DNA of 64,000 bases from Flavobacterium sp. J372 (GTDB lineage Bacteria; Bacteroidota; Bacteroidia; Flavobacteriales; Flavobacteriaceae). Numbering within the stretch: position 1 is the first letter of the stretch; each line of letters starts with the position of its first letter. The DNA lies in assembly GCF_024699965.1 (NCBI RefSeq), contig NZ_JAJOMZ010000004.1, positions 1,052,001 to 1,116,000 of the forward strand, read 5' to 3'. The notes beneath the pieces were generated by a model. It did not search any database. It saw only the letters and a list, made by a program, of their open reading frames with translations, and was not told the origin of the DNA. A program made the translations under genes and the position numbers. Below, one piece after another: positions 1 through 64,000 of the stretch.

Positions 1-49
1 GAAATTCTATAAAACATTTTACAGTATGAATTTTTAATAAGTATTTGAT

Positions 50-549
50 ATGAAAGTAATCGTTTTGTATTTTTTATTGTTATTCACCATTACAACATCC
101 TGGCAGGAAAATATTATTGCCGAAATGGCAATTCAACAATTTCCAGATAAGGAAGGTTATCATGTCATAGCCACCCCAAATAATCATGACATCAAGAATT
201 TTGTGGGCAATAAGAGAACTAGAGCTGACCTGGAGTTGCCAAATATCACTTTCGGGTTTAATAAAATGATGTCTGAAAAATGGAATTTGAAAACTTTTCC
301 AAAAGTAAAAGATAAAGTAACCATCATTGCCGACTTCAACACGTTGACAAAAAAGCAACTAAACAGCAAGGGGAGTACTTATCTGGAATTGTCTAACCCA
401 ATATTTTCCGAGGATGGTATGCATGCACTAATAACGGTAAATGTATTTACAGATTACGTTATGTCAGAATTAGAAACTATACTTATCTATTTCAAAAGGT
501 AAATGGCAAATGGCAATTCGTTTGGAAGGAAGTAATTGGGTTGAGCTAA
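50..549 (+). CDS. Exported protein of unknown function, frame broken near its end
   Basis: I do not recognise the family. The protein begins with a hydrophobic signal-like stretch (MKVIVLYFLLLFTITTSW) followed by a soluble domain of about 140 residues. The first frame stops at 502. An immediate continuation in another frame reads YLFQKVNGKWQFVWKEV and ends at the TAA at 547-549, which looks like a natural C-terminus (the KWQFVWKE pattern is typical of beta-rich exported domains). Restoring the frame needs one extra A in the A-triplet at 474-476. The gene is AT-rich compared with the housekeeping genes downstream. It is followed by a hairpin terminator shared with pnp. The upstream end of the transcription unit lies outside the window. 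Confidence 0.5.
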
Positions 550-578
550 TGAGCTTTGCGCCACTATAGTCTCAAAAC

Positions 579-614
579 CAAAAAACCCCGCAACTCTCGC
601 TGCGGGGTTCTTTT
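579..614. terminator. Bidirectional rho-independent terminator
   Basis: The stem CCCCGCA (586-592) pairs with TGCGGGG (601-607) around an 8-base loop. An A-run precedes it and a T-rich run follows, so it can end both the upstream plus-strand gene and pnp on the minus strand. Confidence 0.85.
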
Positions 615-633
615 AGAATTAACCTCAAAGTAA

Positions 634-2988
634 TTAAGATTCTTGCGAAGGCTCGCCTCCGTTATTGCTGTCGTTCCTTGGCTCACGGTTTTCGCGTGGG
701 GCATCATCCTGCCTGCGCTCTTCCCTGGGGCCACGGTCGCGTGAGTTGCGGTCGTCACGGCCACGGTTGTCACGGCCGCCGCCACGGTTATCACGTCCTC
801 TGTCATCACGTCCACGGTTGTTATCGCGTGGACCGCGGTCTTCGCGCTGCGGAGCGTTCTCATCCCTCGGCGGGCGCGGCATAAGCGCTTTCCTTGAAAC
901 TTTTTCTTTACGTGTCTTAGGGTCTATGCCAATGTATTTTACATCAAACACATCACCCATGTTCACAACGTCAGTCACATTTTCAGTACGTGCCCAGTCA
1001 AGCTCGCTTACGTGAAGCAATACTTCATTGCCCGGGGCATCCATATATTCTACAACCGCACCAAAGTCAAGCAGTTTTATAACTTTTACGCTGTAGGTTT
1101 CACCCACCTGCGGCTTGAATATGATAGAGTCGATTTTCTTCAGTACCATGTCGATACCTTCAGGGCTTGTACCAAGAATTTCAACTTCACCCTGCTCGTT
1201 CACCTCGTTGATAACGATAGTAGTGCCCGATGCCTTCTGAAGTTCCTGGATAACCTTGCCACCCGGCCCGATAAGCGCACCGATGTAAGCGCCCGGTATG
1301 GTAACCATGATGATTTTAGGTGCATGCCTTTTCACTTCAGGGCGTGGCGTATCGATAACCTCTGTAAGTTTCTCAAGTATGTGAAGACGGCCTTCGCGTG
1401 CCTGCTCAAGCGCTTTCTCCATTATCTCGTACTTAAGCCCCTCAATCTTAATATCCATCTGGCAGGCAGTAATACCATCAGCCGTACCGGTCACTTTAAA
1501 GTCCATATCGCCAAGGTGGTCTTCATCACCAAGGATATCTGATAGTACAGCCCAACGTCCTGTCTTGTCATCAGAGATAAGTCCCATCGCGATACCCGAT
1601 ACCGGCTTCTTAAGCTGCACACCTGCATCCATAAGGGCAAGCGTACCGGCACATACCGTAGCCATTGAAGAAGAACCATTAGATTCTAATACTTCCGAAA
1701 CTACACGTACAGTGTAAGGGTTATCCTGAGGAATCATGTTTTTAAGCGCACGCTGTGCAAGGTTACCGTGGCCTACCTCACGCCTTGATGTACCACGAAG
1801 CGGCTTGGCTTCACCGGTAGAGAAAGGAGGGAAGTTATAATGAAGGTAGAACCTTTCTTCGCCCTGTTCTGTCGGGAGGTCAATAACGTTTGCCTCACGG
1901 CTTGTACCCAGCGTTACTGTAGCAAGTGCCTGTGTTTCACCGCGTGTAAATAGCGCCGAACCATGTGTAGAAGGCAGATAGTCAACCTCACACCATATAG
2001 GGCGTATTTCGTTGGTTTTCCTTCCGTCAAGGCGAAGGCCAAGCTCAAGGATTACGTTACGGACAGCTTCTTTTTGTGTCTTGTAAAGATATTTCGAGAT
2101 AAGGTCGCCGTTTTCAAGAAGCTCCTCATCTGTAAATTCAGCTTTAACCTCGTCTTTCACAGCCGAGAATTTCTCAGAACGCTCATGCTTAGCAGAACTT
2201 TCCTGTGCGATAGCGAAAAATTTGTCATAAGACAGGCTGCGTACTTTTTCGTACACGGCCTCGTCATTGCGCTCTTCTTCATAAGTGCGCACTTCACCTT
2301 TACCTGCAGCGGCTTTAAGCCTTTCCTGCGCGGCAATCTGTACTTTAATGGCTTCGTGGGCAAACTTGATAGCCTCAACCATTTCTTTTTCAGAGATTTC
2401 GTGCATCTCACCCTCAACCATTGCGATAGAGTCTTTAGAGGCGCCAATCATCATATCGATGTCGCTCTGCTCCAGCTGTGCTTTGCTCGGGTTGATGATG
2501 AACTCTCCGTTTATCCTTGCCACGCGCACCTCAGATATAAGGGTGTGGAAAGGGATGTCTGATATAGACAGCGCTGCTGAAGCTGCAAGTCCCGCAAGGG
2601 CATCCGGCATCACTTCTTCATCGTGGCTCATCAGTTGTATCATTACCTGCGTTTCAGCATGGTAATCATCCGGGAAAAGCGGGCGTAGCACACGGTCTAC
2701 AAGGCGCATGGTAAGCACCTCTGTATCGCTTGGCCTGGCCTCACGCTTAAAGAACCCGCCCGGGAAACGCCCGGCGGCTGCAAATTTTTCACGGTAATCT
2801 ACCGTAAGGGGTAAAAAGTCAATACCCGGTGCGGCTGTCCTGGCAGATACCACGGTGGCAAGCAGCATGGCGTTGCCCATTTGTACTACCACCGAGCCAT
2901 CGGCCTGCTTGGCAAGTTTTCCTGTCTCGATAGAGATGGTGCGCCCATCTCCCAGATCAATGATCTCTTTTGTTACTTTAGGAATCAT
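634..2988 (-). CDS. pnp: Polyribonucleotide nucleotidyltransferase (PNPase) with a long RGD-rich tail
   Basis: PNPase is a phosphorolytic 3'-5' exoribonuclease and RNA-tailing enzyme of the cytoplasm. The 784-residue product has two RNase PH-type domains (about 15-145 and 315-550), with the catalytic acidic motif GDMDFKVTG at about 493-501. A KH domain follows (about 558-620, with the GxxG loop GPGG at 574-577), then an S1 domain (about 626-702). E. coli PNPase ends near the S1 domain at 711 residues. Here about 80 more residues (704-784) are almost only R, D, G, N, E and P, with many RDNRG and RGGG units. This is a disordered, charged tail of the RNA-binding type that Bacteroidota often add to RNA enzymes. 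rpsO lies directly upstream in the usual rpsO-pnp order, but a terminator sits between them, so pnp may depend on readthrough, its own promoter or processing. Confidence 0.97.
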
Positions 2989-3109
2989 AAAATTCTAAAT
3001 ACTTGATTAAACAATGGGTTTCAGTTGTGTTGTAGTTGTTGTTGTGTGTAGTTATTTAAACCCAATGAAAAACCAAAACTTTTTGTGCCAATATGTAAGA
3101 ACGTATAAA

Positions 3110-3136
3110 ACAAAAAGAGGCGCGCAGGCACCTCTT
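3110..3136 (-). terminator. Terminator downstream of rpsO
   Basis: On the minus strand AGAGGTGC pairs with GCGCCTCT (one G-T pair, 4-base loop), followed by TTTTTGTTTT. It lies between rpsO and pnp and could attenuate transcription into pnp. Confidence 0.8.
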
Positions 3137-3146
3137 TTCATCTCGA

Positions 3147-3416
3147 TTATTTTCTGATGTTCAATTCTTTGATAATCTCACGATACCTGTTGATATCTTT
3201 TTTCTTCAGGTAATCAAGCAGGCTCCTCCTTTTACCTACCAGTTTCACAAGAGAGCGCTCTGTGTTGAAATCGTGGCGGTTTTTCTTAAGGTGGCCCGTT
3301 AGGTGGTTAATCCTGAATGTGAAAAGAGCGATTTGCCCCTCTGCAGAACCTGTGTTCGTTGCAGCACCACCGTGCTTGGCGAAAAGTTCTTCTTTAACTT
3401 CTTTAGTCAAATACAT
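3147..3416 (-). CDS. rpsO: 30S ribosomal protein S15
   Basis: The 89-residue product has the standard S15 length and signature: TGSAEGQIALFTFRINHLTGH in the first half, then HDFNTERSLVKLVGKRRSLLDYL and a C-terminal helix. S15 binds the central domain of 16S rRNA and nucleates platform assembly. Upstream there is a -7-type promoter element and a strong GC hairpin in the leader. This may be relevant because S15 autoregulates through leader RNA in several bacteria. pnp follows on the same strand. Confidence 0.98.
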   Translation of the reverse strand: MYLTKEVKEELFAKHGGAATNTGSAEGQIALFTFRINHLTGHLKKNRHDFNTERSLVKLVGKRRSLLDYLKKKDINRYREIIKELNIRK

Positions 3417-3447
3417 GCTAATATTATTTTAAATGATTATTATGTAA

Positions 3448-3477
3448 CCGGGTTTTTCCCGGATGGGTGCAAAGGTA
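3448..3477 (-). promoter_or_regulatory. rpsO promoter element and 5'-leader hairpin
   Basis: On the minus strand TACCTTTG (3477-3470) matches the Bacteroidota -7 consensus TAnnTTTG. Just downstream, CCGGG-AAAAA-CCCGG (3462-3448) forms a perfect 5-bp GC hairpin that would lie at or very near the 5' end of the rpsO mRNA. It could protect the 5' end or take part in S15 autoregulation. No U-run follows it, so it is not a terminator. Confidence 0.5.
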
Positions 3478-3505
3478 AACTTTTTTTTGAATTGTCAGTT
3501 GTAAA

Positions 3506-3584
3506 GTTGAAAGTTTTTAAAGTTCGAAAGTCAGCTTCACTCTTGCAGACATTTCAGGAACATTTAAACATTATAACTTTCAAC
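3506..3584. repeat. Intergenic inverted repeat
   Basis: GTTGAAAGTT (3506-3515) and its exact complement AACTTTCAAC (3575-3584) flank about 60 bp between rpsO and the GAF gene. The surrounding short repeats of AAAGTT resemble the low-complexity interspersed repeats common between flavobacterial genes. No function is evident. Confidence 0.35.
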
Positions 3585-3592
3585 ATTTAAAC

Positions 3593-4048
3593 CTAATAAA
3601 GCTTCGCTACTTCCTCATTTACAAACTCCAAAAATCTTTCGTCAAGTTCGCTGAAGGCGTCAATGATGTTTGAGTCGATGTCTATCTGGCCTATGTTTTT
3701 ACCGTCAACAAACAGCGGCACCACGATTTCGCTTTTTACGCTGATGCTGCATGCAATGTAGTTGTCCTGAGCAGTAACATCGGGCACTACAAAATTTTTG
3801 TTTGATACTGCTACCTGCCCGCAAATGCCCTTACCAAAAGGAATCACAGTATGGTCGGTTGCCTCACCTGCGTAAGGGCCAAGCACAAGCTCTTCCTTTT
3901 CGCCATTACGGAAGTAAAAGCCCACCCAGTCATAATAATCTATATTGTCGCGCAAAAGGTGGCACAGCTGCAGCAGGCGCTCTTCGCGAAGCTGGTCTTG
4001 ATGGTTGAGTATATCGGTAACTTTCGGTTTTAATTCTTCAAATGTCAT
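3593..4048 (-). CDS. GAF-domain protein related to free methionine-(R)-sulfoxide reductase
   Basis: This is a single-domain cytoplasmic GAF protein of 151 residues. It resembles fRMsr enzymes (E. coli MsrC/YebR), which reduce free Met-R-sulfoxide. The motif GKGICGQVA (Cys76) and the segment YIACSISVKSEIVVPL (Cys100) align with the GVCG and HIACDxxSxSEIV motifs that hold Cys94 and Cys118 of the E. coli enzyme. The third cysteine (E. coli Cys84) is absent: GPYAGE occupies that place. The Asp after IAC is Ser. So the catalytic and one resolving cysteine are kept, and activity is plausible but not certain. It is divergent from xrtF across a 77-bp gap. Confidence 0.8.
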   Translation of the reverse strand: MTFEELKPKVTDILNHQDQLREERLLQLCHLLRDNIDYYDWVGFYFRNGEKEELVLGPYAGEATDHTVIPFGKGICGQVAVSNKNFVVPDVTAQDNYIACSISVKSEIVVPLFVDGKNIGQIDIDSNIIDAFSELDERFLEFVNEEVAKLY

Positions 4049-4065
4049 GGTACACTAATTTTTGG

Positions 4066-4106
4066 CAAAAGTAGTTTTAAAGGCTGTTTTTATTTGTATA
4101 TTTTTG
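4066..4106. promoter_or_regulatory. Divergent promoter elements, GAF gene and xrtF
   Basis: A -7-type box TACTTTTG reads leftward (4073-4066) toward the GAF gene and TATTTTTG reads rightward (4099-4106) toward xrtF. No clear -33 TTG is placed for either, so these are candidates only. Confidence 0.45.
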
Positions 4107-4125
4107 TTAAAAATTGCTGCCGCGC

Positions 4126-4665
4126 ATGCTCAAGAAAAACCGGGCTTTCTTTTTGTTTCTGCTTAAGTTCGGGTTGACCTACCTGGTGCTTTCTATAGCC
4201 TATTGGTTTTACCTGGCGCAATATGATGCCCAAAACTACGAGCCCGATGCCATGACCGGCATTGTAGCTTACCAGGCAGAAGATGTGCTTGATTTTTTCG
4301 GGACGAATGCCTCAACCCGGCCACGCCACCATGAGAACTCTTATAAGTTTTTTATAAACGACCAGCCTGTAGCCCGCATTGTGGAAGGCTGTAATGCCCT
4401 AAGCGTGATGATACTGTTTGCTGCGTTTGTGGTTGCGTTTTCATCGACATTTAAGCGTACTGCGCTGTTTATCATCATCGGACTCATCATCATACATATA
4501 TTAAATGTGATAAGGGTTGCGCTCATGTGCCTTTCGCTGTATCACTATCCGCAATACGAAGCGCTGGTTCACGATATCATTTTCCCGCTGTTTATTTACG
4601 GAGTGGTATTTCTATTATGGATTTTATGGGTGACAAAATTCTCCGGCCATGCAAAAAAAGCGTAG
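4126..4665 (+). CDS. xrtF: Exosortase family protein XrtF
   Basis: This polytopic inner-membrane protein of 179 residues belongs to the exosortase/archaeosortase fold. The catalytic triad is visible: Cys89 in VEGCNALS, Arg130 in LNVIRVALM and His149 in LVHDIIFP, each at the end of a membrane helix. Exosortases are transpeptidase-like enzymes that cleave and re-anchor proteins with C-terminal sorting signals. XrtF is the short form found in Bacteroidota, and its substrates are not established as far as I know. I chose the ATG at 4126 because it gives MLKKNRAFFLFLLKF, a normal start for the family; the in-frame TTG at 4114 adds four residues only. The downstream gene overlaps by 17 bp and encodes its usual partner. 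Confidence 0.9.
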   Translation: MLKKNRAFFLFLLKFGLTYLVLSIAYWFYLAQYDAQNYEPDAMTGIVAYQAEDVLDFFGTNASTRPRHHENSYKFFINDQPVARIVEGCNALSVMILFAAFVVAFSSTFKRTALFIIIGLIIIHILNVIRVALMCLSLYHYPQYEALVHDIIFPLFIYGVVFLLWILWVTKFSGHAKKA

Positions 4666-5090
4666 TGTAAATATCGTCCCGGCACTAGCCATTGTTATTC
4701 TCGTTGTGTTGCTGGCAGTAGTGCGCTTTTACCAGGAAGATTTATTTTATGACCCGCTGGTGCCGTTCTTCAAAACCGATTCAGTCATCCTGCCGTTTCT
4801 GGACATACCTAAACTTTTGGGCGGACTTACACTTCGTTACTTAATAAACACTGTATTATCACTAGGCATTCTCTGGTTTTGCTTTAAAGATAAAAAGTAT
4901 CATCAGGCTCACAACAATATTATACGGGTTATTTTTCATTGTACTGATGATCGCTTTCATCATTGTTGTCAATACAGAAAAACCCAACCTGCTGGCTTTG
5001 TTTTACATCCGCAGGTTTTTAATACAGCCTTTGTTCCTGATACTTTTTATCCCCGCGTTTTATTATCAGCGAAGAAATTCAGGCACCTAA
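4649..5090 (+). CDS. Exosortase F-associated membrane protein, frame broken
   Basis: This small polytopic membrane protein is always found next to xrtF in flavobacteria, and its role is unknown. It starts inside the end of xrtF (17-bp overlap), so translation is coupled. The N-terminal half (LAIVILVVLLAVVRFYQ, then FLDIPKLLGGLTLRYLINT) is read in one frame up to about 4890. The natural hydrophobic continuation (RLTTILYGLFFIVLMIAF, then FYIRRFLIQPLFLILFIP and a tail YYQRRNSGT) is in another frame ending at the TAA at 5088-5090. Removing one A from the A5 run at 4892-4896 joins the two halves. As it stands the first frame runs on to 5176 as hydrophilic nonsense. Confidence 0.8.
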
Positions 5091-5121
5091 ACCTGCAAGG
5101 TTTCCAAAACCTTTTAGGTTT
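5089..5121. repeat. Short imperfect palindrome, possible interspersed repeat
   Basis: The segment reads AAACCTGCAAGGTTT (5089-5103), a short spacer, then AAACCTTTTAGGTTT (5107-5121). The two halves are near-repeats of one another and each is a partial palindrome. It overlaps the stop codon of the XrtF partner gene. Elements built on AACCTxxxAGGTTT are common between genes of Bacteroidota, so this is probably a dispersed non-coding repeat that may also act as a weak terminator. Confidence 0.55.
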
Positions 5122-5172
5122 AAAAATAACGGCAAGACTATTGATAATGAAAAATTTACTAATTTTGCACCA

Positions 5173-5592
5173 ATGAAACTCCGCAGTTATATAAGCGTAA
5201 TTCTCTCCATCTTTATATTGGCAAGCAATATAGGGCTGGCATTGAACGTGCATTACTGCCATGGCCAAGTTTCAGATGTTTCATTGGCATACCGCACGGA
5301 GGAGTGTGCTGTTATCCACGCCAAAAAGAAGCAGACGTGCTGTGCCACCAAAGCTGAAAGCCATAAGAAATGCTGCGAGAATGATGTGGTAAAGCTTCAG
5401 GACAAAAGCGATAACATCATCGTAAAGTCCATCCAGCTTGATTTTGCCCCTATGGCTGAAGTTGCTGTGTGGAAGCCATCTTCATTTAATATTGAAGTAC
5501 AGGCCGTTAAATCTGATTCGCCTTCATTCTACTGCGAGTCACACGCGCCACCGCTGTATAAACTTTATTCCCAATACATTTTTTACGCCTGA
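5173..5592 (+). CDS. HYC_CC_PP family protein
   Basis: This small exported protein of 139 residues is typical of Bacteroidota. It carries the features for which the family is named: HYCHG (28-31 with signal sequence before it), CC pairs (QTCCATK at 56-57 and KKCCEND at 67-68) and a C-terminal SHAPPLYKLYSQYIF with a PP pair. The signal peptide is residues 1-24. Cysteine and histidine content suggests metal binding. It sits 63 bp upstream of a TonB receptor and two genes upstream of an HMA protein, so a role in copper or other soft-metal handling is inferred. The biochemical function is not established. Confidence 0.85.
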   Translation: MKLRSYISVILSIFILASNIGLALNVHYCHGQVSDVSLAYRTEECAVIHAKKKQTCCATKAESHKKCCENDVVKLQDKSDNIIVKSIQLDFAPMAEVAVWKPSSFNIEVQAVKSDSPSFYCESHAPPLYKLYSQYIFYA

Positions 5593-5655
5593 ATTTAATG
5601 TAATTCCTTATTTCCCAACACTTGGGATACTGAGTAATAACATTAAATTATTTTT

Positions 5656-7914
5656 ATGCGTAAACTATTTTTATTGCTTTTCCTGCTACCGCTTTTTGCT
5701 ATGGCTCAGGAAAATGTAACCGGCAAAGTGCTTGACGATACAAGCCAGCCGCTACCCGGAGCCATTATTTACTGGCAGGGAACAGAACAGGGAACCGCCA
5801 CCGATGATAACGGTAACTTCACGCTGCCCTTCAATGCTCAATCTAAAAAACTCGTTATAAGCTTTATGGGCTTTGAGACAGACATTATTGATGTCTCCGG
5901 CCCGGGAAATATAACCCATACAATGAAGCCTGGCGATGCTACTAATCTTGATACTGTGGTGGTGGAGAAAATCCGTAAAAGCACTGAGCGTTCTTATGTA
6001 AAGACAGCCAATGTGCAGACCATGGGCAGCAAAGAATTGCTCAAGGCCGCCTGCTGCAACATTGCAGAAAGCTTCGAAACCAACCCGTCAATCGACGTGA
6101 ATTTCAGTGATGCGCTTACCGGCAGCCGCCAGATAAAAATGCTCGGGCTTACCAGTCCGTACCTGTTAATTGCCGAAGAAAATATCCCTTCGGTACGCGG
6201 TGCATCGCAGGCATATGGCTTGTCATTCGTTCCCGGAACGTGGGTAGAGAGCATCCAGATTACCAAGGGTGCAGGTTCAGTTATCAACGGGTTTGAGAGC
6301 ATCTCCGGCCAGATAAACTATGAGCTGCTGAAACCTGTTGATGATATCCCATTCTTCCTGAATGCGTACGGTTCAACTGACAGCCGTTTTGAGCTCAATG
6401 CCCATGTAAACAAAAAGTTCAGCGAGAAATGGAGCAGTACACTGTTTGTGCACGGCAACACCCGTGTAGCTAAAAACGACATGAATGATGACGGTTTCCT
6501 GGATAATCCGCTGGCGAACCAGATCAATATTATGAACCGCTGGCAGTATGTGGATGCTGAAAAAGGCTGGGTAAGCTTCCTGAACCTGCGCTACATGCGT
6601 GATGAAAGGCAAACAGGTGAGCTTGACTTTGAGCCGAGCCGTGATAGATTTACCACAAACTATTGGGGTTCCGAAATTAATACCGATAAGGTGGATGCCT
6701 CTGCAAAACTGGGTTACGTATGGCCCGATATGCCTTACCAAAGCATTGGGTTACAGACTGCTTTTAACTGGCACAACCAGGAATCATATTTTGGTTTTAG
6801 ACAGTACGATATTGAACAAAAAAGCGTGTACACAAACCTGATATTCAGTTCGATAATCAACAACACACTCAACAAATTTTCAACCGGTATTAACTTTACC
6901 TATGACAATTACGGAGAGTTTGTAAACGCGCCCATCAATATGGTTACCGGCATGTATGACTTCAGCCGTATAGATAATTCGGCAGGTGCATTCTTCGAAT
7001 ACACTTATGACAATACTGATAACTTTAGCCTTGTTGCCGGTGGGCGTTTTGATGTGCACAACCGCCTTGGAGCTTTCTTCACCCCGCGCATTCACCTGCG
7101 TTATAATCCGTGGAACAAGGCTGTATTTCGTGCGTCGGCAGGCAGGGGTAAAAGGGCGGCAAACATCTTTGCTGAGAACCAGTCGCTGTTCGGTAGTTCG
7201 CGTACGTTTAATATTGCTAATAGCGGAGGTAAATTGTATGGCCTTGACCCTGAAATTGCATGGAACTATGGTGTGAGTTTTATGCAGGGTTTCAAGCTGT
7301 TCGGGAAGAATGCAGAGTTTGTGGTAGATTTCTACCGTACCGATTTCCAGAACCAGGTTGTGGTAGATTTGTATGCGAGTCCGCAGGCGGCGCTGTTCTC
7401 AAACCTTGACGGAAAATCATATGCGAACAGCCTGCAACTGGAGCTGAACTACGAGATTACGCATCACTTCAACATTCGTACGGCATATAAGTATTATGAT
7501 ATACAAACAGACTATCTTACAGGAAGTTACGTGCGCCCGTTACAGGCCAGGCACCGTTTTTTCACGAATATTGCCTATGAAACGCATATAGGTGACGGCG
7601 GTAAGCAGTGGAAGTTCGACTTCACCTATAACTGGATGGGCCGCCAGCGCCTGCCGTACACCGGAAGCAATCCTGCACAATACCAGTTGGGGGATTATTC
7701 ACCTTCATTCTCCCTGATGAACGCACAGGTAACCCGTACGTTCTCTAGTGTATTTGAAGTTTATGTAGGTGCTGAAAATCTGGGCAACTATCGTCAGGAC
7801 AAAGCGATTTTAGGGAATGATGATCCGTTTGGGCAATATTTTGACAGCTCGATAATCTATGCGCCGATTTTCGGCCAGATGTATTACGCCGGATTACGAT
7901 TTAAGATAAAGTAG
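5656..7914 (+). CDS. TonB-dependent receptor with carboxypeptidase-like N-terminal domain
   Basis: Outer-membrane active transporter of 752 residues. A signal peptide (LFLLLFLLPLFAMAQ) is followed by a carboxypeptidase-regulatory-like beta domain (about 20-90: GKVLDDTSQPLPGAIIYW), a plug domain (about 110-225, including the pair CC in KAACCNIAESFETNPS and the segment SGQINYEL at its end), and a 22-strand barrel ending in a terminal strand with aromatic residues (MYYAGLRFKIK). It is shorter than SusC-type receptors and has no SusD partner, so the cargo is small, such as a metal chelate. The neighbours (a cysteine-rich exported protein before it and an HMA domain protein after it) point to copper. 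Confidence 0.9.
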   Translation: MRKLFLLLFLLPLFAMAQENVTGKVLDDTSQPLPGAIIYWQGTEQGTATDDNGNFTLPFNAQSKKLVISFMGFETDIIDVSGPGNITHTMKPGDATNLDTVVVEKIRKSTERSYVKTANVQTMGSKELLKAACCNIAESFETNPSIDVNFSDALTGSRQIKMLGLTSPYLLIAEENIPSVRGASQAYGLSFVPGTWVESIQITKGAGSVINGFESISGQINYELLKPVDDIPFFLNAYGSTDSRFELNAHVNKKFSEKWSSTLFVHGNTRVAKNDMNDDGFLDNPLANQINIMNRWQYVDAEKGWVSFLNLRYMRDERQTGELDFEPSRDRFTTNYWGSEINTDKVDASAKLGYVWPDMPYQSIGLQTAFNWHNQESYFGFRQYDIEQKSVYTNLIFSSIINNTLNKFSTGINFTYDNYGEFVNAPINMVTGMYDFSRIDNSAGAFFEYTYDNTDNFSLVAGGRFDVHNRLGAFFTPRIHLRYNPWNKAVFRASAGRGKRAANIFAENQSLFGSSRTFNIANSGGKLYGLDPEIAWNYGVSFMQGFKLFGKNAEFVVDFYRTDFQNQVVVDLYASPQAALFSNLDGKSYANSLQLELNYEITHHFNIRTAYKYYDIQTDYLTGSYVRPLQARHRFFTNIAYETHIGDGGKQWKFDFTYNWMGRQRLPYTGSNPAQYQLGDYSPSFSLMNAQVTRTFSSVFEVYVGAENLGNYRQDKAILGNDDPFGQYFDSSIIYAPIFGQMYYAGLRFKIK

Positions 7915-7936
7915 CGCTTTGGAACACAAATTGCTA

Positions 7937-7944
7937 TATATTTG
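7937..7944 (+). promoter_or_regulatory. Candidate promoter of the HMA gene
   Basis: TATATTTG matches TAnnTTTG and lies 36 bp before the ATG of the HMA protein. A TTG is found upstream but the spacing (about 15) is short. Confidence 0.4.
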
Positions 7945-7980
7945 AAACATTGAAATTAACACAACATTAAGAACAACAAT

Positions 7981-8322
7981 ATGAAAAATTTATTGATTGC
8001 CATCCTGGTTTTTGCTGCAGGATTTACCGCACAGGCACAACAGAAGAAAAATAAAAATGCCAAGCACGATATTGAAGTGTATGGTAACTGCGATATGTGT
8101 AAAAAGCGCATAGAAAAAGCTGCCTTCAGCGTGCCGGGGGTGAAGAGCGCACAATGGCACCAGGATCATAAAGACCTGCACCTCATCATCGACGAAAACA
8201 AATGCAGCGTTGAAGATGTAAAGGCTGCAATTGCTAAATCGGGCCACGACACCAAAGATGTTAAGGCCAAAGATGAAGATTATGCCAAACTGCATGGCTG
8301 CTGCCAGTATCGTTCAGAATAA
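7981..8322 (+). CDS. Periplasmic heavy-metal-associated (HMA) domain protein
   Basis: The 113-residue protein has a signal peptide (1-20, ending AQAQ) and one HMA / copper-chaperone domain. The metal-binding loop is GNCDMCKKRIEKA (Cys37, Cys40), followed by the beta strand VKSAQWHQDHKDLHL and a second helix. A C-terminal HGCCQYRS adds a CC pair. HMA proteins bind Cu(I) or similar ions; the signal peptide places this one in the periplasm, where it could receive metal from the receptor upstream or buffer it. It is followed by a strong terminator that closes the metal cluster. Confidence 0.9.
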   Translation: MKNLLIAILVFAAGFTAQAQQKKNKNAKHDIEVYGNCDMCKKRIEKAAFSVPGVKSAQWHQDHKDLHLIIDENKCSVEDVKAAIAKSGHDTKDVKAKDEDYAKLHGCCQYRSE

Positions 8323-8327
8323 GATAT

Positions 8328-8351
8328 AAACCCGCTTTTAAAGCGGGTTTA
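8328..8351 (+). terminator. Terminator of the metal gene cluster
   Basis: AAACCCGCTTT pairs with AAAGCGGGTTT, followed by ATTTTT. It is almost a perfect palindrome. Confidence 0.85.
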
Positions 8352-8388
8352 TTTTTAGGGCTCAGTTTTACCCAATGCCTCTTTAAAA

Positions 8389-8419
8389 TTGGCTCTTATA
8401 AAGCTATGCCTTACTTTTG
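8389..8419 (+). promoter_or_regulatory. Promoter of the porin gene
   Basis: TTG at 8389-8391 and TACTTTTG at 8412-8419 are separated by 20 bp, which fits the Bacteroidota TTG / TAnnTTTG pattern. The ATG at 8435 follows 15 bp later, so the leader would be very short. Confidence 0.65.
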
Positions 8420-8434
8420 TGGAAAATCATTTAA

Positions 8435-9796
8435 ATGATAAACCTCAAACACGCACTTGCCATAGCAGGCCTCACCTTTTTTTGCACGACTAATGTTTAT
8501 TCTCAGTCAGAACCGCAAAATCCTCAATCGGGTCAAAATCACACCACAAATGATTTTATCAAAGACAGAAAGTTTTACCTGAATGAAGACGGAAGCAACT
8601 ATGTGAAGTTTACATTCGTTACGCAGGCCTGGCTTCGCAGCGCAGAGTATAATCCGGGCACTACCATCAACGGAATACCCAAAAGCAGCGGTACTGATAT
8701 AGGCATACGCCGCTATAGGGTACAATTATACGGGCAGCTTACCGACAGGGTTTTTGCCTACAGCCAGTTTGGCGAAAATAACTTTAATAATATAAGCGAC
8801 AGGAAGCTGGGCTTTTTTGTACACGATGCCTATGGTGAATATGCGGTTGACAAGCAAATGCTGTCATTAGGTTTAGGGCTTTCGGGCTGGAGCGGGCTTA
8901 CCAGGTTTGCATCTCCTTCTGTTGGGTCAATTATGGGGATTGATGCACCATTATATCAGCAAACCACAAATGATGTGACGGACCAATTCCTCCGAAAATT
9001 ATCTGTGTTTGCAAAAGGAAAAATTGGCAAGCTTGACTATCGGGTGCTGATGGCACAGCCCATGGCTATACAAAAATCAGCTGGTTATGACCCTGCGAAC
9101 AACATTGGGCAGGCGTCACGTTTTTCTGCATTGCCGCCAAAAATGCAGTACAATGGCTACTTCAGCTACCAGTTTAAAGACCAGGAAAGCAACCTCACAC
9201 CCTATGCAACGGGAACATATCTCGGCAAAAAGAAAGTCTTCAACATCGGGGCAGGATTTATTTACCAGCAGGATGCTATGTGGAGACTGAATGAAACAGC
9301 TACCGATACAATCCACGAAAATTTGGTGCAGCTTGCGGCAGATGTTTATTATGATGCGCCCGTGGGCAGCAGGGGGCAGGCAGTAAGCTTGTACGGCAGT
9401 ATTACACATTCCGACTTTGGGAAAAATTACCTGCGCAACGGCGGGCCTATGAATCCGGCAAATGGCAACAATAACCCGGATATTATAAGCGGTGGCGGTA
9501 CGGCTTTCCCGATGTACGGTACAGGCACCGTTGCCTATGTGCAGGCTGGTTATAAGATGCGCGACAATCTTATCGGCAATACAACCCTTATGCCTTATGT
9601 ATCACTTCAGTATGCTAATTATGAAAGGCTGAGTGACCCTATGGCATATTATGATGTGGGTGTAAACTGGCTGCTAACAGGGCATGCATCAAAGCTTACG
9701 CTATCATACCAGAACCGCCCGGTGTATAATAATGCCGGAGATAACATCACGCGCCGGGGGGCAGTCGTGGCACAATACCAGGTATTCTTTAACTAG
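8435..9796 (+). CDS. Outer-membrane porin, phosphate-selective porin O/P-like
   Basis: The product is a 453-residue signal-peptide protein (cleavage near YSQS, residue 24) with a barrel-like pattern throughout. Landmarks are YVKFTFVTQAWLRSAEYNPG, GIRRYRVQLYGQLTDRVFAYSQ and KLDYRVLMAQP, and a C-terminal strand ending in phenylalanine (VVAQYQVFFN). These agree with the OprP/OprO-like porins of Bacteroidota. Substrate cannot be read from the sequence. It has its own promoter and a terminator on each side, so it is a monocistronic unit. Confidence 0.75.
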   Translation: MINLKHALAIAGLTFFCTTNVYSQSEPQNPQSGQNHTTNDFIKDRKFYLNEDGSNYVKFTFVTQAWLRSAEYNPGTTINGIPKSSGTDIGIRRYRVQLYGQLTDRVFAYSQFGENNFNNISDRKLGFFVHDAYGEYAVDKQMLSLGLGLSGWSGLTRFASPSVGSIMGIDAPLYQQTTNDVTDQFLRKLSVFAKGKIGKLDYRVLMAQPMAIQKSAGYDPANNIGQASRFSALPPKMQYNGYFSYQFKDQESNLTPYATGTYLGKKKVFNIGAGFIYQQDAMWRLNETATDTIHENLVQLAADVYYDAPVGSRGQAVSLYGSITHSDFGKNYLRNGGPMNPANGNNNPDIISGGGTAFPMYGTGTVAYVQAGYKMRDNLIGNTTLMPYVSLQYANYERLSDPMAYYDVGVNWLLTGHASKLTLSYQNRPVYNNAGDNITRRGAVVAQYQVFFN

Positions 9797-9813
9797 ATAA
9801 GATTAAGAATATA

Positions 9814-9846
9814 AAAAAGGGAACGTACTGCTACGTTCCCTTTTTA
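9814..9846. terminator. Bidirectional terminator, porin and groEL
   Basis: GGGAACGTA (9819-9827) pairs perfectly with TACGTTCCC (9832-9840). Runs of A before and T after let it serve both convergent genes. Confidence 0.9.
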
Positions 9847-9864
9847 ATTTATTGTGGATGATGA

Positions 9865-11508
<1,644 letters not shown>

Positions 11509-11530
11509 TTAAATAATAAATCTTTTAAAA

Positions 11531-11806
11531 TTAAAGTATTGCAAAAATTTCCTCTTCTTTCATTATAAGGTAATCTTTACCTTCAAGCTTAAGCTCAGTG
11601 CCAGAGTATTTTCCGTAAAGCACAGTATCGCCCACTTTTACTGTCATGTCATGGTCTTTTTTACCATTGCCTACTGCCACAACAATACCTTTCTGTGGTT
11701 TTTCTTTAGCAGTGTCAGGGATGAAGATACCTGATGCTGTCTGCGTTTCTGCTGCTACCGGCTCTACAAGCACGCGGTCATGAAGCGGTTTAATGTTTAA
11801 AGACAT
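11531..11806 (-). CDS. groS: 10 kDa co-chaperonin GroES
   Basis: The 91-residue product shows the classic pattern [12 protein letters not shown], the mobile loop ([20 protein letters not shown]) and [23 protein letters not shown]. It caps the GroEL cavity. It begins the groES-groEL operon. No CIRCE element is found upstream; instead there is a tandem direct repeat (11854-11886). Confidence 0.99.
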
Positions 11807-11853
11807 AGTATTTAAATTTTTATTGTTAATGAAATATTAGCTGCTCCTGTTTT

Positions 11854-11886
11854 TTCAGAAATTGTGCCAATTCAGAAATCTGCCAA
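11854..11886 (-). promoter_or_regulatory. Tandem 16/17-bp direct repeat upstream of groES
   Basis: On the minus strand TTGGCAGATTTCTGAA (11886-11871) is followed without a gap by TTGGCACAATTTCTGAA (11870-11854), about 50 bp before the groES ATG. The copies differ by one substitution and one inserted base. TTGGCAC resembles the -24 box of sigma-54 promoters, but the expected TTGC at -12 is CTGA. The better reading is a pair of adjacent regulator sites controlling the chaperonin operon. Confidence 0.5.
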
Positions 11887-11898
11887 ATTTGCAGAAAT

Positions 11899-11936
11899 AA
11901 AAAATGCCGGCTTTGACAAGCTGGCATTTTTTAAGA
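11899..11936 (-). terminator. Terminator after secG
   Basis: AAAAATGCCAGCTT pairs with AAGCCGGCATTTTT (minus strand, one G-T pair, TGTC-type loop), followed by a T-run. It separates the secG unit from groESL. Confidence 0.85.
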
Positions 11937-11954
11937 TTTTATTATGATAGCTGC

Positions 11955-12371
11955 TTATTGGGCAGGAGTAGCTGCAGGAGTTTCAGTTGCCGGTGCCGGT
12001 GTAGCGGCAGCGCCTTCAGCAGGAGTGGCAGTACCGGTTGCAGGTGTAGCAGCGCCATTTGCCGGTGCCGGTGCCGGAGCAGCAGCTGCAGGAGCCGGAG
12101 TTACCGTATCAGCATCTATAAGGTTATCTTCAGCGCCGAACTTATTTGAAAAGCTTAGTGCAGAAAGTAATACAAGAGCTATAAGTATTGTAGCAAGCGT
12201 CCATGTACTTTTGTCAAGGAAGTCTGTGGTTTTTTGTACGCCACCCATCATCTGAGATCCGCCAAGGGTTGATGAAAGGCCGCCGCCTTTAGGGTTTTGC
12301 ACCATGATTACTACCACAAGCAAAAAGCTCACTATGGTTATAAGTACTACAAAAATTGAAAATTCGCTCAT
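11955..12371 (-). CDS. secG: Preprotein translocase subunit SecG with Ala/Pro tail
   Basis: Inner-membrane subunit of the SecYEG channel. Two hydrophobic helices (about 4-24 and 57-74) flank the conserved cytoplasmic loop VQNPKGGGLSSTLGG. The family core is about 75-85 residues. Here residues 88-138 form a low-complexity tail of Ala, Pro, Thr and Gly (repeats of TPAP and PATG), probably disordered. It is 3 bp downstream of the preceding gene in the same operon. Confidence 0.93.
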   Translation of the reverse strand: MSEFSIFVVLITIVSFLLVVVIMVQNPKGGGLSSTLGGSQMMGGVQKTTDFLDKSTWTLATILIALVLLSALSFSNKFGAEDNLIDADTVTPAPAAAAPAPAPANGAATPATGTATPAEGAAATPAPATETPAATPAQ

Positions 12372-12374
12372 TGC

Positions 12375-13334
12375 CTAACTGTTATTATTTTGTTGTAAAA
12401 GTTTTATGTCTGAAATTCGGTCTGCAAAGAAAACACTTTTTTCCGGATATTTCAAAATTAAAATTTCGTATGCCTGAATGGCGCGCGAATATTTTTTCTG
12501 CTCAAGGTACACCCGCGCAAGTGTCTCTGTCATAAGGTAAGACGCATCTTTATGCTCACTTGCCAGGCTTATCGGCGTAGGCGGTGCATCTTTTGCAGGT
12601 GTGATTTTCGGGTTAGCTTCAATAAAACGGTCTATCAGTTCCAGTTTGCGTGATTTATCATCAGGTAGTGCGGGTTTTTCCTGAACAGGATTTTCAGGCT
12701 CGGGCTGTACTTCAGGCTCGGCATCACGCTTTATAGGGGCCATTTTAGAGAGCTGCAGCCATTCACGGAACGAGTGCTTTTCTTCCGGGTTAAATTCAAG
12801 CGGTTTGCCGATTTCAAGATTTTCTTCAGGTGAAGGGATTTGCCCGGAACTTTCCTGGGCAATTTCAATTTCCTGTTCTTCGCCAACGGCATGTTCCAAT
12901 TCAGGAGGCGTTTGTACCGGAGTTTCATAAGTGGGCTGCTCGATATAAACCGGTCGCTGAACCTCTACCGGCTCACTTTCCTTTATTTCTATATTGTTTA
13001 CTGATGCCTGCTTTTCCTCAAAAAATGTTTTCTGGATGCTCTGGAAATTTTCAGACGTGATATAATCAAACAAAACCGACCTTTCAGTAGTATATGCCGC
13101 TGTCTTTTTCAGCTCGCTGTTATAACGGTAGCTTTCCTTATTGTACAGCGCCTTCAGCAGTATTGCCCTTGCCGGCTGCAGGTACGGGAACTCATGAAGC
13201 ACCGCCTCAAGCTCTGCAGACTGCCTGTCTGTAAGCGAGTAAGGTTTATTCAGCAGGTATGTAAAGTCGTTTGTGTTCAGTGTGTTTGTTGTTTGTTGTT
13301 TGTTGTTTGTTGTGAGTGGAACTATGAACCACAA
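12375..13334 (-). CDS. Conserved flavobacterial protein with TPR-like C-terminus
   Basis: The function is unknown. The N-terminal domain (about 20-110: DFTYLLNKPYSLTDRQ, then FPYLQPARAILLKALYNKE) and the C-terminal helical pair (LARVYLEQKKYSRAIQAYEI then YPEKSVFFADRI) are separated by about 130 residues rich in Glu, Pro and Gln that look disordered. The C-terminal pair reads as one TPR hairpin. The start is uncertain. The given TTG leads through residues encoded by repeats (TTNNKQQTTN), and homologues that I remember begin at NTNDFTYLL, which is preceded here only by a CTG at 13280. The gene sits between lptE and secG in a block of envelope genes, so a role in the cell envelope is possible. 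Confidence 0.75.
   Translation of the reverse strand: MWFIVPLTTNNKQQTTNTLNTNDFTYLLNKPYSLTDRQSAELEAVLHEFPYLQPARAILLKALYNKESYRYNSELKKTAAYTTERSVLFDYITSENFQSIQKTFFEEKQASVNNIEIKESEPVEVQRPVYIEQPTYETPVQTPPELEHAVGEEQEIEIAQESSGQIPSPEENLEIGKPLEFNPEEKHSFREWLQLSKMAPIKRDAEPEVQPEPENPVQEKPALPDDKSRKLELIDRFIEANPKITPAKDAPPTPISLASEHKDASYLMTETLARVYLEQKKYSRAIQAYEILILKYPEKSVFFADRISDIKLLQQNNNS
13285..13312. repeat. Four tandem 7-bp repeats (TTTGTTG)
   Basis: Four exact copies of TTTGTTG lie at the 5' edge of the TPR-like gene and within its possible first codons. Seven is not a multiple of three, so a change in copy number would shift the frame if translation begins at the TTG upstream. Confidence 0.7.
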
Positions 13335-13355
13335 ACTATAAACTACAAACCGGTT

Positions 13356-13865
13356 CTACCATTTAGCCAGGGTGTCATTAAATATATCCTGAGTTATCCT
13401 TTCAAATATTTCCTCAAGCGCTGTGCTTAAAACAGCCCCTCGCGGAAGGTCGTTTCCATCATAATCATAAAAGAAGCTGAAGCGTTTTTCAAAATTGTCA
13501 TCTTCTTTTTTCTTGTTAGTAAAGCGCACCATGACCGCAATGGTAAGCCTGTTCTGTGCCGCACGCTGGTTGGCCGTGGCTGTCATCGGGCTTACGCGGT
13601 ACTCCACAATCTCGCCTTCATATACCAGGTCGCCGCCGCTGTTGGTAAGGCTCAGGTTGGTCTGGTTCTGTATCAGGTCCTGTAATCTTCGTGTAAATGT
13701 CAGGTCAATTCCGGGCTCAACAATATCGGCATTGTTCTGGAAATAATTTACCTGGAATGTTTTTATGTCCGGGCTTACATTAGTGCCGGTAAAGCTGTAA
13801 ATCCCGCAACCGCTCAGGGTGAACAATAGGGCTATTGCAGAAAGGTATTTTAAAAATCGTTTCAT
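13356..13865 (-). CDS. lptE: LPS assembly lipoprotein LptE
   Basis: Outer-membrane lipoprotein of 169 residues that plugs the LptD barrel during lipopolysaccharide export. The lipobox is LSGCG (Cys20). The body shows the LptE family start YSFTGTNVSPDIKTFQVNYF, then LTFTRRLQDLIQNQTNL and EGEIVEYRVSP. It is 3 bp downstream of the sigma-54 regulator in the same operon. LptD is not in the window. Confidence 0.88.
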   Translation of the reverse strand: MKRFLKYLSAIALLFTLSGCGIYSFTGTNVSPDIKTFQVNYFQNNADIVEPGIDLTFTRRLQDLIQNQTNLSLTNSGGDLVYEGEIVEYRVSPMTATANQRAAQNRLTIAVMVRFTNKKKEDDNFEKRFSFFYDYDGNDLPRGAVLSTALEEIFERITQDIFNDTLAKW

Positions 13866-13868
13866 GGC

Positions 13869-15140
13869 TTACAGGTCAAATTGTTTTATTTTGCGGTACA
13901 GTGTCCTTTCAGATATTCCCAGTTCATCGGCTGCCGCTTTGCGCTTTCCTTTGTTTCGCTCAAGGGCTTTCTTTATCAGCTCTATTTCTTTTTCGTCAAG
14001 GCGAAGCGTTTCTTCTTCTTCAACCGTTTCGGCAAAAAGGTAATTGTCATCATCGTCGTCATGATGATGCTCTACCGGCTCTGAACGTTGTATAGGCTGT
14101 GGTGTGTAAACTTCTGTGCGTGGCATTTCTTCAAATTCAGCATCGCCATTACCGTTGCCGTATATGCGCTGTATAAGGCCTTTGTTGGTTTCCTGAACTT
14201 TGCCAGTATTACCGTTCTGCATCAGTTCCAGCGTAAGTTTCTTCAGGTCGTTCAGGTCGCTCTTCATGTCGAACAACACCTTATATAATATCTCACGCTC
14301 GGTACTGAAATCACTCTCTGCTTTCTGGCCTTTAATCACGGCCGGAAGATTACTGCCTTCCTGCGGGAGATAGGAGAGAAGCGCATTATAGGTCACATCC
14401 CGTTTCGTTTCCAATACTGAAATCTGCTCGGCAATATTACGTAGCTGTCGGATGTTCCCGCTCCATCGGTATTTCAGCAATAGCTGAACGGCATCATCAT
14501 CCAGCTTTATCGGAGGCATTTTGTATTTATGTGCAAAGTCTGACGCAAATTTCCTGAACAGCAAGTGTATGTCATCTTTCCTGTCGCGTAGTGGCGGCAG
14601 CGAAATTTCAACCGTACTTAGCCTGTAGTATAAGTCTTCACGGAACTTGCCTTTCTCTATCGCATCAAACATGTTCACATTGGTAGCGGCTACAATGCGC
14701 ACATTGGTTTTCTGCACCTGGCTTGAGCCTACTTTTATGAATTCGCCATTTTCCAATACGCGCAATAATCTTACTTGTGTAGTCAGCGGAAGTTCACCCA
14801 CTTCATCAAGAAAGATTGTACCGCCGTCGGCTACTTCAAAATAACCTTCGCGGGTGTTGGTTGCTCCGGTAAAAGCGCCTTTCTCGTGCCCGAAAAGCTC
14901 ACTGTCAATAGTGCCCTCGGGTATTGCTCCGCAGTTTACGGCAATGTACTTACCGTGCTTGCGATGTGACAGGGCATGTATTATCCTCGGGATGTTCTCT
15001 TTACCCACACCGCTTTCGCCGGTAACCAATACCGAAATATCAGTCGGGGCGACCTGTATCGCCTTTTCAATGGCGCGGTTCAGCTTAGGGTCATTCCCTA
15101 TAATCTCGAATCGTTGTTTTATGGCTTGTACGTTTTCCAT
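13869..15140 (-). CDS. Sigma-54-dependent transcriptional activator lacking a receiver domain
   Basis: The 423-residue enhancer-binding protein has an AAA+ domain from about residue 13 to 250, with Walker A GESGVGKE (41-48), the sigma-54 contact loop GAFTGA (88-93) and Walker B LDEVGE (111-116). A Fis-type helix-turn-helix is at the end (KRKAAADELGISERTLYRKI). There is no N-terminal response-regulator or sensor domain, so activity is not controlled by phosphorylation within the same chain. The linker (about 270-370) is acidic with a run of Asp. The operon miaB - regulator - lptE - TPR-like - secG is, from memory, a conserved flavobacterial order, suggesting a link to envelope functions. The target promoters are unknown. 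Confidence 0.93.
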   Translation of the reverse strand: MENVQAIKQRFEIIGNDPKLNRAIEKAIQVAPTDISVLVTGESGVGKENIPRIIHALSHRKHGKYIAVNCGAIPEGTIDSELFGHEKGAFTGATNTREGYFEVADGGTIFLDEVGELPLTTQVRLLRVLENGEFIKVGSSQVQKTNVRIVAATNVNMFDAIEKGKFREDLYYRLSTVEISLPPLRDRKDDIHLLFRKFASDFAHKYKMPPIKLDDDAVQLLLKYRWSGNIRQLRNIAEQISVLETKRDVTYNALLSYLPQEGSNLPAVIKGQKAESDFSTEREILYKVLFDMKSDLNDLKKLTLELMQNGNTGKVQETNKGLIQRIYGNGNGDAEFEEMPRTEVYTPQPIQRSEPVEHHHDDDDDNYLFAETVEEEETLRLDEKEIELIKKALERNKGKRKAAADELGISERTLYRKIKQFDL

Positions 15141-15153
15141 TTTTTTGGCAGTA

Positions 15154-15480
15154 TTAATTCTGCTTTAATAATAACCCTTCATGCCAGCATATCCAAAAAG
15201 TGTAATCCAATACAGATTTTATCCCTTCATCATTTATCCATAAATACTTTTCTTTTAAGAATTTTGTAGATATTTCGGCGATTTCCTTTTGTGTCAATTG
15301 CAAATTCGGTTCTGTTATCTTCCACAGATATCCGAAAAGATTTTCCCTAAGTCCGATAAATTCAGCATACACAGCTTCAAAGTTTTCAATACTATTTTCG
15401 TTGAAATAATTCTGCATTTTTTCTTTGTCTATACAAGTTGTTGCAGAAAACAGGGCCAATATTTTATTCTTGTCTATCAA
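15154..15480 (-). CDS. Small hypothetical protein between miaB and the sigma-54 activator
   Basis: The 108-residue helical protein has no recognised family. It starts at a TTG that overlaps the miaB stop (TTGA), which implies translational coupling. Composition is AT-rich and rich in Lys, Glu, Asn and Ile compared with its neighbours. Tryptophans cluster near the C-terminus (YTFWICWHEG). I do not recall it in other copies of this otherwise conserved gene order, so it may be a lineage-specific insertion. Confidence 0.55.
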   Translation of the reverse strand: MIDKNKILALFSATTCIDKEKMQNYFNENSIENFEAVYAEFIGLRENLFGYLWKITEPNLQLTQKEIAEISTKFLKEKYLWINDEGIKSVLDYTFWICWHEGLLLKQN

Positions 15481-16999
15481 GCTAGTGCAATTATTGGCGA
15501 AGCTGCCTGCATCTCACTAAAACCCACTGCTTCGCCAATCAACGTAGCTGATGTACATTCGTTTATCAATACATTCACAAAATCGCCCGGCTTGTAGTTG
15601 CCTTTCGGGAAAACAACCACGGTGTTCTGCGAGTTGCGCCCGCTCCAGTGTGCATCAGAACGTTTCGATTCTTTCTCAACAAGCACCTCCACCACCTGGC
15701 CTACAAAACGCTGGGTCCTTTCCAAAGCCATTTTTTGCTGCAGGTTGATAATCTCCGTAAGCCTGCGGTTCTTCACATCGTTCGGGACATCGTCAACCAT
15801 CTTGCGTGCAGCAAGTGTACCCGGCCTTTCGCTGTAAGCGAACATAAATCCGAAATCATATTTACAATGTTCCATAAGGCTTAGCGTATCCTGGTGGTCT
15901 TGCTCTGTTTCTGTCGGAAAACCCGCAATCATGTCCTGAGACAGAGACATCTCAGGGATTATGCGATATATATTGTCAACCAGCGCCATATATTCCTCGC
16001 GGGTGTGCTGGCGGTTCATTTCTTTCAATATGCGTGTGCTGCCGCTTTGTACCGGCAGGTGTATGTATTTGCAAATATTGTGGTGCTTCGCCATTACCTC
16101 AATTACCTCGAGGTGCATATCCTGCGGGTTAGAAGTTGAGAAACGGAAACGCATCTTCGGGAAAGCAGTCGCAGCCATATCCAGCAGCTGTGCAAAATCT
16201 ACCGCCGTTGCTTTTTGCATTTCGGTGGCCTTTACATAGTCTTTTTAAGTCCGCCGCCATACCAAAGGTAGCTGTCCACATTTTGGCCAAGCAATGTTAC
16301 CTCCTTAAAGCCACGGTTCCACAGGTCGGCAATCTCATCCATGATGCTTTGCGGCTCGCGGCTGCGCTCACGCCCACGGGTAAATGGCACCACACAGAAG
16401 GTACACATGTTATCACAGCCGCGCGTGATAGATACAAACGCTGTCACGCCATTACTGTTTAGCCTTACTGGCGCCACATCACCATAGGTTTCGTCTTTGC
16501 TGAGGATAACGTTTATAGCATCGCGGCCTTCGTCAACCTCCTTTAAAAGGTTAGGCAGGTCTTTGTAAGCGTCAGGGCCTACAACCATATCAACAATATG
16601 TTCTTCCTCCAGGAACTGACTTTTAAGGCGTTCGGCCATACAGCCCAGCACACCCACCTTCATCCCGGGGTTTATCTTTTTTACGGCGTTATATTTCTCA
16701 AGCCTTTTACGCACAGTCTGCTCTGCCTTATCACGTATAGAGCAGGTATTTACCAGCACCAAGTCGGCCTCCTCAAGGTTCTGAGTAGTGTCAAACCCTT
16801 CGTTGGCAAGTATAGACGCAACAATCTCGCTGTCAGAAAAATTCATTTGGCAGCCGTAACTTTCTATAAATAGTTTGCGTGTGTTACCTGTTTTAGGTTC
16901 CAGTATCAGGGCCTGGCCCTGTTTGCTTTCTTCAATAATCTTTTCCATTTGCGTTTCCCGCTTCAAAATATGATTTGCAAAGATATCATAATCTTTCAA
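15477..16999 (-). CDS. miaB: tRNA-2-methylthio-N6-dimethylallyladenosine synthase MiaB, frame broken
   Basis: Radical-SAM methylthiotransferase acting on i6A37 of tRNAs. The first part (to about 16240) has the UPF0004 domain cysteines ([31 protein letters not shown]) and the radical-SAM motif [17 protein letters not shown] (CxxxCxxC). The second part continues as [20 protein letters not shown] through the TRAM domain ([11 protein letters not shown] to LIGEAVGF). The join needs one extra base in the T5 run at 16242-16246 (A-run on the coding strand), giving [16 protein letters not shown], the family sequence. Full length would be about 507 residues. It heads the regulator-lptE-secG gene array. 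Confidence 0.93.
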
Positions 17000-17115
17000 T
17001 ATCTGACATTATGGCATAAACGAAATCAATCGGATTTGAGTTAATTGGCGTGTATCATTTTGAAAAGGCCTGTTGAAATGCAAAATTCAACAGGCCTGCA
17101 AATCTTTCAAAAATC

Positions 17116-18090
17116 TTATTTGTTTAGTGTACCCATAAATTTTTCCGGATAGCGTTGTCCCGATACAACCCCCGGAGGCATTACAGCGTTAATGGTTTGT
17201 AATTCTTCAGTGCTCAAGTTTAAATTTTCTGCTGCAATATTTTCTTCAAGATACTTCACGCGCTTAGTGCCCGGAATTGTAATGATGTCGTTACCCTGTG
17301 CAAGTACCCATGCTATTGCGAGTTGTGACGGCGTACAGCCTTTTTCATCTGCCATTGCTTTAATCTTTCCCATCAGTTCAAGATTCCTGTAAAAGTTTTC
17401 GCCCTGAAAGCGGGGCATGTGCAGGCGGTTACCCTTAACATCATCAGGAGTTTTAAATTCCCCGCTTAAAAAACCGCGGCTTAGCGGAGAGTAGCCAACA
17501 AGGCCAATTCCCAGTTCACGTATTGTGGGGATAACTTCGGTTTCAATATCCCGGCTCCAGAGAGAATACTCGATTTGCAATGCTGTAATATTTTGGGCTG
17601 CAGCTGCTTTGCGAATAGATGTAGGAGATGCCTCAGAAAGCCCAATGTACCTGATAAGACCTTTGTCAACAAGTTCAGCCATTGCACCCACGGTTTCTTC
17701 AATAGGGATTGTCGTGTCAACACGAGCAATAGTGTAAAGATCAATGTAGTCGGTTTTTAATCGTTGCAGGCTGAATTGTACCGCGTGACGAATATAATCA
17801 GGATGGCCGTTTACAGGCCCCGGTCCGCCTACGGATACCATTTGTCCCGTTTTTACAGATAGAAACGCTTTTTCACGCTTGCCGCTGATTGCCTTCCCGA
17901 TAAGTTGTTCGTTATGGCCCGCCAGATAATAGTCGGCCGTGTCAAGAAAGTTGTGGCCCAAGTCAAGGGCCCTTTCAATAGTGGCAATAGATTCTTTCTC
18001 ATCGCTTTGCCCGTATGCGCCCGACATACCCATGCAGCCAAGCCCTACTGCTGAGACTACGGGCCCGTTTTTTCCAAGAATTCTGTTCAT
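17116..18090 (-). CDS. Aldo/keto reductase, subfamily without the catalytic His
   Basis: NADPH-dependent oxidoreductase with the TIM-barrel AKR fold, 324 residues. Catalytic residues are Asp50 (FLDTADYY), Tyr (54/55) and Lys80 (LSVKTG). The position of the usual His, in the motif DLYxxHR, is Ala122 here (DLYTIARVD). A related subfamily reads YQPARLD at this place, so this is a natural variation and not damage, but it should alter proton-relay chemistry. An AraC-type regulator is directly upstream on the same strand, a common arrangement for inducible detoxifying reductases. The substrate is unknown. Confidence 0.9.
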   Translation of the reverse strand: MNRILGKNGPVVSAVGLGCMGMSGAYGQSDEKESIATIERALDLGHNFLDTADYYLAGHNEQLIGKAISGKREKAFLSVKTGQMVSVGGPGPVNGHPDYIRHAVQFSLQRLKTDYIDLYTIARVDTTIPIEETVGAMAELVDKGLIRYIGLSEASPTSIRKAAAAQNITALQIEYSLWSRDIETEVIPTIRELGIGLVGYSPLSRGFLSGEFKTPDDVKGNRLHMPRFQGENFYRNLELMGKIKAMADEKGCTPSQLAIAWVLAQGNDIITIPGTKRVKYLEENIAAENLNLSTEELQTINAVMPPGVVSGQRYPEKFMGTLNK

Positions 18091-18159
18091 GATTTTTTAA
18101 TTTTAAAATAATAGAACAAAGTTCCCTACCCTGCTAAGAAAAATCCCTGACGAAATATA

Positions 18160-19017
18160 TTAATTCCCTGATAAATCCTTAACAAATTCCGATATGCTTG
18201 AACCTGTCAGCTTTTTAAATAGCCGCGCAAAGTACTCGGGATCATTAAAGCCAAGGTCATACGCAAGTTCCTTTATATTGCTTTCAGAATAGTATAGGCG
18301 CCGTTTCGCTTCCAGGATAAGGCGATTAGAAATGAATTCTTTGGGAGACAAGCCTGAATAACTCTTAACAAGATTGTACAGGCTGTTGGGGTTAAGAGCA
18401 AGTTTTTCTGCAATTTCACCTATGGAAGGATGATTTTCATAATTTGCTTCAACGTATTCTTTGAAGTTAATATATTTTGAAAGATTGTCGCCCGCGGGAT
18501 TTTTTTCACCTGAGAAATATGCTGCATTTATTTCTGCAATTAGGCTGTTGAGATGGGCGAGAATGAGGTCTGTGCTCCCGTCCATTGTAGACAATAAGCC
18601 TTGCAATGCTTCAAATACAAGTTTAATTCTTTTAGCCTGGTCTCCAGCGAAACTTATTTTTTGCTTATTTAAAGGATTTGTCAGGAAAGCGTATTGTTTC
18701 GGGAGTAATGAGAGGCACATTTCATCAAAACCAATTTTAAAATAGTTGATTCCGCTTCCCGCATCAGGAAGCCGGTGTATTTGGTGAGGAAAGATAAAAA
18801 GCAACTCATTGCTTTTTAAATGATATTCCTCCAGATCTACACCATGCTTCGTTGATCCTTCCGTGATAAAGATGAAAAAGTAATAAGTTTTGCGATGCGT
18901 AAGGCTAAAGCCTGTAGTGATGTCGGGCGAGAGCCGCCCGAAGAAAGGAGTGACCAATCTTATAGGCAAAAAGTTATTCTGTTTATATAAGTTAAAGAAT
19001 GATTGGTTGCCATGCAT
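18160..19017 (-). CDS. AraC-family transcriptional regulator
   Basis: The 285-residue protein has an N-terminal cupin-like effector domain (about 1-170; KHGVDLEEYHLKSNELLFIFPHQIH) and a C-terminal double helix-turn-helix (about 185-280; IGEIAEKLALNPNSLYNLVK, then IKELAYDLGFNDPEYFARLFKK). It lies 69 bp upstream of the aldo/keto reductase and probably controls it. A -7-type promoter element lies just upstream of this gene. Confidence 0.92.
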   Translation of the reverse strand: MHGNQSFFNLYKQNNFLPIRLVTPFFGRLSPDITTGFSLTHRKTYYFFIFITEGSTKHGVDLEEYHLKSNELLFIFPHQIHRLPDAGSGINYFKIGFDEMCLSLLPKQYAFLTNPLNKQKISFAGDQAKRIKLVFEALQGLLSTMDGSTDLILAHLNSLIAEINAAYFSGEKNPAGDNLSKYINFKEYVEANYENHPSIGEIAEKLALNPNSLYNLVKSYSGLSPKEFISNRLILEAKRRLYYSESNIKELAYDLGFNDPEYFARLFKKLTGSSISEFVKDLSGN

Positions 19018-19042
19018 AATTTGAGTGTTGAAGCTGAATAGT

Positions 19043-19050
19043 CAAATTTA
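19043..19050 (-). promoter_or_regulatory. Candidate promoter of the araC-type gene
   Basis: TAAATTTG on the minus strand matches TAnnTTTG, 25 bp before the start codon. Confidence 0.45.
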
Positions 19051-19176
19051 CGATACTACAGCCCAAATTTTATTCACTTATATATTAAGGTGTAAATTTT
19101 TAGTACACTTAATCGACAATATCATAAAATTGCCTTTAAAAAATGTGCGTGAAAACCGATATTTAAAAAATTCGCA

Positions 19177-19184
19177 TACTTTTG
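19177..19184 (+). promoter_or_regulatory. Candidate topA promoter
   Basis: TACTTTTG matches the -7 consensus, 19 bp before the topA ATG. A matching -33 TTG at correct spacing is not clear. Confidence 0.45.
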
Positions 19185-19203
19185 CGCACAAACAAAATAT
19201 GTA

Positions 19204-21718
19204 ATGGCAAAGAATTTAGTGATTGTTGAGTCGCCCGCAAAGGCAAAAACCATAGAGAAATTTTTAGGGAAAGATTACCAGGTTGAGTCGAGCTACGGCC
19301 ATATAGCCGACCTTCCGTCAAAAGAAATAGGGGTAGATGTAGCCAACGGATTCAAACCTCATTACGAAGTTTCTCCCGACAAAAAAGCTTTGGTTAAAAA
19401 ACTCAAAGACCTTTCTAAATCTGCCGATATGGTCTGGCTGGCAAGTGATGAGGATCGCGAGGGTGAGGCAATAGCATGGCACCTGGCGGAAGAACTGAAA
19501 CTGGACAAGGCTAAAACTAAAAGGATAGTTTTTAATGAAATCACTAAAACAGCCGTACAAAAAGCAATTGAAAACCCGCGCGGTATAAACTATGATCTTG
19601 TAAATGCGCAGCAGGCCCGCCGTGTGCTTGACAGGCTTGTGGGTTATGAACTTTCACCTGTACTTTGGAAAAAGGTAAAAAGCGGACTTTCTGCAGGAAG
19701 GGTACAGTCGGTTTCGGTTAGGCTTATTGTAGAGCGCGAGCGCGAAATCAGGGATTTTAAACCTGAAGCATCATACAACATTACGGCCGAGTTTACTAAT
19801 GCAGAAGGCAAAACTGTAAAGGCAAAACTTCCTAAAAACTTTACAACAGAACAAGAGGCGCAGGATTTCCTGAATAAAAATATCGGCTCACAATACAAAG
19901 TGGCCGACCTTGAGACAAAGCCGGCAAAAAAATCTCCGGCAGCGCCTTTTACAACTTCTACGTTACAGCAGGAGGCCTCGCGTAAGCTTAGCTTCCCGGT
20001 AGGCGTAACCATGATGATGGCGCAGAGGCTTTATGAAGCAGGGCTTATTACTTATATGAGGACTGACAGCGTTAACCTTTCTCAGGAAGCTATGGCAGCG
20101 GCGAAAGATGAAATCACACGTTCATACGGTGCCGAGTTCAGCCATCCGCGTAATTATGCTACGAAATCAAAAGGGGCACAGGAGGCGCACGAGGCCATCC
20201 GCCCTACGGATATGACACGCCACACAGTGAATATAGACCGTGACCAGGCAAGGCTTTATGACCTGATTTGGAAACGTACGGTAGCTTCACAAATGAGTGA
20301 CGCCAAGCTGGAGCGTACCAATGTGAAGATTGAAGCCAATAACCACAGCGAAATTTTTGCCGCATCGGGTGAGGTGCTTTTGTTTGAAGGCTTCCTTAAA
20401 GTATATCTTGAAGGCAACGACGATGAAGATACAGAACAGGAAGGTATGCTTCCTGCCTTGAAAGTTGGTGAAAAGCTTGAAAATAACTCTATCACCGCTA
20501 CGCAGCGTTTTTTCACGCCCGCCGGCCCGCTATACTGAGGCTGCGCTGGTGAAAAAACTTGAAGAACTGGGAATAGGCCGCCCGTCAACATACGCACCAA
20601 CCATCTCTACCATCATCAACAGGAATTATGTTGAGAAAGGAAGCTTTGAGGGGCAGGAGCGTAAATACAGCCAGATGGTTTTGAAAGATGGCAAAGTTAC
20701 ATCGGCAGAACTAACTGAAAATGTTGGTTCAGATAAAGGCAAACTGGTTCCGACAGACATAGGTATCATTGTAAATGATTTCCTTGTAAACCATTTTGAG
20801 ACAATACTCGATTACAATTTTACCGCAAAGGTTGAGCAGGATTTTGACGAGATAGCCCAGGGCAATGAAGACTGGACTAAGATGATGAACGATTTCTACG
20901 GCCATTTCCATCCGACAGTGAAAGACGTAGAAAAGAATGCCGACCGTGAATCGGGCGAGCGCATTTTGGGTACCGACCCTAAGACTGGCAAACCTGTGAG
21001 TGTACGCCTTGGGAAATTTGGCCCGATGGCACAGATAGGTGATGCTGAAGATGACAACAAGCAGTTCGCAAGCCTGCTGCCGGAGCAAAATATTGGCAGC
21101 ATTACGCTTGACGAAGCACTTGGTTTGTTCATGCTTCCGAAAAACCTGGGTATATATAAAGGAGAAGAAGTTGAGGTAAATAACGGTCGTTTTGGTCCGT
21201 ATGTGCGCTTTGGTAAAACATTTATCTCCCTGCCAAAAGGTGAGGACCCATTGGATGTAACGTTTGAAAGGGCGAAAGAACTTATCGGTGAAAAAGAGCA
21301 GGCTGATGCGCCAATCGGGTACTATGAAGATATGCCGGTTCAGAAAGGTGTGGGAAGGTTTGGACCTTTTATCAAATGGAACGGTATGTTTATCAATGTA
21401 AGCAAAAAGTACAATTTCGATAATCTTTCGCAAAATGATATTGAAGCGCTGATAGAAGATAAGCTGCAAAAAGAATCGGATAAGGTAATTCACAACTGGG
21501 AGGCCGAAGGTATTAAAGTTGAGAAAGCACGATGGGGCCGTTCAGTTATTGTTAAAGGTAAAACCAAAATAGAACTCAACAAAGATGTTGATGCAGCTGC
21601 ACTGACGCTTGACCAGGTAAAACAGATGATTGAGGCAAAAGCTCCGGCTAAAAAAACTGCCACAAAAAAAACGCCTGCCAAGAAACCTGCCGCAAAAAAG
21701 ACAACCGCAAAAAAATAA
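19204..21718 (+). CDS. topA: DNA topoisomerase I, frame broken in this copy
   Basis: Type IA topoisomerase that relaxes negative supercoils. The first part carries the Toprim domain (VESPAKAKTIEKFLG, and the acidic triad in ASDEDREGEAIAWHL) and the active-site tyrosine in GLITYMRTDS. The second part continues with ARYTEAALVKKLEELGIGRP, followed by zinc-less C-terminal repeat domains (GRFGPYVRFG, GRFGPFIKWN) and an Ala/Lys-rich tail (APAKKTATKKTPAKKP) like histone H1. The frame breaks in the T6 run at 20508-20513; taking out one T gives TQRFSRPPARYTEAAL, the family sequence. The gene is essential in most bacteria, so the break is probably not real. It ends 6 bp before the arginase-fold gene, forming one unit. 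Confidence 0.96.
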
Positions 21719-21724
21719 TAGTAC

Positions 21725-22867
21725 ATGGTATTTGATTTCCTAGAACCGCTGGATTCAGAAATGCTTCATTTTATAGAAGGGCTTTCACAGCAAACCCTCG
21801 GGCATAAAGTGGCGCTGCATACTGCTGCTGATTTTCCCGAGCTGCAGCAGGTGAAAATCGCGATTATCGGTGTTTTGGAGAATGCAGGCCAGCCGGACAG
21901 GAGAGATCATGTACACCTTAATTATATACGCAGGGAATTTTATAAGCTATATCCCGGTAACTGGGAAGCGAAAATAGCCGATCTGGGCAATATACCTGCA
22001 GGCAATGACCTGCAGGATACCTACTTTGCTGTTAAAGGGATCATGGCGGAGTTGCTGAAAAGTAAAATCATTCCGGTTATACTGGGTGGTTCGCAAGACA
22101 TCACATACGCTATGTATCGCGCCTATGACAGCCTGGAGCAGATGGTGAACCTGGCAGCAATTGATAATAAGTTTGACTTCGGTAAGCAGGAAGAAGAAAT
22201 TGCGGCACACTCGTATCTTACCCATATAATAGTAGATGAGCCCAATAATCTTTTCAACTACAGCAACATCGGTTACCAAACCTATTTCAACCCACAGGAA
22301 GAAATAGACCTGATTGACAAGTTATTTTTTGATGCGTACCGCTTAGGTGAAGTTTGTGCGAACCCGGCCGTGGCGGAACCTGTTTTTAGAGATGCTGATT
22401 TGGTAAGTCTTGATATGACGGCAGTTAAGAGCAGCGATTCTGGCAATTTAGTTAAATTTATGCCAAATGGTTTTAATGGAAAAGAAATTTGTACTTTAGC
22501 GCGCTATGCAGGGATAAGTGATAAAGTTTCGTCATTCGGAATTTTCAATCACAATAACAGCGGGCAGGAAGCCGTTTTAATAGCGCAGGTAATCTGGTAT
22601 TTTATCGAAGGGGTGCATTACAGGTCTAATGAATATCCGTTTGGCAGTAAAGATGAGTATATAAGGTATATCGTGCCGATGGAAGATGAAGAGCTTATCT
22701 TCTTTAAAAGCGATAAAACCGACAGATGGTGGATTGAGATACCTACAGGCAATACTAAACTTAAGCGAAGCACGTTATTACCGTGTATATATGAAGATTA
22801 TGTTGGGGCCTGCAACAACGAGATTCCGGAAAGATGGTGGAAGGCTCAAAGAAAAAACATAATTTAA
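21725..22867 (+). CDS. Arginase/formimidoylglutamase-fold protein with degenerate metal site, next to gldK
   Basis: The 380-residue protein has the ureohydrolase (arginase, agmatinase, formimidoylglutamase) layout. The motifs that hold the two manganese ions are altered. The GGDH motif is GGSQD at 121-125 (His lost), the DAHxD motif is DNKFD at 147-151 (His replaced by Lys), and SxDxDxxDP is SLDMTAV at 228-234 (second Asp lost). At least three ligands are missing, so hydrolase activity in the usual sense is doubtful. No signal peptide is seen. It follows topA by 6 bp and precedes gldK by 150 bp. Automated annotation tends to name it formimidoylglutamase. A structural or regulatory role connected with the gliding cluster is my inference from position only. 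Confidence 0.8.
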   Translation: MVFDFLEPLDSEMLHFIEGLSQQTLGHKVALHTAADFPELQQVKIAIIGVLENAGQPDRRDHVHLNYIRREFYKLYPGNWEAKIADLGNIPAGNDLQDTYFAVKGIMAELLKSKIIPVILGGSQDITYAMYRAYDSLEQMVNLAAIDNKFDFGKQEEEIAAHSYLTHIIVDEPNNLFNYSNIGYQTYFNPQEEIDLIDKLFFDAYRLGEVCANPAVAEPVFRDADLVSLDMTAVKSSDSGNLVKFMPNGFNGKEICTLARYAGISDKVSSFGIFNHNNSGQEAVLIAQVIWYFIEGVHYRSNEYPFGSKDEYIRYIVPMEDEELIFFKSDKTDRWWIEIPTGNTKLKRSTLLPCIYEDYVGACNNEIPERWWKAQRKNII

Positions 22868-23017
22868 GCGAATTGTTACGAAATCGTTAGATTTTGCGTT
22901 AGTAAACAAGTGTTTAAGTTTTGTTTAGGTTTTTTTATTAAAAAAATTGTTTTTTTAAAATAAAATAAATAGGTTTACGCCCTTAAAAATAGAAGTACAT
23001 AAATAACCCAATTTTAT

Positions 23018-24405
23018 ATGAAGAAGCTTATTGCATTAACAGCAACTTTATCATTTTTAGTAAGCTGTGGTTCCAGTGACCGGGGGAGCTGGTAGGTGTC
23101 AGAGGCAAAAAGTGGAGGCCTGAAAAGCCTTACGGGATGACGTTGGTTCCCGGTGGTGCTTACATCATGGGTAAGGCCGACGATGATTTGGCTAACGTTC
23201 AGGATGCTCCGACTAAAACGGTAACTGTAACTTCATTTTATATGGATGAGACAGAGATTACAAATAGTGAGTACCGTATGTTTGTTGAATGGGTTAAAGA
23301 CTCAACTATAAGGACAAGGCTTGCAATACTTGCAGATGAAATGGGCCAGAAGCCAGGTGGTGATACCAAAGGTATAGGTGAGTATGCTTTTCTTGACCAG
23401 CAGGTTAAAGAAGGAGAAGAACAGTCTGCTTACGATAAATATATGTATGAAAATTACTATAGCGTAGGTACAGATGAAAATGATCCGTATGCCGGCAGAA
23501 AGCTGAATAAAAAAGCTAAGCTTATAACAGATCCTCAAAAATACCCGGATGAGTATTATGTTGAAGTTATGGACTCTATGTATCTCCCTGCATCAGAATC
23601 TTATAACGGGCAAAGGACTATAGATGTTACCAAGCTTAAATTCTCTTATGCATGGATGGATATTGCTGTTGCTGCTAAAGACAAGTCTAAGGCAACCAGG
23701 ACTAAGCGTAGCAAATACATGAAGAAAGAGCAGGTTGAAGTGTATCCGGATACTACGGTTTGGATTAAAGACTTTGCTTATTCTTATAATGAGCCTATGC
23801 ATAATGACTATTTCTGGCATGATGCGTATAGTGAATATCCTGTTGTAGGCGTTACTTGGCAGCAGGCAAAAGCTTTCTGTGCGTGGAGGACGCTTTATAA
23901 AAATGCATATCAAAAAAGAAAGAACAGGTCAAACGTGAACTCTTTCCGTCTTCCTAGTGAGGCTGAGTGGGAATTCGCGGCACGTGGCGGCCTTGAGTCA
24001 GCTACATTCCCTTGGGGCGGCCCTTATGCTAAAAATGACAGGGGATGTTTCCTTGCTAACTTTAAGCCAAACAGGGGTGACTATGCTGCTGACGGTGCGC
24101 TTTATACAGTTGAGGCAAAATCATTCGACCCGAATGAGTACAACCTTTACAATATGAGCGGTAACGTGGCAGAGTGGACAGACTCTTCGTATGACGCTGC
24201 TTCTTATGAATATGTTTCTACAATGAACCCTAACGTACCTGACCAGGCCAATAAGCGTAAAGTAACACGCGGCGGCTCTTGGAAAGACGTGGCTTACTTC
24301 CTGCAGGTAAGTACAAGGGACTGGGAATATGCTGACTCTGCACGTAGCTACATCGGCTTCAGGACAGTTCAGGATTACATGGGGACACAAAAAACAGGAA
24401 ACTAA
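23018..24405 (+). CDS. gldK: Gliding motility / T9SS lipoprotein GldK, frame broken
   Basis: Outer-membrane-associated lipoprotein that, with GldN, forms the periplasmic ring of the type IX secretion system. The start ATG at 23018 gives a signal peptide and lipobox (FLVSCGSSD, Cys17). The first frame stops at 23095, but adding one G in the G5 run at 23082-23086 yields DRGELVGVRGKKWRPEKPYG, joining the long frame. The mature protein is an FGE-sulfatase-like domain (GMTLVPGGAYIMGKADDDLA, VTSFYMDETEITNSEYRMFV, RLPSEAEWEFAARGG, MSGNVAEWTDSSYD, VTRGGSWKD). About 462 residues in total, near the F. johnsoniae length. gldL follows 60 bp later. Confidence 0.95.
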
Positions 24406-24465
24406 ACCAACACTATTTTATTATTTCTAATTAACTTAACTAAAAACTAAAAATTAAATTTTATT

Positions 24466-25094
24466 ATGCTACCTAAAAAAGTAATGAATTTCGCCTATGG
24501 TATGGGTGCGGCAGTTGTAATCGTTGGAGCTCTTTTTAAACTTATGCACTGGCCTGGTGCGAGCGCGATGCTTATCATCGGCCTTGGTACAGAAGCTCTT
24601 ATCTTCGGTCTTTCTGCATTCGACCCGGTAGATAAAGAACTTGACTGGTCATTGGTTTACCCTGAGCTTGCAGGTGGCGAAGCCAAGAAAAAGACGTTAA
24701 AAAAGAAGATCCTAAAGAAGCGCAAGGCCTGCTTTCTCAAAAACTTGATAACCTTCTTAAAGAGGCTAAGATTGACGGACAGCTTATGGAAAGCCTTGGC
24801 GCTAGCATCAGGAACTTTGAGTCTGCTGCTAAAGGAATTGCTCCTACAGTTGATTCAATCTCTTCTCAGAAGAAATACAGCGAAGAAATGTCTATGGCTG
24901 CAGCACAGATGGAATCACTAAACAGCCTTTATAAAGTACAGCTTGAAAGCGCATCTCGTAATGCTGAGGCTAACAAAGAAATCGCTGATAACGCTGCTAG
25001 GCTAAAAGACCAGATGCAGGCTATGACGCAAAACATTGCTTCACTGAACAATGTTTATGGCGGTATGCTTTCTGCAATGGGTAACAGGGGCTAA
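24466..25094 (+). CDS. gldL: Gliding motility / T9SS motor protein GldL, frame broken
   Basis: Inner-membrane half of the proton-driven GldLM motor. Two helices are at the N-terminus (FAYGMGAAVVIVGALFKL and AMLIIGLGTEALIFGLSAF). Glu43 inside the second helix corresponds by motif to the conserved Glu needed for proton flow in GldL. The cytoplasmic part begins DPVDKELDWSLVYPELAGGEAKK. The frame then breaks in the A5 run at 24688-24692; one added A gives KKDVKKEDPKEAQGLLSQ and the coiled-coil tail up to 25094 (LKDQMQAMTQNIASLNNVYGGM). Full length is about 209 residues, as expected. gldM is 51 bp downstream. Confidence 0.95.
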
Positions 25095-25145
25095 TTCTCT
25101 AATTAGTATTTATAAATAAACACAGAAAAACAAGACTGATTAGAA

Positions 25146-26678
25146 ATGGCAGGAGGAAAATTAACCCCTAGGCAAAAGATGATTAACCTGATGTATCTGG
25201 TTTTCATCGCAATGTTGGCCCTTAACATGTCAAAAGAAGTACTTTCTGCTTTTGGCCTGATGAACGAGCAATTCGAGTCTTCTAACGTAGAAGCTGGTAA
25301 AAATAATGAGCAGATGCACGGAGCATTGGCTGCAAAAGCTGCTGAGAACCCTCAGTTTAGCGCTGCAAAGCAAATGTCTGACAAAATCAAAGGCATCTCT
25401 ACTCAATTTTACAACTATGTTGAATCGTTAAAGAAAGATATCACTAAAACCGTTGAAAGAGAAGAGAACGGAAAACTTCCCTATGAGGCGATGGATAAAG
25501 GTGACAAGATTGACGAAGAGTGGTTTGAAGGCGATGGTTACTCTAAAAAAGGTAAAGAAATTGTTGCCGCTATAGAGAAATACAAAGCAGACATGAAAGC
25601 TGCTATCGGTAAAGATGTTAAATATAAAGCAATTACAGCCGAACTTGATAATAAATTCAGCACTGCTGACGTTGTAGATGGTGAAGGTGTTAAAAAGCAA
25701 TATCTTGATTACCACTATAAAGGTTTCCCTTCAATCGCATCTTTGACAAAACTATCTGCAATGCAGAACAACATCAGGAGTATTGAGGCAAACGTTTATA
25801 ACATTGCCCTTGGTAAAGCGGCTCTTGAAGCAGTATCTATGAAAAACTATACAGCTATCGTAGTACTTGACAAAAACGCTTACTTCCAGGGTGAGAAAGT
25901 TACCGGTAAAGTTGTTCTTGGCCGTTATGATGAGAATACCGTTCCTACTTCATTTCAGGGTCCTGGTAAGATAGAGAACGGACAGGCTATCATTAACATG
26001 ACAGCTGGTAACGTAGGTGAGCAGACAATCAACGGTAAGTTTACCTTCCTTGAAGATGGTAAGCAGGTGCCGCTTGAATTTAAAGGTACTTACGTTGTAG
26101 TGCCAAGGCCAAATTCGGCTACAATTTCAGCTGACAAGATGAATGTTGTTTACCGCGGTGTGCCAAACCCAATATCTGTATCATTTGCAGGTGTTGCGGC
26201 TGATAAAGTAAATGCTAGTGCACCGGGTATGCGTTCTGCAGGTAAACCTGGCCAGTATATACTTAATCCGGGCGGAGGAACTGAAGTTACTATTAGCGTT
26301 ACAGCTACGCTTCCGGACAAGTCAAACGTATCTGACAAGAAAACTTTCCGTATCAAAGGCCTTCCTGCACCGACAGGTAAGATTAGGGGTGAGGTTTCAG
26401 CTAAAGGTTCTGTTTCAAACCTTGAAGTTTGTACAGTATCTGCTGAAATGGAAGATTTCGATTTCCCGGTAAGTGTGAATGTAACTCAGTTTAATATTAA
26501 AGTTCCGGGGCAGCCAACAATTGTTGTTCAAGGTAACAAAATGAATGATAGGGCTAAAGCTGCTATCAGGAAGGCAAACAGGGGTGATGTGGTAGTTATC
26601 GACCAGATTAAAGCTACATTCTCAGGTATTGACCAGGCAGTTAAGAGGATTTCTACAGCTACGTTTGAGATCCAGTAA
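25146..26678 (+). CDS. gldM: Gliding motility / T9SS motor protein GldM
   Basis: Periplasm-spanning partner of GldL in the rotary motor of gliding and type IX secretion. The 510-residue protein has one N-terminal membrane helix (MINLMYLVFIAMLALNMSKEV) and a long periplasmic region, matching the four-domain (D1-D4) shape known for GldM: a helical D1 to about residue 225, then three beta domains (such as VLDKNAYFQGEKVTGKVVLG, YRGVPNPISVSFAGV, and the C-terminal VNVTQFNIKVPGQPTIVVQG). It reads through without a break. gldN begins 25 bp later. Confidence 0.97.
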   Translation: MAGGKLTPRQKMINLMYLVFIAMLALNMSKEVLSAFGLMNEQFESSNVEAGKNNEQMHGALAAKAAENPQFSAAKQMSDKIKGISTQFYNYVESLKKDITKTVEREENGKLPYEAMDKGDKIDEEWFEGDGYSKKGKEIVAAIEKYKADMKAAIGKDVKYKAITAELDNKFSTADVVDGEGVKKQYLDYHYKGFPSIASLTKLSAMQNNIRSIEANVYNIALGKAALEAVSMKNYTAIVVLDKNAYFQGEKVTGKVVLGRYDENTVPTSFQGPGKIENGQAIINMTAGNVGEQTINGKFTFLEDGKQVPLEFKGTYVVVPRPNSATISADKMNVVYRGVPNPISVSFAGVAADKVNASAPGMRSAGKPGQYILNPGGGTEVTISVTATLPDKSNVSDKKTFRIKGLPAPTGKIRGEVSAKGSVSNLEVCTVSAEMEDFDFPVSVNVTQFNIKVPGQPTIVVQGNKMNDRAKAAIRKANRGDVVVIDQIKATFSGIDQAVKRISTATFEIQ

Positions 26679-26703
26679 TTAAAAAATACAAAAAGTATAG
26701 ACA

Positions 26704-27615
26704 ATGAGCAGGAAGATTTTATCATTAATCGTTTTCTTCAGCCTGGTATCTTCAGCAGCGTTTGCACAGTCAAACTTGCTTAATGCCAAGACTGCAGACC
26801 AGATAGGCAAGAAAACTGCTGCGCAGGATTCATTAGACAATGACAAGCCGCTGCCATACGGCTACGTGGGCGACAGGGATGTACTACTGGCCAGGAAAGT
26901 TTGGGAAAGGATTGACCTTAACCAACGCGTAAATTTTCCTATGTATTTTCCGATTAAAGGAAATCTTGGCTCTGACAGGAAGCCGCTTTATGATGTGCTT
27001 GTAGAAGGAGTTCGTAGTGGTACAATCACTGAAGTTTATGACGACAGTTATTTTGTAACGCGCAAAACCCTTAAAGATATAGAGGAGTCGCTTACTTTTA
27101 CTGATACAACTGACGCCGGTATTGAACAATACAATACTGATATCAAGGCTTATAAGTCGGGTAAGAAAACTATTTCTCCTGAATATATTAACAGGACTGA
27201 CATCAAAGCTATTGATGTTGAAGGATACGAAATAGTTGGCTACTGGTATTTTGACAAGCGCCAGGGTGAACTTAAGTACAGGATGCTTGGTATTGCTCCA
27301 ATCGTTCCGGACGTGTTTACCATGGGTAAAGAAGAGAAAGAGTATATCCGTATATTCTGGGTATTCTTCCCTGCGGCAAGAGACGTGCTTCATAAGTACA
27401 AAGCGTTCAATGAGGAAAACTCTGCCAGCGCCATTACGTTTGACCACTTGCTTAACTCAAGGCGTTTCAACGGAGTAATTATAGCCGAGGAAAACGTATA
27501 CGGAGACAGGCTCATTGAAAACTACTTGAAGGAAAATTCGCAAATGCAGCTTCTTGAAGCAGAGCGTATCAAAGAAAAGATACGTAACTTCGAGCAGGAT
27601 ATGTGGAATTACTAA
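26704..27615 (+). CDS. gldN: Gliding motility / T9SS protein GldN
   Basis: Periplasmic partner of GldK in the T9SS ring. The 303-residue protein has a signal peptide (ending AAFAQS, residue 22) and the family features YGYVGDRDVLLARKVWERID, MYFPIKGNLGSDRKPLYDVL, VEGYEIVGYWYFDKRQGELKYR and MLGIAPIV. It ends the gldKLMN unit and is followed by a strong terminator. Confidence 0.96.
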   Translation: MSRKILSLIVFFSLVSSAAFAQSNLLNAKTADQIGKKTAAQDSLDNDKPLPYGYVGDRDVLLARKVWERIDLNQRVNFPMYFPIKGNLGSDRKPLYDVLVEGVRSGTITEVYDDSYFVTRKTLKDIEESLTFTDTTDAGIEQYNTDIKAYKSGKKTISPEYINRTDIKAIDVEGYEIVGYWYFDKRQGELKYRMLGIAPIVPDVFTMGKEEKEYIRIFWVFFPAARDVLHKYKAFNEENSASAITFDHLLNSRRFNGVIIAEENVYGDRLIENYLKENSQMQLLEAERIKEKIRNFEQDMWNY

Positions 27616-27628
27616 TCCTTATAATATC

Positions 27629-27667
27629 TAAAAACTCCCGCCCAACAGCGGGAGTTTTTTATTTTTG
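27629..27667 (+). terminator. Terminator of gldKLMN, overlapping a -7-like promoter box
   Basis: AAAACTCCCGC (27631-27641) pairs perfectly with GCGGGAGTTTT (27648-27658), followed by TTTATTTTT. TATTTTTG at 27660-27667 fits the -7 consensus and lies only 5 bp before the ATG of the next gene, which would give a leaderless or nearly leaderless mRNA. Confidence 0.8.
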
Positions 27668-27672
27668 CAGCC

Positions 27673-28716
27673 ATGAAAGATTATATAATTGTAGGCGGAG
27701 GTATAGCGGCCATAAGTTTAGCCGAAGTTTTGTACAGGCAGGGTAAAACATTCATGCTTTTTTGCCAATCGATGCAGAATGCTACCAGCGTGGCAGGCGG
27801 TATTTACAACCCGGTTATCGTAAAGAGGCTCAGCCTTCCTTATAATGCATTAGAGCATGTCAAATTCATTGGGCCGTTTTATAGTGAAATTGAAAGCAGG
27901 CTTACTATAAAGGTTGATTTTCCCACCCCATTGCTTCGCCGCTTTGCATCTGTTGAAGAGCAAAATAACTGGTTTGAAGCCGCAGATAAACCCGAACTTT
28001 CAGAGTTTATTTCGCCAAAAGTTTTGCGTACATCATATGAGGGACTCGATGCTCCATATGGTTATGGTGAAGTGTTGCATACCGGCTTTATCGACACCAA
28101 TCAGTTATTAGAATCATACCATAAATGGCTTCAGGAAATACAAGCTGTTGCATATGAAAACTTCGATTATTCTCATTTGAATATTAATAACAATCATGTT
28201 ATTTATAAAGAAATAGAAGCTAAACACGTTGTGTTCGCTGAAGGTTTCGGTATCAGAAACAATCCGTATTTCAATTTTGTTCCGCTTGAAGGTACAAAAG
28301 GTGAACTGCTTACCATACATTCACCGGACCTTAAACTGGAGAGCATAGTCAATGCCGGAATATTTATCCTGCCGCTAGGTAATGATATATATAAAGTTGG
28401 TGCGACTTACGAGTGGACAGACAAGACTAACAACCCCACTGAAGCAGCACGTGTAGAACTGGAAGAAAAATTACAGGAAATAATTACCTGCGATTATGAT
28501 GTGGTGACTCATGTTGCGGGAGTACGACCCACTACAAAAGACCGTAAGCCGGTTATTGGAACACATGCAGAACATAGTAACATTCATATACTGAACGGCC
28601 TGGGCACACGAGGGCTTATGCTTGGCCCTCCTATGGCTCAGCAACTGTACGATTATATTGAAAATGGTACAGCTATTGAAAGGGCTGTTGATGTTAATAG
28701 GTTTGCCGGCAATTAA
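27673..28716 (+). CDS. FAD-dependent oxidoreductase (D-amino acid oxidase-like)
   Basis: The 347-residue flavoprotein has an N-terminal dinucleotide-binding fold (DYIIVGGGIAAISLAEVL, glycine-rich loop at 7-12) and a DAO-type C-terminal region with VAGVRPTTKDRKPVIGTHAE followed by LNGLGTRGLMLGPPMAQQL, which holds the FAD. No signal peptide is seen, so it is cytoplasmic. The substrate cannot be told; relatives oxidise amines or imino acids (DadA, ThiO, MnmC C-domain). It lies between the gliding operon and an ABC-F gene, and is separated from gldN by a terminator. Confidence 0.85.
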   Translation: MKDYIIVGGGIAAISLAEVLYRQGKTFMLFCQSMQNATSVAGGIYNPVIVKRLSLPYNALEHVKFIGPFYSEIESRLTIKVDFPTPLLRRFASVEEQNNWFEAADKPELSEFISPKVLRTSYEGLDAPYGYGEVLHTGFIDTNQLLESYHKWLQEIQAVAYENFDYSHLNINNNHVIYKEIEAKHVVFAEGFGIRNNPYFNFVPLEGTKGELLTIHSPDLKLESIVNAGIFILPLGNDIYKVGATYEWTDKTNNPTEAARVELEEKLQEIITCDYDVVTHVAGVRPTTKDRKPVIGTHAEHSNIHILNGLGTRGLMLGPPMAQQLYDYIENGTAIERAVDVNRFAGN

Positions 28717-28743
28717 ATATTATAAATTAGAAGCCTGCTTCCT

Positions 28744-28751
28744 TACCTTTG
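28744..28751 (+). promoter_or_regulatory. Candidate promoter of the ABC-F gene
   Basis: TACCTTTG fits TAnnTTTG and lies 34 bp before the ATG. The -33 element is not clear. Confidence 0.4.
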
Positions 28752-28785
28752 CAAAAATTTTAGCGGAGGCTTTACTCATAAAAAA

Positions 28786-30693
28786 ATGCTGAACATACAT
28801 AATCTGTCGGTTTCTTTCGGTGGGACCTATCTTTTTGAAGAAGTAACTTTCAGGCTGGGGGCGGGTGACCGTGTTGGCCTTGTGGGTAAAAACGGCGCCG
28901 GTAAATCAACAATGTTGAAAATTCTTTCGGGTGATATTGCACCCGATTCAGGCACTATTGCAACAGAAAAGGAAGTAAGGATTGGCTTTCTTCGCCAGGA
29001 TATTGACTTTGTGGAAGGGCGTACGGTACTTGAGGAAGCTTACCAGGCTTTTGAGGAAATCAAGAAAGCTGAAGCCAGGATTGATGATATTAACCACCAG
29101 CTGGCTACACGCACTGATTATGAAAGTGAAAGCTATTCAAAACTTATTGAAGATCTTAGTGATGTTACACATCATTACGAAATTCTGGGTGGTTATAATT
29201 ACGTTGGCGATACAGAGCGAATATTACTGGGGCTGGGTTTTAAGCGTGAAGAATTCAATAACCTGACTGATACATTCTCGGGCGGATGGCGCATGCGTAT
29301 AGAGCTGGCCAAACTGCTACTTCAGAATAATGACGTACTGCTTCTGGACGAGCCTACCAACCACCTTGATATTGAAAGTATTATTTGGCTTGAGGCATTC
29401 TTAAAGAATTATCCGGGCGTTGTGGTGATTGTTTCACACGATAAAATGTTCCTTGATAATGTAACCAACCGTACAATAGAGATTTCGCTTGGGAAGATTT
29501 ATGACTTTAACAAGCCTTATACCCAGTACCTGACGTTGCGTGAGGAAATCCGCGAAAAGCAGCTCGCTACACAAAAGAACCAGGAAAAGAAAATTGAACA
29601 TACCGAGAAGCTGATTGAAAAATTCCGTGCAAAAGCATCAAAAGCGTCAATGGCGCAATCACTTATAAAAAAGCTTGACAAAATTGAGCGGATTGAAGTT
29701 GATGAAGATGATAATTCGGTTATGAATATTTCATTTCCGGTCTCGCAAACGCCGGGGAGGGTTGTGGTTGAAGTGGAGCATGTTACTAAGAAATATGGCA
29801 ATAAACTTATATTAAAGGATATTGACCTGCTGGTGGAGCGAGGCAGTAAAATTGCCTTTGTAGGGCAAAACGGGCAGGGTAAATCAACACTGATTAAAGC
29901 CATTGTAAAAGACATTCCTTATGATGGAGTGATTAAGTTAGGGCATAATGTACAGTTGGGTTATTTTGCCCAGAACCAGGCTGAATACCTTGACGGCGAG
30001 ATTACGCTTCTTGAAACCATGCAGAATGCCGCAACTGATACCAACCGTGCAAAAGTGCGCGATATGCTTGGCGCTTTTTTATTCCGTGGCGATGATGTGG
30101 AGAAGAAAGTAAAAGTACTAAGCGGTGGTGAGCGTAACCGCCTGGCGCTATGTAAGCTGCTCCTACAGCCGATAAATGTGCTGGTAATGGACGAACCTAC
30201 CAATCACCTTGATATTAAGTCAAAAAATGTTTTGAAAGCTGCACTTCAAAAATATGAGGGTACGTTGCTGCTTGTAAGCCACGACAGGGATTTCCTGCAG
30301 GGTATGAGCAACATAGTATATGAGTTTAAAGACCATAAGATAAGGGAATACCTTGGCGATATCAACTTCTACCTTGAGCAGCGCAACATGCAGAATATGC
30401 GCGAGGTTGAAAAGCGTGACGTGGTTAAACAGGCTCCGAAAGAAGTGAAGAAGCCCGTGTCTTTTGAAGACCAGAAGAAAAATAAAGCTTTGCAAAACAA
30501 GCTGAGTAAAGTTGAAAGCCAAATTGCCCAATTAGAAAGTGAAATACAGAAAGATGACCGGCAGCTTGCCGAACATTATGAAAAGCTGATGGCAGACGGC
30601 GCTTTTTTCTCTGCTTACGAAAACCGCAAGAAAGAGCTCGACCGGCTTTTGGCTGAATGGGAGGCTGTTCAGGAAGAGATTGAAAATAACTAA
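28786..30693 (+). CDS. ABC-F family ATPase
   Basis: The 635-residue soluble protein has two ABC domains and no membrane segments. Walker A motifs are GKNGAGKST (first) and GQNGQGKST (second). Signature motifs are SGGWRMR and LSGGERNRLAL, and both Walker B sites read DEPTNHLDI. An interdomain linker of the P-site tRNA-interaction type lies near residues 245-320 (EKKIEHTEKLIEKFRAKASK), and a coiled coil ends the protein (QNKLSKVESQIAQLESEIQK). ABC-F proteins act on the ribosome. This layout is closest to Uup/YdiF-type housekeeping members; nothing specific to antibiotic resistance is seen. Confidence 0.93.
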   Translation: MLNIHNLSVSFGGTYLFEEVTFRLGAGDRVGLVGKNGAGKSTMLKILSGDIAPDSGTIATEKEVRIGFLRQDIDFVEGRTVLEEAYQAFEEIKKAEARIDDINHQLATRTDYESESYSKLIEDLSDVTHHYEILGGYNYVGDTERILLGLGFKREEFNNLTDTFSGGWRMRIELAKLLLQNNDVLLLDEPTNHLDIESIIWLEAFLKNYPGVVVIVSHDKMFLDNVTNRTIEISLGKIYDFNKPYTQYLTLREEIREKQLATQKNQEKKIEHTEKLIEKFRAKASKASMAQSLIKKLDKIERIEVDEDDNSVMNISFPVSQTPGRVVVEVEHVTKKYGNKLILKDIDLLVERGSKIAFVGQNGQGKSTLIKAIVKDIPYDGVIKLGHNVQLGYFAQNQAEYLDGEITLLETMQNAATDTNRAKVRDMLGAFLFRGDDVEKKVKVLSGGERNRLALCKLLLQPINVLVMDEPTNHLDIKSKNVLKAALQKYEGTLLLVSHDRDFLQGMSNIVYEFKDHKIREYLGDINFYLEQRNMQNMREVEKRDVVKQAPKEVKKPVSFEDQKKNKALQNKLSKVESQIAQLESEIQKDDRQLAEHYEKLMADGAFFSAYENRKKELDRLLAEWEAVQEEIENN

Positions 30694-30717
30694 GGGGCTT
30701 TAAAGCCCCTTTTTTAT
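30692..30717 (+). terminator. Terminator of the ABC-F gene
   Basis: AAGGGGCTTT pairs with AAAGCCCCTT, followed by TTTTATTT. The stem starts at the stop codon. Confidence 0.85.
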
Positions 30718-31038
30718 TTAGTCGGTTTTAATCTCAATTCCGGGATTATCCTTATTTAGTTGGATGTTGCTCTCGTTATCTCCATTTTTATTTTTAACCG
30801 AGATACCGCTTTTACTAACATTTACAGATGTACCATCCGGATTTTCAACTGTTGTACTATTATTTGTAGTTGTAGTTGTTGTAGTTTGAGTCTGGGTTTG
30901 CGGTTCAGGTGCAGGCTCGGGAGATGGGTTTTCTACCGGTGGCGGTGTTGGGGCAGGCGCCGGTGCTGCAGGCTGGTCTTTTTTGCAGGCGGCCAGCATT
31001 ACAGCTGCCAGTGCTGCGGTAAACATTATTTTTTTCAT
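30718..31038 (-). CDS. Small lipoprotein with Pro/Thr-rich low-complexity region
   Basis: The 106-residue lipoprotein has its lipobox at MLAACKKD (Cys18). After it come a proline-rich stretch (APAPAPTPPPVENP), a Gln/Thr run (TQTQTTTTTTTNN), and a C-terminal part with a repeated strand pattern (TSVNVSKSGISVKNKNGDNES). No enzyme domain is seen. It resembles surface or periplasmic spacer lipoproteins. The function is unknown. Confidence 0.75.
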   Translation of the reverse strand: MKKIMFTAALAAVMLAACKKDQPAAPAPAPTPPPVENPSPEPAPEPQTQTQTTTTTTTNNSTTVENPDGTSVNVSKSGISVKNKNGDNESNIQLNKDNPGIEIKTD

Positions 31039-31105
31039 AAAGGTTATATTTAAGCTGAATAAAGTTCGCGATAAAGTAGGAACGGGACTGTTAAGGAAAT
31101 CTTAA

Positions 31106-32077
31106 TTACTGTATCAGGCCTATACGTCTTGAATGTTCAAGCGCTTCGTTGCTGTCTTTAAAATAACAAACTGCTACACCCATAGCCTCCATATTCTTAA
31201 TTGACTTAAGCGCCTTTTCTTTTTTTGAATGTCCTGTCTGCCGTATGTAAACGGCTTTTACTGTCACCGGGAAAATTTTGCATACATCTTCATATAAAAA
31301 AGGGTCGTGCTGCGAGTCATCACCCAAAAGCGTGTATTGCAGATGCGGATAAAATTCAAGTATGTGCTTGATCTTGTCAAACTTATGATCATGATTGCCG
31401 CGTCCTGTTACAAAGAAGTCCATAAGGCTGGTTTTTATGTCTTTCAGTAATAATACAGCACGAGGAAGTTCATGCTTTTCGGTGAACTTCACGATGAATT
31501 TATAAAGATTCCATTCACTGCTCGACACATAAAAGAAGGCATTTTTTTCATCTTTATTATTTCGCCCTGCGGTGCTTAATGCCTGGTAGTGAGGCACTAC
31601 ATCTTCAAAAATTTTCCGGTCGTTGATATTTTTCCAAAGGAGGATGTACAGTTTTTTGAAGAAATTGCGTGTGTGTGAAACAAGGAATGTATCGTCAATA
31701 TCCGATATAAAACCTAAGTTCCCTTCGTAGGGCCTAATATATGTTCCTTTTTCCCTGATTTCTTCACCATCATGAAAAGTGCTAACGTAGTAATCTGTCC
31801 AGCCATAGCCAAGCTGTTCTTTCAGCGGAATGCAAAACTTAAAATACCCATCGTCAAGCGCTTTTGTATGTATGCGCTTTCCGTCATGCTCAAGATAAAC
31901 ATCGGCATTCGGTATGGTTTTAATGCGGAACATCCTGATAATTGACCGTGCATTTTTAAAACGTTTTTTCTCAAATTCATATGTATTTGCCGTATTCGGC
32001 TTAAACACATGCCCAAAAACAATCAGTTCCTGCTCATTGGCATACCCGCGGTATAATTTTAAAATTGGCTTACTCAA
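31106..32077 (-). CDS. App1-family (DUF2183) phosphatidate phosphatase-like protein
   Basis: The 323-residue protein has the conserved App1 catalytic domain. Its HAD-like phosphatase motif is SDIDDT (DxDxT, Asp126 and Asp128), with downstream FYVSSSEWNLYKF, FDKIKHILEFYP and LLGDDSQHDPFLYEDV, as in yeast App1, which dephosphorylates phosphatidate to diacylglycerol. An N-terminal beta domain (LYRGYANEQELIVFGHVF) precedes it. No signal peptide is seen. It is divergent from a diacylglycerol-kinase-type gene only 66 bp away, and the two families catalyse opposite reactions. Confidence 0.9.
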   Translation of the reverse strand: MSKPILKLYRGYANEQELIVFGHVFKPNTANTYEFEKKRFKNARSIIRMFRIKTIPNADVYLEHDGKRIHTKALDDGYFKFCIPLKEQLGYGWTDYYVSTFHDGEEIREKGTYIRPYEGNLGFISDIDDTFLVSHTRNFFKKLYILLWKNINDRKIFEDVVPHYQALSTAGRNNKDEKNAFFYVSSSEWNLYKFIVKFTEKHELPRAVLLLKDIKTSLMDFFVTGRGNHDHKFDKIKHILEFYPHLQYTLLGDDSQHDPFLYEDVCKIFPVTVKAVYIRQTGHSKKEKALKSIKNMEAMGVAVCYFKDSNEALEHSRRIGLIQ

Positions 32078-32143
32078 AATTTATCATTTTAATAAGATGG
32101 TTCGCACTTACAATTTACTACTTTTAATCAAAAAGAAATCATA

Positions 32144-33022
32144 ATGGGTTCCCAAAAGAAATTCCTTTTTGTACTTAATCCCATATCGGGTGGTAGTGAT
32201 AAGGCTGATATGCAGGATGTTGTGAAAGATTATGCCAATGCAGAAGGTATAACGCTCATTGAATATGAGACCACAGGTGAAGATGATGAGGCCAAAATCC
32301 TTGAGCTTTACAAGAACCACAGCCCTGAACGGATTCTCGTTGCCGGTGGTGACGGAACCATAAAAATGGTTGCAGAAGCTGTAGAGCATACAGATGCTAT
32401 TATAGGCGTTTTGCCGGCCGGTTCGGCCAACGGGCTATCAGTGGACCTTAACTTACCAAAAGACTTCACAGAGGTGCTTAAAATAGCCTTTCATGGCAAA
32501 GTTATGGAAATGGACCTGGTGTGCATAAATGACAAGAAAAGCCTGCACCTAAGCGATATCGGTGTGAACGCCGAGCTGATTAAGAATTATGAGAACAGTA
32601 ACATACGCGGCAAGCTGGGCTACGCCATCCAGGCTGTAAATACGCTTACCGATATGGCGCCGCCGTTTCATGTAAAAATTGAGGCTAAAGGCAGAACTAT
32701 TGAGAGCGAGGCGCGTATGGTTGTTATAGCTAATACGCAACGCTACGGCACCGGGGTTACCATCAACCCCTACGGAGTAATGGATGACGGTAAGTTTGAA
32801 ATAGTGATATTGAAGAATATGGACTTGCTGGTAATTGGCAAGATACTATCAGGAAACATGCCGGTTGACAGCAGTGACGACATCGAAATCCTCTCAACTG
32901 ATAATGCGGTGATAACAACTAATATGCCGGTTGATTTCCAGATTGACGGGGAATATTACGGGCAGGAAGAGCGGCTTGAGGTTAGGATACTACATAAAGA
33001 TATGAAGGTTGCCGTGCCATAA
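32144..33022 (+). CDS. Diacylglycerol kinase family lipid kinase
   Basis: The 292-residue protein has the DAGK catalytic domain: FVLNPISGG at the start, the nucleotide motif GGDGT at 68-72, and LPAGSANGLSVDLNLP. The C-terminal beta domain follows (DGKFEIVILKNMDLLVIGKI and DFQIDGEYYGQEERLEV). Relatives phosphorylate diacylglycerol or other lipids in the inner leaflet (YegS, DgkB). The exact substrate is not shown by the sequence. Its stop codon lies in a palindromic terminator shared with the convergent DoxX gene. Confidence 0.9.
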   Translation: MGSQKKFLFVLNPISGGSDKADMQDVVKDYANAEGITLIEYETTGEDDEAKILELYKNHSPERILVAGGDGTIKMVAEAVEHTDAIIGVLPAGSANGLSVDLNLPKDFTEVLKIAFHGKVMEMDLVCINDKKSLHLSDIGVNAELIKNYENSNIRGKLGYAIQAVNTLTDMAPPFHVKIEAKGRTIESEARMVVIANTQRYGTGVTINPYGVMDDGKFEIVILKNMDLLVIGKILSGNMPVDSSDDIEILSTDNAVITTNMPVDFQIDGEYYGQEERLEVRILHKDMKVAVP

Positions 33023-33049
33023 AGAAAGCAGCTATATAGCTGCTTTCTT
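33022..33049. terminator. Palindromic bidirectional terminator containing a stop codon
   Basis: AAGAAAGCAGCTA and TAGCTGCTTTCTT form a perfect 13-bp stem around TA. The lipid kinase stop (33020-33022) touches one arm and the DoxX stop (33032-33034) lies inside the element, so two convergent genes are closed in a 9-bp gap. The U-run is weak, so termination may rely on stem strength. Confidence 0.7.
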
Positions 33050-33535
33050 AGACTGGAATAACAACTTATCAAGACTGTACTTACCGCTGCCGTATGCAGT
33101 AATCAATAAATAGCCAAAGAAAAAAAGCTGCTGGAAATACATCCCCACTATAGGCTCAGGACTTTCATACCATAAAAATGATATTATAAAGAACTGAAAT
33201 GCCAGCTGCATTGCACTCAGCCTTGTAAAGAGTCCGATCGCAATTAAAATGCCTCCTATGAACTCTCCGTAAATTGCCAGGTATGCCCAAAATGAAGGGC
33301 TTATGAATGTAAACCCAATATCATTTACCTGGTTTATAAACCACTCTGATGCCCCGAAGGCTTTGTTTGACCAGTCATCAGGCCCGTTCTCGTTTATCTT
33401 GTGAAACATTTTAGGCAACCCTGCCCCAAGTGCAATTGATAAGCCCAAATGAAGCCTGAAGAGAAGGTAAATAATTTCATAGCTATTTGCATTACTGCTT
33501 ACACTACCTGTAATAAAGCGAAATACTTTTTTCAT
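33032..33535 (-). CDS. DoxX family membrane protein
   Basis: The 167-residue inner-membrane protein has four predicted helices in the DoxX arrangement (LLFRLHLGLSIALGAGLPKM; FWAYLAIYGEFIGGILIAIG with the family motif EFxGGxxLxxGLFTR; FQFFIISFLWY; FFFGYLLITAYGSG with SLDKLL after it). DoxX proteins are often subunits of quinone-linked or thiol oxidation systems, but no partner is seen here. Confidence 0.88.
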   Translation of the reverse strand: MKKVFRFITGSVSSNANSYEIIYLLFRLHLGLSIALGAGLPKMFHKINENGPDDWSNKAFGASEWFINQVNDIGFTFISPSFWAYLAIYGEFIGGILIAIGLFTRLSAMQLAFQFFIISFLWYESPEPIVGMYFQQLFFFGYLLITAYGSGKYSLDKLLFQSKKAAI

Positions 33536-33632
33536 TTTTATAATTTTTAGCGATTAATAATGGCCAAAATTCTACTATTTATAAAGCTTAATCGCTTCAA
33601 ATTATAATATGAGACCTATTTTAGTTGAATGA

Positions 33633-34835
33633 CTATAAGGAACTTATATAATCTTTAGGAGAGGTGCCGGTATGTTTTTTAAAGGCACGGTTAAAAGTAG
33701 CTTTAGAATTAAATCCGCAATCAAATGCTATACTCAACAGCGTCTGCTTTTTGTGTATGCCCACATCTATGGCATCTTTTACGGCCTGGATCCTGTACTT
33801 ATTTACAAAATCATTAAAATTCAGTTTAAAACAAGCATTTATGGTTTTTGATATGGTTGCGTTATTTGTCCTTAAGTGATGAGCTACATCCGGCAATGAC
33901 AATTCCGGGTTGGTATATAAAGCATCGTCTTCAAACGCATGGGTTATCTTATCTGCCCATTCATCAACCTGAAAGCTATTATTTATGGCTGAAGTTTCAA
34001 TGACTTCAAAATCAATTTCTTCATCAATGTCTTCTTTGTTTTCGGGGAGCAGTACCAACTTTTGGGGAAAAATTGAAATACGGAACGGGATGCCTGCATT
34101 TACTGTATTGGTATACCCGTTGAAACCAATGTAATAAGAAATTCCTGAAAAAATGAAGAAATACCACCAGCTGCCGGTATAACTGTCAAATTCAGGATAG
34201 GCCATCACAATAAAATGAAATGACAATTGCAGCAACTGCATTAGCAGATAAGCCATAAGGATATTTCTTATCCACTTAAATACCACACTGTCGGCATAAC
34301 TTACAGTCTGCATCATAATTCGCCTGTATAGGTAATAATATCTTAAGCTTAATGAAAAATACAGCATCAGTGATATCCAGCCGAGCGTGGTATACCATAC
34401 ATCAAATTCACGGTCTGTGCCATCAGCTAGGAAATAATAGTCATCCAGGATTATCTTATCAGTAATGAAAATGACAAGATTGTAAATCAGATACACTATG
34501 CCCGGCAATAGATGAAGCGCTTTTACTTTAGTTAACCGAAAGTCAGGGTTAAGCAGGCTTTGAACATAAAAATATAGTACAGGACCTATAAATAGCTGCT
34601 GGCTGAAAGGTATATAGAATATTATATCGCGGTAAGGCTGCGTATCATACCACCCTGCAAAACCCAGCATCCACGGGCAGATGTATAATGCACATAGAAA
34701 AACAAAAAGGCTTAGCCATATTGCAGGCTGTTTATGCGAGGCTATTCCCTTTCTAAATAGCAGCATGCTGTATACTATCCCGTTTATGAAAGAGATAAGC
34801 AATAACGAGCTGTAGAAATTAAATTGGAAAAGCAT
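33633..34835 (-). CDS. Membrane-bound AraC-family regulator
   Basis: The 400-residue protein has about seven hydrophobic helices in residues 1-230 (SSLLLISFINGIVYSMLLF, WLSLFVFLCALYICPWMLG, HLLPGIVYLIYNLVIFITD, LGWISLMLYFSLSLRYYYL, and so on). A cytoplasmic linker and a C-terminal AraC helix-turn-helix follow (LPDVAHHLRTNNATISKTIN and LLSIAFDCGFNSKATFNRAF). This 7TM-AraC design is frequent in Bacteroidota and suggests direct sensing at the membrane. It starts 11 bp after the end of the FemAB-like gene and may be co-transcribed with it. The target is unknown. Confidence 0.9.
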   Translation of the reverse strand: MLFQFNFYSSLLLISFINGIVYSMLLFRKGIASHKQPAIWLSLFVFLCALYICPWMLGFAGWYDTQPYRDIIFYIPFSQQLFIGPVLYFYVQSLLNPDFRLTKVKALHLLPGIVYLIYNLVIFITDKIILDDYYFLADGTDREFDVWYTTLGWISLMLYFSLSLRYYYLYRRIMMQTVSYADSVVFKWIRNILMAYLLMQLLQLSFHFIVMAYPEFDSYTGSWWYFFIFSGISYYIGFNGYTNTVNAGIPFRISIFPQKLVLLPENKEDIDEEIDFEVIETSAINNSFQVDEWADKITHAFEDDALYTNPELSLPDVAHHLRTNNATISKTINACFKLNFNDFVNKYRIQAVKDAIDVGIHKKQTLLSIAFDCGFNSKATFNRAFKKHTGTSPKDYISSL

Positions 34836-34846
34836 TCGAGTATACT

Positions 34847-35989
34847 TTATTTAAACGGGTTACGCTCTTTCCAGTTGACTTTGGGGTCGAAATATGCAAA
34901 AAGTTTCGACATGAATATATTTATTACGGGATTTGTATGTTTAATTACGCCGTACACAGTAACTGCTTTTGCACCGACAGAACTTTTAATCTCCATAGCA
35001 GACCGGCCAAATATCACAAGCTTGTACTGCTTTTTGACTGAGTATGCCGCCATATCATACAGCATATTAAGGTAAAGCATTTTATCACGTTGTATGGCAT
35101 CATCATATCCTAAAAAGTAAGTGTCAAAATCATCTCCGTTTTTGATAAGGGTGCTAAAGCCCACAAGTTTGTCTCCATCAAAATAACCGTATAGTAAAAA
35201 GTCATCACCCAGCTCTTCTTTAAACACCCTGAAATGGTTTGCAGGCAGGTGGAAAGTATTGAACGATGCATTGCCAGCTACAGTAAGGTAGAGCTCCTGA
35301 AGCCTTTGCTCGTAGTCAATGATGCAGTTTAAAGTCAGTTTTCGTTTGGTAATGCCTTCAGCTTTTTTACGGCTGCGGTTATACTGGGTTCGGTATTTTG
35401 TATTTAGTGCTGCCAGGTAATCATCCATATTTTTCCATTCCGGCCAGATGTGAAAAATCATGTTTGGCTGAGTGGTAAACTTGTGAAATCCCTTGAATCC
35501 TGCCTCTTCAAAATTGGGCATTTCAGTTTCATCAAAATCTTTAACGCCCGTTACATTTATATACACGCACTTTTTACGATAGCTTTTTATAAGTGACTGT
35601 AATGCAGCATGCATAAGTTTTAAGGCATTACTCTCGGAAATGCTATCATTCAGCACATAAGCATTCTGCCCGGTGAGCATATTATTGCCAATAAAAAGTA
35701 TGTGTGAAGAGAACTTTTTAAATATGTACCTGCGCAACGAGAATTTTTCTTCTTCAGCCTGCCCAAAGGTTGCCACTTTACTCAAATTAAGGTACTGGCA
35801 AAGCGCAATGCCGCACAGTTTACTGTTAGTATATAGCGCAATAAAATGACATTGCATATTAGCAGGGGCAGCTTTTTCAAGTACCGCGAGGTAGGCTCTG
35901 CCTAAGAAGATGTTGGCTTGGGCAATAGTATCCCATTCAGCAGGCAGGGCATCTGCAGATGTAAAAATTGTAAATGAATATTGTGTCAC
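34847..35989 (-). CDS. GNAT / FemAB-like acyltransferase
   Basis: The 380-residue cytoplasmic protein has two GNAT-like halves in the manner of FemAB and peptidoglycan-bridge transferases. The C-terminal half is clearest: FRVFKEELGDDFLLYGYFDG, KLVGFSTLIKNGDDFDTYFLG, and the terminal helix segment KMLYLNMLYDMAAYSVKKQY. Before these is an arginine- and lysine-rich segment (TKYRTQYNRSRKKAEG) as in other FemAB-type proteins. The acceptor substrate is unknown; envelope or small-molecule acylation are both possible. It lies upstream of the 7TM-AraC gene on the same strand. Confidence 0.7.
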   Translation of the reverse strand: MTQYSFTIFTSADALPAEWDTIAQANIFLGRAYLAVLEKAAPANMQCHFIALYTNSKLCGIALCQYLNLSKVATFGQAEEEKFSLRRYIFKKFSSHILFIGNNMLTGQNAYVLNDSISESNALKLMHAALQSLIKSYRKKCVYINVTGVKDFDETEMPNFEEAGFKGFHKFTTQPNMIFHIWPEWKNMDDYLAALNTKYRTQYNRSRKKAEGITKRKLTLNCIIDYEQRLQELYLTVAGNASFNTFHLPANHFRVFKEELGDDFLLYGYFDGDKLVGFSTLIKNGDDFDTYFLGYDDAIQRDKMLYLNMLYDMAAYSVKKQYKLVIFGRSAMEIKSSVGAKAVTVYGVIKHTNPVINIFMSKLFAYFDPKVNWKERNPFK

Positions 35990-35991
35990 TA

Positions 35992-36020
35992 TAAAAAGAA
36001 ATCTCCCGCAGGAGATTTTT
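35992..36020 (-). terminator. Terminator of the DUF1761 gene
   Basis: AAATCTCC pairs with GGAGATTT around CGCA (35999-36018), with TTTCTTTTTAT following on the minus strand. A T-run on the plus side makes it potentially bidirectional. Confidence 0.75.
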
Positions 36021-36034
36021 TATTTCTTACTCAA

Positions 36035-36524
36035 TTATTTTGTACCCCACTGGCAAATTATACCGCCCATTATTGCAAGTGATACTATAAAATATCCTGC
36101 GTTAATGAGTACATATTTAGCGCTTTTCCTTTCAAACAGGGCATTTATTGCCATGGTAGGCAACACTACAAATAGGCCCAGCAGGCTGCCATGAAGTGCA
36201 CCATGCTTGAAGGGTCCTGAAATTTGTGGCATAGTCAGCTATAAATGCATGGTATGAAGGTAGCGCAGCCTCCGGATTTCCACCAGTAAGCTGGAGTGCA
36301 CCCATCTGGTGAATTACAATTGTCGGAAGGAAAAATGCCAATATAAATGAGAAAACTACAGCAAGCCCAAACACCTTTGCCATGTTTGCGCCTTTTGCTT
36401 TCTCTTCTGTCATTCCGCTTTCACGCATCCATACGGTGCCGAAAACTTTTGGGTTATACCATATAAACCCGATAGGCAGGGTTACAAGCGCAGCTGCAAT
36501 AACAGCTATCCAGTTCGTTTCCAT
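36035..36524 (-). CDS. DUF1761 membrane protein, frame broken
   Basis: Small four-helix membrane protein of unknown function. The start NWIAVIAAALVTLPIGFIWYNPKVFGTVWMRESGM is typical of DUF1761, followed by a second helix (VFGLAVVFSFILAFFLP). The frame is lost in the G3 run at 36212-36214 (one G too many). Removing it gives NFRTFKHGALHGSLLGLFVV, followed by the remaining helices (AKYVLINAGYFIVSLAIMGG) and the stop at 36035. Full length is about 162 residues. Confidence 0.82.
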
Positions 36525-36585
36525 AATGTGTTTGTTGTTTGGTTAGTGTAACAAATGTAAGACTTTTTGTAATTGATAATTAATA

Positions 36586-36909
36586 TCATAAAAATTTCAT
36601 AAAACCGAAAAACGGCCTTCGTATGAGGTAGTTATTTTCAGATTCGTGAAAATAAGCTTCCCGTTCAAAACTTATATTCCGGTAAGCCAAACCATGATTC
36701 CCAAATTGCGCAAACCGGATAAAATATTCTGCCAGATACCAGATGTAAAATATAATTACAAATAGCTCTGCCTGCTGGCGAAGATGTATTTTTTCGTGGT
36801 TGATGAGGGTATGATTTTGTCTTTGTGCGGTATTGTTCAGAATGATGAACGGAAACAGCGTTATGGCGGCATAACCTTTCGGTACTAAATATTTGGAGGT
36901 GATTATCAT
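36586..36909 (-). CDS. Small membrane protein with HExxH motif, putative mini-metallopeptidase
   Basis: The 107-residue protein has a hydrophobic N-terminal stretch (AAITLFPFIIL), then the motif INHEKIHLRQQ (His38, Glu39, His42: HExxH), a membrane helix (LFVIIFYIWYLAEYFIRF), and a downstream acidic motif SFEREAYFHE with Glu82 or Glu84. HExxH plus a later Glu is the signature of gluzincin zinc peptidases, here in a very small form. I know of no characterised family member. It is divergent from the DUF5522 gene with overlapping 5' regions. Confidence 0.6.
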   Translation of the reverse strand: MIITSKYLVPKGYAAITLFPFIILNNTAQRQNHTLINHEKIHLRQQAELFVIIFYIWYLAEYFIRFAQFGNHGLAYRNISFEREAYFHESENNYLIRRPFFGFMKFL

Positions 36910-36940
36910 CTGTAAATGTAAAGTTCATAAATTTGTGCGT

Positions 36941-37117
36941 ATGGACAGCGGTTTTTTTGGAAATAAATTAACAGAAGGTGAAGATTATTATCTTACACCT
37001 GAAGGCTACAAAGTGTTTACCGAAGCATATCATTTAAAGCGGGGTTATTGCTGCAAAAGCGGATGCCGCCACTGCCCATACGGATTTGATAAGAAAACAG
37101 GAACTAACAGAAAGTAA
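36941..37117 (+). CDS. DUF5522 cysteine-rich small protein
   Basis: The 58-residue protein starts at the ATG 36941. The core DYYLTPEGYKVFTEAYHLKRG is followed by the cysteine motif YCCKSGCRHCPYGF (four cysteines, suggesting a metal site). The pattern is the DUF5522 type, found as a small domain of unknown function in many bacteria. An upstream in-frame ATG at 36893 would add 16 residues but runs into the divergent gene, and the extra part is not family-like. Confidence 0.8.
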   Translation: MDSGFFGNKLTEGEDYYLTPEGYKVFTEAYHLKRGYCCKSGCRHCPYGFDKKTGTNRK

Positions 37118-37155
37118 GCAGTCTCGGTCTCCGGTAGGCAGTTGCCACTGGACTA

Positions 37156-37181
37156 CGACTGAAAACTGCGACTGAAAACTA
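37156..37181. repeat. Tandem 13-bp repeat before hutU
   Basis: CGACTGAAAACTG (37156-37168) is followed by CGACTGAAAACTA (37169-37181), 5 bp before the hutU ATG. Short ACTGAAAACTG units recur between flavobacterial genes; whether this one affects hutU translation is not known. Confidence 0.5.
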
Positions 37182-37186
37182 AAAAC

Positions 37187-39175
37187 ATGACATTCCAAGA
37201 ACAGATACAAGAGGGCATGCCGGCAGTTTTGCCGCAGCCAAAGCCTTACGAAACTGATATAAACCACGCACCGAAGCGTAAAGAAATTTTATCTGCAGAA
37301 GAGAAGAAGCTGGCGCTGCGGAATGCACTCCGATATTTTGAGCCTAAGCACCATGCAGAGCTTATTAAGGAGTTCAGTGACGAATTGGAAACATACGGCC
37401 GCATTTATATGTACCGCCTGCGCCCTGACTATAAAATGTACGCCAGGCCTATAGATGAGTATCCCGGCAAAAGTGAGCAGGCCAAAGCTATCATGCTTAT
37501 GATTCAGAACAACCTTGACTATGCTGTGGCACAGCATCCGCACGAGCTTATAACATATGGCGGTAACGGTGCGGTATTCTCAAACTGGGCGCAATACAGG
37601 CTTACAATGAAATACCTTAGCGAAATGACCGACGAGCAGACGCTGGTAATGTACAGCGGCCACCCAATGGGGTTGTTTCCTTCGCATAAAGACGCGCCGA
37701 GGGTAGTGGTGACCAATGGTATGATGATACCTAACTACTCAAAGCCGGATGACTGGGAGAAATTCAATGCGCTGGGAGTAACACAGTATGGGCAAATGAC
37801 CGCCGGCAGCTATATGTATATTGGTCCGCAGGGAATTGTACACGGTACAACCATTACAGTACTGAACGGTGGGCGCAAAATATCTAAAAACGGCGAAGGC
37901 CTTGAAGGTAAGCTATTTGTAACATCGGGGCTTGGCGGCATGAGCGGGGCGCAACCAAAGGCTGGCAACATTGCCGGATGTATAACTGTTTGTGCTGAAG
38001 TGAACCCTAAAGCAGTACATACGCGCCACTCACAAGGCTGGGTTGATGAGGTGATAACCAATCTTGATGAGCTTGTAATACGAGTACGTAAGGCTAAAGA
38101 AGCTAAAGAAGTAGTATCAATAGCATATCAGGGCAGCGTGGTAGATGTATGGGAAAAATTTGACACTGAAAATATTCATATAGACCTTGGCAGTGACCAG
38201 ACATCGCTTCATAACCCTTGGGCAGGAGGCTATTACCCGGTAGGCTTATCATTTGAGGAAGCCAATGATATGATGGCCAACAACCCTGAATTGTTTAAAG
38301 AAAAAGTGCAGGAATCACTGCGCAGGCAGGCAGATGCAATCAATAAACACACCGCAAAGGGAACATACTTCTTCGATTATGGCAATGCTTTCTTATTGGA
38401 GGCATCACGTGCGGGGGCAGATATTATGGCGCCAAACGGCATCGATTTTAAATACCCGAGCTACGTGCAGGATATTATGGGGCCTATGTGCTTTGATTAC
38501 GGTTTTGGTCCCTTCAGATGGGTATGTGCTTCAGGCAAGCCTGAAGATTTAGCAGGGCCCGATGCTATTGCAGCCAATGTACTGGAAGAAATGGCAAAGA
38601 CAGCTCCTGATGAAATTAAGCAGCAAATGCAGGACAATATTCGTTGGATAAAAGGTGCACAGGAAAATAAGCTGGTAGTAGGTTCGCAGGCGCGAATCCT
38701 GTACGCCGATGCTGAAGGGCGTATTAATATCGCTAAAGCATTTAACGAAGCCATTGCCAAAGGTGAAATAGGCTATGTGATACTGGGCCGTGATCACCAT
38801 GATGTAAGCGGTACCGACTCACCATATCGTGAAACTTCAAACATTTATGACGGTTCACGCTTCACAGCTGATATGGCCATACATAATGTGATAGGCGACA
38901 GCTTCCGCGGGGCAACCTGGGTTAGTATCCATAACGGCGGCGGCGTAGGCTGGGGAGAGGTTATAAACGGGGGCTTCGGCATGGTTCTTGATGGTTCTAC
39001 CGATGCATCAAGGCGACTGGAATCAATGCTTTTCTGGGATGTGAATAACGGTATTGCAAGGCGTAGCTGGGCACGGAATGATGAAGCCATATTTGCCATA
39101 AAAAGGGCAATGGAAGCTCAGCCGCTGCTTAAGGTGACGCTGCCTAATATGGTTGACGACGCATTGCTGGGTTAG
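37187..39175 (+). CDS. hutU: Urocanate hydratase
   Basis: Second enzyme of histidine degradation, adding water to urocanate to form imidazolone propionate, with NAD+ as a tight electrophilic cofactor. The 662-residue protein matches the family throughout: MYSGHPMGLFPSHKDAPRVV, GQMTAGSYMYIGPQGIVHGT, TSGLGGMSGAQPKAGN, PKAVHTRHSQGWVDEV, and DYGFGPFRWVCASG, with the cysteine that is catalytic in the family. It is about 100 residues longer than the Pseudomonas enzyme, mainly by an N-terminal extension. hutH, hutI and hutG are not adjacent. The arginase-fold gene at 21.7 kb is not a convincing hutG. Confidence 0.95.
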   Translation: MTFQEQIQEGMPAVLPQPKPYETDINHAPKRKEILSAEEKKLALRNALRYFEPKHHAELIKEFSDELETYGRIYMYRLRPDYKMYARPIDEYPGKSEQAKAIMLMIQNNLDYAVAQHPHELITYGGNGAVFSNWAQYRLTMKYLSEMTDEQTLVMYSGHPMGLFPSHKDAPRVVVTNGMMIPNYSKPDDWEKFNALGVTQYGQMTAGSYMYIGPQGIVHGTTITVLNGGRKISKNGEGLEGKLFVTSGLGGMSGAQPKAGNIAGCITVCAEVNPKAVHTRHSQGWVDEVITNLDELVIRVRKAKEAKEVVSIAYQGSVVDVWEKFDTENIHIDLGSDQTSLHNPWAGGYYPVGLSFEEANDMMANNPELFKEKVQESLRRQADAINKHTAKGTYFFDYGNAFLLEASRAGADIMAPNGIDFKYPSYVQDIMGPMCFDYGFGPFRWVCASGKPEDLAGPDAIAANVLEEMAKTAPDEIKQQMQDNIRWIKGAQENKLVVGSQARILYADAEGRINIAKAFNEAIAKGEIGYVILGRDHHDVSGTDSPYRETSNIYDGSRFTADMAIHNVIGDSFRGATWVSIHNGGGVGWGEVINGGFGMVLDGSTDASRRLESMLFWDVNNGIARRSWARNDEAIFAIKRAMEAQPLLKVTLPNMVDDALLG

Positions 39176-39225
39176 CTTCTCTTAACAGGCCGGTGCAATC
39201 TTTCACTCAAATAATTTTCACTGCT

Positions 39226-39777
39226 ATGAAAAATCTAAGATTACTATCGGTACTGTTTATTGCTGCTATAGCGGCATCATGCAGTTCCATTCGCGTATCA
39301 TCAGATTATGATGACCGTGCCGACTTTACAGCCTACAAGACCTATGGTTTTTTTAAAGACGGTATTGATAAGGCAGACATCTCTGACCTTGACAAGAAAC
39401 GCATAATGCGTGCTATTGACGATGAGTTCACCAAAAAAGGTTACACTAAAAGTGACAAACCAGACCTGCTTGTAAACTTCTTTACCAAATCACGGAAAGA
39501 AGTAAACATTGGCAACTACAACAATGGTTGGGGTTGGGGTTACGGCTGGGGCTGGGGCGGCGGCCCGTGGGGCTGGGGCTGGGGTGGCAACTACACCTCT
39601 GTAAGGACAGACACCGAAGGTACACTGTATATAGACCTTGTTGACCCTGACAAGCAGGAACTTGTTTGGCAGGGTGTTGGTACAGGTTTACTTACTCAGG
39701 ACCGCGATAAGAAACAACAGCTAATAAATGAGTTTGTTGCAAAGATACTCACGCAGTTCCCGCCGGAAAAGAAATAG
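39226..39777 (+). CDS. DUF4136 lipoprotein with a Gly/Trp-repeat insert
   Basis: The 183-residue lipoprotein has its lipobox at IAASCSSI. The DUF4136 domain is visible: SDYDDRADFTAYKTYGFF, KRIMRAIDDEFTKKGYTKSD, KPDLLVNFFTKSRKE, and LYIDLVDPDKQELVWQGVG. A segment made of GWGWG repeats (near residues 99-121) interrupts the domain at the place where relatives often carry Gly, Trp and Tyr. It is probably a periplasmic face protein of the outer membrane. I start at ATG 39226, which gives a clean signal peptide. Confidence 0.88.
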   Translation: MKNLRLLSVLFIAAIAASCSSIRVSSDYDDRADFTAYKTYGFFKDGIDKADISDLDKKRIMRAIDDEFTKKGYTKSDKPDLLVNFFTKSRKEVNIGNYNNGWGWGYGWGWGGGPWGWGWGGNYTSVRTDTEGTLYIDLVDPDKQELVWQGVGTGLLTQDRDKKQQLINEFVAKILTQFPPEKK

Positions 39778-39795
39778 GAAGATTTGATTATCGAT

Positions 39796-39824
39796 AAAAG
39801 CCTGCCATTGTGCGGGCTTTTTTT
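39796..39824 (+). terminator. Terminator of the DUF4136 gene
   Basis: AAAAGCCTGC pairs with GCGGGCTTTT (one T-G pair) around CATTGT, followed by more T. The same GCC-CATTGT-GGC hairpin core recurs at 45079-45100. Confidence 0.8.
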
Positions 39825-39887
39825 ATACCTGTACGCAACCTTTAAAAGAATTTGGCATCTCTAATAAACAAACCAAAACCACATGCT

Positions 39888-42278
39888 ATGAAAAAGACTT
39901 TACTTTTTGCGTTTCTGTTTTTTACAGGGATGCTATCTGCACAGATTGTAAATATTCCTGACGCTGCTTTTAAAGCAAAGCTACTATCTGCAGATGTTGC
40001 ACTTAATAGCAACGGAAGCTCGATATTAATTGATACCAATAATGACAGTGAAATTCAGGTTAGCGAAGCATTGGCAGTTTATACACTTAACCTTAGCAAT
40101 TTTTCATCACCAAACCTTGAAGGCATAAGCGCATTTTCAAATTTGAAGGAACTATATTGCACAAGTTGCCTTATTCTCACAGTTGATGTAACAGCCTTAA
40201 CCAATCTTGAAAAATTAGAATTTTCTACATCAAATGTTACAACGTCAATAAACGTTACAGGACTCCAGAATCTAAAGAAAATAAATATATCCGGCTGCAG
40301 TGCACTAACGTCATTTAGTGTTTCAGGCCTAGCAGCGCTCCAACAACTATATATGCAGGGAAACATTAATTTGGAGCAACTCTCCTTAACAGGTTCTATT
40401 AGTTTACAGTCGATAACTTTAAGCGGTAAATTAGAGACTATTAATTTAATAGGTCTTGTTAATTTAGAAATATTCAGGGTTACAGGCAACGGTATGCATT
40501 TGAAAAATGTAGTTATGTCGAGCCTGCCAGCACTTAAAATATTTGACATTTCACTTAATCAGGTTGAACATGGGTTAGATTTTTCGGCATCACCATTACT
40601 CGAATATCTTAATGTCGGGTCTAACCAAGTTCCCTCTCTAATATTGGGCTTTAAGCCAGAACTTTATAGCCTTAGGTGCTTTAATAACCATTTGACAGAG
40701 TTGGATTTAAGCGGTTGCCCGGTGTTGGAAAGTGTATATGCACATGGAAATGATATTGCGTACTTAAATTTAAAAAATGGAACAACTGCGCCCGAATCTT
40801 TGACCATTGTATCATCGACAGATCCGCAACCCGCTATGTACATTTGTATAGATGAAGGTGAAGAAACATATATACAAAACAACCTATCACAACTTGGATT
40901 GGGAGGAATACCTTTTCTAATGAACAGTTATTGCTCGTTCAATCCCGGCGGAAATTACAACACAATTTCAGGTACGTTTACTTTTGATGGTGATAACAAT
41001 GGATGTACATCATCCGATGCTGCCGCCAGAAACATCAAGGTGGGAATAAATGATGGTATACAAACAGGAACTGCAATAACTAATATATCAGGTAACTATA
41101 ATTTCTACACTCAAGATGGCAACTTCACACTCACACCGCAATTCGAAAACAATTGGTTTACTGCCACACCAGCAATTGCCACGGTAAATTTTGCTGATAA
41201 TAACAACAATGCTACAACGCAAAATTTCTGCATATCGCCAAATGGTGTACATCCGGATGTTGAAGTTGTGCTTGTGTCTCAAAATGGCGCGCAGCCGGGT
41301 TTTGATGCCCGCTACCAAATCGTTTTCAAAAATAAAGGCAACCAGACTTTAAGTGGAAATATTGTATTAAACTTTGATGACACTATCCTTGATTATGTGT
41401 CGCTAGGCTCCACAGCGCCAACATCAACATCCAACGGACAACTTACATGGGATTACAGCAACCTGTTGCCATTTGAAAGCCGTACCCTTAATGTAGTGCT
41501 CAACCTGAACGGCCCGATGGAAACCCCGCCGGTAAACCTCGACGATGTGCTGAATTATACTGTAAGCATAACCCCAGCTACAGGCGACGAAACTCCTGCA
41601 GATAACACTTTTACGCTAAACCAGATTGTTACGGGTTCTTATGACCCGAATGATATTACCTGTCTTGAAGGTGACACCGTGCATCCTGATAAGATTGGTG
41701 AGTACCTGCACTACAATATCAATTTCGAAAATACTGGTACGGCTCCTGCCACGTTTATTGTGGTTAAAGATGTTATTAATGCAGCGCAATACGATATCAA
41801 CAGCATGCAGATGCTGCACGCATCGCACAATGTTGAAACGCGTATAAATAGTAACAAAGTAGAATTTTTCTTTGATGATATTAACCTGGGTCCATTGGCC
41901 AAAGGCAATGTGGTGTTCAAGATAAAAACAAAACCTACAGTAGCGGTTAATTCGACAGTGACGAACAAAGCCGAGATATTCTTTGACTACAACTGGCCTA
42001 TTGTAACTAACGAAGCAGAAACTACATTCGCAGTACTAAGCGCAGGCGATTTTACAATAGACGATTCAGTGTCGGTATATCCTAACCCTGCGATAGCGAA
42101 TGTTACCATAAAGGCTTCTTCTGAGATAACATCTGTACAACTTTATGACATACAGGGCAGGCTCTTAATGGCAAACAAAGATGCAACCCTTGATGTTTCA
42201 GACAGGGCATCAGGCATATATTTTGTAAAAGTGATTACTGAAAAAGGAATGAAAGTTGAGAAGCTGGTGAGAAAGTAA
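39888..42278 (+). CDS. Secreted leucine-rich-repeat protein with T9SS sorting domain (copy 1)
   Basis: The 796-residue secreted protein has a signal peptide (LLFAFLFFTGMLSAQ). A repeat region of about residues 60-300 contains leucine-rich repeats of the type LxNLKxLxLSGN (for example TNLEKLEFSTSNVTT, LQNLKKINISGCSALTS, LVNLEIFRVTGNGMH). A bacterial repeat domain follows (NTISGTFTFDGDNNGCTSSD), then a DUF11-like domain and the DUF7619-type segment (GSYDPNDITCLEGD, INFENTGTAPATFIVVKDV, EIFFDYNWPIVTNEAETTF). The last about 70 residues are a type A T9SS sorting domain (VSVYPNPAIANVTIKASS to KLVRK). The gene lies just upstream of a paralogue with a near-identical C-terminal half. Confidence 0.92.
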   Translation: MKKTLLFAFLFFTGMLSAQIVNIPDAAFKAKLLSADVALNSNGSSILIDTNNDSEIQVSEALAVYTLNLSNFSSPNLEGISAFSNLKELYCTSCLILTVDVTALTNLEKLEFSTSNVTTSINVTGLQNLKKINISGCSALTSFSVSGLAALQQLYMQGNINLEQLSLTGSISLQSITLSGKLETINLIGLVNLEIFRVTGNGMHLKNVVMSSLPALKIFDISLNQVEHGLDFSASPLLEYLNVGSNQVPSLILGFKPELYSLRCFNNHLTELDLSGCPVLESVYAHGNDIAYLNLKNGTTAPESLTIVSSTDPQPAMYICIDEGEETYIQNNLSQLGLGGIPFLMNSYCSFNPGGNYNTISGTFTFDGDNNGCTSSDAAARNIKVGINDGIQTGTAITNISGNYNFYTQDGNFTLTPQFENNWFTATPAIATVNFADNNNNATTQNFCISPNGVHPDVEVVLVSQNGAQPGFDARYQIVFKNKGNQTLSGNIVLNFDDTILDYVSLGSTAPTSTSNGQLTWDYSNLLPFESRTLNVVLNLNGPMETPPVNLDDVLNYTVSITPATGDETPADNTFTLNQIVTGSYDPNDITCLEGDTVHPDKIGEYLHYNINFENTGTAPATFIVVKDVINAAQYDINSMQMLHASHNVETRINSNKVEFFFDDINLGPLAKGNVVFKIKTKPTVAVNSTVTNKAEIFFDYNWPIVTNEAETTFAVLSAGDFTIDDSVSVYPNPAIANVTIKASSEITSVQLYDIQGRLLMANKDATLDVSDRASGIYFVKVITEKGMKVEKLVRK

Positions 42279-42394
42279 TTATTATAAAGAACTATTGAAG
42301 CCCGCACTAAAGCGGTCATTTTATTGTAAGTTATTGAAATTAATGTTTTTGTAAAAAGTATTTTTTATATTTTAGCAGGATAATCACACATGCT

Positions 42395-45062
42395 ATGAAA
42401 AAAGCATTACTTCTTCTTCTCTTAATTATTTCATTTGCTGCATCAGCGCAGGTTGTAAATATACCTGATGCTACTCTCAAAAATATTTTTCTTGCATCAA
42501 CCGCAACCAGCAGTGTTGCAAAGAATAGTGCGGGTATGCCTTTAAAAATTGACGCTAATAACGATGGTCAAATTCAGGTGTCAGAATCCCAAGCGGCTTA
42601 TAGTATAAGGATTTATGGCGGTTATACTTTAAGTATTCAAAATTTTACAGGATTAGAGGCTTTTACCAATCTTCGTAAACTTGAATTAGGGAGAAATTAT
42701 TGGGGGATTTCAATTACTCGATCTTTCAACAATGACACATCTGGAAGAACTGTATTGTTCTACCATGTATGGCTTAAAAAGTTTAAATCTTGGCAATATA
42801 TCAACTCTCAAGAAGGTTACTTTGGATGGAGTAGGACTTGAACTCATGTCTGCAGATTTTCTCCAAGCACAATCTAACCTGGAGTTTCTTTTAATAACTG
42901 ATAACAGACTACAATCATTAAATCTTTCAGGGCTTAGTGCACTTAAAGAATTTAAATTTCAAAATACAAACTTTACCATTAAAGGACCATTAGCAAATCT
43001 TACCCTTGGGGGTAATGGTTCGCTTACTAAATTAGAATTTCATAATACAAAAGTTGAAGGTGTAAATCTTGGAGGAGCTCCAAACCTAAAAGATATTAAT
43101 TTGTCAAACAATAATCTACTGCAAGTTAATTTACAAGGTTTGACTCAACTTGTAAAGTTGGATCTGTCTAAAAATTATCTTCAGCAACTGGATCTACAAG
43201 GTCTCAGCCAGCTTAAAGAGGTAACTGCAACTGATAACAATATTCAACAGATCAACATCCAAGGATTGAATCAATTGGAAAATATTAATTTCAAAAATAA
43301 TAGCATTTCTAATATAGACTTGGTCTCGCCCAGTTTAAAGTTCGTTACTATATCGGATAATGTACTATCTCAGCTTTTAATCGAAGATATGCCGAATTTA
43401 AAAAGTATCGTTTGTGATAATAATATTATTTCTCAATTAGAAGTTGGCCATCTGCCTAATTTGGAATCTGTATCATGTAAACAAAATCCTGTTACATCGT
43501 TGGATTTTAGTAACTGTCCAAAATTTAGGTATGCAGGTTTTGGAGGCAACATCACAGGCCCTCACCTTAATTATCTTAACGTTAAGAACGGTTATGGCGT
43601 AATCAATTTTGCTCAAAATTCTGTCAGTGCTCCGCTTTACATATGTGCAGACGAAGGTGAACAGGCATTTGTGTCAACTTATTTTGCCAACCAGCCAGTG
43701 ACTGTGAGCACCTATTGCTCTTTTACTCCCGGCGGTAATTATAATACTATAGCAGGGGCATTTACTTTTGACGGTGATAGCAACGGATGTACATCTAATG
43801 ATGCGTTGGCCCAAAATGTAAGGATCGGGATAAGTGACGGAATCCAAACCGGGGCGACAATTACTAACAATTCATGCAACTACAATTTTTACACCCAAGT
43901 AGGCAACTTCACACTCACACCGCAATTCGAAAATAACTGGTTTGCCGTTACACCTGCTACCGCTACTGTAAACTTTACCGACAATAATAACAACACGGCA
44001 ATCCAAAACTTCTGCATATCGCCAAATGGTGTACATCCGGATGTTGAGGTGATACTTTTGCCAGTAATTAGTGCCCAACCAGGATTTGATGCCCGCTACC
44101 AAATCGTTTTCAAAAACAAAGGTAACCAGACGTTGAGCGGCAATGTTTTTTTAGGTTATGATGAGACAGTACTAGATTATGTAGCTCTAGGCTCTACAGC
44201 TCCAACATCAACAGCAAATGGCCAATTAACCTGGGCATATAGCAATCTTTTGCCATTTGAAAGCCGTACGCTTAATGTAGTGCTCAACCTGAACGGCCCA
44301 ATGGAAACCCCGCCGGTAAACCTCGACGATGTGCTGAATTATATTGTAAGCATAACCCCAGCTACAGGCGACGAAACTCCTGCAAATAATACTTTTACCC
44401 TTAACCAGGTTGTTATAGGCTCTTATGACCCGAATGATATTACCTGCCTTGAAGGTGACATCGTTCACCCTGATAAAATTGGCCAGTACCTGCACTACAA
44501 TATCAACTTTGAGAATACAGGCACGGCACCTGCAACTTTTATTGTAGTGAAAGATGTAATCAACGCTCAGCAGTATGACATCAACAGCCTGCAGATGCTG
44601 CATTCATCACACAACGTTGAGACACGCATCAACGGGAACAAAGTAGAGTTCTTCTTTGATGAAATCAATCTCGCGCCCCTTGGTAAAGGCAACGTGGTGT
44701 TCAAGATGAAAACAAAACCTACAGTAGCGATTAATTCTACCGTGATGAATAAAGCTGAGATATTCTTTGACTACAACTGGCCTATTGTAACAAATGAAGC
44801 AGAGACTACCTTTGCAGTACTTAGCGCAGGTGATTTTGCTGTGGACAATTCAGTGTCAATATATCCTAACCCGGCTATCACCAATGTTACCATAAAAGCT
44901 TCTTCAGCTATAACATCAGTACAGCTTTATGATATACAGGGCAGGCTGCTCATTGCAACAAATAATACAATTCTTGATGTTTCAGACAGGGCATCAGGTA
45001 TATATTTTGTAAAAGTGATGACGGAAAAAGGCATGAAGATTGAGAAGCTGGTGAGAAAGTAA
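42395..45062 (+). CDS. Secreted leucine-rich-repeat protein with T9SS sorting domain (copy 2), frame broken
   Basis: Paralogue of the upstream gene, with the same signal peptide style (LLLLLLIISFAASAQVVNIP), a different LRR region (LSALKEFKFQNTNFTIKGP, LTQLVKLDLSKNYLQQLDLQ) and a nearly identical second half from the TFDGDSNGCTSND domain to the T9SS C-terminal KLVRK. The frame changes in the G5 run at 42702-42706; taking out one G gives NYWGFQLLDLSTMTHLEELY, a continuous LRR. About 888 residues when joined. The first 1.3 kb is clearly more AT-rich than the shared second half, so the repeats and the C-terminal module have different histories. Confidence 0.9.
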
Positions 45063-45078
45063 TATTTAAAGAACTATG

Positions 45079-45106
45079 AAGCCCGCCATTGTGCGGGCTT
45101 TTTTGT
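45079..45106 (+). terminator. Terminator of LRR copy 2
   Basis: AAGCCCGC pairs perfectly with GCGGGCTT around CATTGT, followed by TTTTGTTTT. Confidence 0.88.
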
Positions 45107-45178
45107 TTTACTATTATTTTGCTCTATTATACTATTTCAAAATATATACTTCAGCTTTTATCACGGTTTAGTGAGAAA

Positions 45179-45194
45179 TTCGTAATTTTACGAA
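45179..45194 (+). promoter_or_regulatory. Palindrome abutting the hydroxylase start codon
   Basis: TTCGTAATTTTACGAA has perfect 7-bp arms (TTCGTAA and TTACGAA) with a 2-bp centre and directly touches the ATG. The core TAATTTTA is a partial -7 box, so it may be both a regulator site and a start region for a very short leader. Confidence 0.45.
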
Positions 45195-46970
45195 ATGACT
45201 AATGTACAAGGCATGAATGCACAAATAGAGACTAACCCACTTATAGAAAGGCTGCCGCAACACCTGAAGCAGTTTATAAAATCACAGGATTACGGAGATT
45301 ATACACCTATAAACCAGGCCGTGTGGCGCTATGTAATGCGCAAAAATGTTAATTATTTGAGCAGGGTAGCTCACAGTTCATACCTTGAAGGCCTTAAGAA
45401 AACCGGAATTGAGGTAGACAGCATACCCAGCATGTACGGTATGAACCGTATTTTGCAGGAAATTGGCTGGGCTGCCGTTGCGGTTGACGGTTTTATTCCG
45501 CCGAATGCATTTATGGAGTTCCAGGCATATAATGTACTTGTTATTGCCAGTGACATACGCCAGCTGGAGCATATAGAATATACTCCGGCACCGGATATTA
45601 TACACGAAGGTGCGGGCCATGCGCCTATTATAGCTAACCCTGAATATGCCGAATATTTAAGGCGTTTCGGCGAGATAGGGTGTAAAGCGATTTCATCAGC
45701 GCACGATTATGAAATTTACGAGGCGATACGCCTTTTATCAATACTAAAAGAGGCGGAGGGCACTCCCAAAGAAGAAATTGAGGCGGTTGAAAAGCGTGTA
45801 GATGACCTGCAAAATGCCGTGGTGGAGCCCAGCGAAATGGCGCTGATACGCAATTTGCACTGGTGGACAGTAGAGTACGGGCTAATAGGCACCGTTGAAG
45901 ACCCAAAAATATATGGCGCAGGCCTGCTTTCGTCAATAGGTGAAAGCGCTTGGTGCATGACCGACAATGTAAAAAAACTGACGTATGACATAGAAGCCGC
46001 TTACCAGAGTTTTGATATTACCAAGCCACAGCCGCAACTTTATGTTACTCCGGATTTCGCGCACCTTAGCCTTGTGCTTGAAGAGTTTGCAAACAAGATG
46101 GCATTGCGCACCGGCGGGCTTTCAGGTATACGCAAACTGATTGATTCGGGCGCTATAGGTACTATTGAGCTGAGTACGGGCATACAGGTTTCAGGAAAGT
46201 TTACCAATGTTATCGAGAATGAAGGTAAGCCGGTATATGTGCAGACTATGGGTAAAACAGCACTGTCTTATCGTGAGAAAGAGCTTGTAGGCCACGGAAC
46301 ATCATATCACGCTGAAGGTTTTGGCAGCCCAATAGGTAAACTAAAAGGCATTAACCTGGCCATTGAAGACATGAGTCCGCGTGACCTTATGGCCTATGAT
46401 ATTTATGAAGGCAAACGTACTACACTTGAGTTTGAAGGCGGGGTAACCGTTTCGGGTGAAATTATTACCGGTGCAAGAAACATCCAAGGCAAGATTATTA
46501 TCATAAGCTTTAAAGATTGTACTGTGACACATGGCGATACAGTTCTCTTTAAGCCTGAGTGGGGTGTTTATGACATGGCAGTAGGGAAGAAGGTGATTTC
46601 GGCATACTCAGGCCCGGCTGATGTAAACAGCTTTGACATGATTACACATGTACCGTCAAGCCAGACAATAAAAGCGAAAAAATCTCCGGAACGTGAAGAA
46701 CTGGAAGGCTTATACCAGGCAGTGCGCGATACACGCGAAGGAAGACAGGCGAAATTAACACCTGCAGAAATTTTTGCCAGGCTAAAGCAAAATCACCCGA
46801 ACGACTGGCTGCTTTCTGTTGAGCTGGCTGAGTTGCTCAATAAGAATAACAACCCGCTTTTGCAGGAAGTACTATTGCACCTTGATGATGTGAAGAAGCG
46901 CCGTGAAAAAGTGGCCCACCTTATTGACGGGGGACTTGAACTTATATTTGAAAAAGAAGAAATAAAATAA
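45195..46970 (+). CDS. phhA: Aromatic amino acid hydroxylase with long C-terminal extension
   Basis: Iron- and tetrahydropterin-dependent monooxygenase (phenylalanine-4-hydroxylase type). Iron ligands are visible: His137 and His142 in IIHEGAGHAP, and Glu227 in HWWTVEYGL. Between these ligands about 45 extra residues are inserted (GTPKEEIEAVEKRVDDLQ). The protein is 591 residues, while simple bacterial PhhA is about 260-300. The second half (about 330-591: GTIELSTGIQVSGKFTNVIE, GHGTSYHAEGFGSPIG) has no known domain that I can name. Bacteroidota commonly hold this long form. Which amino acid is hydroxylated is not shown by the sequence. It is a single-gene unit with its own terminator. Confidence 0.88.
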   Translation: MTNVQGMNAQIETNPLIERLPQHLKQFIKSQDYGDYTPINQAVWRYVMRKNVNYLSRVAHSSYLEGLKKTGIEVDSIPSMYGMNRILQEIGWAAVAVDGFIPPNAFMEFQAYNVLVIASDIRQLEHIEYTPAPDIIHEGAGHAPIIANPEYAEYLRRFGEIGCKAISSAHDYEIYEAIRLLSILKEAEGTPKEEIEAVEKRVDDLQNAVVEPSEMALIRNLHWWTVEYGLIGTVEDPKIYGAGLLSSIGESAWCMTDNVKKLTYDIEAAYQSFDITKPQPQLYVTPDFAHLSLVLEEFANKMALRTGGLSGIRKLIDSGAIGTIELSTGIQVSGKFTNVIENEGKPVYVQTMGKTALSYREKELVGHGTSYHAEGFGSPIGKLKGINLAIEDMSPRDLMAYDIYEGKRTTLEFEGGVTVSGEIITGARNIQGKIIIISFKDCTVTHGDTVLFKPEWGVYDMAVGKKVISAYSGPADVNSFDMITHVPSSQTIKAKKSPEREELEGLYQAVRDTREGRQAKLTPAEIFARLKQNHPNDWLLSVELAELLNKNNNPLLQEVLLHLDDVKKRREKVAHLIDGGLELIFEKEEIK

Positions 46971-46972
46971 GA

Positions 46973-46997
46973 AAAGCGCCTAGAGGCGCTTTTTTTT
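46973..46997 (+). terminator. Terminator of the hydroxylase gene
   Basis: AAAGCGCC pairs with GGCGCTTT around TAGA, followed by a T-run. Confidence 0.88.
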
Positions 46998-47068
46998 CCA
47001 TTTCGAACGAAGCGTAGCGTAGTGGAGAAATCTCAAAGTGATTAAGATTTCTCCTAACGTCGAAATGG
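46998..47068. repeat. REP-like palindromic element
   Basis: This is a 71-bp imperfect palindrome with outer arms CCATTTCGA (46998-47006) and TCGAAATGG (47060-47068) and inner arms GGAGAAATCT and AGATTTCTCC. The left shoulder holds GAAGCGTAGCGTAG, of the kind seen in dispersed flavobacterial repeats. It lies between two convergent genes, right after the terminator, which is the usual place for REP-like elements. Confidence 0.7.
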
Positions 47069-47073
47069 AATTA

Positions 47074-47706
47074 TTACAATTCACTTTTGCCGAACACTTT
47101 TTCCATAGAATTTTCCTGTACCGGCTGGCCATTATATTGCAGTGTCCAGCCCATGGTATTAGTTAGTATCAGTATTTTTGAAAGCTCACTCAGCAGCCTG
47201 TTTTGTGCGTTAGTTTTAAGGGAAGACTTTTCAACCTTTGCGCGGAGGCTTTTCTTTACGCGGTCGTTTATCTTGTTATAATCGTCACCGCTAAACTCGT
47301 TAAAGCCGTTTTGCTGTATATCATAAAACTTCAACTGAGGGTTTATCTTTATCTCTTCTTTGGATATGTTAGTAATGGTGATGGTTTTTGACGCTTCATC
47401 AATATTATATTGAAGCTGGCTGAGGTCATAGCTCACAGTAACATCGGCATTTACAATCACTATTGCTTTCTTTTCTGCCGAAAGTATATTCAGGAAATAG
47501 CGTTGCGTGTCTTTATACGTCAGTACTTCAGCAAAATGCCCTTCAGTCACTACAAGTTTACTTACATTCTTTATCTGCGTTTGTATTAATGCCGTCTCAT
47601 CAATCTCTGTAGTGTCATCCTTCTTGAATTCACAATAGCGGAAAAGCAGTATTGCCAGGACTATTGCCGCAATTGCATAAAGCGTTCTTTTAATAATGGG
47701 CCGCAT
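47074..47706 (-). CDS. DUF4230 membrane-anchored protein
   Basis: The 210-residue protein has one N-terminal membrane helix (LYAIAAIVLAILLFRYCEF) and a periplasmic or outer-face domain of the DUF4230 family. The family pattern is visible in SKLVVTEGHFAEVLTYKD, AIVIVNADVTVSYDLSQLQY and TITITNISKEEIKINPQLKFYD. The function is unknown. It is downstream of the first response regulator gene, 55 bp apart on the same strand, and may belong to that unit. Confidence 0.88.
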   Translation of the reverse strand: MRPIIKRTLYAIAAIVLAILLFRYCEFKKDDTTEIDETALIQTQIKNVSKLVVTEGHFAEVLTYKDTQRYFLNILSAEKKAIVIVNADVTVSYDLSQLQYNIDEASKTITITNISKEEIKINPQLKFYDIQQNGFNEFSGDDYNKINDRVKKSLRAKVEKSSLKTNAQNRLLSELSKILILTNTMGWTLQYNGQPVQENSMEKVFGKSEL

Positions 47707-47761
47707 GCTTGTTTTTCTTACAAGTTACAAATACACACGCTTAGCCCAAAGCAGTTTAACT

Positions 47762-48418
47762 TTATATAATATTGTTTTGTTTTGCTTTTTGCACGGCTTC
47801 TAACTTAGAATGTACCTGGAGCTTTTTGTAAATATTCTCGATATGTTTACGTATTGTGCTGGGTGAGAGGAAGAGGTTATCAGCAATAATTGTGTAGCTA
47901 AGGCCCTTGCTTAGCTGCTCCAGCACATCAATTTCGCGGCTGCTCAGCTTTACAGCATCCATTTCGGCAACACTGTCAATGTCTATCGGGTTACGCAGCA
48001 GTTTCAGTGTTTTCATCGCGATAGACGGGTTCATGGCGGCACCCCCGTTTAGTGTGTCAATAATACCGTCATATAAGTCTTCCGCCTCTACGTCTTTCAG
48101 CAAATAACCATCGGCCCCGGCCTTAATCGACCGGAAAATATTTTCATCATTGTCAAATACTGTTAGCATTATCACCTTTATCTGCGGATAGCGTTGTTTT
48201 AGCAGAGAAGTAGCTTCAATGCCATTAACAACAGGCATCTCAATATCCATCAATACAACATCAATATTATGGCTGCTGCAGAGCTTATCCAGTAATTCCT
48301 GTCCGTTTAAGGCGCGCACCCGTACATCAGCCCCTTCAAAATACGTCAGCTTTTCGGCAATTGCCTTTAGCAAAAAGGTATTATCATCAGCTATCGCTAT
48401 TCTTATTTTCCGGCTCAT
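47762..48418 (-). CDS. NarL/LuxR-type response regulator (module 1)
   Basis: The 218-residue two-component regulator has a receiver domain (1-120) with phospho-acceptor Asp58 in VVLMDIEMP, conserved acidic pair at 11-12 and Lys in LLKDVE. A LuxR-type helix-turn-helix follows (LSSREIDVLEQLSKGLSYTI, then LFLSPSTIRKHIENIYKKL). It follows the sensor kinase gene by 61 bp and is its probable partner. It is a close paralogue of the regulator at 51.1-51.7 kb. Confidence 0.95.
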   Translation of the reverse strand: MSRKIRIAIADDNTFLLKAIAEKLTYFEGADVRVRALNGQELLDKLCSSHNIDVVLMDIEMPVVNGIEATSLLKQRYPQIKVIMLTVFDNDENIFRSIKAGADGYLLKDVEAEDLYDGIIDTLNGGAAMNPSIAMKTLKLLRNPIDIDSVAEMDAVKLSSREIDVLEQLSKGLSYTIIADNLFLSPSTIRKHIENIYKKLQVHSKLEAVQKAKQNNII

Positions 48419-48479
48419 ATGGGTGTTTTTAATTGTAAATATACTATTGGCAGAGTTTAATTACTGTAAGCCAGATGCC

Positions 48480-50399
48480 CTATTTTATAACGATGCTTAC
48501 GGTAGTGCCTGTGTTTGATGATATAAACGAGACATTGCCCGCTGTTTCTGCAATCCGTTTTCGGATGTTATCAAGCCCGTTCCCGGTTCGTTCGGCGGTA
48601 GTGTCAAAACCTTTACCATTGTCAGAAATCATGATATTATAGCCACTGCTTACTGTGCGTAAGCTTACTTCAATTTTGGTGGCATCAGCATGTTTTAGTG
48701 CATTATTGACTGACTCCTGTATTACCCGGTATAGGTTTATCCCGAGTAAGGATGAGAACGAAAGCGTATATGGAATCTTTTCGTCAATATAAAAATTGAA
48801 ATCTATGCCTCGCGATGCTGCCTTTGCCGCTTCTATAAAATTGCTAATGCGGTTTTTGAGGTCGGCTACAGTAATAGCGTCTTTATTCATGGCCCAAATG
48901 GTGTCACGCAGTTCGGTAATGGTTTCTTTGGTAAAGAAACGTATGCCTGCCAGCTTGTCTTTCAGTCCCGCGTCTGTAATACTATAGCCGTACTTAAGAT
49001 TATCAAGCGATGAGATGATAAAAGTAAGCTGTGAGCCTATGTTGTCATGTAAATCACGAGATATGTGCAGCCTTTGTTCCTGCAGTTTGTTCTGTGTTTC
49101 AATCTGCAGCAGCGCGTCTTTCAGTTCAGCTTCTTTCTGCAGCTTTATTGCCTTTATCTTTTGTTTGTTGTACAGTGCAAAACCCAGCAGAGTAAGAAGT
49201 AACGCCCCAATTACAACCCCGTAAATGATAATTCGCTGCCGGCCTATCTGCAGCTGGCTTTCGGCAATCTCTGCTCTCTGTTTTAATATTTCACGTTCTT
49301 TGCGCGCAGTTTTGTACCGGGTTTCAAGTTCGGCCATCTTCGCAAAATTGTCTTTGTTCAGCAGCGAGTCTTTTATCCTGACAGATTCGGCAAGGCTTGT
49401 ATAAGCATCATCAAGCTTTTTTGTTGCCTGCTGTATTTTAGATGTGATCTTCAGCGCTTCGGCAAGTTCATTTTTGGCGCCTATTTCCTTAGCAAGTTCA
49501 GCCGACATTTTTGCATACTTTTCAGCTTCTGCATATTTTTTATCCTGCAGATAGATATCGGCAAGAACCTTATAGCTTCCGCTCATGCCATGGCGGTCAT
49601 CCAGCTTTGTTTTAATGACAATAGCTTTATTTACGAACTCCAGCGCCCGTTTATAATCTTTCTGTATCAGGTAAATCTCGGCAATGTTATTATATATAAT
49701 CGCCATGCCCTTATGGTCGTCAAGCTTTTCTTTTACCGGCAGCTGCTCCCAATAAATTTTCAGTGCCTTTTCAAACTGCTTTAATTTAAAATACATAAAA
49801 GCCTGGTTTATTGCCGCGCCTGACCGGCCACGGTCATCTTTTGCCAGCACATGATACTTTTCAGCAAGCTTAAAGTTTTCAAGCGCATCATGATACCTTT
49901 GCTGTGAGTCGTTCATTATACCAAGGTTCTGGTAAGCGTTTGATAGTACCAGATAGAGGTTGTTTGCTTCGGCATCGTGTATCACCTCCATCAGTATTTC
50001 ATTAGAACGTTCATACTCACCCCTGTAAAAGTGTGTCATGGCAATGTTATTGCGTGCATTGCCAACGCCTATTTTAGTGTCAGACTCCCTGAATAATTCA
50101 ACCGCCTTATTGAACGCGGCGAACGCAGAATCATACTGGCTGAGGTTGCGGTAGCATAAACCAAGAGTATTGTGGCCCGACGCCTGAAGACGGGGAATGG
50201 AAGACAACAAACCATGGCGAATAGCCATTTTTGCATACTTCTTGCCCTGCGGGGGATTATTGTAAATGAGTTTGCGGGCAAGGGTATTGTATTGTACCGA
50301 TGCGGCAGAATCTTCTGCTTTGCCTGCCTGCATCTTTTCCTGAGCTCTAATGCCCCAACTTAAAAAAAGCAACAGTGCGTAAATATAGTTCTTTGCCAT
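48480..50399 (-). CDS. TPR-containing sensor histidine kinase (module 1)
   Basis: The 639-residue kinase has a signal peptide (YIYALLLFLSWGIRAQ) and a periplasmic region with about seven tetratricopeptide repeats (NTLGLCYRNLSQYDSAFAAF, NAYQNLGIMNDSQQRYHDAL, AIIYNNIAEIYLIQKDYKRA). One membrane helix (IIIYGVVIGALLLTLLGFAL) leads to a HisKA_3 domain with His about 451 in RDLHDNIGSQL, and an HATPase domain with QESVNNALKHA, DNGKGF and GNGLDNI. I prefer the ATG at 50399 (the in-frame ATG at 50408 is an alternative); a longer reading to 50483 adds residues that run through a terminator. It signals to the NarL-type regulator downstream. The ligand is unknown. Confidence 0.93.
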   Translation of the reverse strand: MAKNYIYALLLFLSWGIRAQEKMQAGKAEDSAASVQYNTLARKLIYNNPPQGKKYAKMAIRHGLLSSIPRLQASGHNTLGLCYRNLSQYDSAFAAFNKAVELFRESDTKIGVGNARNNIAMTHFYRGEYERSNEILMEVIHDAEANNLYLVLSNAYQNLGIMNDSQQRYHDALENFKLAEKYHVLAKDDRGRSGAAINQAFMYFKLKQFEKALKIYWEQLPVKEKLDDHKGMAIIYNNIAEIYLIQKDYKRALEFVNKAIVIKTKLDDRHGMSGSYKVLADIYLQDKKYAEAEKYAKMSAELAKEIGAKNELAEALKITSKIQQATKKLDDAYTSLAESVRIKDSLLNKDNFAKMAELETRYKTARKEREILKQRAEIAESQLQIGRQRIIIYGVVIGALLLTLLGFALYNKQKIKAIKLQKEAELKDALLQIETQNKLQEQRLHISRDLHDNIGSQLTFIISSLDNLKYGYSITDAGLKDKLAGIRFFTKETITELRDTIWAMNKDAITVADLKNRISNFIEAAKAASRGIDFNFYIDEKIPYTLSFSSLLGINLYRVIQESVNNALKHADATKIEVSLRTVSSGYNIMISDNGKGFDTTAERTGNGLDNIRKRIAETAGNVSFISSNTGTTVSIVIK

Positions 50400-50439
50400 A
50401 GGCAACATATTTAAAGTTAGGCTGTTGGCATAAAGATAA

Positions 50440-50480
50440 AAATATTTGCCCTGCCACTCCATACAGGAAGCAGGGCAAAA
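50440..50480 (-). terminator. Terminator after the first DUF6252-like gene
   Basis: TTGCCCTGC and GCAGGGCAA form a perfect 9-bp stem around a 15-base loop (50446-50478), with a T-rich run on the minus strand. Confidence 0.7.
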
Positions 50481-50504
50481 CATCCAAAAAAATACCTTAA
50501 GTGA

Positions 50505-51014
50505 TTATTGGAAGTTGGCGCGAAAAGAGCCTTCAGTTACACTTACCGTTTCGGTAGAACCTTCCTGTACCCTCCTTCCTGTGAAACTAAAAGTCCCTTC
50601 AACCTTTGTATCATCAGCGAGGGTTATCTGGGCTGTGCCGCTTGCGCCGCCTTCCGCAGCTGATGAGTAGGAGATAGCCGACATGTTTTGCATTTTGGTA
50701 TAAATCATCTGGCCGTTTGTCATGTTGCTGAGGTTGTATGTGCCCTCGCCGTCGAAACTCAAAATCATTATCTGTATTGCGTTGCCGCCATTATCACTGC
50801 CCTGCACCATCAATGTTGTAGGATTAGGGTTTGATGCCGCAACAGCATCAAATAATGTTGATGAGGCAAAATCCTGCCCGTTTACCTTAGCTGCTACGTA
50901 TTCACCTGTAGGGGTGCCGCCACCGTTAGAATTTCCGTCATCATCTCCGCATGATGCTGCGAGAAAAGAGAGCGAACCAAGCATTGCTGCTGTAAGTAGT
51001 CGTAATGTTTTCAT
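50505..51014 (-). CDS. DUF6252-like lipoprotein (module 2 tail)
   Basis: The 169-residue lipoprotein has its lipobox at LAASCGDDD, followed by a glycine- and asparagine-rich linker and a beta domain (GEYVAAKVNGQDFASSTLF, TLMVQGSDNGGNAIQIMI, ITLADDTKVEGTFSFTG, TVSVTEGSFRANF). It is a paralogue of the protein at 54.1-54.6 kb (same end TITEGSFRGIF and the motif DNTKVEGTFNF). It lies 75 bp downstream of the second response regulator. Family naming is by overall resemblance. Confidence 0.75.
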   Translation of the reverse strand: MKTLRLLTAAMLGSLSFLAASCGDDDGNSNGGGTPTGEYVAAKVNGQDFASSTLFDAVAASNPNPTTLMVQGSDNGGNAIQIMILSFDGEGTYNLSNMTNGQMIYTKMQNMSAISYSSAAEGGASGTAQITLADDTKVEGTFSFTGRRVQEGSTETVSVTEGSFRANFQ

Positions 51015-51089
51015 AAGTTGTCAGTGTTTAAAGTTATCTCCCAAATTTGAGATTTACACCAAACTGATACAATACGGCAACTGCCCTAA

Positions 51090-51734
51090 TTAAATTATGT
51101 TGCTTCGCCTGGCTTTATCTATAGCTTCAAGCTTATTATGCACCTGCAGCTTTGTATATATATTTTCAATATGCTTGCGTACAGTGCCCGATGATATAAA
51201 AAGATTATCAGCAATCAGGTTGTAGCTTAGGCCTTTGCTAAGCTGCTCTAATACGGCGGTTTCTCTTGATGTTAGCTGTACTTCAGCACGTTGGCGGTCT
51301 TCAAAAGTTATGGGATTCCGTAACAGCTTTAGCGACTTTAGTGCTATAGAGGGTGTCATCGCTGCGCCACCGTTCATTGTTTCCAATATGCCGCGGTGCA
51401 GGGCATTTAACTCTACTTCCTTCAGTAAATAACCGTCAGCCCCGGCTTTTATAGCATTAAAAATGTTTTCATCATTGTCAAATACCGTGAGCATGATCAC
51501 TTTTAACTGCGGGTACCGTGACTTTACCTTCGCAGTGGCTTCAATGCCGTCCATCTTTGGCATTTCTATATCCATTAAAATCAAGTCAATGTTGTGATTT
51601 TCTTCCAGCTTTTCTATCAGCTCAATGCCGTTGGCACACATAAACCGGCATGAAAGGTCATTAAAGAACGATATCTTATCGGCAATGGCTTTCTGCAGGA
51701 ACAGGTTGTCGTCAACAATAGCAATACGTATCAT
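51090..51734 (-). CDS. NarL/LuxR-type response regulator (module 2)
   Basis: The 214-residue regulator has receiver Asp55 in ILMDIEMPK and a LuxR helix-turn-helix (LTSRETAVLEQLSKGLSYNL, then NLFISSGTVRKHIENIYTKL). It is very similar to the first copy. Its ATG overlaps the kinase stop by 4 bp (ATGA), which couples their translation. Confidence 0.95.
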   Translation of the reverse strand: MIRIAIVDDNLFLQKAIADKISFFNDLSCRFMCANGIELIEKLEENHNIDLILMDIEMPKMDGIEATAKVKSRYPQLKVIMLTVFDNDENIFNAIKAGADGYLLKEVELNALHRGILETMNGGAAMTPSIALKSLKLLRNPITFEDRQRAEVQLTSRETAVLEQLSKGLSYNLIADNLFISSGTVRKHIENIYTKLQVHNKLEAIDKARRSNII

Positions 51735-53667
51735 TTGCCGAAAGATTTGAAGTGTAGTGTTATATCGGTGCCGTGAGGTGAAGATACTGCCTTAAATGTG
51801 CCGCCAATGTCTTCTGCGCGCTTTTGCATGTTATATAGCCCGTTGCCTTTGGGCCCTTTGTTCAGGTCAAAGCCATTACCATTATCTTTTATGTTGATGG
51901 TAAACCCGCCGGCTTCATCTGTGTTAATTATTACCGATGCTGCCTTTGCGCCGGAATGCTTGATGATATTGTTGACCGCTTCCTGAATTATGCGGTAAAC
52001 ATTCATGCCTTCAACCGATGTGAGCCTTGCTTCATTAAGCTCATCATCAATGCTGAAGCTGAAAGCGATGCCGCTGCCGGCATCTTCAGCTTTTTCAAAA
52101 AAGTTATGTATACGCACCTGCAGGTCTTCAAAGGAAATGTCTTTATTGTTCATGGCCCAGATGGTGTCACGCAGCTCGCGTATGGTATCGCGAGTAAAGG
52201 CGCTTATGCCCGTAAGCCTGTTTTCTATTGCCGGGTTATTAACAGGATAGGTATGCTTTAGCATGTCTATAGACGAAATGATGAACGTAAGCTGTGCACC
52301 TATATTATCATGCAGGTCCTTAGAGATTTCAAGCCGCTGCTCCTGCAATTTGTTTTGCGCACGTATTTCGCTTATGGCTGCCTCCAATTCAAATTCCTGC
52401 TGCTGCTGCCTGTTTTTAATAATTTGCTGCCTGAAAAGCATATATCCTATAACAACACTAAAAAACACCAGCATAAGCAATATGCCCAGCCACATGTTCT
52501 TCCGCCTGAATTCCGCGTTCTGTTCGGCTATTTGCCGTTCTTTTTCTCAGTTTGGTACTTTGCCTCAAGCTCCAGCGTCTGCGCCGTTACCTTCTCTTTA
52601 AGTGTAAGGTACTCGTTGTGTTTATATTTCTCAAGATAATAGTCTGCGCTGTCCCGCATCCCCAACGAGCCGTACACCGGCACCAGATCAAGATAAATTC
52701 GCGAGGTTTCGGTGCGGTCTTTAATTTTCTCCATTACCCTAAGCGCCTTCAGGTAATGTTTTTTTGCCTTGCCTACATCATTCAGGTTATAATAAGCAAT
52801 ACCAAAACCATTGTCAATCAGGGCTTCATCATAATCGCTGTGCACATCTGTTGCAACCTGCCTGCTTTTTAACAGATAATCCAGCGCCTGTTTGTATCTT
52901 CCTGTATGGTTATAAAGAAAACCCAGGTCAAATAGTGCCGTACTTTGAACCATAGCACTCTTTTCTTTTTCCGCCAAAGCTGCCGCATCTTTATAATATT
53001 TTTCGGCGAGGTTATACTTACGCTGGTCTTTATACAGGTTTGCCAGATTTACATATACCATTGCCAGCTGCACATTCTGCCCTGTGGCTTTACGGTAGCG
53101 GGCAACTTCAAAATATAGCTTTTCAGCTTTTTCGTAATTATGCATATTGCTATGCAGCAACGCGATGTTGTTTTTTACAAAATCTATTTTTGCCGAATCG
53201 CCGATTGCTTCGAAATAAGAAAGCGCTTTAATGTATTTATGCATAGCACTATCGGGTACAGACTTTCGCTCGTACACGGCCCCCATATTGCACCATACTG
53301 ATGCTATGCCTGTAGAGTCTTTCATAACCCGGCGTATTTGCAGCGCTTTGCGGTAATTTTTAAGCGAGGTATTGGCATCACCTTTGGTAAGATACACTGC
53401 ACCAAGATCGCTGTATACTTGTGCTAAAAGTTTGTTATTACCGGTTTTCCGTGTCAGGCTTACAGCTTTTTTGCCATAGGCCAGGGAAGAGTCTATAGAC
53501 ACATGGGAGTAGTACCAAGTAAGGTCACAGTAAATGGCAGCTTTTTTATCATCGGCGTTAGTTTTGCGCAGTTCGGTTTTAAGGCTGTCAATTACCTGGG
53601 GTATATCCTGTGCCTGAATTGTGGCGGAGAATAATATAGTAAAAAAATACAGTAATTTTCTTATCAT
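51731..53667 (-). CDS. TPR-containing sensor histidine kinase (module 2), frame broken
   Basis: Second kinase of the pair. The first part has a signal peptide (LLYFFTILFSATIQAQ) and about seven TPR units (LAQVYSDLGAVYLTKGDANT, SVWCNMGAVYERKSVPDSAM, AMVYVNLANLYKDQRKYNLA). The second part has a membrane helix (LGILLMLVFFSVVIGYMLF), the HisKA_3 motif SKDLHDNIGAQLTFIISSID and HATPase motifs (QEAVNNIIKHSG, DNGNGFDLN, GNGLYNMQKR). The frame is lost in the T5 run at 52541-52545 (A-run on the coding strand). One more A gives KKERQIAEQNAEFRRKNMWL, a natural join before the helix. It is translationally coupled to its regulator. Confidence 0.92.
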
Positions 53668-53679
53668 TCTCTTATTTAA

Positions 53680-54018
53680 TTAGTTAATAAAAGCCAATGT
53701 TAAAAATAAGTTAAAAAAATCAATTATCCTGTACGGGATATGCTTAATTTTTTGTGATATGATTTTAAACAATTCATGCTGCAATTCATTAATGTCATGC
53801 ATTAGCTTTACCTTCCCTGATTTTAAAATCACATCAATTTCATCCATAAGTTTCATTTTTATCTTCATAGATAATTTTTTAACAGTCAATGCCCTGATTA
53901 TTTCCTCCAGTAACTGCACCTTTTTATAATGCTTTTTAAGATTACGGATATTTTGTACTTCTAAAAATACTGTAAATGAAATCATTATGATTAAAAGGAA
54001 TATAATAACTGTCGCCAT
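53680..54018 (-). CDS. Small membrane-anchored coiled-coil protein
   Basis: The 112-residue protein has one N-terminal helix (TVIIFLLIIMISFTVFL) and a lysine-rich helical body with coiled-coil character (EVQNIRNLKKHYKKVQLLEE, NELQHELFKIISQKIKHI). It is AT-rich and has no recognisable family. It sits 12 bp upstream of the second kinase on the same strand, so it could be part of that signalling unit. Confidence 0.55.
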   Translation of the reverse strand: MATVIIFLLIIMISFTVFLEVQNIRNLKKHYKKVQLLEEIIRALTVKKLSMKIKMKLMDEIDVILKSGKVKLMHDINELQHELFKIISQKIKHIPYRIIDFFNLFLTLAFIN

Positions 54019-54088
54019 AGCATAATTTTTTAAGGCAGAAATACGGCCGTAGCCGTATTCTTACACACACATTATTTACAATGAAAAC

Positions 54089-54604
54089 CTAGTTGGCAAA
54101 TATACCTCTAAAGCTACCTTCTGTAATTGTTTTGCTTTGCGAACAATTGTCATCATCCTTTCCTACAAAATTAAATGTGCCTTCAACTTTTGTATTGTCA
54201 AGATGCGTAATGTTAAGTGTACCAGTAGCGCCGCTGCAGTTGCTGGTGTCATAGCTTATGCTATTTGCAGCGTTAAAGTATGCAAGCACGCTTTCATCTT
54301 CAGCGTCAATGGTATATGTTCCGGTTGCGGTAATTCCGTGCATTACAATTACCATTGTGTTAGCCTCCATTGTACTGCCCTGTACGCTGATGAAAGTTGC
54401 GTCACCCGTTCCTTGTCTTGTAGCCGTGGCTGTTGAATGCCCCATCACCATTGATGAAAAACCTGTACCGTCAACTTTTCCCTGAATAAAAGTGCCATCG
54501 GGCAGTGTGTTATTGTTATTTTGTGCGTCGTCATCGCCGCAGGCGGTTAAGGTTACTGCCATTAAAGACATAATTGCAAATCCTGATGTAATTAGTTTTT
54601 TCAT
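54089..54604 (-). CDS. DUF6252-like lipoprotein (module 1 head)
   Basis: The 171-residue lipoprotein has its lipobox at VTLTACGDDD, then an Asn-rich linker and a beta domain (GTFIQGKVDGTGFSSMVM, GTLNITHLDNTKVEGTFNFV, SQSKTITEGSFRGIFAN). It is a paralogue of the protein at 50.5-51.0 kb. It lies upstream of the small coiled-coil protein and the second kinase. Confidence 0.75.
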   Translation of the reverse strand: MKKLITSGFAIMSLMAVTLTACGDDDAQNNNNTLPDGTFIQGKVDGTGFSSMVMGHSTATATRQGTGDATFISVQGSTMEANTMVIVMHGITATGTYTIDAEDESVLAYFNAANSISYDTSNCSGATGTLNITHLDNTKVEGTFNFVGKDDDNCSQSKTITEGSFRGIFAN

Positions 54605-54637
54605 TTGTTTTAGATTTAGTTAGTTATAATTTGATAT

Positions 54638-55603
54638 TTAGTGTATGTATACGCTGTACACATTTTCGTCATTATTTTCAAAAGGTGTGTCGACTGCCTG
54701 ATTTTCAATATTGAAAACATAGCTTTTAGATTTTGTGTAATCTTGCCCTGTCACCGTTACCACACCATGTTTATTATCAGCGGCCATCTCCAGCTGATAG
54801 ATTGTCCAGCCGCTGCCAAGGCCTGATATTAAAGTCATGTCTTCGTGTGTTTTAGCCGCCATATCTACTACTCGCGCCTTGATAGTGTTCCCTTCTTTGA
54901 AAGGGATTACAGCCACTGATCCGTCATTTGAAAATACGCCATCGCGAAATTCCTGGGCCTGGGTAAAGCTTACATTATGATACAAGCCTCCCGCTCCGCC
55001 ATCACCATCTTTATCAATTATTGTAACTGAATTACTTGCTTGTGATGCTACCAGATAGTATTTCCTGTTATCTGAAACATCTGTAACATCGTATTGTCCT
55101 GAAATGTTTTGCAGACCTGTACCGTCAGCATTTACAACTTTAAGGCTGCGAGTTACATCCGGGAACGGGGTTGATACTACAAAGAAAATCTTGTTATCAC
55201 TGCAAAATCTCACTTTGCCGAGACTCATCATAGGGTTGTCTTCAAAATACACCATATGGTCATTTGTCCCATCAATATTTGCCACACGTACTTCACGCAC
55301 ATGTGAGTTTGTTGGTGAACCCGAAGCCTGGTAGTTGGTATATGCTATCATAGTGCCATCCGGGCTTACAGACAGGTCAGAGAAATAACTGTTGCTGTTA
55401 ACCATCTTGTTTATGATAGTAGTTTCGTTTGCCCCTGTGCGCGACATAACATTTACCTTGGCAGTATCAATTGCAAAAAGTCTAATTTCACCGGTGGGAG
55501 GGTTCGTGTTATTGTTGGGTTGTGAGTCATCATCGCTGCATGATGCCATAAATAATCCGCAAAATATTATGCAGATAATGCCTGTAAGTTTTAATGTTTT
55601 CAT
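54638..55603 (-). CDS. TolB-like beta-propeller lipoprotein
   Basis: The 321-residue lipoprotein has its lipobox at LFMASCSDDD and then repeats of the PD40 / TolB type (YFSDLSVSPDGTMIAYTNYQ, LGKVRFCSDNKIFFVVST, SLKVVNADGTGLQNISGQYD, DGVFSNDGSVAVIPFKEG). The protein is probably a beta-propeller held in the outer membrane. No catalytic site is seen. It begins the run of minus-strand envelope genes upstream of the sensor modules. Confidence 0.82.
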   Translation of the reverse strand: MKTLKLTGIICIIFCGLFMASCSDDDSQPNNNTNPPTGEIRLFAIDTAKVNVMSRTGANETTIINKMVNSNSYFSDLSVSPDGTMIAYTNYQASGSPTNSHVREVRVANIDGTNDHMVYFEDNPMMSLGKVRFCSDNKIFFVVSTPFPDVTRSLKVVNADGTGLQNISGQYDVTDVSDNRKYYLVASQASNSVTIIDKDGDGGAGGLYHNVSFTQAQEFRDGVFSNDGSVAVIPFKEGNTIKARVVDMAAKTHEDMTLISGLGSGWTIYQLEMAADNKHGVVTVTGQDYTKSKSYVFNIENQAVDTPFENNDENVYSVYIH

Positions 55604-55676
55604 AGTGAGTAGTTTTGATTACCTTGCAAAGATGCGGTTGCAATCAAAGCTGCTCAATACGTAGAGTTACGTATAT

Positions 55677-56631
55677 TTAGAATACGATGTGTGGATGGAG
55701 TTGCTGCAAATCGCTGATTTTCTGTTCAATGTTTGCAATAAAAGCTGCGTGTGCAGCTGAATTTGGATTAAAGGGGCGGTGCTGAAGGCCTTTTTGTATA
55801 GCATCCACCTCAAGCATTGTTTTTTGTGCTTCTTCAGAGATATAGGCATGCGTAAAACGTTCCCAGATATAGTTTATCGCCGTTTCTGACGGATGTATCA
55901 TGTCGGCGGCATAAAAACGGTAATCACGCAGTTCATCCATCATGATTTCGTATGAAGGGAAGTATTTGGTTGGGGGTTGGGTGGTCGGGTTTCCAAAACA
56001 TCGTGCAGTGCTGAGATAAGGTTGGCTTTACCACGCTGGTTTTCTGCGAAGCCATCTTTTATATGACGAACAGGAGATACTGTGAAAATTACTGCTGCAT
56101 CGTGATTCAATGATGCAATCATTTGAGCAATATTTTCCAGACTCAGTTTTATCGTTTCGGCTGAAAGCAGCTCTTTTGTAAACTCTTTTTGTGGTACTTT
56201 ATGGCAGTTGGCTACAATCTCATTACCCGAACTATAGCGGTAGACCCACGCTGTGCCAAGTGTGATAATAATATGGCTTGCTGTTTTCAGCTCTTCATAG
56301 GTTGAAGTTACAGCGTTGTTAAGGTTTTGAAGCAGTATATCTTTATCCTGATGGCTCAGGTCGCTATGCGCATCAAAGCAATGCCATCGCTCATTATGAA
56401 AAAAATATCGGCTTCGGTAAACTCTTTTCTGTTTACTGCGAAGCCGATAAATTTTTCTATAGCCTTGGGGCTGAACAAAATGCCGAAAGGATTGGTAATG
56501 TTCCTGAATTTGAAATAATCAAACTTTTGCCCAATATTCACCGCAAAGCACGAACCCAAAGACACCACCCGGGAATTATAATCAATTTGATGATTACTTT
56601 TTGAAATGGGTATTTGGGTTGTGAAGTGCAT
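55677..56631 (-). CDS. GSCFA domain protein, frame broken twice
   Basis: GSCFA proteins are SGNH-hydrolase-like proteins of unknown substrate, named after the motif seen here as SLGSCFAVNIGQ near residue 25. Three pieces join into a protein of about 317 residues. Piece one runs to about 56400; adding one base in the A7 run 56399-56405 gives IFFHNERWHCFDAHSDLSHQ. Piece two has TASHIIITLGTAWVYRYSSGNEIV and TVSPVRHIKDGFAENQRGKAN. A second break near 55965-55976 is followed by YFPSYEIMMDELRDYRFYAADM and the end at 55677. I start at the ATG 56631 (MHFTTQIPISK). Confidence 0.85.
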
Positions 56632-56733
56632 GGTTCTATTTGAAAGTTGCAAAGTAACAAAGTTACAGAGTTTTATCAGTGTTGGTTTTTAACTTTGCGC
56701 CTCTGCGCCTTTGCGAGAAACATTTACCGCGTC

Positions 56734-59382
<2,649 letters not shown>

Positions 59383-59434
59383 TTACTGTTGTGACCGCCG
59401 AGTCCAAAATCTGCACTATAACCGAAACATTTCT

Positions 59435-59442
59435 TACATTTG
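59435..59442 (+). promoter_or_regulatory. Candidate promoter of the M23 peptidase operon
   Basis: TACATTTG matches TAnnTTTG, 65 bp before the ATG of the peptidase. The -33 element is not clear. Confidence 0.4.
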
Positions 59443-59507
59443 TTCGTTTATCTGCTGTGGCAGCACCTCATTTTTGTTAAGGTGCAAAAATAGAATAAAT
59501 TAAGTAC

Positions 59508-60485
59508 ATGGCGAAAGTAAAATACTACTACGATGCGGAAAACCTTGCGTACCGCATCATCAAAAATACACGCCAAAAAAAAATTGGCTATGCACTGCTT
59601 TTCCTGGCGGCTTCAGGGCTGTTCGGGTTCCTGTGCTTTGTAGCGCTTTTGAATACGCCGTATTTTGAAACCCCGAAAGACAAACTGCAGGCGCGCGAGA
59701 TTGAGAACATGAAGCTGCAGTATGAAATCCTTAACCGCCGGATGGATCAGGTGAATGAAGTGCTTGCTAATGTTGAAGACCGCGATAATAACCTGTACAG
59801 GGTATATTTTAATGCCTCTCCAATTCCGGAAGAGCAGCGGAAGGCAGGCTTTGGCGGGGTAAACCGCTATAAAGAGCTGGAGGGCTATAATAATTCAGAA
59901 CTGGTTATCAATACCACTAAAAGACTTGATGTGATTTCTAAAGAATTGGCTGTACAATCACGCTCGCTCGACGAAATCGCAAAACTGGCAAAAGATAAAG
60001 AGAAACTACTGGCGGCAATACCCGCTATACAGCCTGTAAAAAATGAAGATCTTCGTGCAGTAGCTTCAGGGTTTGGTTATCGCAACGACCCTTTTACCAA
60101 AATACGCAAGTTCCATGCGGGGATGGACTTTTCGGCCAAGACAGGAACACCCATTTATGCTACAGGCGACGGTGTAGTGACGGTGGCCGACAACCGCTCT
60201 TCAGGCTACGGCAACCATATCGTCATTCGTCACGGGTTTGGTTATGAAACGCTTTACGGGCATTTGAGCAAGTATAAGGTTAAGGCTGGCCAGCGCGTGA
60301 AGCGGGGAGACGTTATAGGCTATGTAGGCAGCACCGGCCGCAGCGAGGCGCCGCATTTGCATTATGAAGTACACAAAAATGGCGAGGTTATAAACCCGAT
60401 AAATTTCTATTACGGAAATATTTCTGCTAAAGAATACATTTTAATTTCTAAATTAGCTAACCAGGAAAACCAATCACTCGATTAA
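59508..60485 (+). CDS. M23 (LytM) family cell-wall peptidase
   Basis: The 325-residue protein has one N-terminal membrane helix (about 26-49), a periplasmic coiled coil (ENMKLQYEILNRRMDQVNEV), and a C-terminal LytM domain. Zinc ligands are His203 and Asp207 in KFHAGMDFS and His285 in PHLHYEV; His252 in LYGHLS is the usual catalytic partner. It is predicted to cleave peptidoglycan cross-bridges. It is divergent from alaS, and its stop overlaps the ATG of the MerR gene by one base (TAATG). This order is, from memory, common in flavobacteria. Confidence 0.93.
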   Translation: MAKVKYYYDAENLAYRIIKNTRQKKIGYALLFLAASGLFGFLCFVALLNTPYFETPKDKLQAREIENMKLQYEILNRRMDQVNEVLANVEDRDNNLYRVYFNASPIPEEQRKAGFGGVNRYKELEGYNNSELVINTTKRLDVISKELAVQSRSLDEIAKLAKDKEKLLAAIPAIQPVKNEDLRAVASGFGYRNDPFTKIRKFHAGMDFSAKTGTPIYATGDGVVTVADNRSSGYGNHIVIRHGFGYETLYGHLSKYKVKAGQRVKRGDVIGYVGSTGRSEAPHLHYEVHKNGEVINPINFYYGNISAKEYILISKLANQENQSLD

Positions 60486-60814
60486 TGCAACTTGAACTAG
60501 CTGAAAAGCGCTATTACAGCATAGGTGAACTCGCAAAGGCGTTTAACGTAAACGCATCGCTTATCCGTTTTTGGGATAAAGAGTTTGATGTGCTCAAACC
60601 AAAGAAGAATGCGAAAGGCAACCGCATGTTCACCCCCGAAGATGTAAAGAACCTGCAGCTGATTTATCATCTGGTGAAAGAACGCGGTTTTACCCTTGAA
60701 GGCGCTAAAGTCCACTTAAAGGCTGGGCAGAAAAAGTCGCTCGATAAAATGGAAATCGTCAAAAAACTTGAAGCAATAAAAGCAAATCTAATCAATATTA
60801 AAAACGAACTTTAA
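60485..60814 (+). CDS. MerR-family transcriptional regulator
   Basis: The 109-residue protein has an N-terminal winged helix (YYSIGELAKAFNVNASLIRF, FWDKEFDVLKPKKNAKGNRM) and a short C-terminal coiled coil (LDKMEIVKKLEAIKANLINI). No effector domain or metal-binding cysteines are present. Translational coupling to the peptidase suggests a role in envelope control. Confidence 0.9.
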   Translation: MQLELAEKRYYSIGELAKAFNVNASLIRFWDKEFDVLKPKKNAKGNRMFTPEDVKNLQLIYHLVKERGFTLEGAKVHLKAGQKKSLDKMEIVKKLEAIKANLINIKNEL

Positions 60815-60825
60815 ACACAAAAAAC

Positions 60826-61413
60826 ATGAGAAAGTGGATTATTCCGGTAGTGATAATTGTTATACTTGCTATTTTGGCAATATCATCTTATAACAGCCTT
60901 GTTGGTGTAAGGGCAGAAGCCAGGACGGCCTGGTCTAACGTTGAAAGCAGCTACCAGAGGCGTAATGACCTTATAGGCAACCTTGTAAAAACTGTACAGG
61001 GTGCTGCAGACTTTGAAAGAGGAACGTTGACTGATGTAATTGAAGCAAGATCTAAAGCTACAGCAGTAACTGTAGATCCATCAAACATAACCCCAGAACA
61101 ATTGGCACAATTCCAACAAGCACAGGCAGGTGTGTCAGGCGCATTGTCAAGGCTATTGGTTAGCGTGGAACGTTACCCTGACCTGAAGGCAAACCAAAAC
61201 TTCCGTGACCTGCAGTCTCAGTTGGAAGGTACAGAAAACAGGATTAACGTTGAAAGAAATCGCTATAACGAAGCTGCCAGCAAATACGAAGTTAAAACCG
61301 AAAGTTTCCCAAGCAACATTTTCGCGGGACTTTTCGGATTCGAAAAAATGGCCCGTTTCAAGGCTGAAGAAGGCGCCGAAAAAGCCCCTGAGGTAGAATT
61401 TAATTTTAAATAG
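60826..61413 (+). CDS. lemA: LemA family protein
   Basis: The 195-residue protein has an N-terminal membrane helix (WIIPVVIIVILAILAISSYN) and the helical-bundle LemA domain (EARTAWSNVESSYQRRNDLI, LVKTVQGAADFERGTLTDVI, ENRINVERNRYNEAASKYEV, FPSNIFAGLFGF). The function in bacteria is not settled. It is followed without spacing by two TPM genes, a usual LemA-TPM pairing. Confidence 0.94.
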   Translation: MRKWIIPVVIIVILAILAISSYNSLVGVRAEARTAWSNVESSYQRRNDLIGNLVKTVQGAADFERGTLTDVIEARSKATAVTVDPSNITPEQLAQFQQAQAGVSGALSRLLVSVERYPDLKANQNFRDLQSQLEGTENRINVERNRYNEAASKYEVKTESFPSNIFAGLFGFEKMARFKAEEGAEKAPEVEFNFK

Positions 61414-61851
61414 ATGTCAGCAACCAAAGAGTTTCTCACACCTGAAGAACAGCAGGAGATAGTTAATGCCATTACATTGGCTGAAAAAAACACTTCGGGT
61501 GAGATAAGGGTGCATATTGAAGACCATACAGAAAAACCTCCGCTCGAAAGGGCACAGGAGGTTTTTCATCTTTTAGGGATGGATAAAACTTCGGCGAGGA
61601 ACGGGGTGCTCTTTTATGTTGGCGTACACGACCATACGTTCGCCATTATTGGGGATGAGGGGATAGATAAGGTTGTTGAAGCGGACTTTTGGGACTGCAC
61701 AAAAGATGTTGTTATAGGCCACTTTAAATCGGGTGCATTCAAAGAAGGTCTTGTTGCAGGGATTCTCCGCGCCGGTGAACGCCTAAAGAAATATTTCCCG
61801 TATGCAGATGATGATAAGGATGAATTGCCTAATGAAATCTCGAGAAGCTGA
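61414..61851 (+). CDS. TPM-domain protein, soluble form
   Basis: The 145-residue protein has a TPM (TLP18.3/Psb32/MOLO-1) phosphatase-like domain: IVNAITLAEKNTSGEIRVHI, SARNGVLFYVGVHDHTFAII, GDEGIDKVVEADFW, FKEGLVAGILRAGERLKKYF. There is no signal peptide or membrane helix, so it is the cytoplasmic type. It starts directly at the stop of lemA and overlaps the next TPM gene by one base. Confidence 0.9.
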   Translation: MSATKEFLTPEEQQEIVNAITLAEKNTSGEIRVHIEDHTEKPPLERAQEVFHLLGMDKTSARNGVLFYVGVHDHTFAIIGDEGIDKVVEADFWDCTKDVVIGHFKSGAFKEGLVAGILRAGERLKKYFPYADDDKDELPNEISRS

Positions 61852-62645
61852 TGAAACAATTATTGAATAAATTCTTTGCTATAAGTCTTCTTCTTACAGT
61901 TGTTTCTGGTTTTGCGCAGAAAATTCCGCCTAAACCTTCATTACAAACAAGCTATTACGAAATTGACACGCAGCTTTTAAACGACGCACAAAAGCGGGAA
62001 ATTGAACAAAAACTTATAAGGTATGCAGACTCAACAAGTACACAAATAGTTGTTGTAGTTGTTCCGAATACCGGTGGCGATGATATTGACAGCTATAAAG
62101 TTGACCTGGCACATGCATGGGGTATTGGGCAGGGGGATAAAGACAACGGCGTTTTGCTGCTCATAGCTAAAGATGACAGGAAGGTTGCTATAGCAACCGG
62201 GTATGGTACTGAGCATAGGTTAACAGATGCCTTATCAAACCGTATTATTGACGAGCAGATAATTCCGGCATTTAAGGCAGGCAATTTTTATCAAGGAATA
62301 GATGACGGTACAACTGGCATTATAAAGGCGCTAAACGGAGAGTATAAAGAAGAGCGTAAAAATCTGCGCCGGTCCGGTAATAAGGATGGGATATTTAGTG
62401 TATTACCCTTTATAATTTTAATTATCATAATTATCATAGTAATATCCAGAGGCCGTGGAGGCGGTAACCGCGGTAATCGAGGTGGAGGTTTTGACCTTGC
62501 CGATATACTTATTTTATCAAGCCTGGGTCGTAGTTCAGGTGGAAGCTTCGGTGGTTTTGGGGGAGGCGGAAGCAGTGGCGGCGGCTTTGGTGGCGGATTC
62601 GGAGGCGGTGGCTTCGGCGGCGGCGGGGCATCGGGCAGCTGGTAA
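61851..62645 (+). CDS. TPM-domain membrane protein with Gly-rich tail (YgcG-like)
   Basis: The 264-residue protein has a signal peptide (LLTVVSGFAQ), a periplasmic TPM domain (LNDAQKREIEQKLIRYADST, GIGQGDKDNGVLLLIAKDDR, VAIATGYGTEHRLTDALS), one membrane helix (VLPFIILIIIIIIVISRG) and a tail of Gly, Phe and Ser (SFGGFGGGGSSGGGFGGGFG). The layout matches YgcG-type proteins. The paired soluble TPM gene and lemA are upstream in one operon. Confidence 0.92.
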   Translation: MKQLLNKFFAISLLLTVVSGFAQKIPPKPSLQTSYYEIDTQLLNDAQKREIEQKLIRYADSTSTQIVVVVVPNTGGDDIDSYKVDLAHAWGIGQGDKDNGVLLLIAKDDRKVAIATGYGTEHRLTDALSNRIIDEQIIPAFKAGNFYQGIDDGTTGIIKALNGEYKEERKNLRRSGNKDGIFSVLPFIILIIIIIIVISRGRGGGNRGNRGGGFDLADILILSSLGRSSGGSFGGFGGGGSSGGGFGGGFGGGGFGGGGASGSW

Positions 62646-62709
62646 GTGTTTTGGCATATTTATTGTTTTGCATAATCACAATAACTTTTAACCAATAAAA
62701 CTTTACACA

Positions 62710-63267
62710 ATGAAAAAAATCTTTACTCTGGCTGCTATTTTAGCAGCATCATTTGCATTTGCTCAGGAAACTGAACAAACGGAATCATCGGTTAGTAAAA
62801 AGCACCAGTTCTCGGCAAATTTCCAATATTCGGAGCCCAGCCAGATTGGTATTCAGTATGAGCATAAAAAAGATGTTAAGGGCAAGTATGCGTCATCGCA
62901 TGTAGTAAATGTAGGCTACGGCTTGATGGATTATGAAGAAAAGGGCTTTTCGACCGACGGCAGCGGTTTCGTAATTGAACTGGGTAGCCGTACTTATTTT
63001 AATGATGTTCACAACGGATTCTATTATTCCAATTTCCTTTCTTACGGAAATATTAAGTTTGACGAAAATGGTTTTGACGGCACCTATAGCTATTTTTCAT
63101 TCTTTGCGCCTGAACTAGGTTACAAAATACAATTTGGTGGCTTCTCTATTGATCCGTTCATTGGTACAATGTGGAAGTTAGAGATAAAAGGTAAAGGCGA
63201 TATCGACAATAAAAATGTTGAAGAATGGGCTTTCCGTGCAGGGCTTAAAGTAGGCTACAGCTTCTAA
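62710..63267 (+). CDS. Outer-membrane beta-barrel protein
   Basis: The 185-residue protein has a signal peptide (FTLAAILAASFAFAQ) followed by alternating amphipathic strands (HQFSANFQYSEPSQIGIQYE, HVVNVGYGLMDYEEKG, GFVIELGSRTYFNDV, YYSNFLSYGNIKF, WAFRAGLKVGYSF) ending in Phe, as in small 8-stranded barrels. The function is unknown. It lies 64 bp downstream of the TPM gene and may be part of the operon. Confidence 0.8.
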   Translation: MKKIFTLAAILAASFAFAQETEQTESSVSKKHQFSANFQYSEPSQIGIQYEHKKDVKGKYASSHVVNVGYGLMDYEEKGFSTDGSGFVIELGSRTYFNDVHNGFYYSNFLSYGNIKFDENGFDGTYSYFSFFAPELGYKIQFGGFSIDPFIGTMWKLEIKGKGDIDNKNVEEWAFRAGLKVGYSF

Positions 63268-63334
63268 ACATTGCATACCACGATTTATAATGGTAACTTT
63301 GCCCACTGCTAAAGTGGCAATTGCCAGTAAAAGC

Positions 63335-63362
63335 AGGCTTTCCTCCACGGAAAGCCTTTTTC
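63335..63362 (+). terminator. Terminator before era
   Basis: AGGCTTTCC pairs perfectly with GGAAAGCCT around TCCAC, followed by TTTTTC. Confidence 0.8.
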
Positions 63363-63381
63363 ATTTTAAAGATTTAAGTTT

Positions 63382-64000
63382 ATGGAGCATAAAGCAGGTT
63401 TTGTAAATATTATAGGTAACCCGAATGTGGGTAAAAGCACACTTATGAATGCCTTTGTTGGTGAGCGTCTTTCTATCATCACATCAAAAGCGCAGACCAC
63501 ACGCCACCGTATTCTGGGCATTGTAAACGGAGATGATTTCCAGGTGGTGTTGAGTGATACCCCGGGGATAATTAAACCGGCATACGAGCTTCAGTCAAGC
63601 ATGATGGACTTTGTGAAATCGGCCTTTGAAGATGCTGATGTGCTAATTTATATGGTTGAAATAGGTGAGAAAGAACTGAAGGATGAAGCGTTCTTCAATA
63701 AGATTATCAAGGCAAAAATTCCGGTATTAGTGCTTCTGAATAAGATAGACAAATCTACCCAGGAGCAGCTTGAAGAGCAGATGGCGTTGTGGAAGGAAAA
63801 GGTGCCGAATGCTGAAATTTATCCTATATCTGCACTTGAAAATTTCAATGTTGCTAATGTGTTCAACCGTATTCTTGAATTGCTGCCTGCCTCACCACCG
63901 TATTACCCTAAAGATGCGTTAACTGATAAGCCGGAGCGTTTTTTTGTGAACGAAGCCATACGCGAGAGGATACTCGACAATTATGATAAGGAGATACCTT
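63382..64000 (+). CDS. era: GTPase Era, partial (runs off the window)
   Basis: The visible 206 residues hold the G1 loop GNPNVGKST, the G2 area QTTRHRILGI, G3 DTPG, and G4 NKID, followed by the switch to the KH domain linker (AIRERILDNYDKEIP). Era binds 16S rRNA and is required for 30S assembly. The C-terminal KH domain lies beyond the window. Start ATG 63382. Confidence 0.97.
   Translation, partial: MEHKAGFVNIIGNPNVGKSTLMNAFVGERLSIITSKAQTTRHRILGIVNGDDFQVVLSDTPGIIKPAYELQSSMMDFVKSAFEDADVLIYMVEIGEKELKDEAFFNKIIKAKIPVLVLLNKIDKSTQEQLEEQMALWKEKVPNAEIYPISALENFNVANVFNRILELLPASPPYYPKDALTDKPERFFVNEAIRERILDNYDKEIP

Follow-up and report, generated by a model that had tools for sequence, protein, structure and literature searches.

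The eukaryotic arginase-like protein of T. brucei (4rhj) has an arginase fold and lacks the Mn cluster, and it is one of several described ureohydrolase-fold proteins with altered metal sites against which the present locus can be set. Formimidoylglutamase (HutG), with structures from B. subtilis (3m1r) and T. cruzi (4mxr), has the first motif GGDN in 3m1r, where the His is replaced by Asn, and keeps the ligands of both metals in its second and third motifs, DAHHD and SVDMD. According to its title, PDB entry 4myn is the T. cruzi enzyme with an N114H substitution, and we take N114 to be the first-motif position. In the arginase of Zymomonas mobilis (zmARG), an active two-metal enzyme, metal 1 is bound by C92, D116, D120 and D212 and metal 2 by D116, D212, D214 and H118; the first-motif His is replaced by Cys and an extra C-terminal element is a helix (PMC6988801, accessible part). 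The MetCb/MfmB subunit of metformin hydrolase (8ryi_C) combines the ureohydrolase fold with a non-functional metal site and needs the active subunit MetCa, according to the accessible part of PMC11271267. The gldKLMN genes, the T9SS core, are for their part treated as a predicted operon of their own in the accessible part of PMC5879114. The window analysed here, a stretch of 64,000 nucleotides from Flavobacterium sp. J372 (GCF_024699965.1, contig NZ_JAJOMZ010000004.1, positions 1,052,001 to 1,116,000), carries an arginase-fold gene between topA and gldKLMN (Table 1). The name ARGL is used below for its protein and for the family to which it belongs.

Table 1. Features of the ARGL locus, in coordinates of the window
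Feature	Coordinates	Strand	Remarks
topA, upstream neighbour	19204..21718	+	two overlapping frames in the window
ARGL (putative pseudo-formimidoylglutamase / arginase-fold protein)	21725..22867	+	380 aa, ATG start; profile and Foldseek matches
First motif GGSQD, residues 121-125	22085..22099	+	site-A position 124 is Gln, not His
Second motif DNKFD, residues 147-151	22163..22177	+	site-A Asp147 and Asp151 kept; site-B His149 lost
Third motif SLDMTAV, residues 228-234	22406..22426	+	Asp230 kept; site-B Asp232 lost
C-terminal module, residues ~305-380	22637..22864	+	predicted; Trp335, Trp336, Cys354 and Tyr359 invariant in A3
Promoter-like motif TTG-N20-TAGGTTTA, between ARGL and gldK	22947..22977	+	conserved in close loci
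gldK, gldL, gldM, gldN (T9SS core), downstream	23018..27615	+	gldK and gldL frame-shifted in the window

The ARGL reading frame is open without interruption, both in the ORF listing and in the sequence itself, and it is also open in almost all genomes listed, in agreement with the preliminary description of an intact gene. The Pfam Arginase model (PF00491) matches residues 68-210 with 32.4 bits (cut-off 22), and with the NCBIfam hutG model (TIGR01227) the score of 44.6 bits falls far short of the equivalog cut-off, 229. Much of the following relies on an alignment termed A3, which holds the window protein and 58 of the 67 fetched coordinates; six loci for which the start was chosen too late (L168, L169, L172, L175, L178, L188) and three divergent ones of family f5 (L214-L216) are absent from it, and L208-L211 (family f19) and L236 were never in its source set. 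All 59 A3 members match TIGR01227 at E up to 0.01 and 58 of them match PF00491 at E up to 1, placing ARGL in the arginase superfamily. When a profile of the 59 members was compared with the PDB, the best match was the HutG structure 3m1r (E 6.7e-18), over residues 47-304 only. An AF2 model of ARGL (mean pLDDT 74, pTM 0.72, residues 185-210 poorly modelled) returned ureohydrolases throughout the best 50 Foldseek matches listed, with metformin hydrolase first, HutG within the first dozen and the T. brucei protein at rank 49. The fold and a profile match over the full core are thus common to ARGL and HutG.

The metal ligands of ARGL were assigned by motif from the Zymomonas arginase, which gives positions 124, 147, 151 and 230 as site A and positions 149 and 232 as ligands of site B only. 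The three motifs are changed exactly as first read, but half of the site stays, as Asp147, Asp151 and Asp230 are all in place. In a near set of 112 aligned rows, three of them the window protein itself, Gln124 is found in every row, position 149 is Lys, Arg, Gln or Thr and never His, and position 232 is never Asp; within the close family the ligand changes are fixed. Position 124 is more variable in A3 (Q in 41, H in 12, N in 4, S and D in one each; n=59), and the site-A carboxylates are nearly constant (D147 in 58, D151 in 56 and D230 in 57 of 59), whereas the ligands of site B alone are almost absent (H149 in 2/59, D232 in 1/59). The full site-A pattern [HQN]DDD occurs in 55/59 members of A3 and in 109/110 of the near set, H149 and D232 never occur together in either (0/59 and 0), and no A3 member has more than four of the six ligands of a two-metal site. 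By column entropy, D147, D230 and D151 rank 16, 26 and 33 among 380 columns, and positions 124, 232 and 149 rank only 106, 231 and 340.

The same picture is obtained from 73 representatives, comprising 72 fetched in-class loci and the window, in a count where the first two motifs of L209 and L211 are unaligned: the A pattern (H, Q or N124 with D147, D151 and D230) is kept in 59 and both B ligands in none, H149 being present in two (L191, L201) and D232 in five (L209, L214-L217). The pattern fails in L165, L173, L175, L188, L208-L211, L214-L218 and L236. Site A too is lost in families f5 and f19, and Asn stands at position 151 in five further representatives (L173, L175, L188, L218, L236). Since the ligand pattern recurs throughout the class in genomes that were sequenced independently, it reflects more than chance. 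Judged from these alignments, the ligand loss in ARGL is fixed but one-sided, with site B gone and site A mostly held; of the lost metal ligands initially claimed, those of site B are indeed lost, and site A is retained in most lineages. The first-motif change was rejected as proof of inactivity, because 3m1r has Asn and the active zmARG has Cys where ARGL has also replaced the His, and loss of this residue is therefore not diagnostic. The difference from HutG lies in the other two motifs, where 3m1r has the ligands of both metals and ARGL is without those of B. With His149 and Asp232 lost, the two-metal-activated hydroxide for guanidino or formimino cleavage presumably cannot form, and ARGL would therefore not be a canonical hydrolase. 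That it is a canonical two-metal hydrolase appears very unlikely from the ligand pattern, as the two B ligands are never both present in the 73 representatives, and the earlier suggestion of a probably non-catalytic protein stands in this sense.

As its ligands suggest, the oxygen-rich pocket of site A may be occupied by a single hard metal (Mg, Ca or Mn). Gln124 would be a weak ligand, however, and the carboxylates may have a structural role instead; a requirement for one metal cannot hold throughout the family, because f5 and f19 are without site A and five other representatives have Asn151. Whether ARGL is still an enzyme, working with one metal in site A on a new chemistry, bears on the same residues. 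Such an enzyme would account for the site-A carboxylates being among the most conserved columns, and further residues outside the A ligands are constrained, with Gln185, Glu218 and Arg222 invariant in A3 and Cys256 present in 57/59. Residue 275, which we take to be the catalytic Glu position of arginases, is Glu in 41/59 of A3 but Asn in 107/112 of the near set, and this, together with the loss of site A in f5 and f19, leads us to regard a one-metal enzyme as improbable.

Beyond the ureohydrolase core, ARGL carries a C-terminal module for which four strands followed by two helices are predicted (model pLDDT 75). The columns invariant in A3 include D86, Q185, E218, R222, W291, W335, W336, C354 and Y359, and the last four of these fall in the module. 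A profile of the module searched against the ORFs of the fetched loci gave 222 matches, all of them ARGL, and the ARGL-profile matches without it were nine canonical enzymes and two f5 proteins (L214, L215); it was not found in the canonical relatives examined. Nothing in the 3m1r chain corresponds to residues 305-380, the extra element of zmARG is unlike that of ARGL in being a helix, and to our knowledge the T. brucei arginase-like protein has no such module. Apart from Arginase, no Pfam family matched more than 3/59 A3 members (SH3b_P2, E 0.027), and a PDB profile search with the module gave no sequence under E 0.38. Assignment to a named C-terminal domain was rejected on these results. The Trp-rich module may bind a partner or a ligand.

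Searches with an alignment of 14 ARGL members gave matches in 114/148 genomes of the order, 244/256 of the class and 104/247 of a phylum sample, the class presumably being Bacteroidia, judged by its Flavobacterium members. Weak matches from beyond the class appear to be canonical on the basis of five fetched loci (L212, L213, L233-L235); the two highest-scoring, L212 and L213 of family f44, are both without the C-terminal module, L213 retaining all six ligands and L212 having Asn at 151. Within the class, nearest-pair dN/dS of ARGL is below 0.1 where computable, which is in one genus (0.03 for G624 versus G634; dS is saturated for G570, which gives no ratio). A pseudogene or random decay was rejected in view of this strong purifying selection and of the frames open in almost all listed genomes. 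The ARGL of family f5 (L214-L216) is strongly diverged and lies near glycosyltransferase-like and integral-membrane genes, as read by eye, a setting that suggests a second change of role. The 0.6 Mb genomes of family f16 (for example G052 and G142) keep one strong canonical arginase-family gene.

An assembly artefact was likewise rejected for ARGL, as the frame-shifts of the window hit its neighbours and not ARGL itself, and relatives agree. Within about 6 kb, topA, the start of gldK (23018-23137) and gldL (24466-25094) are frame-broken, and, in contrast to the copy in the window, gldK is uninterrupted in nearly all listed relatives; these breaks look like assembly indel errors rather than real loss. 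The genome also has, at a position not in the window, a canonical arginase-family gene (G000:C4:1026315-1027239; L001, L004) that is split over two frames, which suggests indel errors again.

The precedent of metformin hydrolase, in which a pseudo-subunit depends on an active partner (PMC11271267, accessible part), raises the idea that ARGL activates a canonical ureohydrolase in the manner of MetCb/MfmB, and the chains of that enzyme, 8ryi_C among them, are the top Foldseek matches to ARGL. The gene content of the genomes argues against this. In 41 of the 114 order genomes with ARGL, a count made by hand that takes in some incomplete genomes, there is a single PF00491 match, which is weak (E about 1e-11 to 1e-26), and no match of canonical strength. 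This sole match is ARGL in 7/7 genomes checked (G025, G029, G031, G034, G038, G048, G061), the E-value fitting the ARGL protein within a factor of five. With ARGL as the only arginase-family match, the protein apparently functions with no canonical relative present; a paired active ureohydrolase was found in none of the seven, and no active arginase-family gene was seen beside ARGL. The residues differ as well, as MetCb keeps only the D151 equivalent of the six ligands (in a weak alignment, E 0.0046), a pattern other than that of ARGL with its retained site A. A MetCb-like pseudo-subunit was rejected, since genomes often showed no family member besides ARGL, and we give this explanation very little credence.

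Gaps of 6 bp and 150 bp separate the gene from topA and from gldK, respectively, and the placement originally described is borne out by the coordinates. Where topA lies upstream, the topA-ARGL gap has a median of 3 bp and is at most 20 bp in 90/123 cases; with so few bases between the topA stop and the ARGL start, ARGL is probably translated with topA. Among the 72 representatives, 41 have both topA and gldK, 24 neither, five topA only (the contigs of two of these, L184 and L217, end within 1.7 kb downstream) and two gldK only, so that topA is retained in 46 and gldK in 43. The tight gap, the 46 representatives with topA upstream and the five in which topA but no gldK is seen would fit ARGL as a partner of TopA or of a co-translated DNA-topology or housekeeping unit, an explanation that overlaps our preferred one. 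Coupling by itself is no proof of interaction, though, 24/72 representatives have neither neighbour and gldK is retained almost as often as topA; we consider a TopA partner a decidedly long shot.

On the downstream side, GldK is found within 4 kb on the same strand in 87 of the 109 order genomes having both genes, and in the class the linkage is 88/107 among the matches listed, 150 each for ARGL and GldK. The association proposed from one genome therefore holds across genomes. In 22 of the 87 linked genomes gldK lies within 400 bp, and in 65 there is room for one gene; this intervening gene belongs to the PorP/SprF family, over the cut-off in 9/9 tested. The unlinked order genomes number 22, and in 19 of them, all of family f5, both genes are present far apart. 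At three loci away from gldK (L187 of f95, L209 and L211 of f19) a GldJ-like gene is nearby instead, a call meaning that GldJ is the best match, yet under the cut-off of that model. ARGL is adjoined by murF in L187 and L209, and porU and a PorP-family gene are present at L209.

The gap between ARGL and gldK spans 72-272 bp in Flavobacterium-group loci (n=79). A motif of the form TTG-N17-23-TAnnTTT[AG] is present in 73/79 of these gaps (shuffles: mean 7.7, maximum 12) and the exact form TTG-N19-21-TAGGTTTA in 59/79 (shuffles: 0.1), both forms having been picked after viewing the gaps and the shuffles preserving base content only. TAnnTTTG is the promoter consensus; alone it occurs in 36/79 gaps (shuffles: mean 14.9, maximum 23), and as TTG-N15-20-TAnnTTTG in 9/79 (shuffles: 1.6, maximum 5). 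The motif before gldK is presumably of the Bacteroidetes promoter type. A terminator scan found no terminator-like site on the plus strand from 21500 to 23200, and read-through from ARGL into gldK is therefore possible. A TTTAGC motif, a pattern picked after viewing, recurs in about 16-17 of 31 ARGL-porP gaps (L158-L230; shuffles 1.3) and is perhaps the promoter of porP-gldKLMN outside Flavobacterium.

The preliminary description saw in this setting a candidate factor of the secretion machine. In its explicit form, ARGL would be a dedicated cytoplasmic T9SS or gliding factor that docks, for instance, on the cytoplasmic side of GldL or sets gldKLMN expression. The deep gldK synteny speaks for such a role, as do the PorP/SprF family of the intervening gene, the GldJ-like genes near ARGL in L187, L209 and L211 with porU and a PorP-family gene at L209, and the lack of a terminator-like site ahead of gldK. 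Gene absences add to this: ARGL and GldK are both missing from the 20 small genomes of family f16, absence being inferred for unlisted rows, and of the 12 class genomes from which ARGL is absent, four (G378, G386, G495, G582) are also without SprA. The other eight (G341, G409, G441, G472, G516, G534, G550, G590) carry SprA, however, and eight order genomes have GldK over the cut-off but no ARGL. Conversely, ARGL is full length, with the family residues kept, in three genomes without GldM over the cut-off (G570, G614, G624), all from genus g64, in which ARGL is present in 30/30 genomes and GldM over the cut-off in 27/30; this retention is a result from a single genus, with near-identical ARGL sequences in two of the three genomes.

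Genetic linkage of ARGL to T9SS genes was thus found, and obligate co-occurrence was not, with ARGL without GldM in three genomes and SprA without ARGL in eight. These mismatches indicate, as far as one genus can show, that ARGL and the T9SS are not strictly dependent on each other. A promoter-like motif separates ARGL from gldK in 73/79 gaps, and 19 of the 22 unlinked order genomes, with both genes far apart, are one family. With topA the closer neighbour where it lies upstream, the gldK promoter-like motif, ARGL retained without GldM and SprA present without ARGL, the proposed factor of the secretion machine is unsupported, and a simple T9SS component was rejected on these grounds. The T9SS neighbourhood of ARGL is real, but we consider a T9SS role unlikely, its probability being modest. 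The earlier interpretation as a whole keeps its fixed ligand change and its deep gldK linkage and loses the role as a machine factor. G614 holds a GldM remnant with a stop, and the apparent T9SS motor losses of G570, G614 and G624 occur in genomes of 3.1-6.0 Mb. No SprA match was found in G570 or in G173; the latter, a single-contig genome with GldK and GldM present and SprA absent, has an odd T9SS complement.

The combined results favour, with some reserve, a reading of ARGL as a pseudo-formimidoylglutamase without metal B, a cytoplasmic binding protein perhaps with one metal that stands beside the T9SS but is not dedicated to it. ARGL would have descended from a HutG-like formimidoylglutamase and would now be a class-wide pseudo-ureohydrolase, probably cytoplasmic as no signal peptide is seen, probably translated with topA, and adjoining the T9SS motor genes as no dedicated part of them. 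The evidence weighing against this reading includes, besides the weak Gln124 and possibly structural carboxylates, the families and Asn151 representatives in which site A has failed, the middling confidence of the AF2 model (pLDDT 74), the restriction of ARGL retention without GldM to one genus, the near-equal retention of gldK and topA (43 versus 46 of 72), the window sequence between ARGL and gldK without a terminator-like site, and a best structural match whose pseudo-subunit B needs an active partner. More tentatively, and with the odds against it, the family may represent a class-wide conversion from two metals to one, in which site B was selectively lost, site A was held and a new C-terminal module was added, yielding a sensor, switch or enzyme in the Bacteroidia cytoplasm that is translated with topA and heads the T9SS motor locus. 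The likelihoods given here to the different explanations overlap and are not meant to sum to one.

Automatic annotation of ARGL presumably gives a hydrolase, HutG being the best named model, which ARGL probably is not. In the open literature searched, nothing was found on an ARGL-type gene in a gld or T9SS context, although the protein is carried by almost all sampled species of the class (244/256). ARGL exemplifies a binuclear metal site that has decayed on one side.
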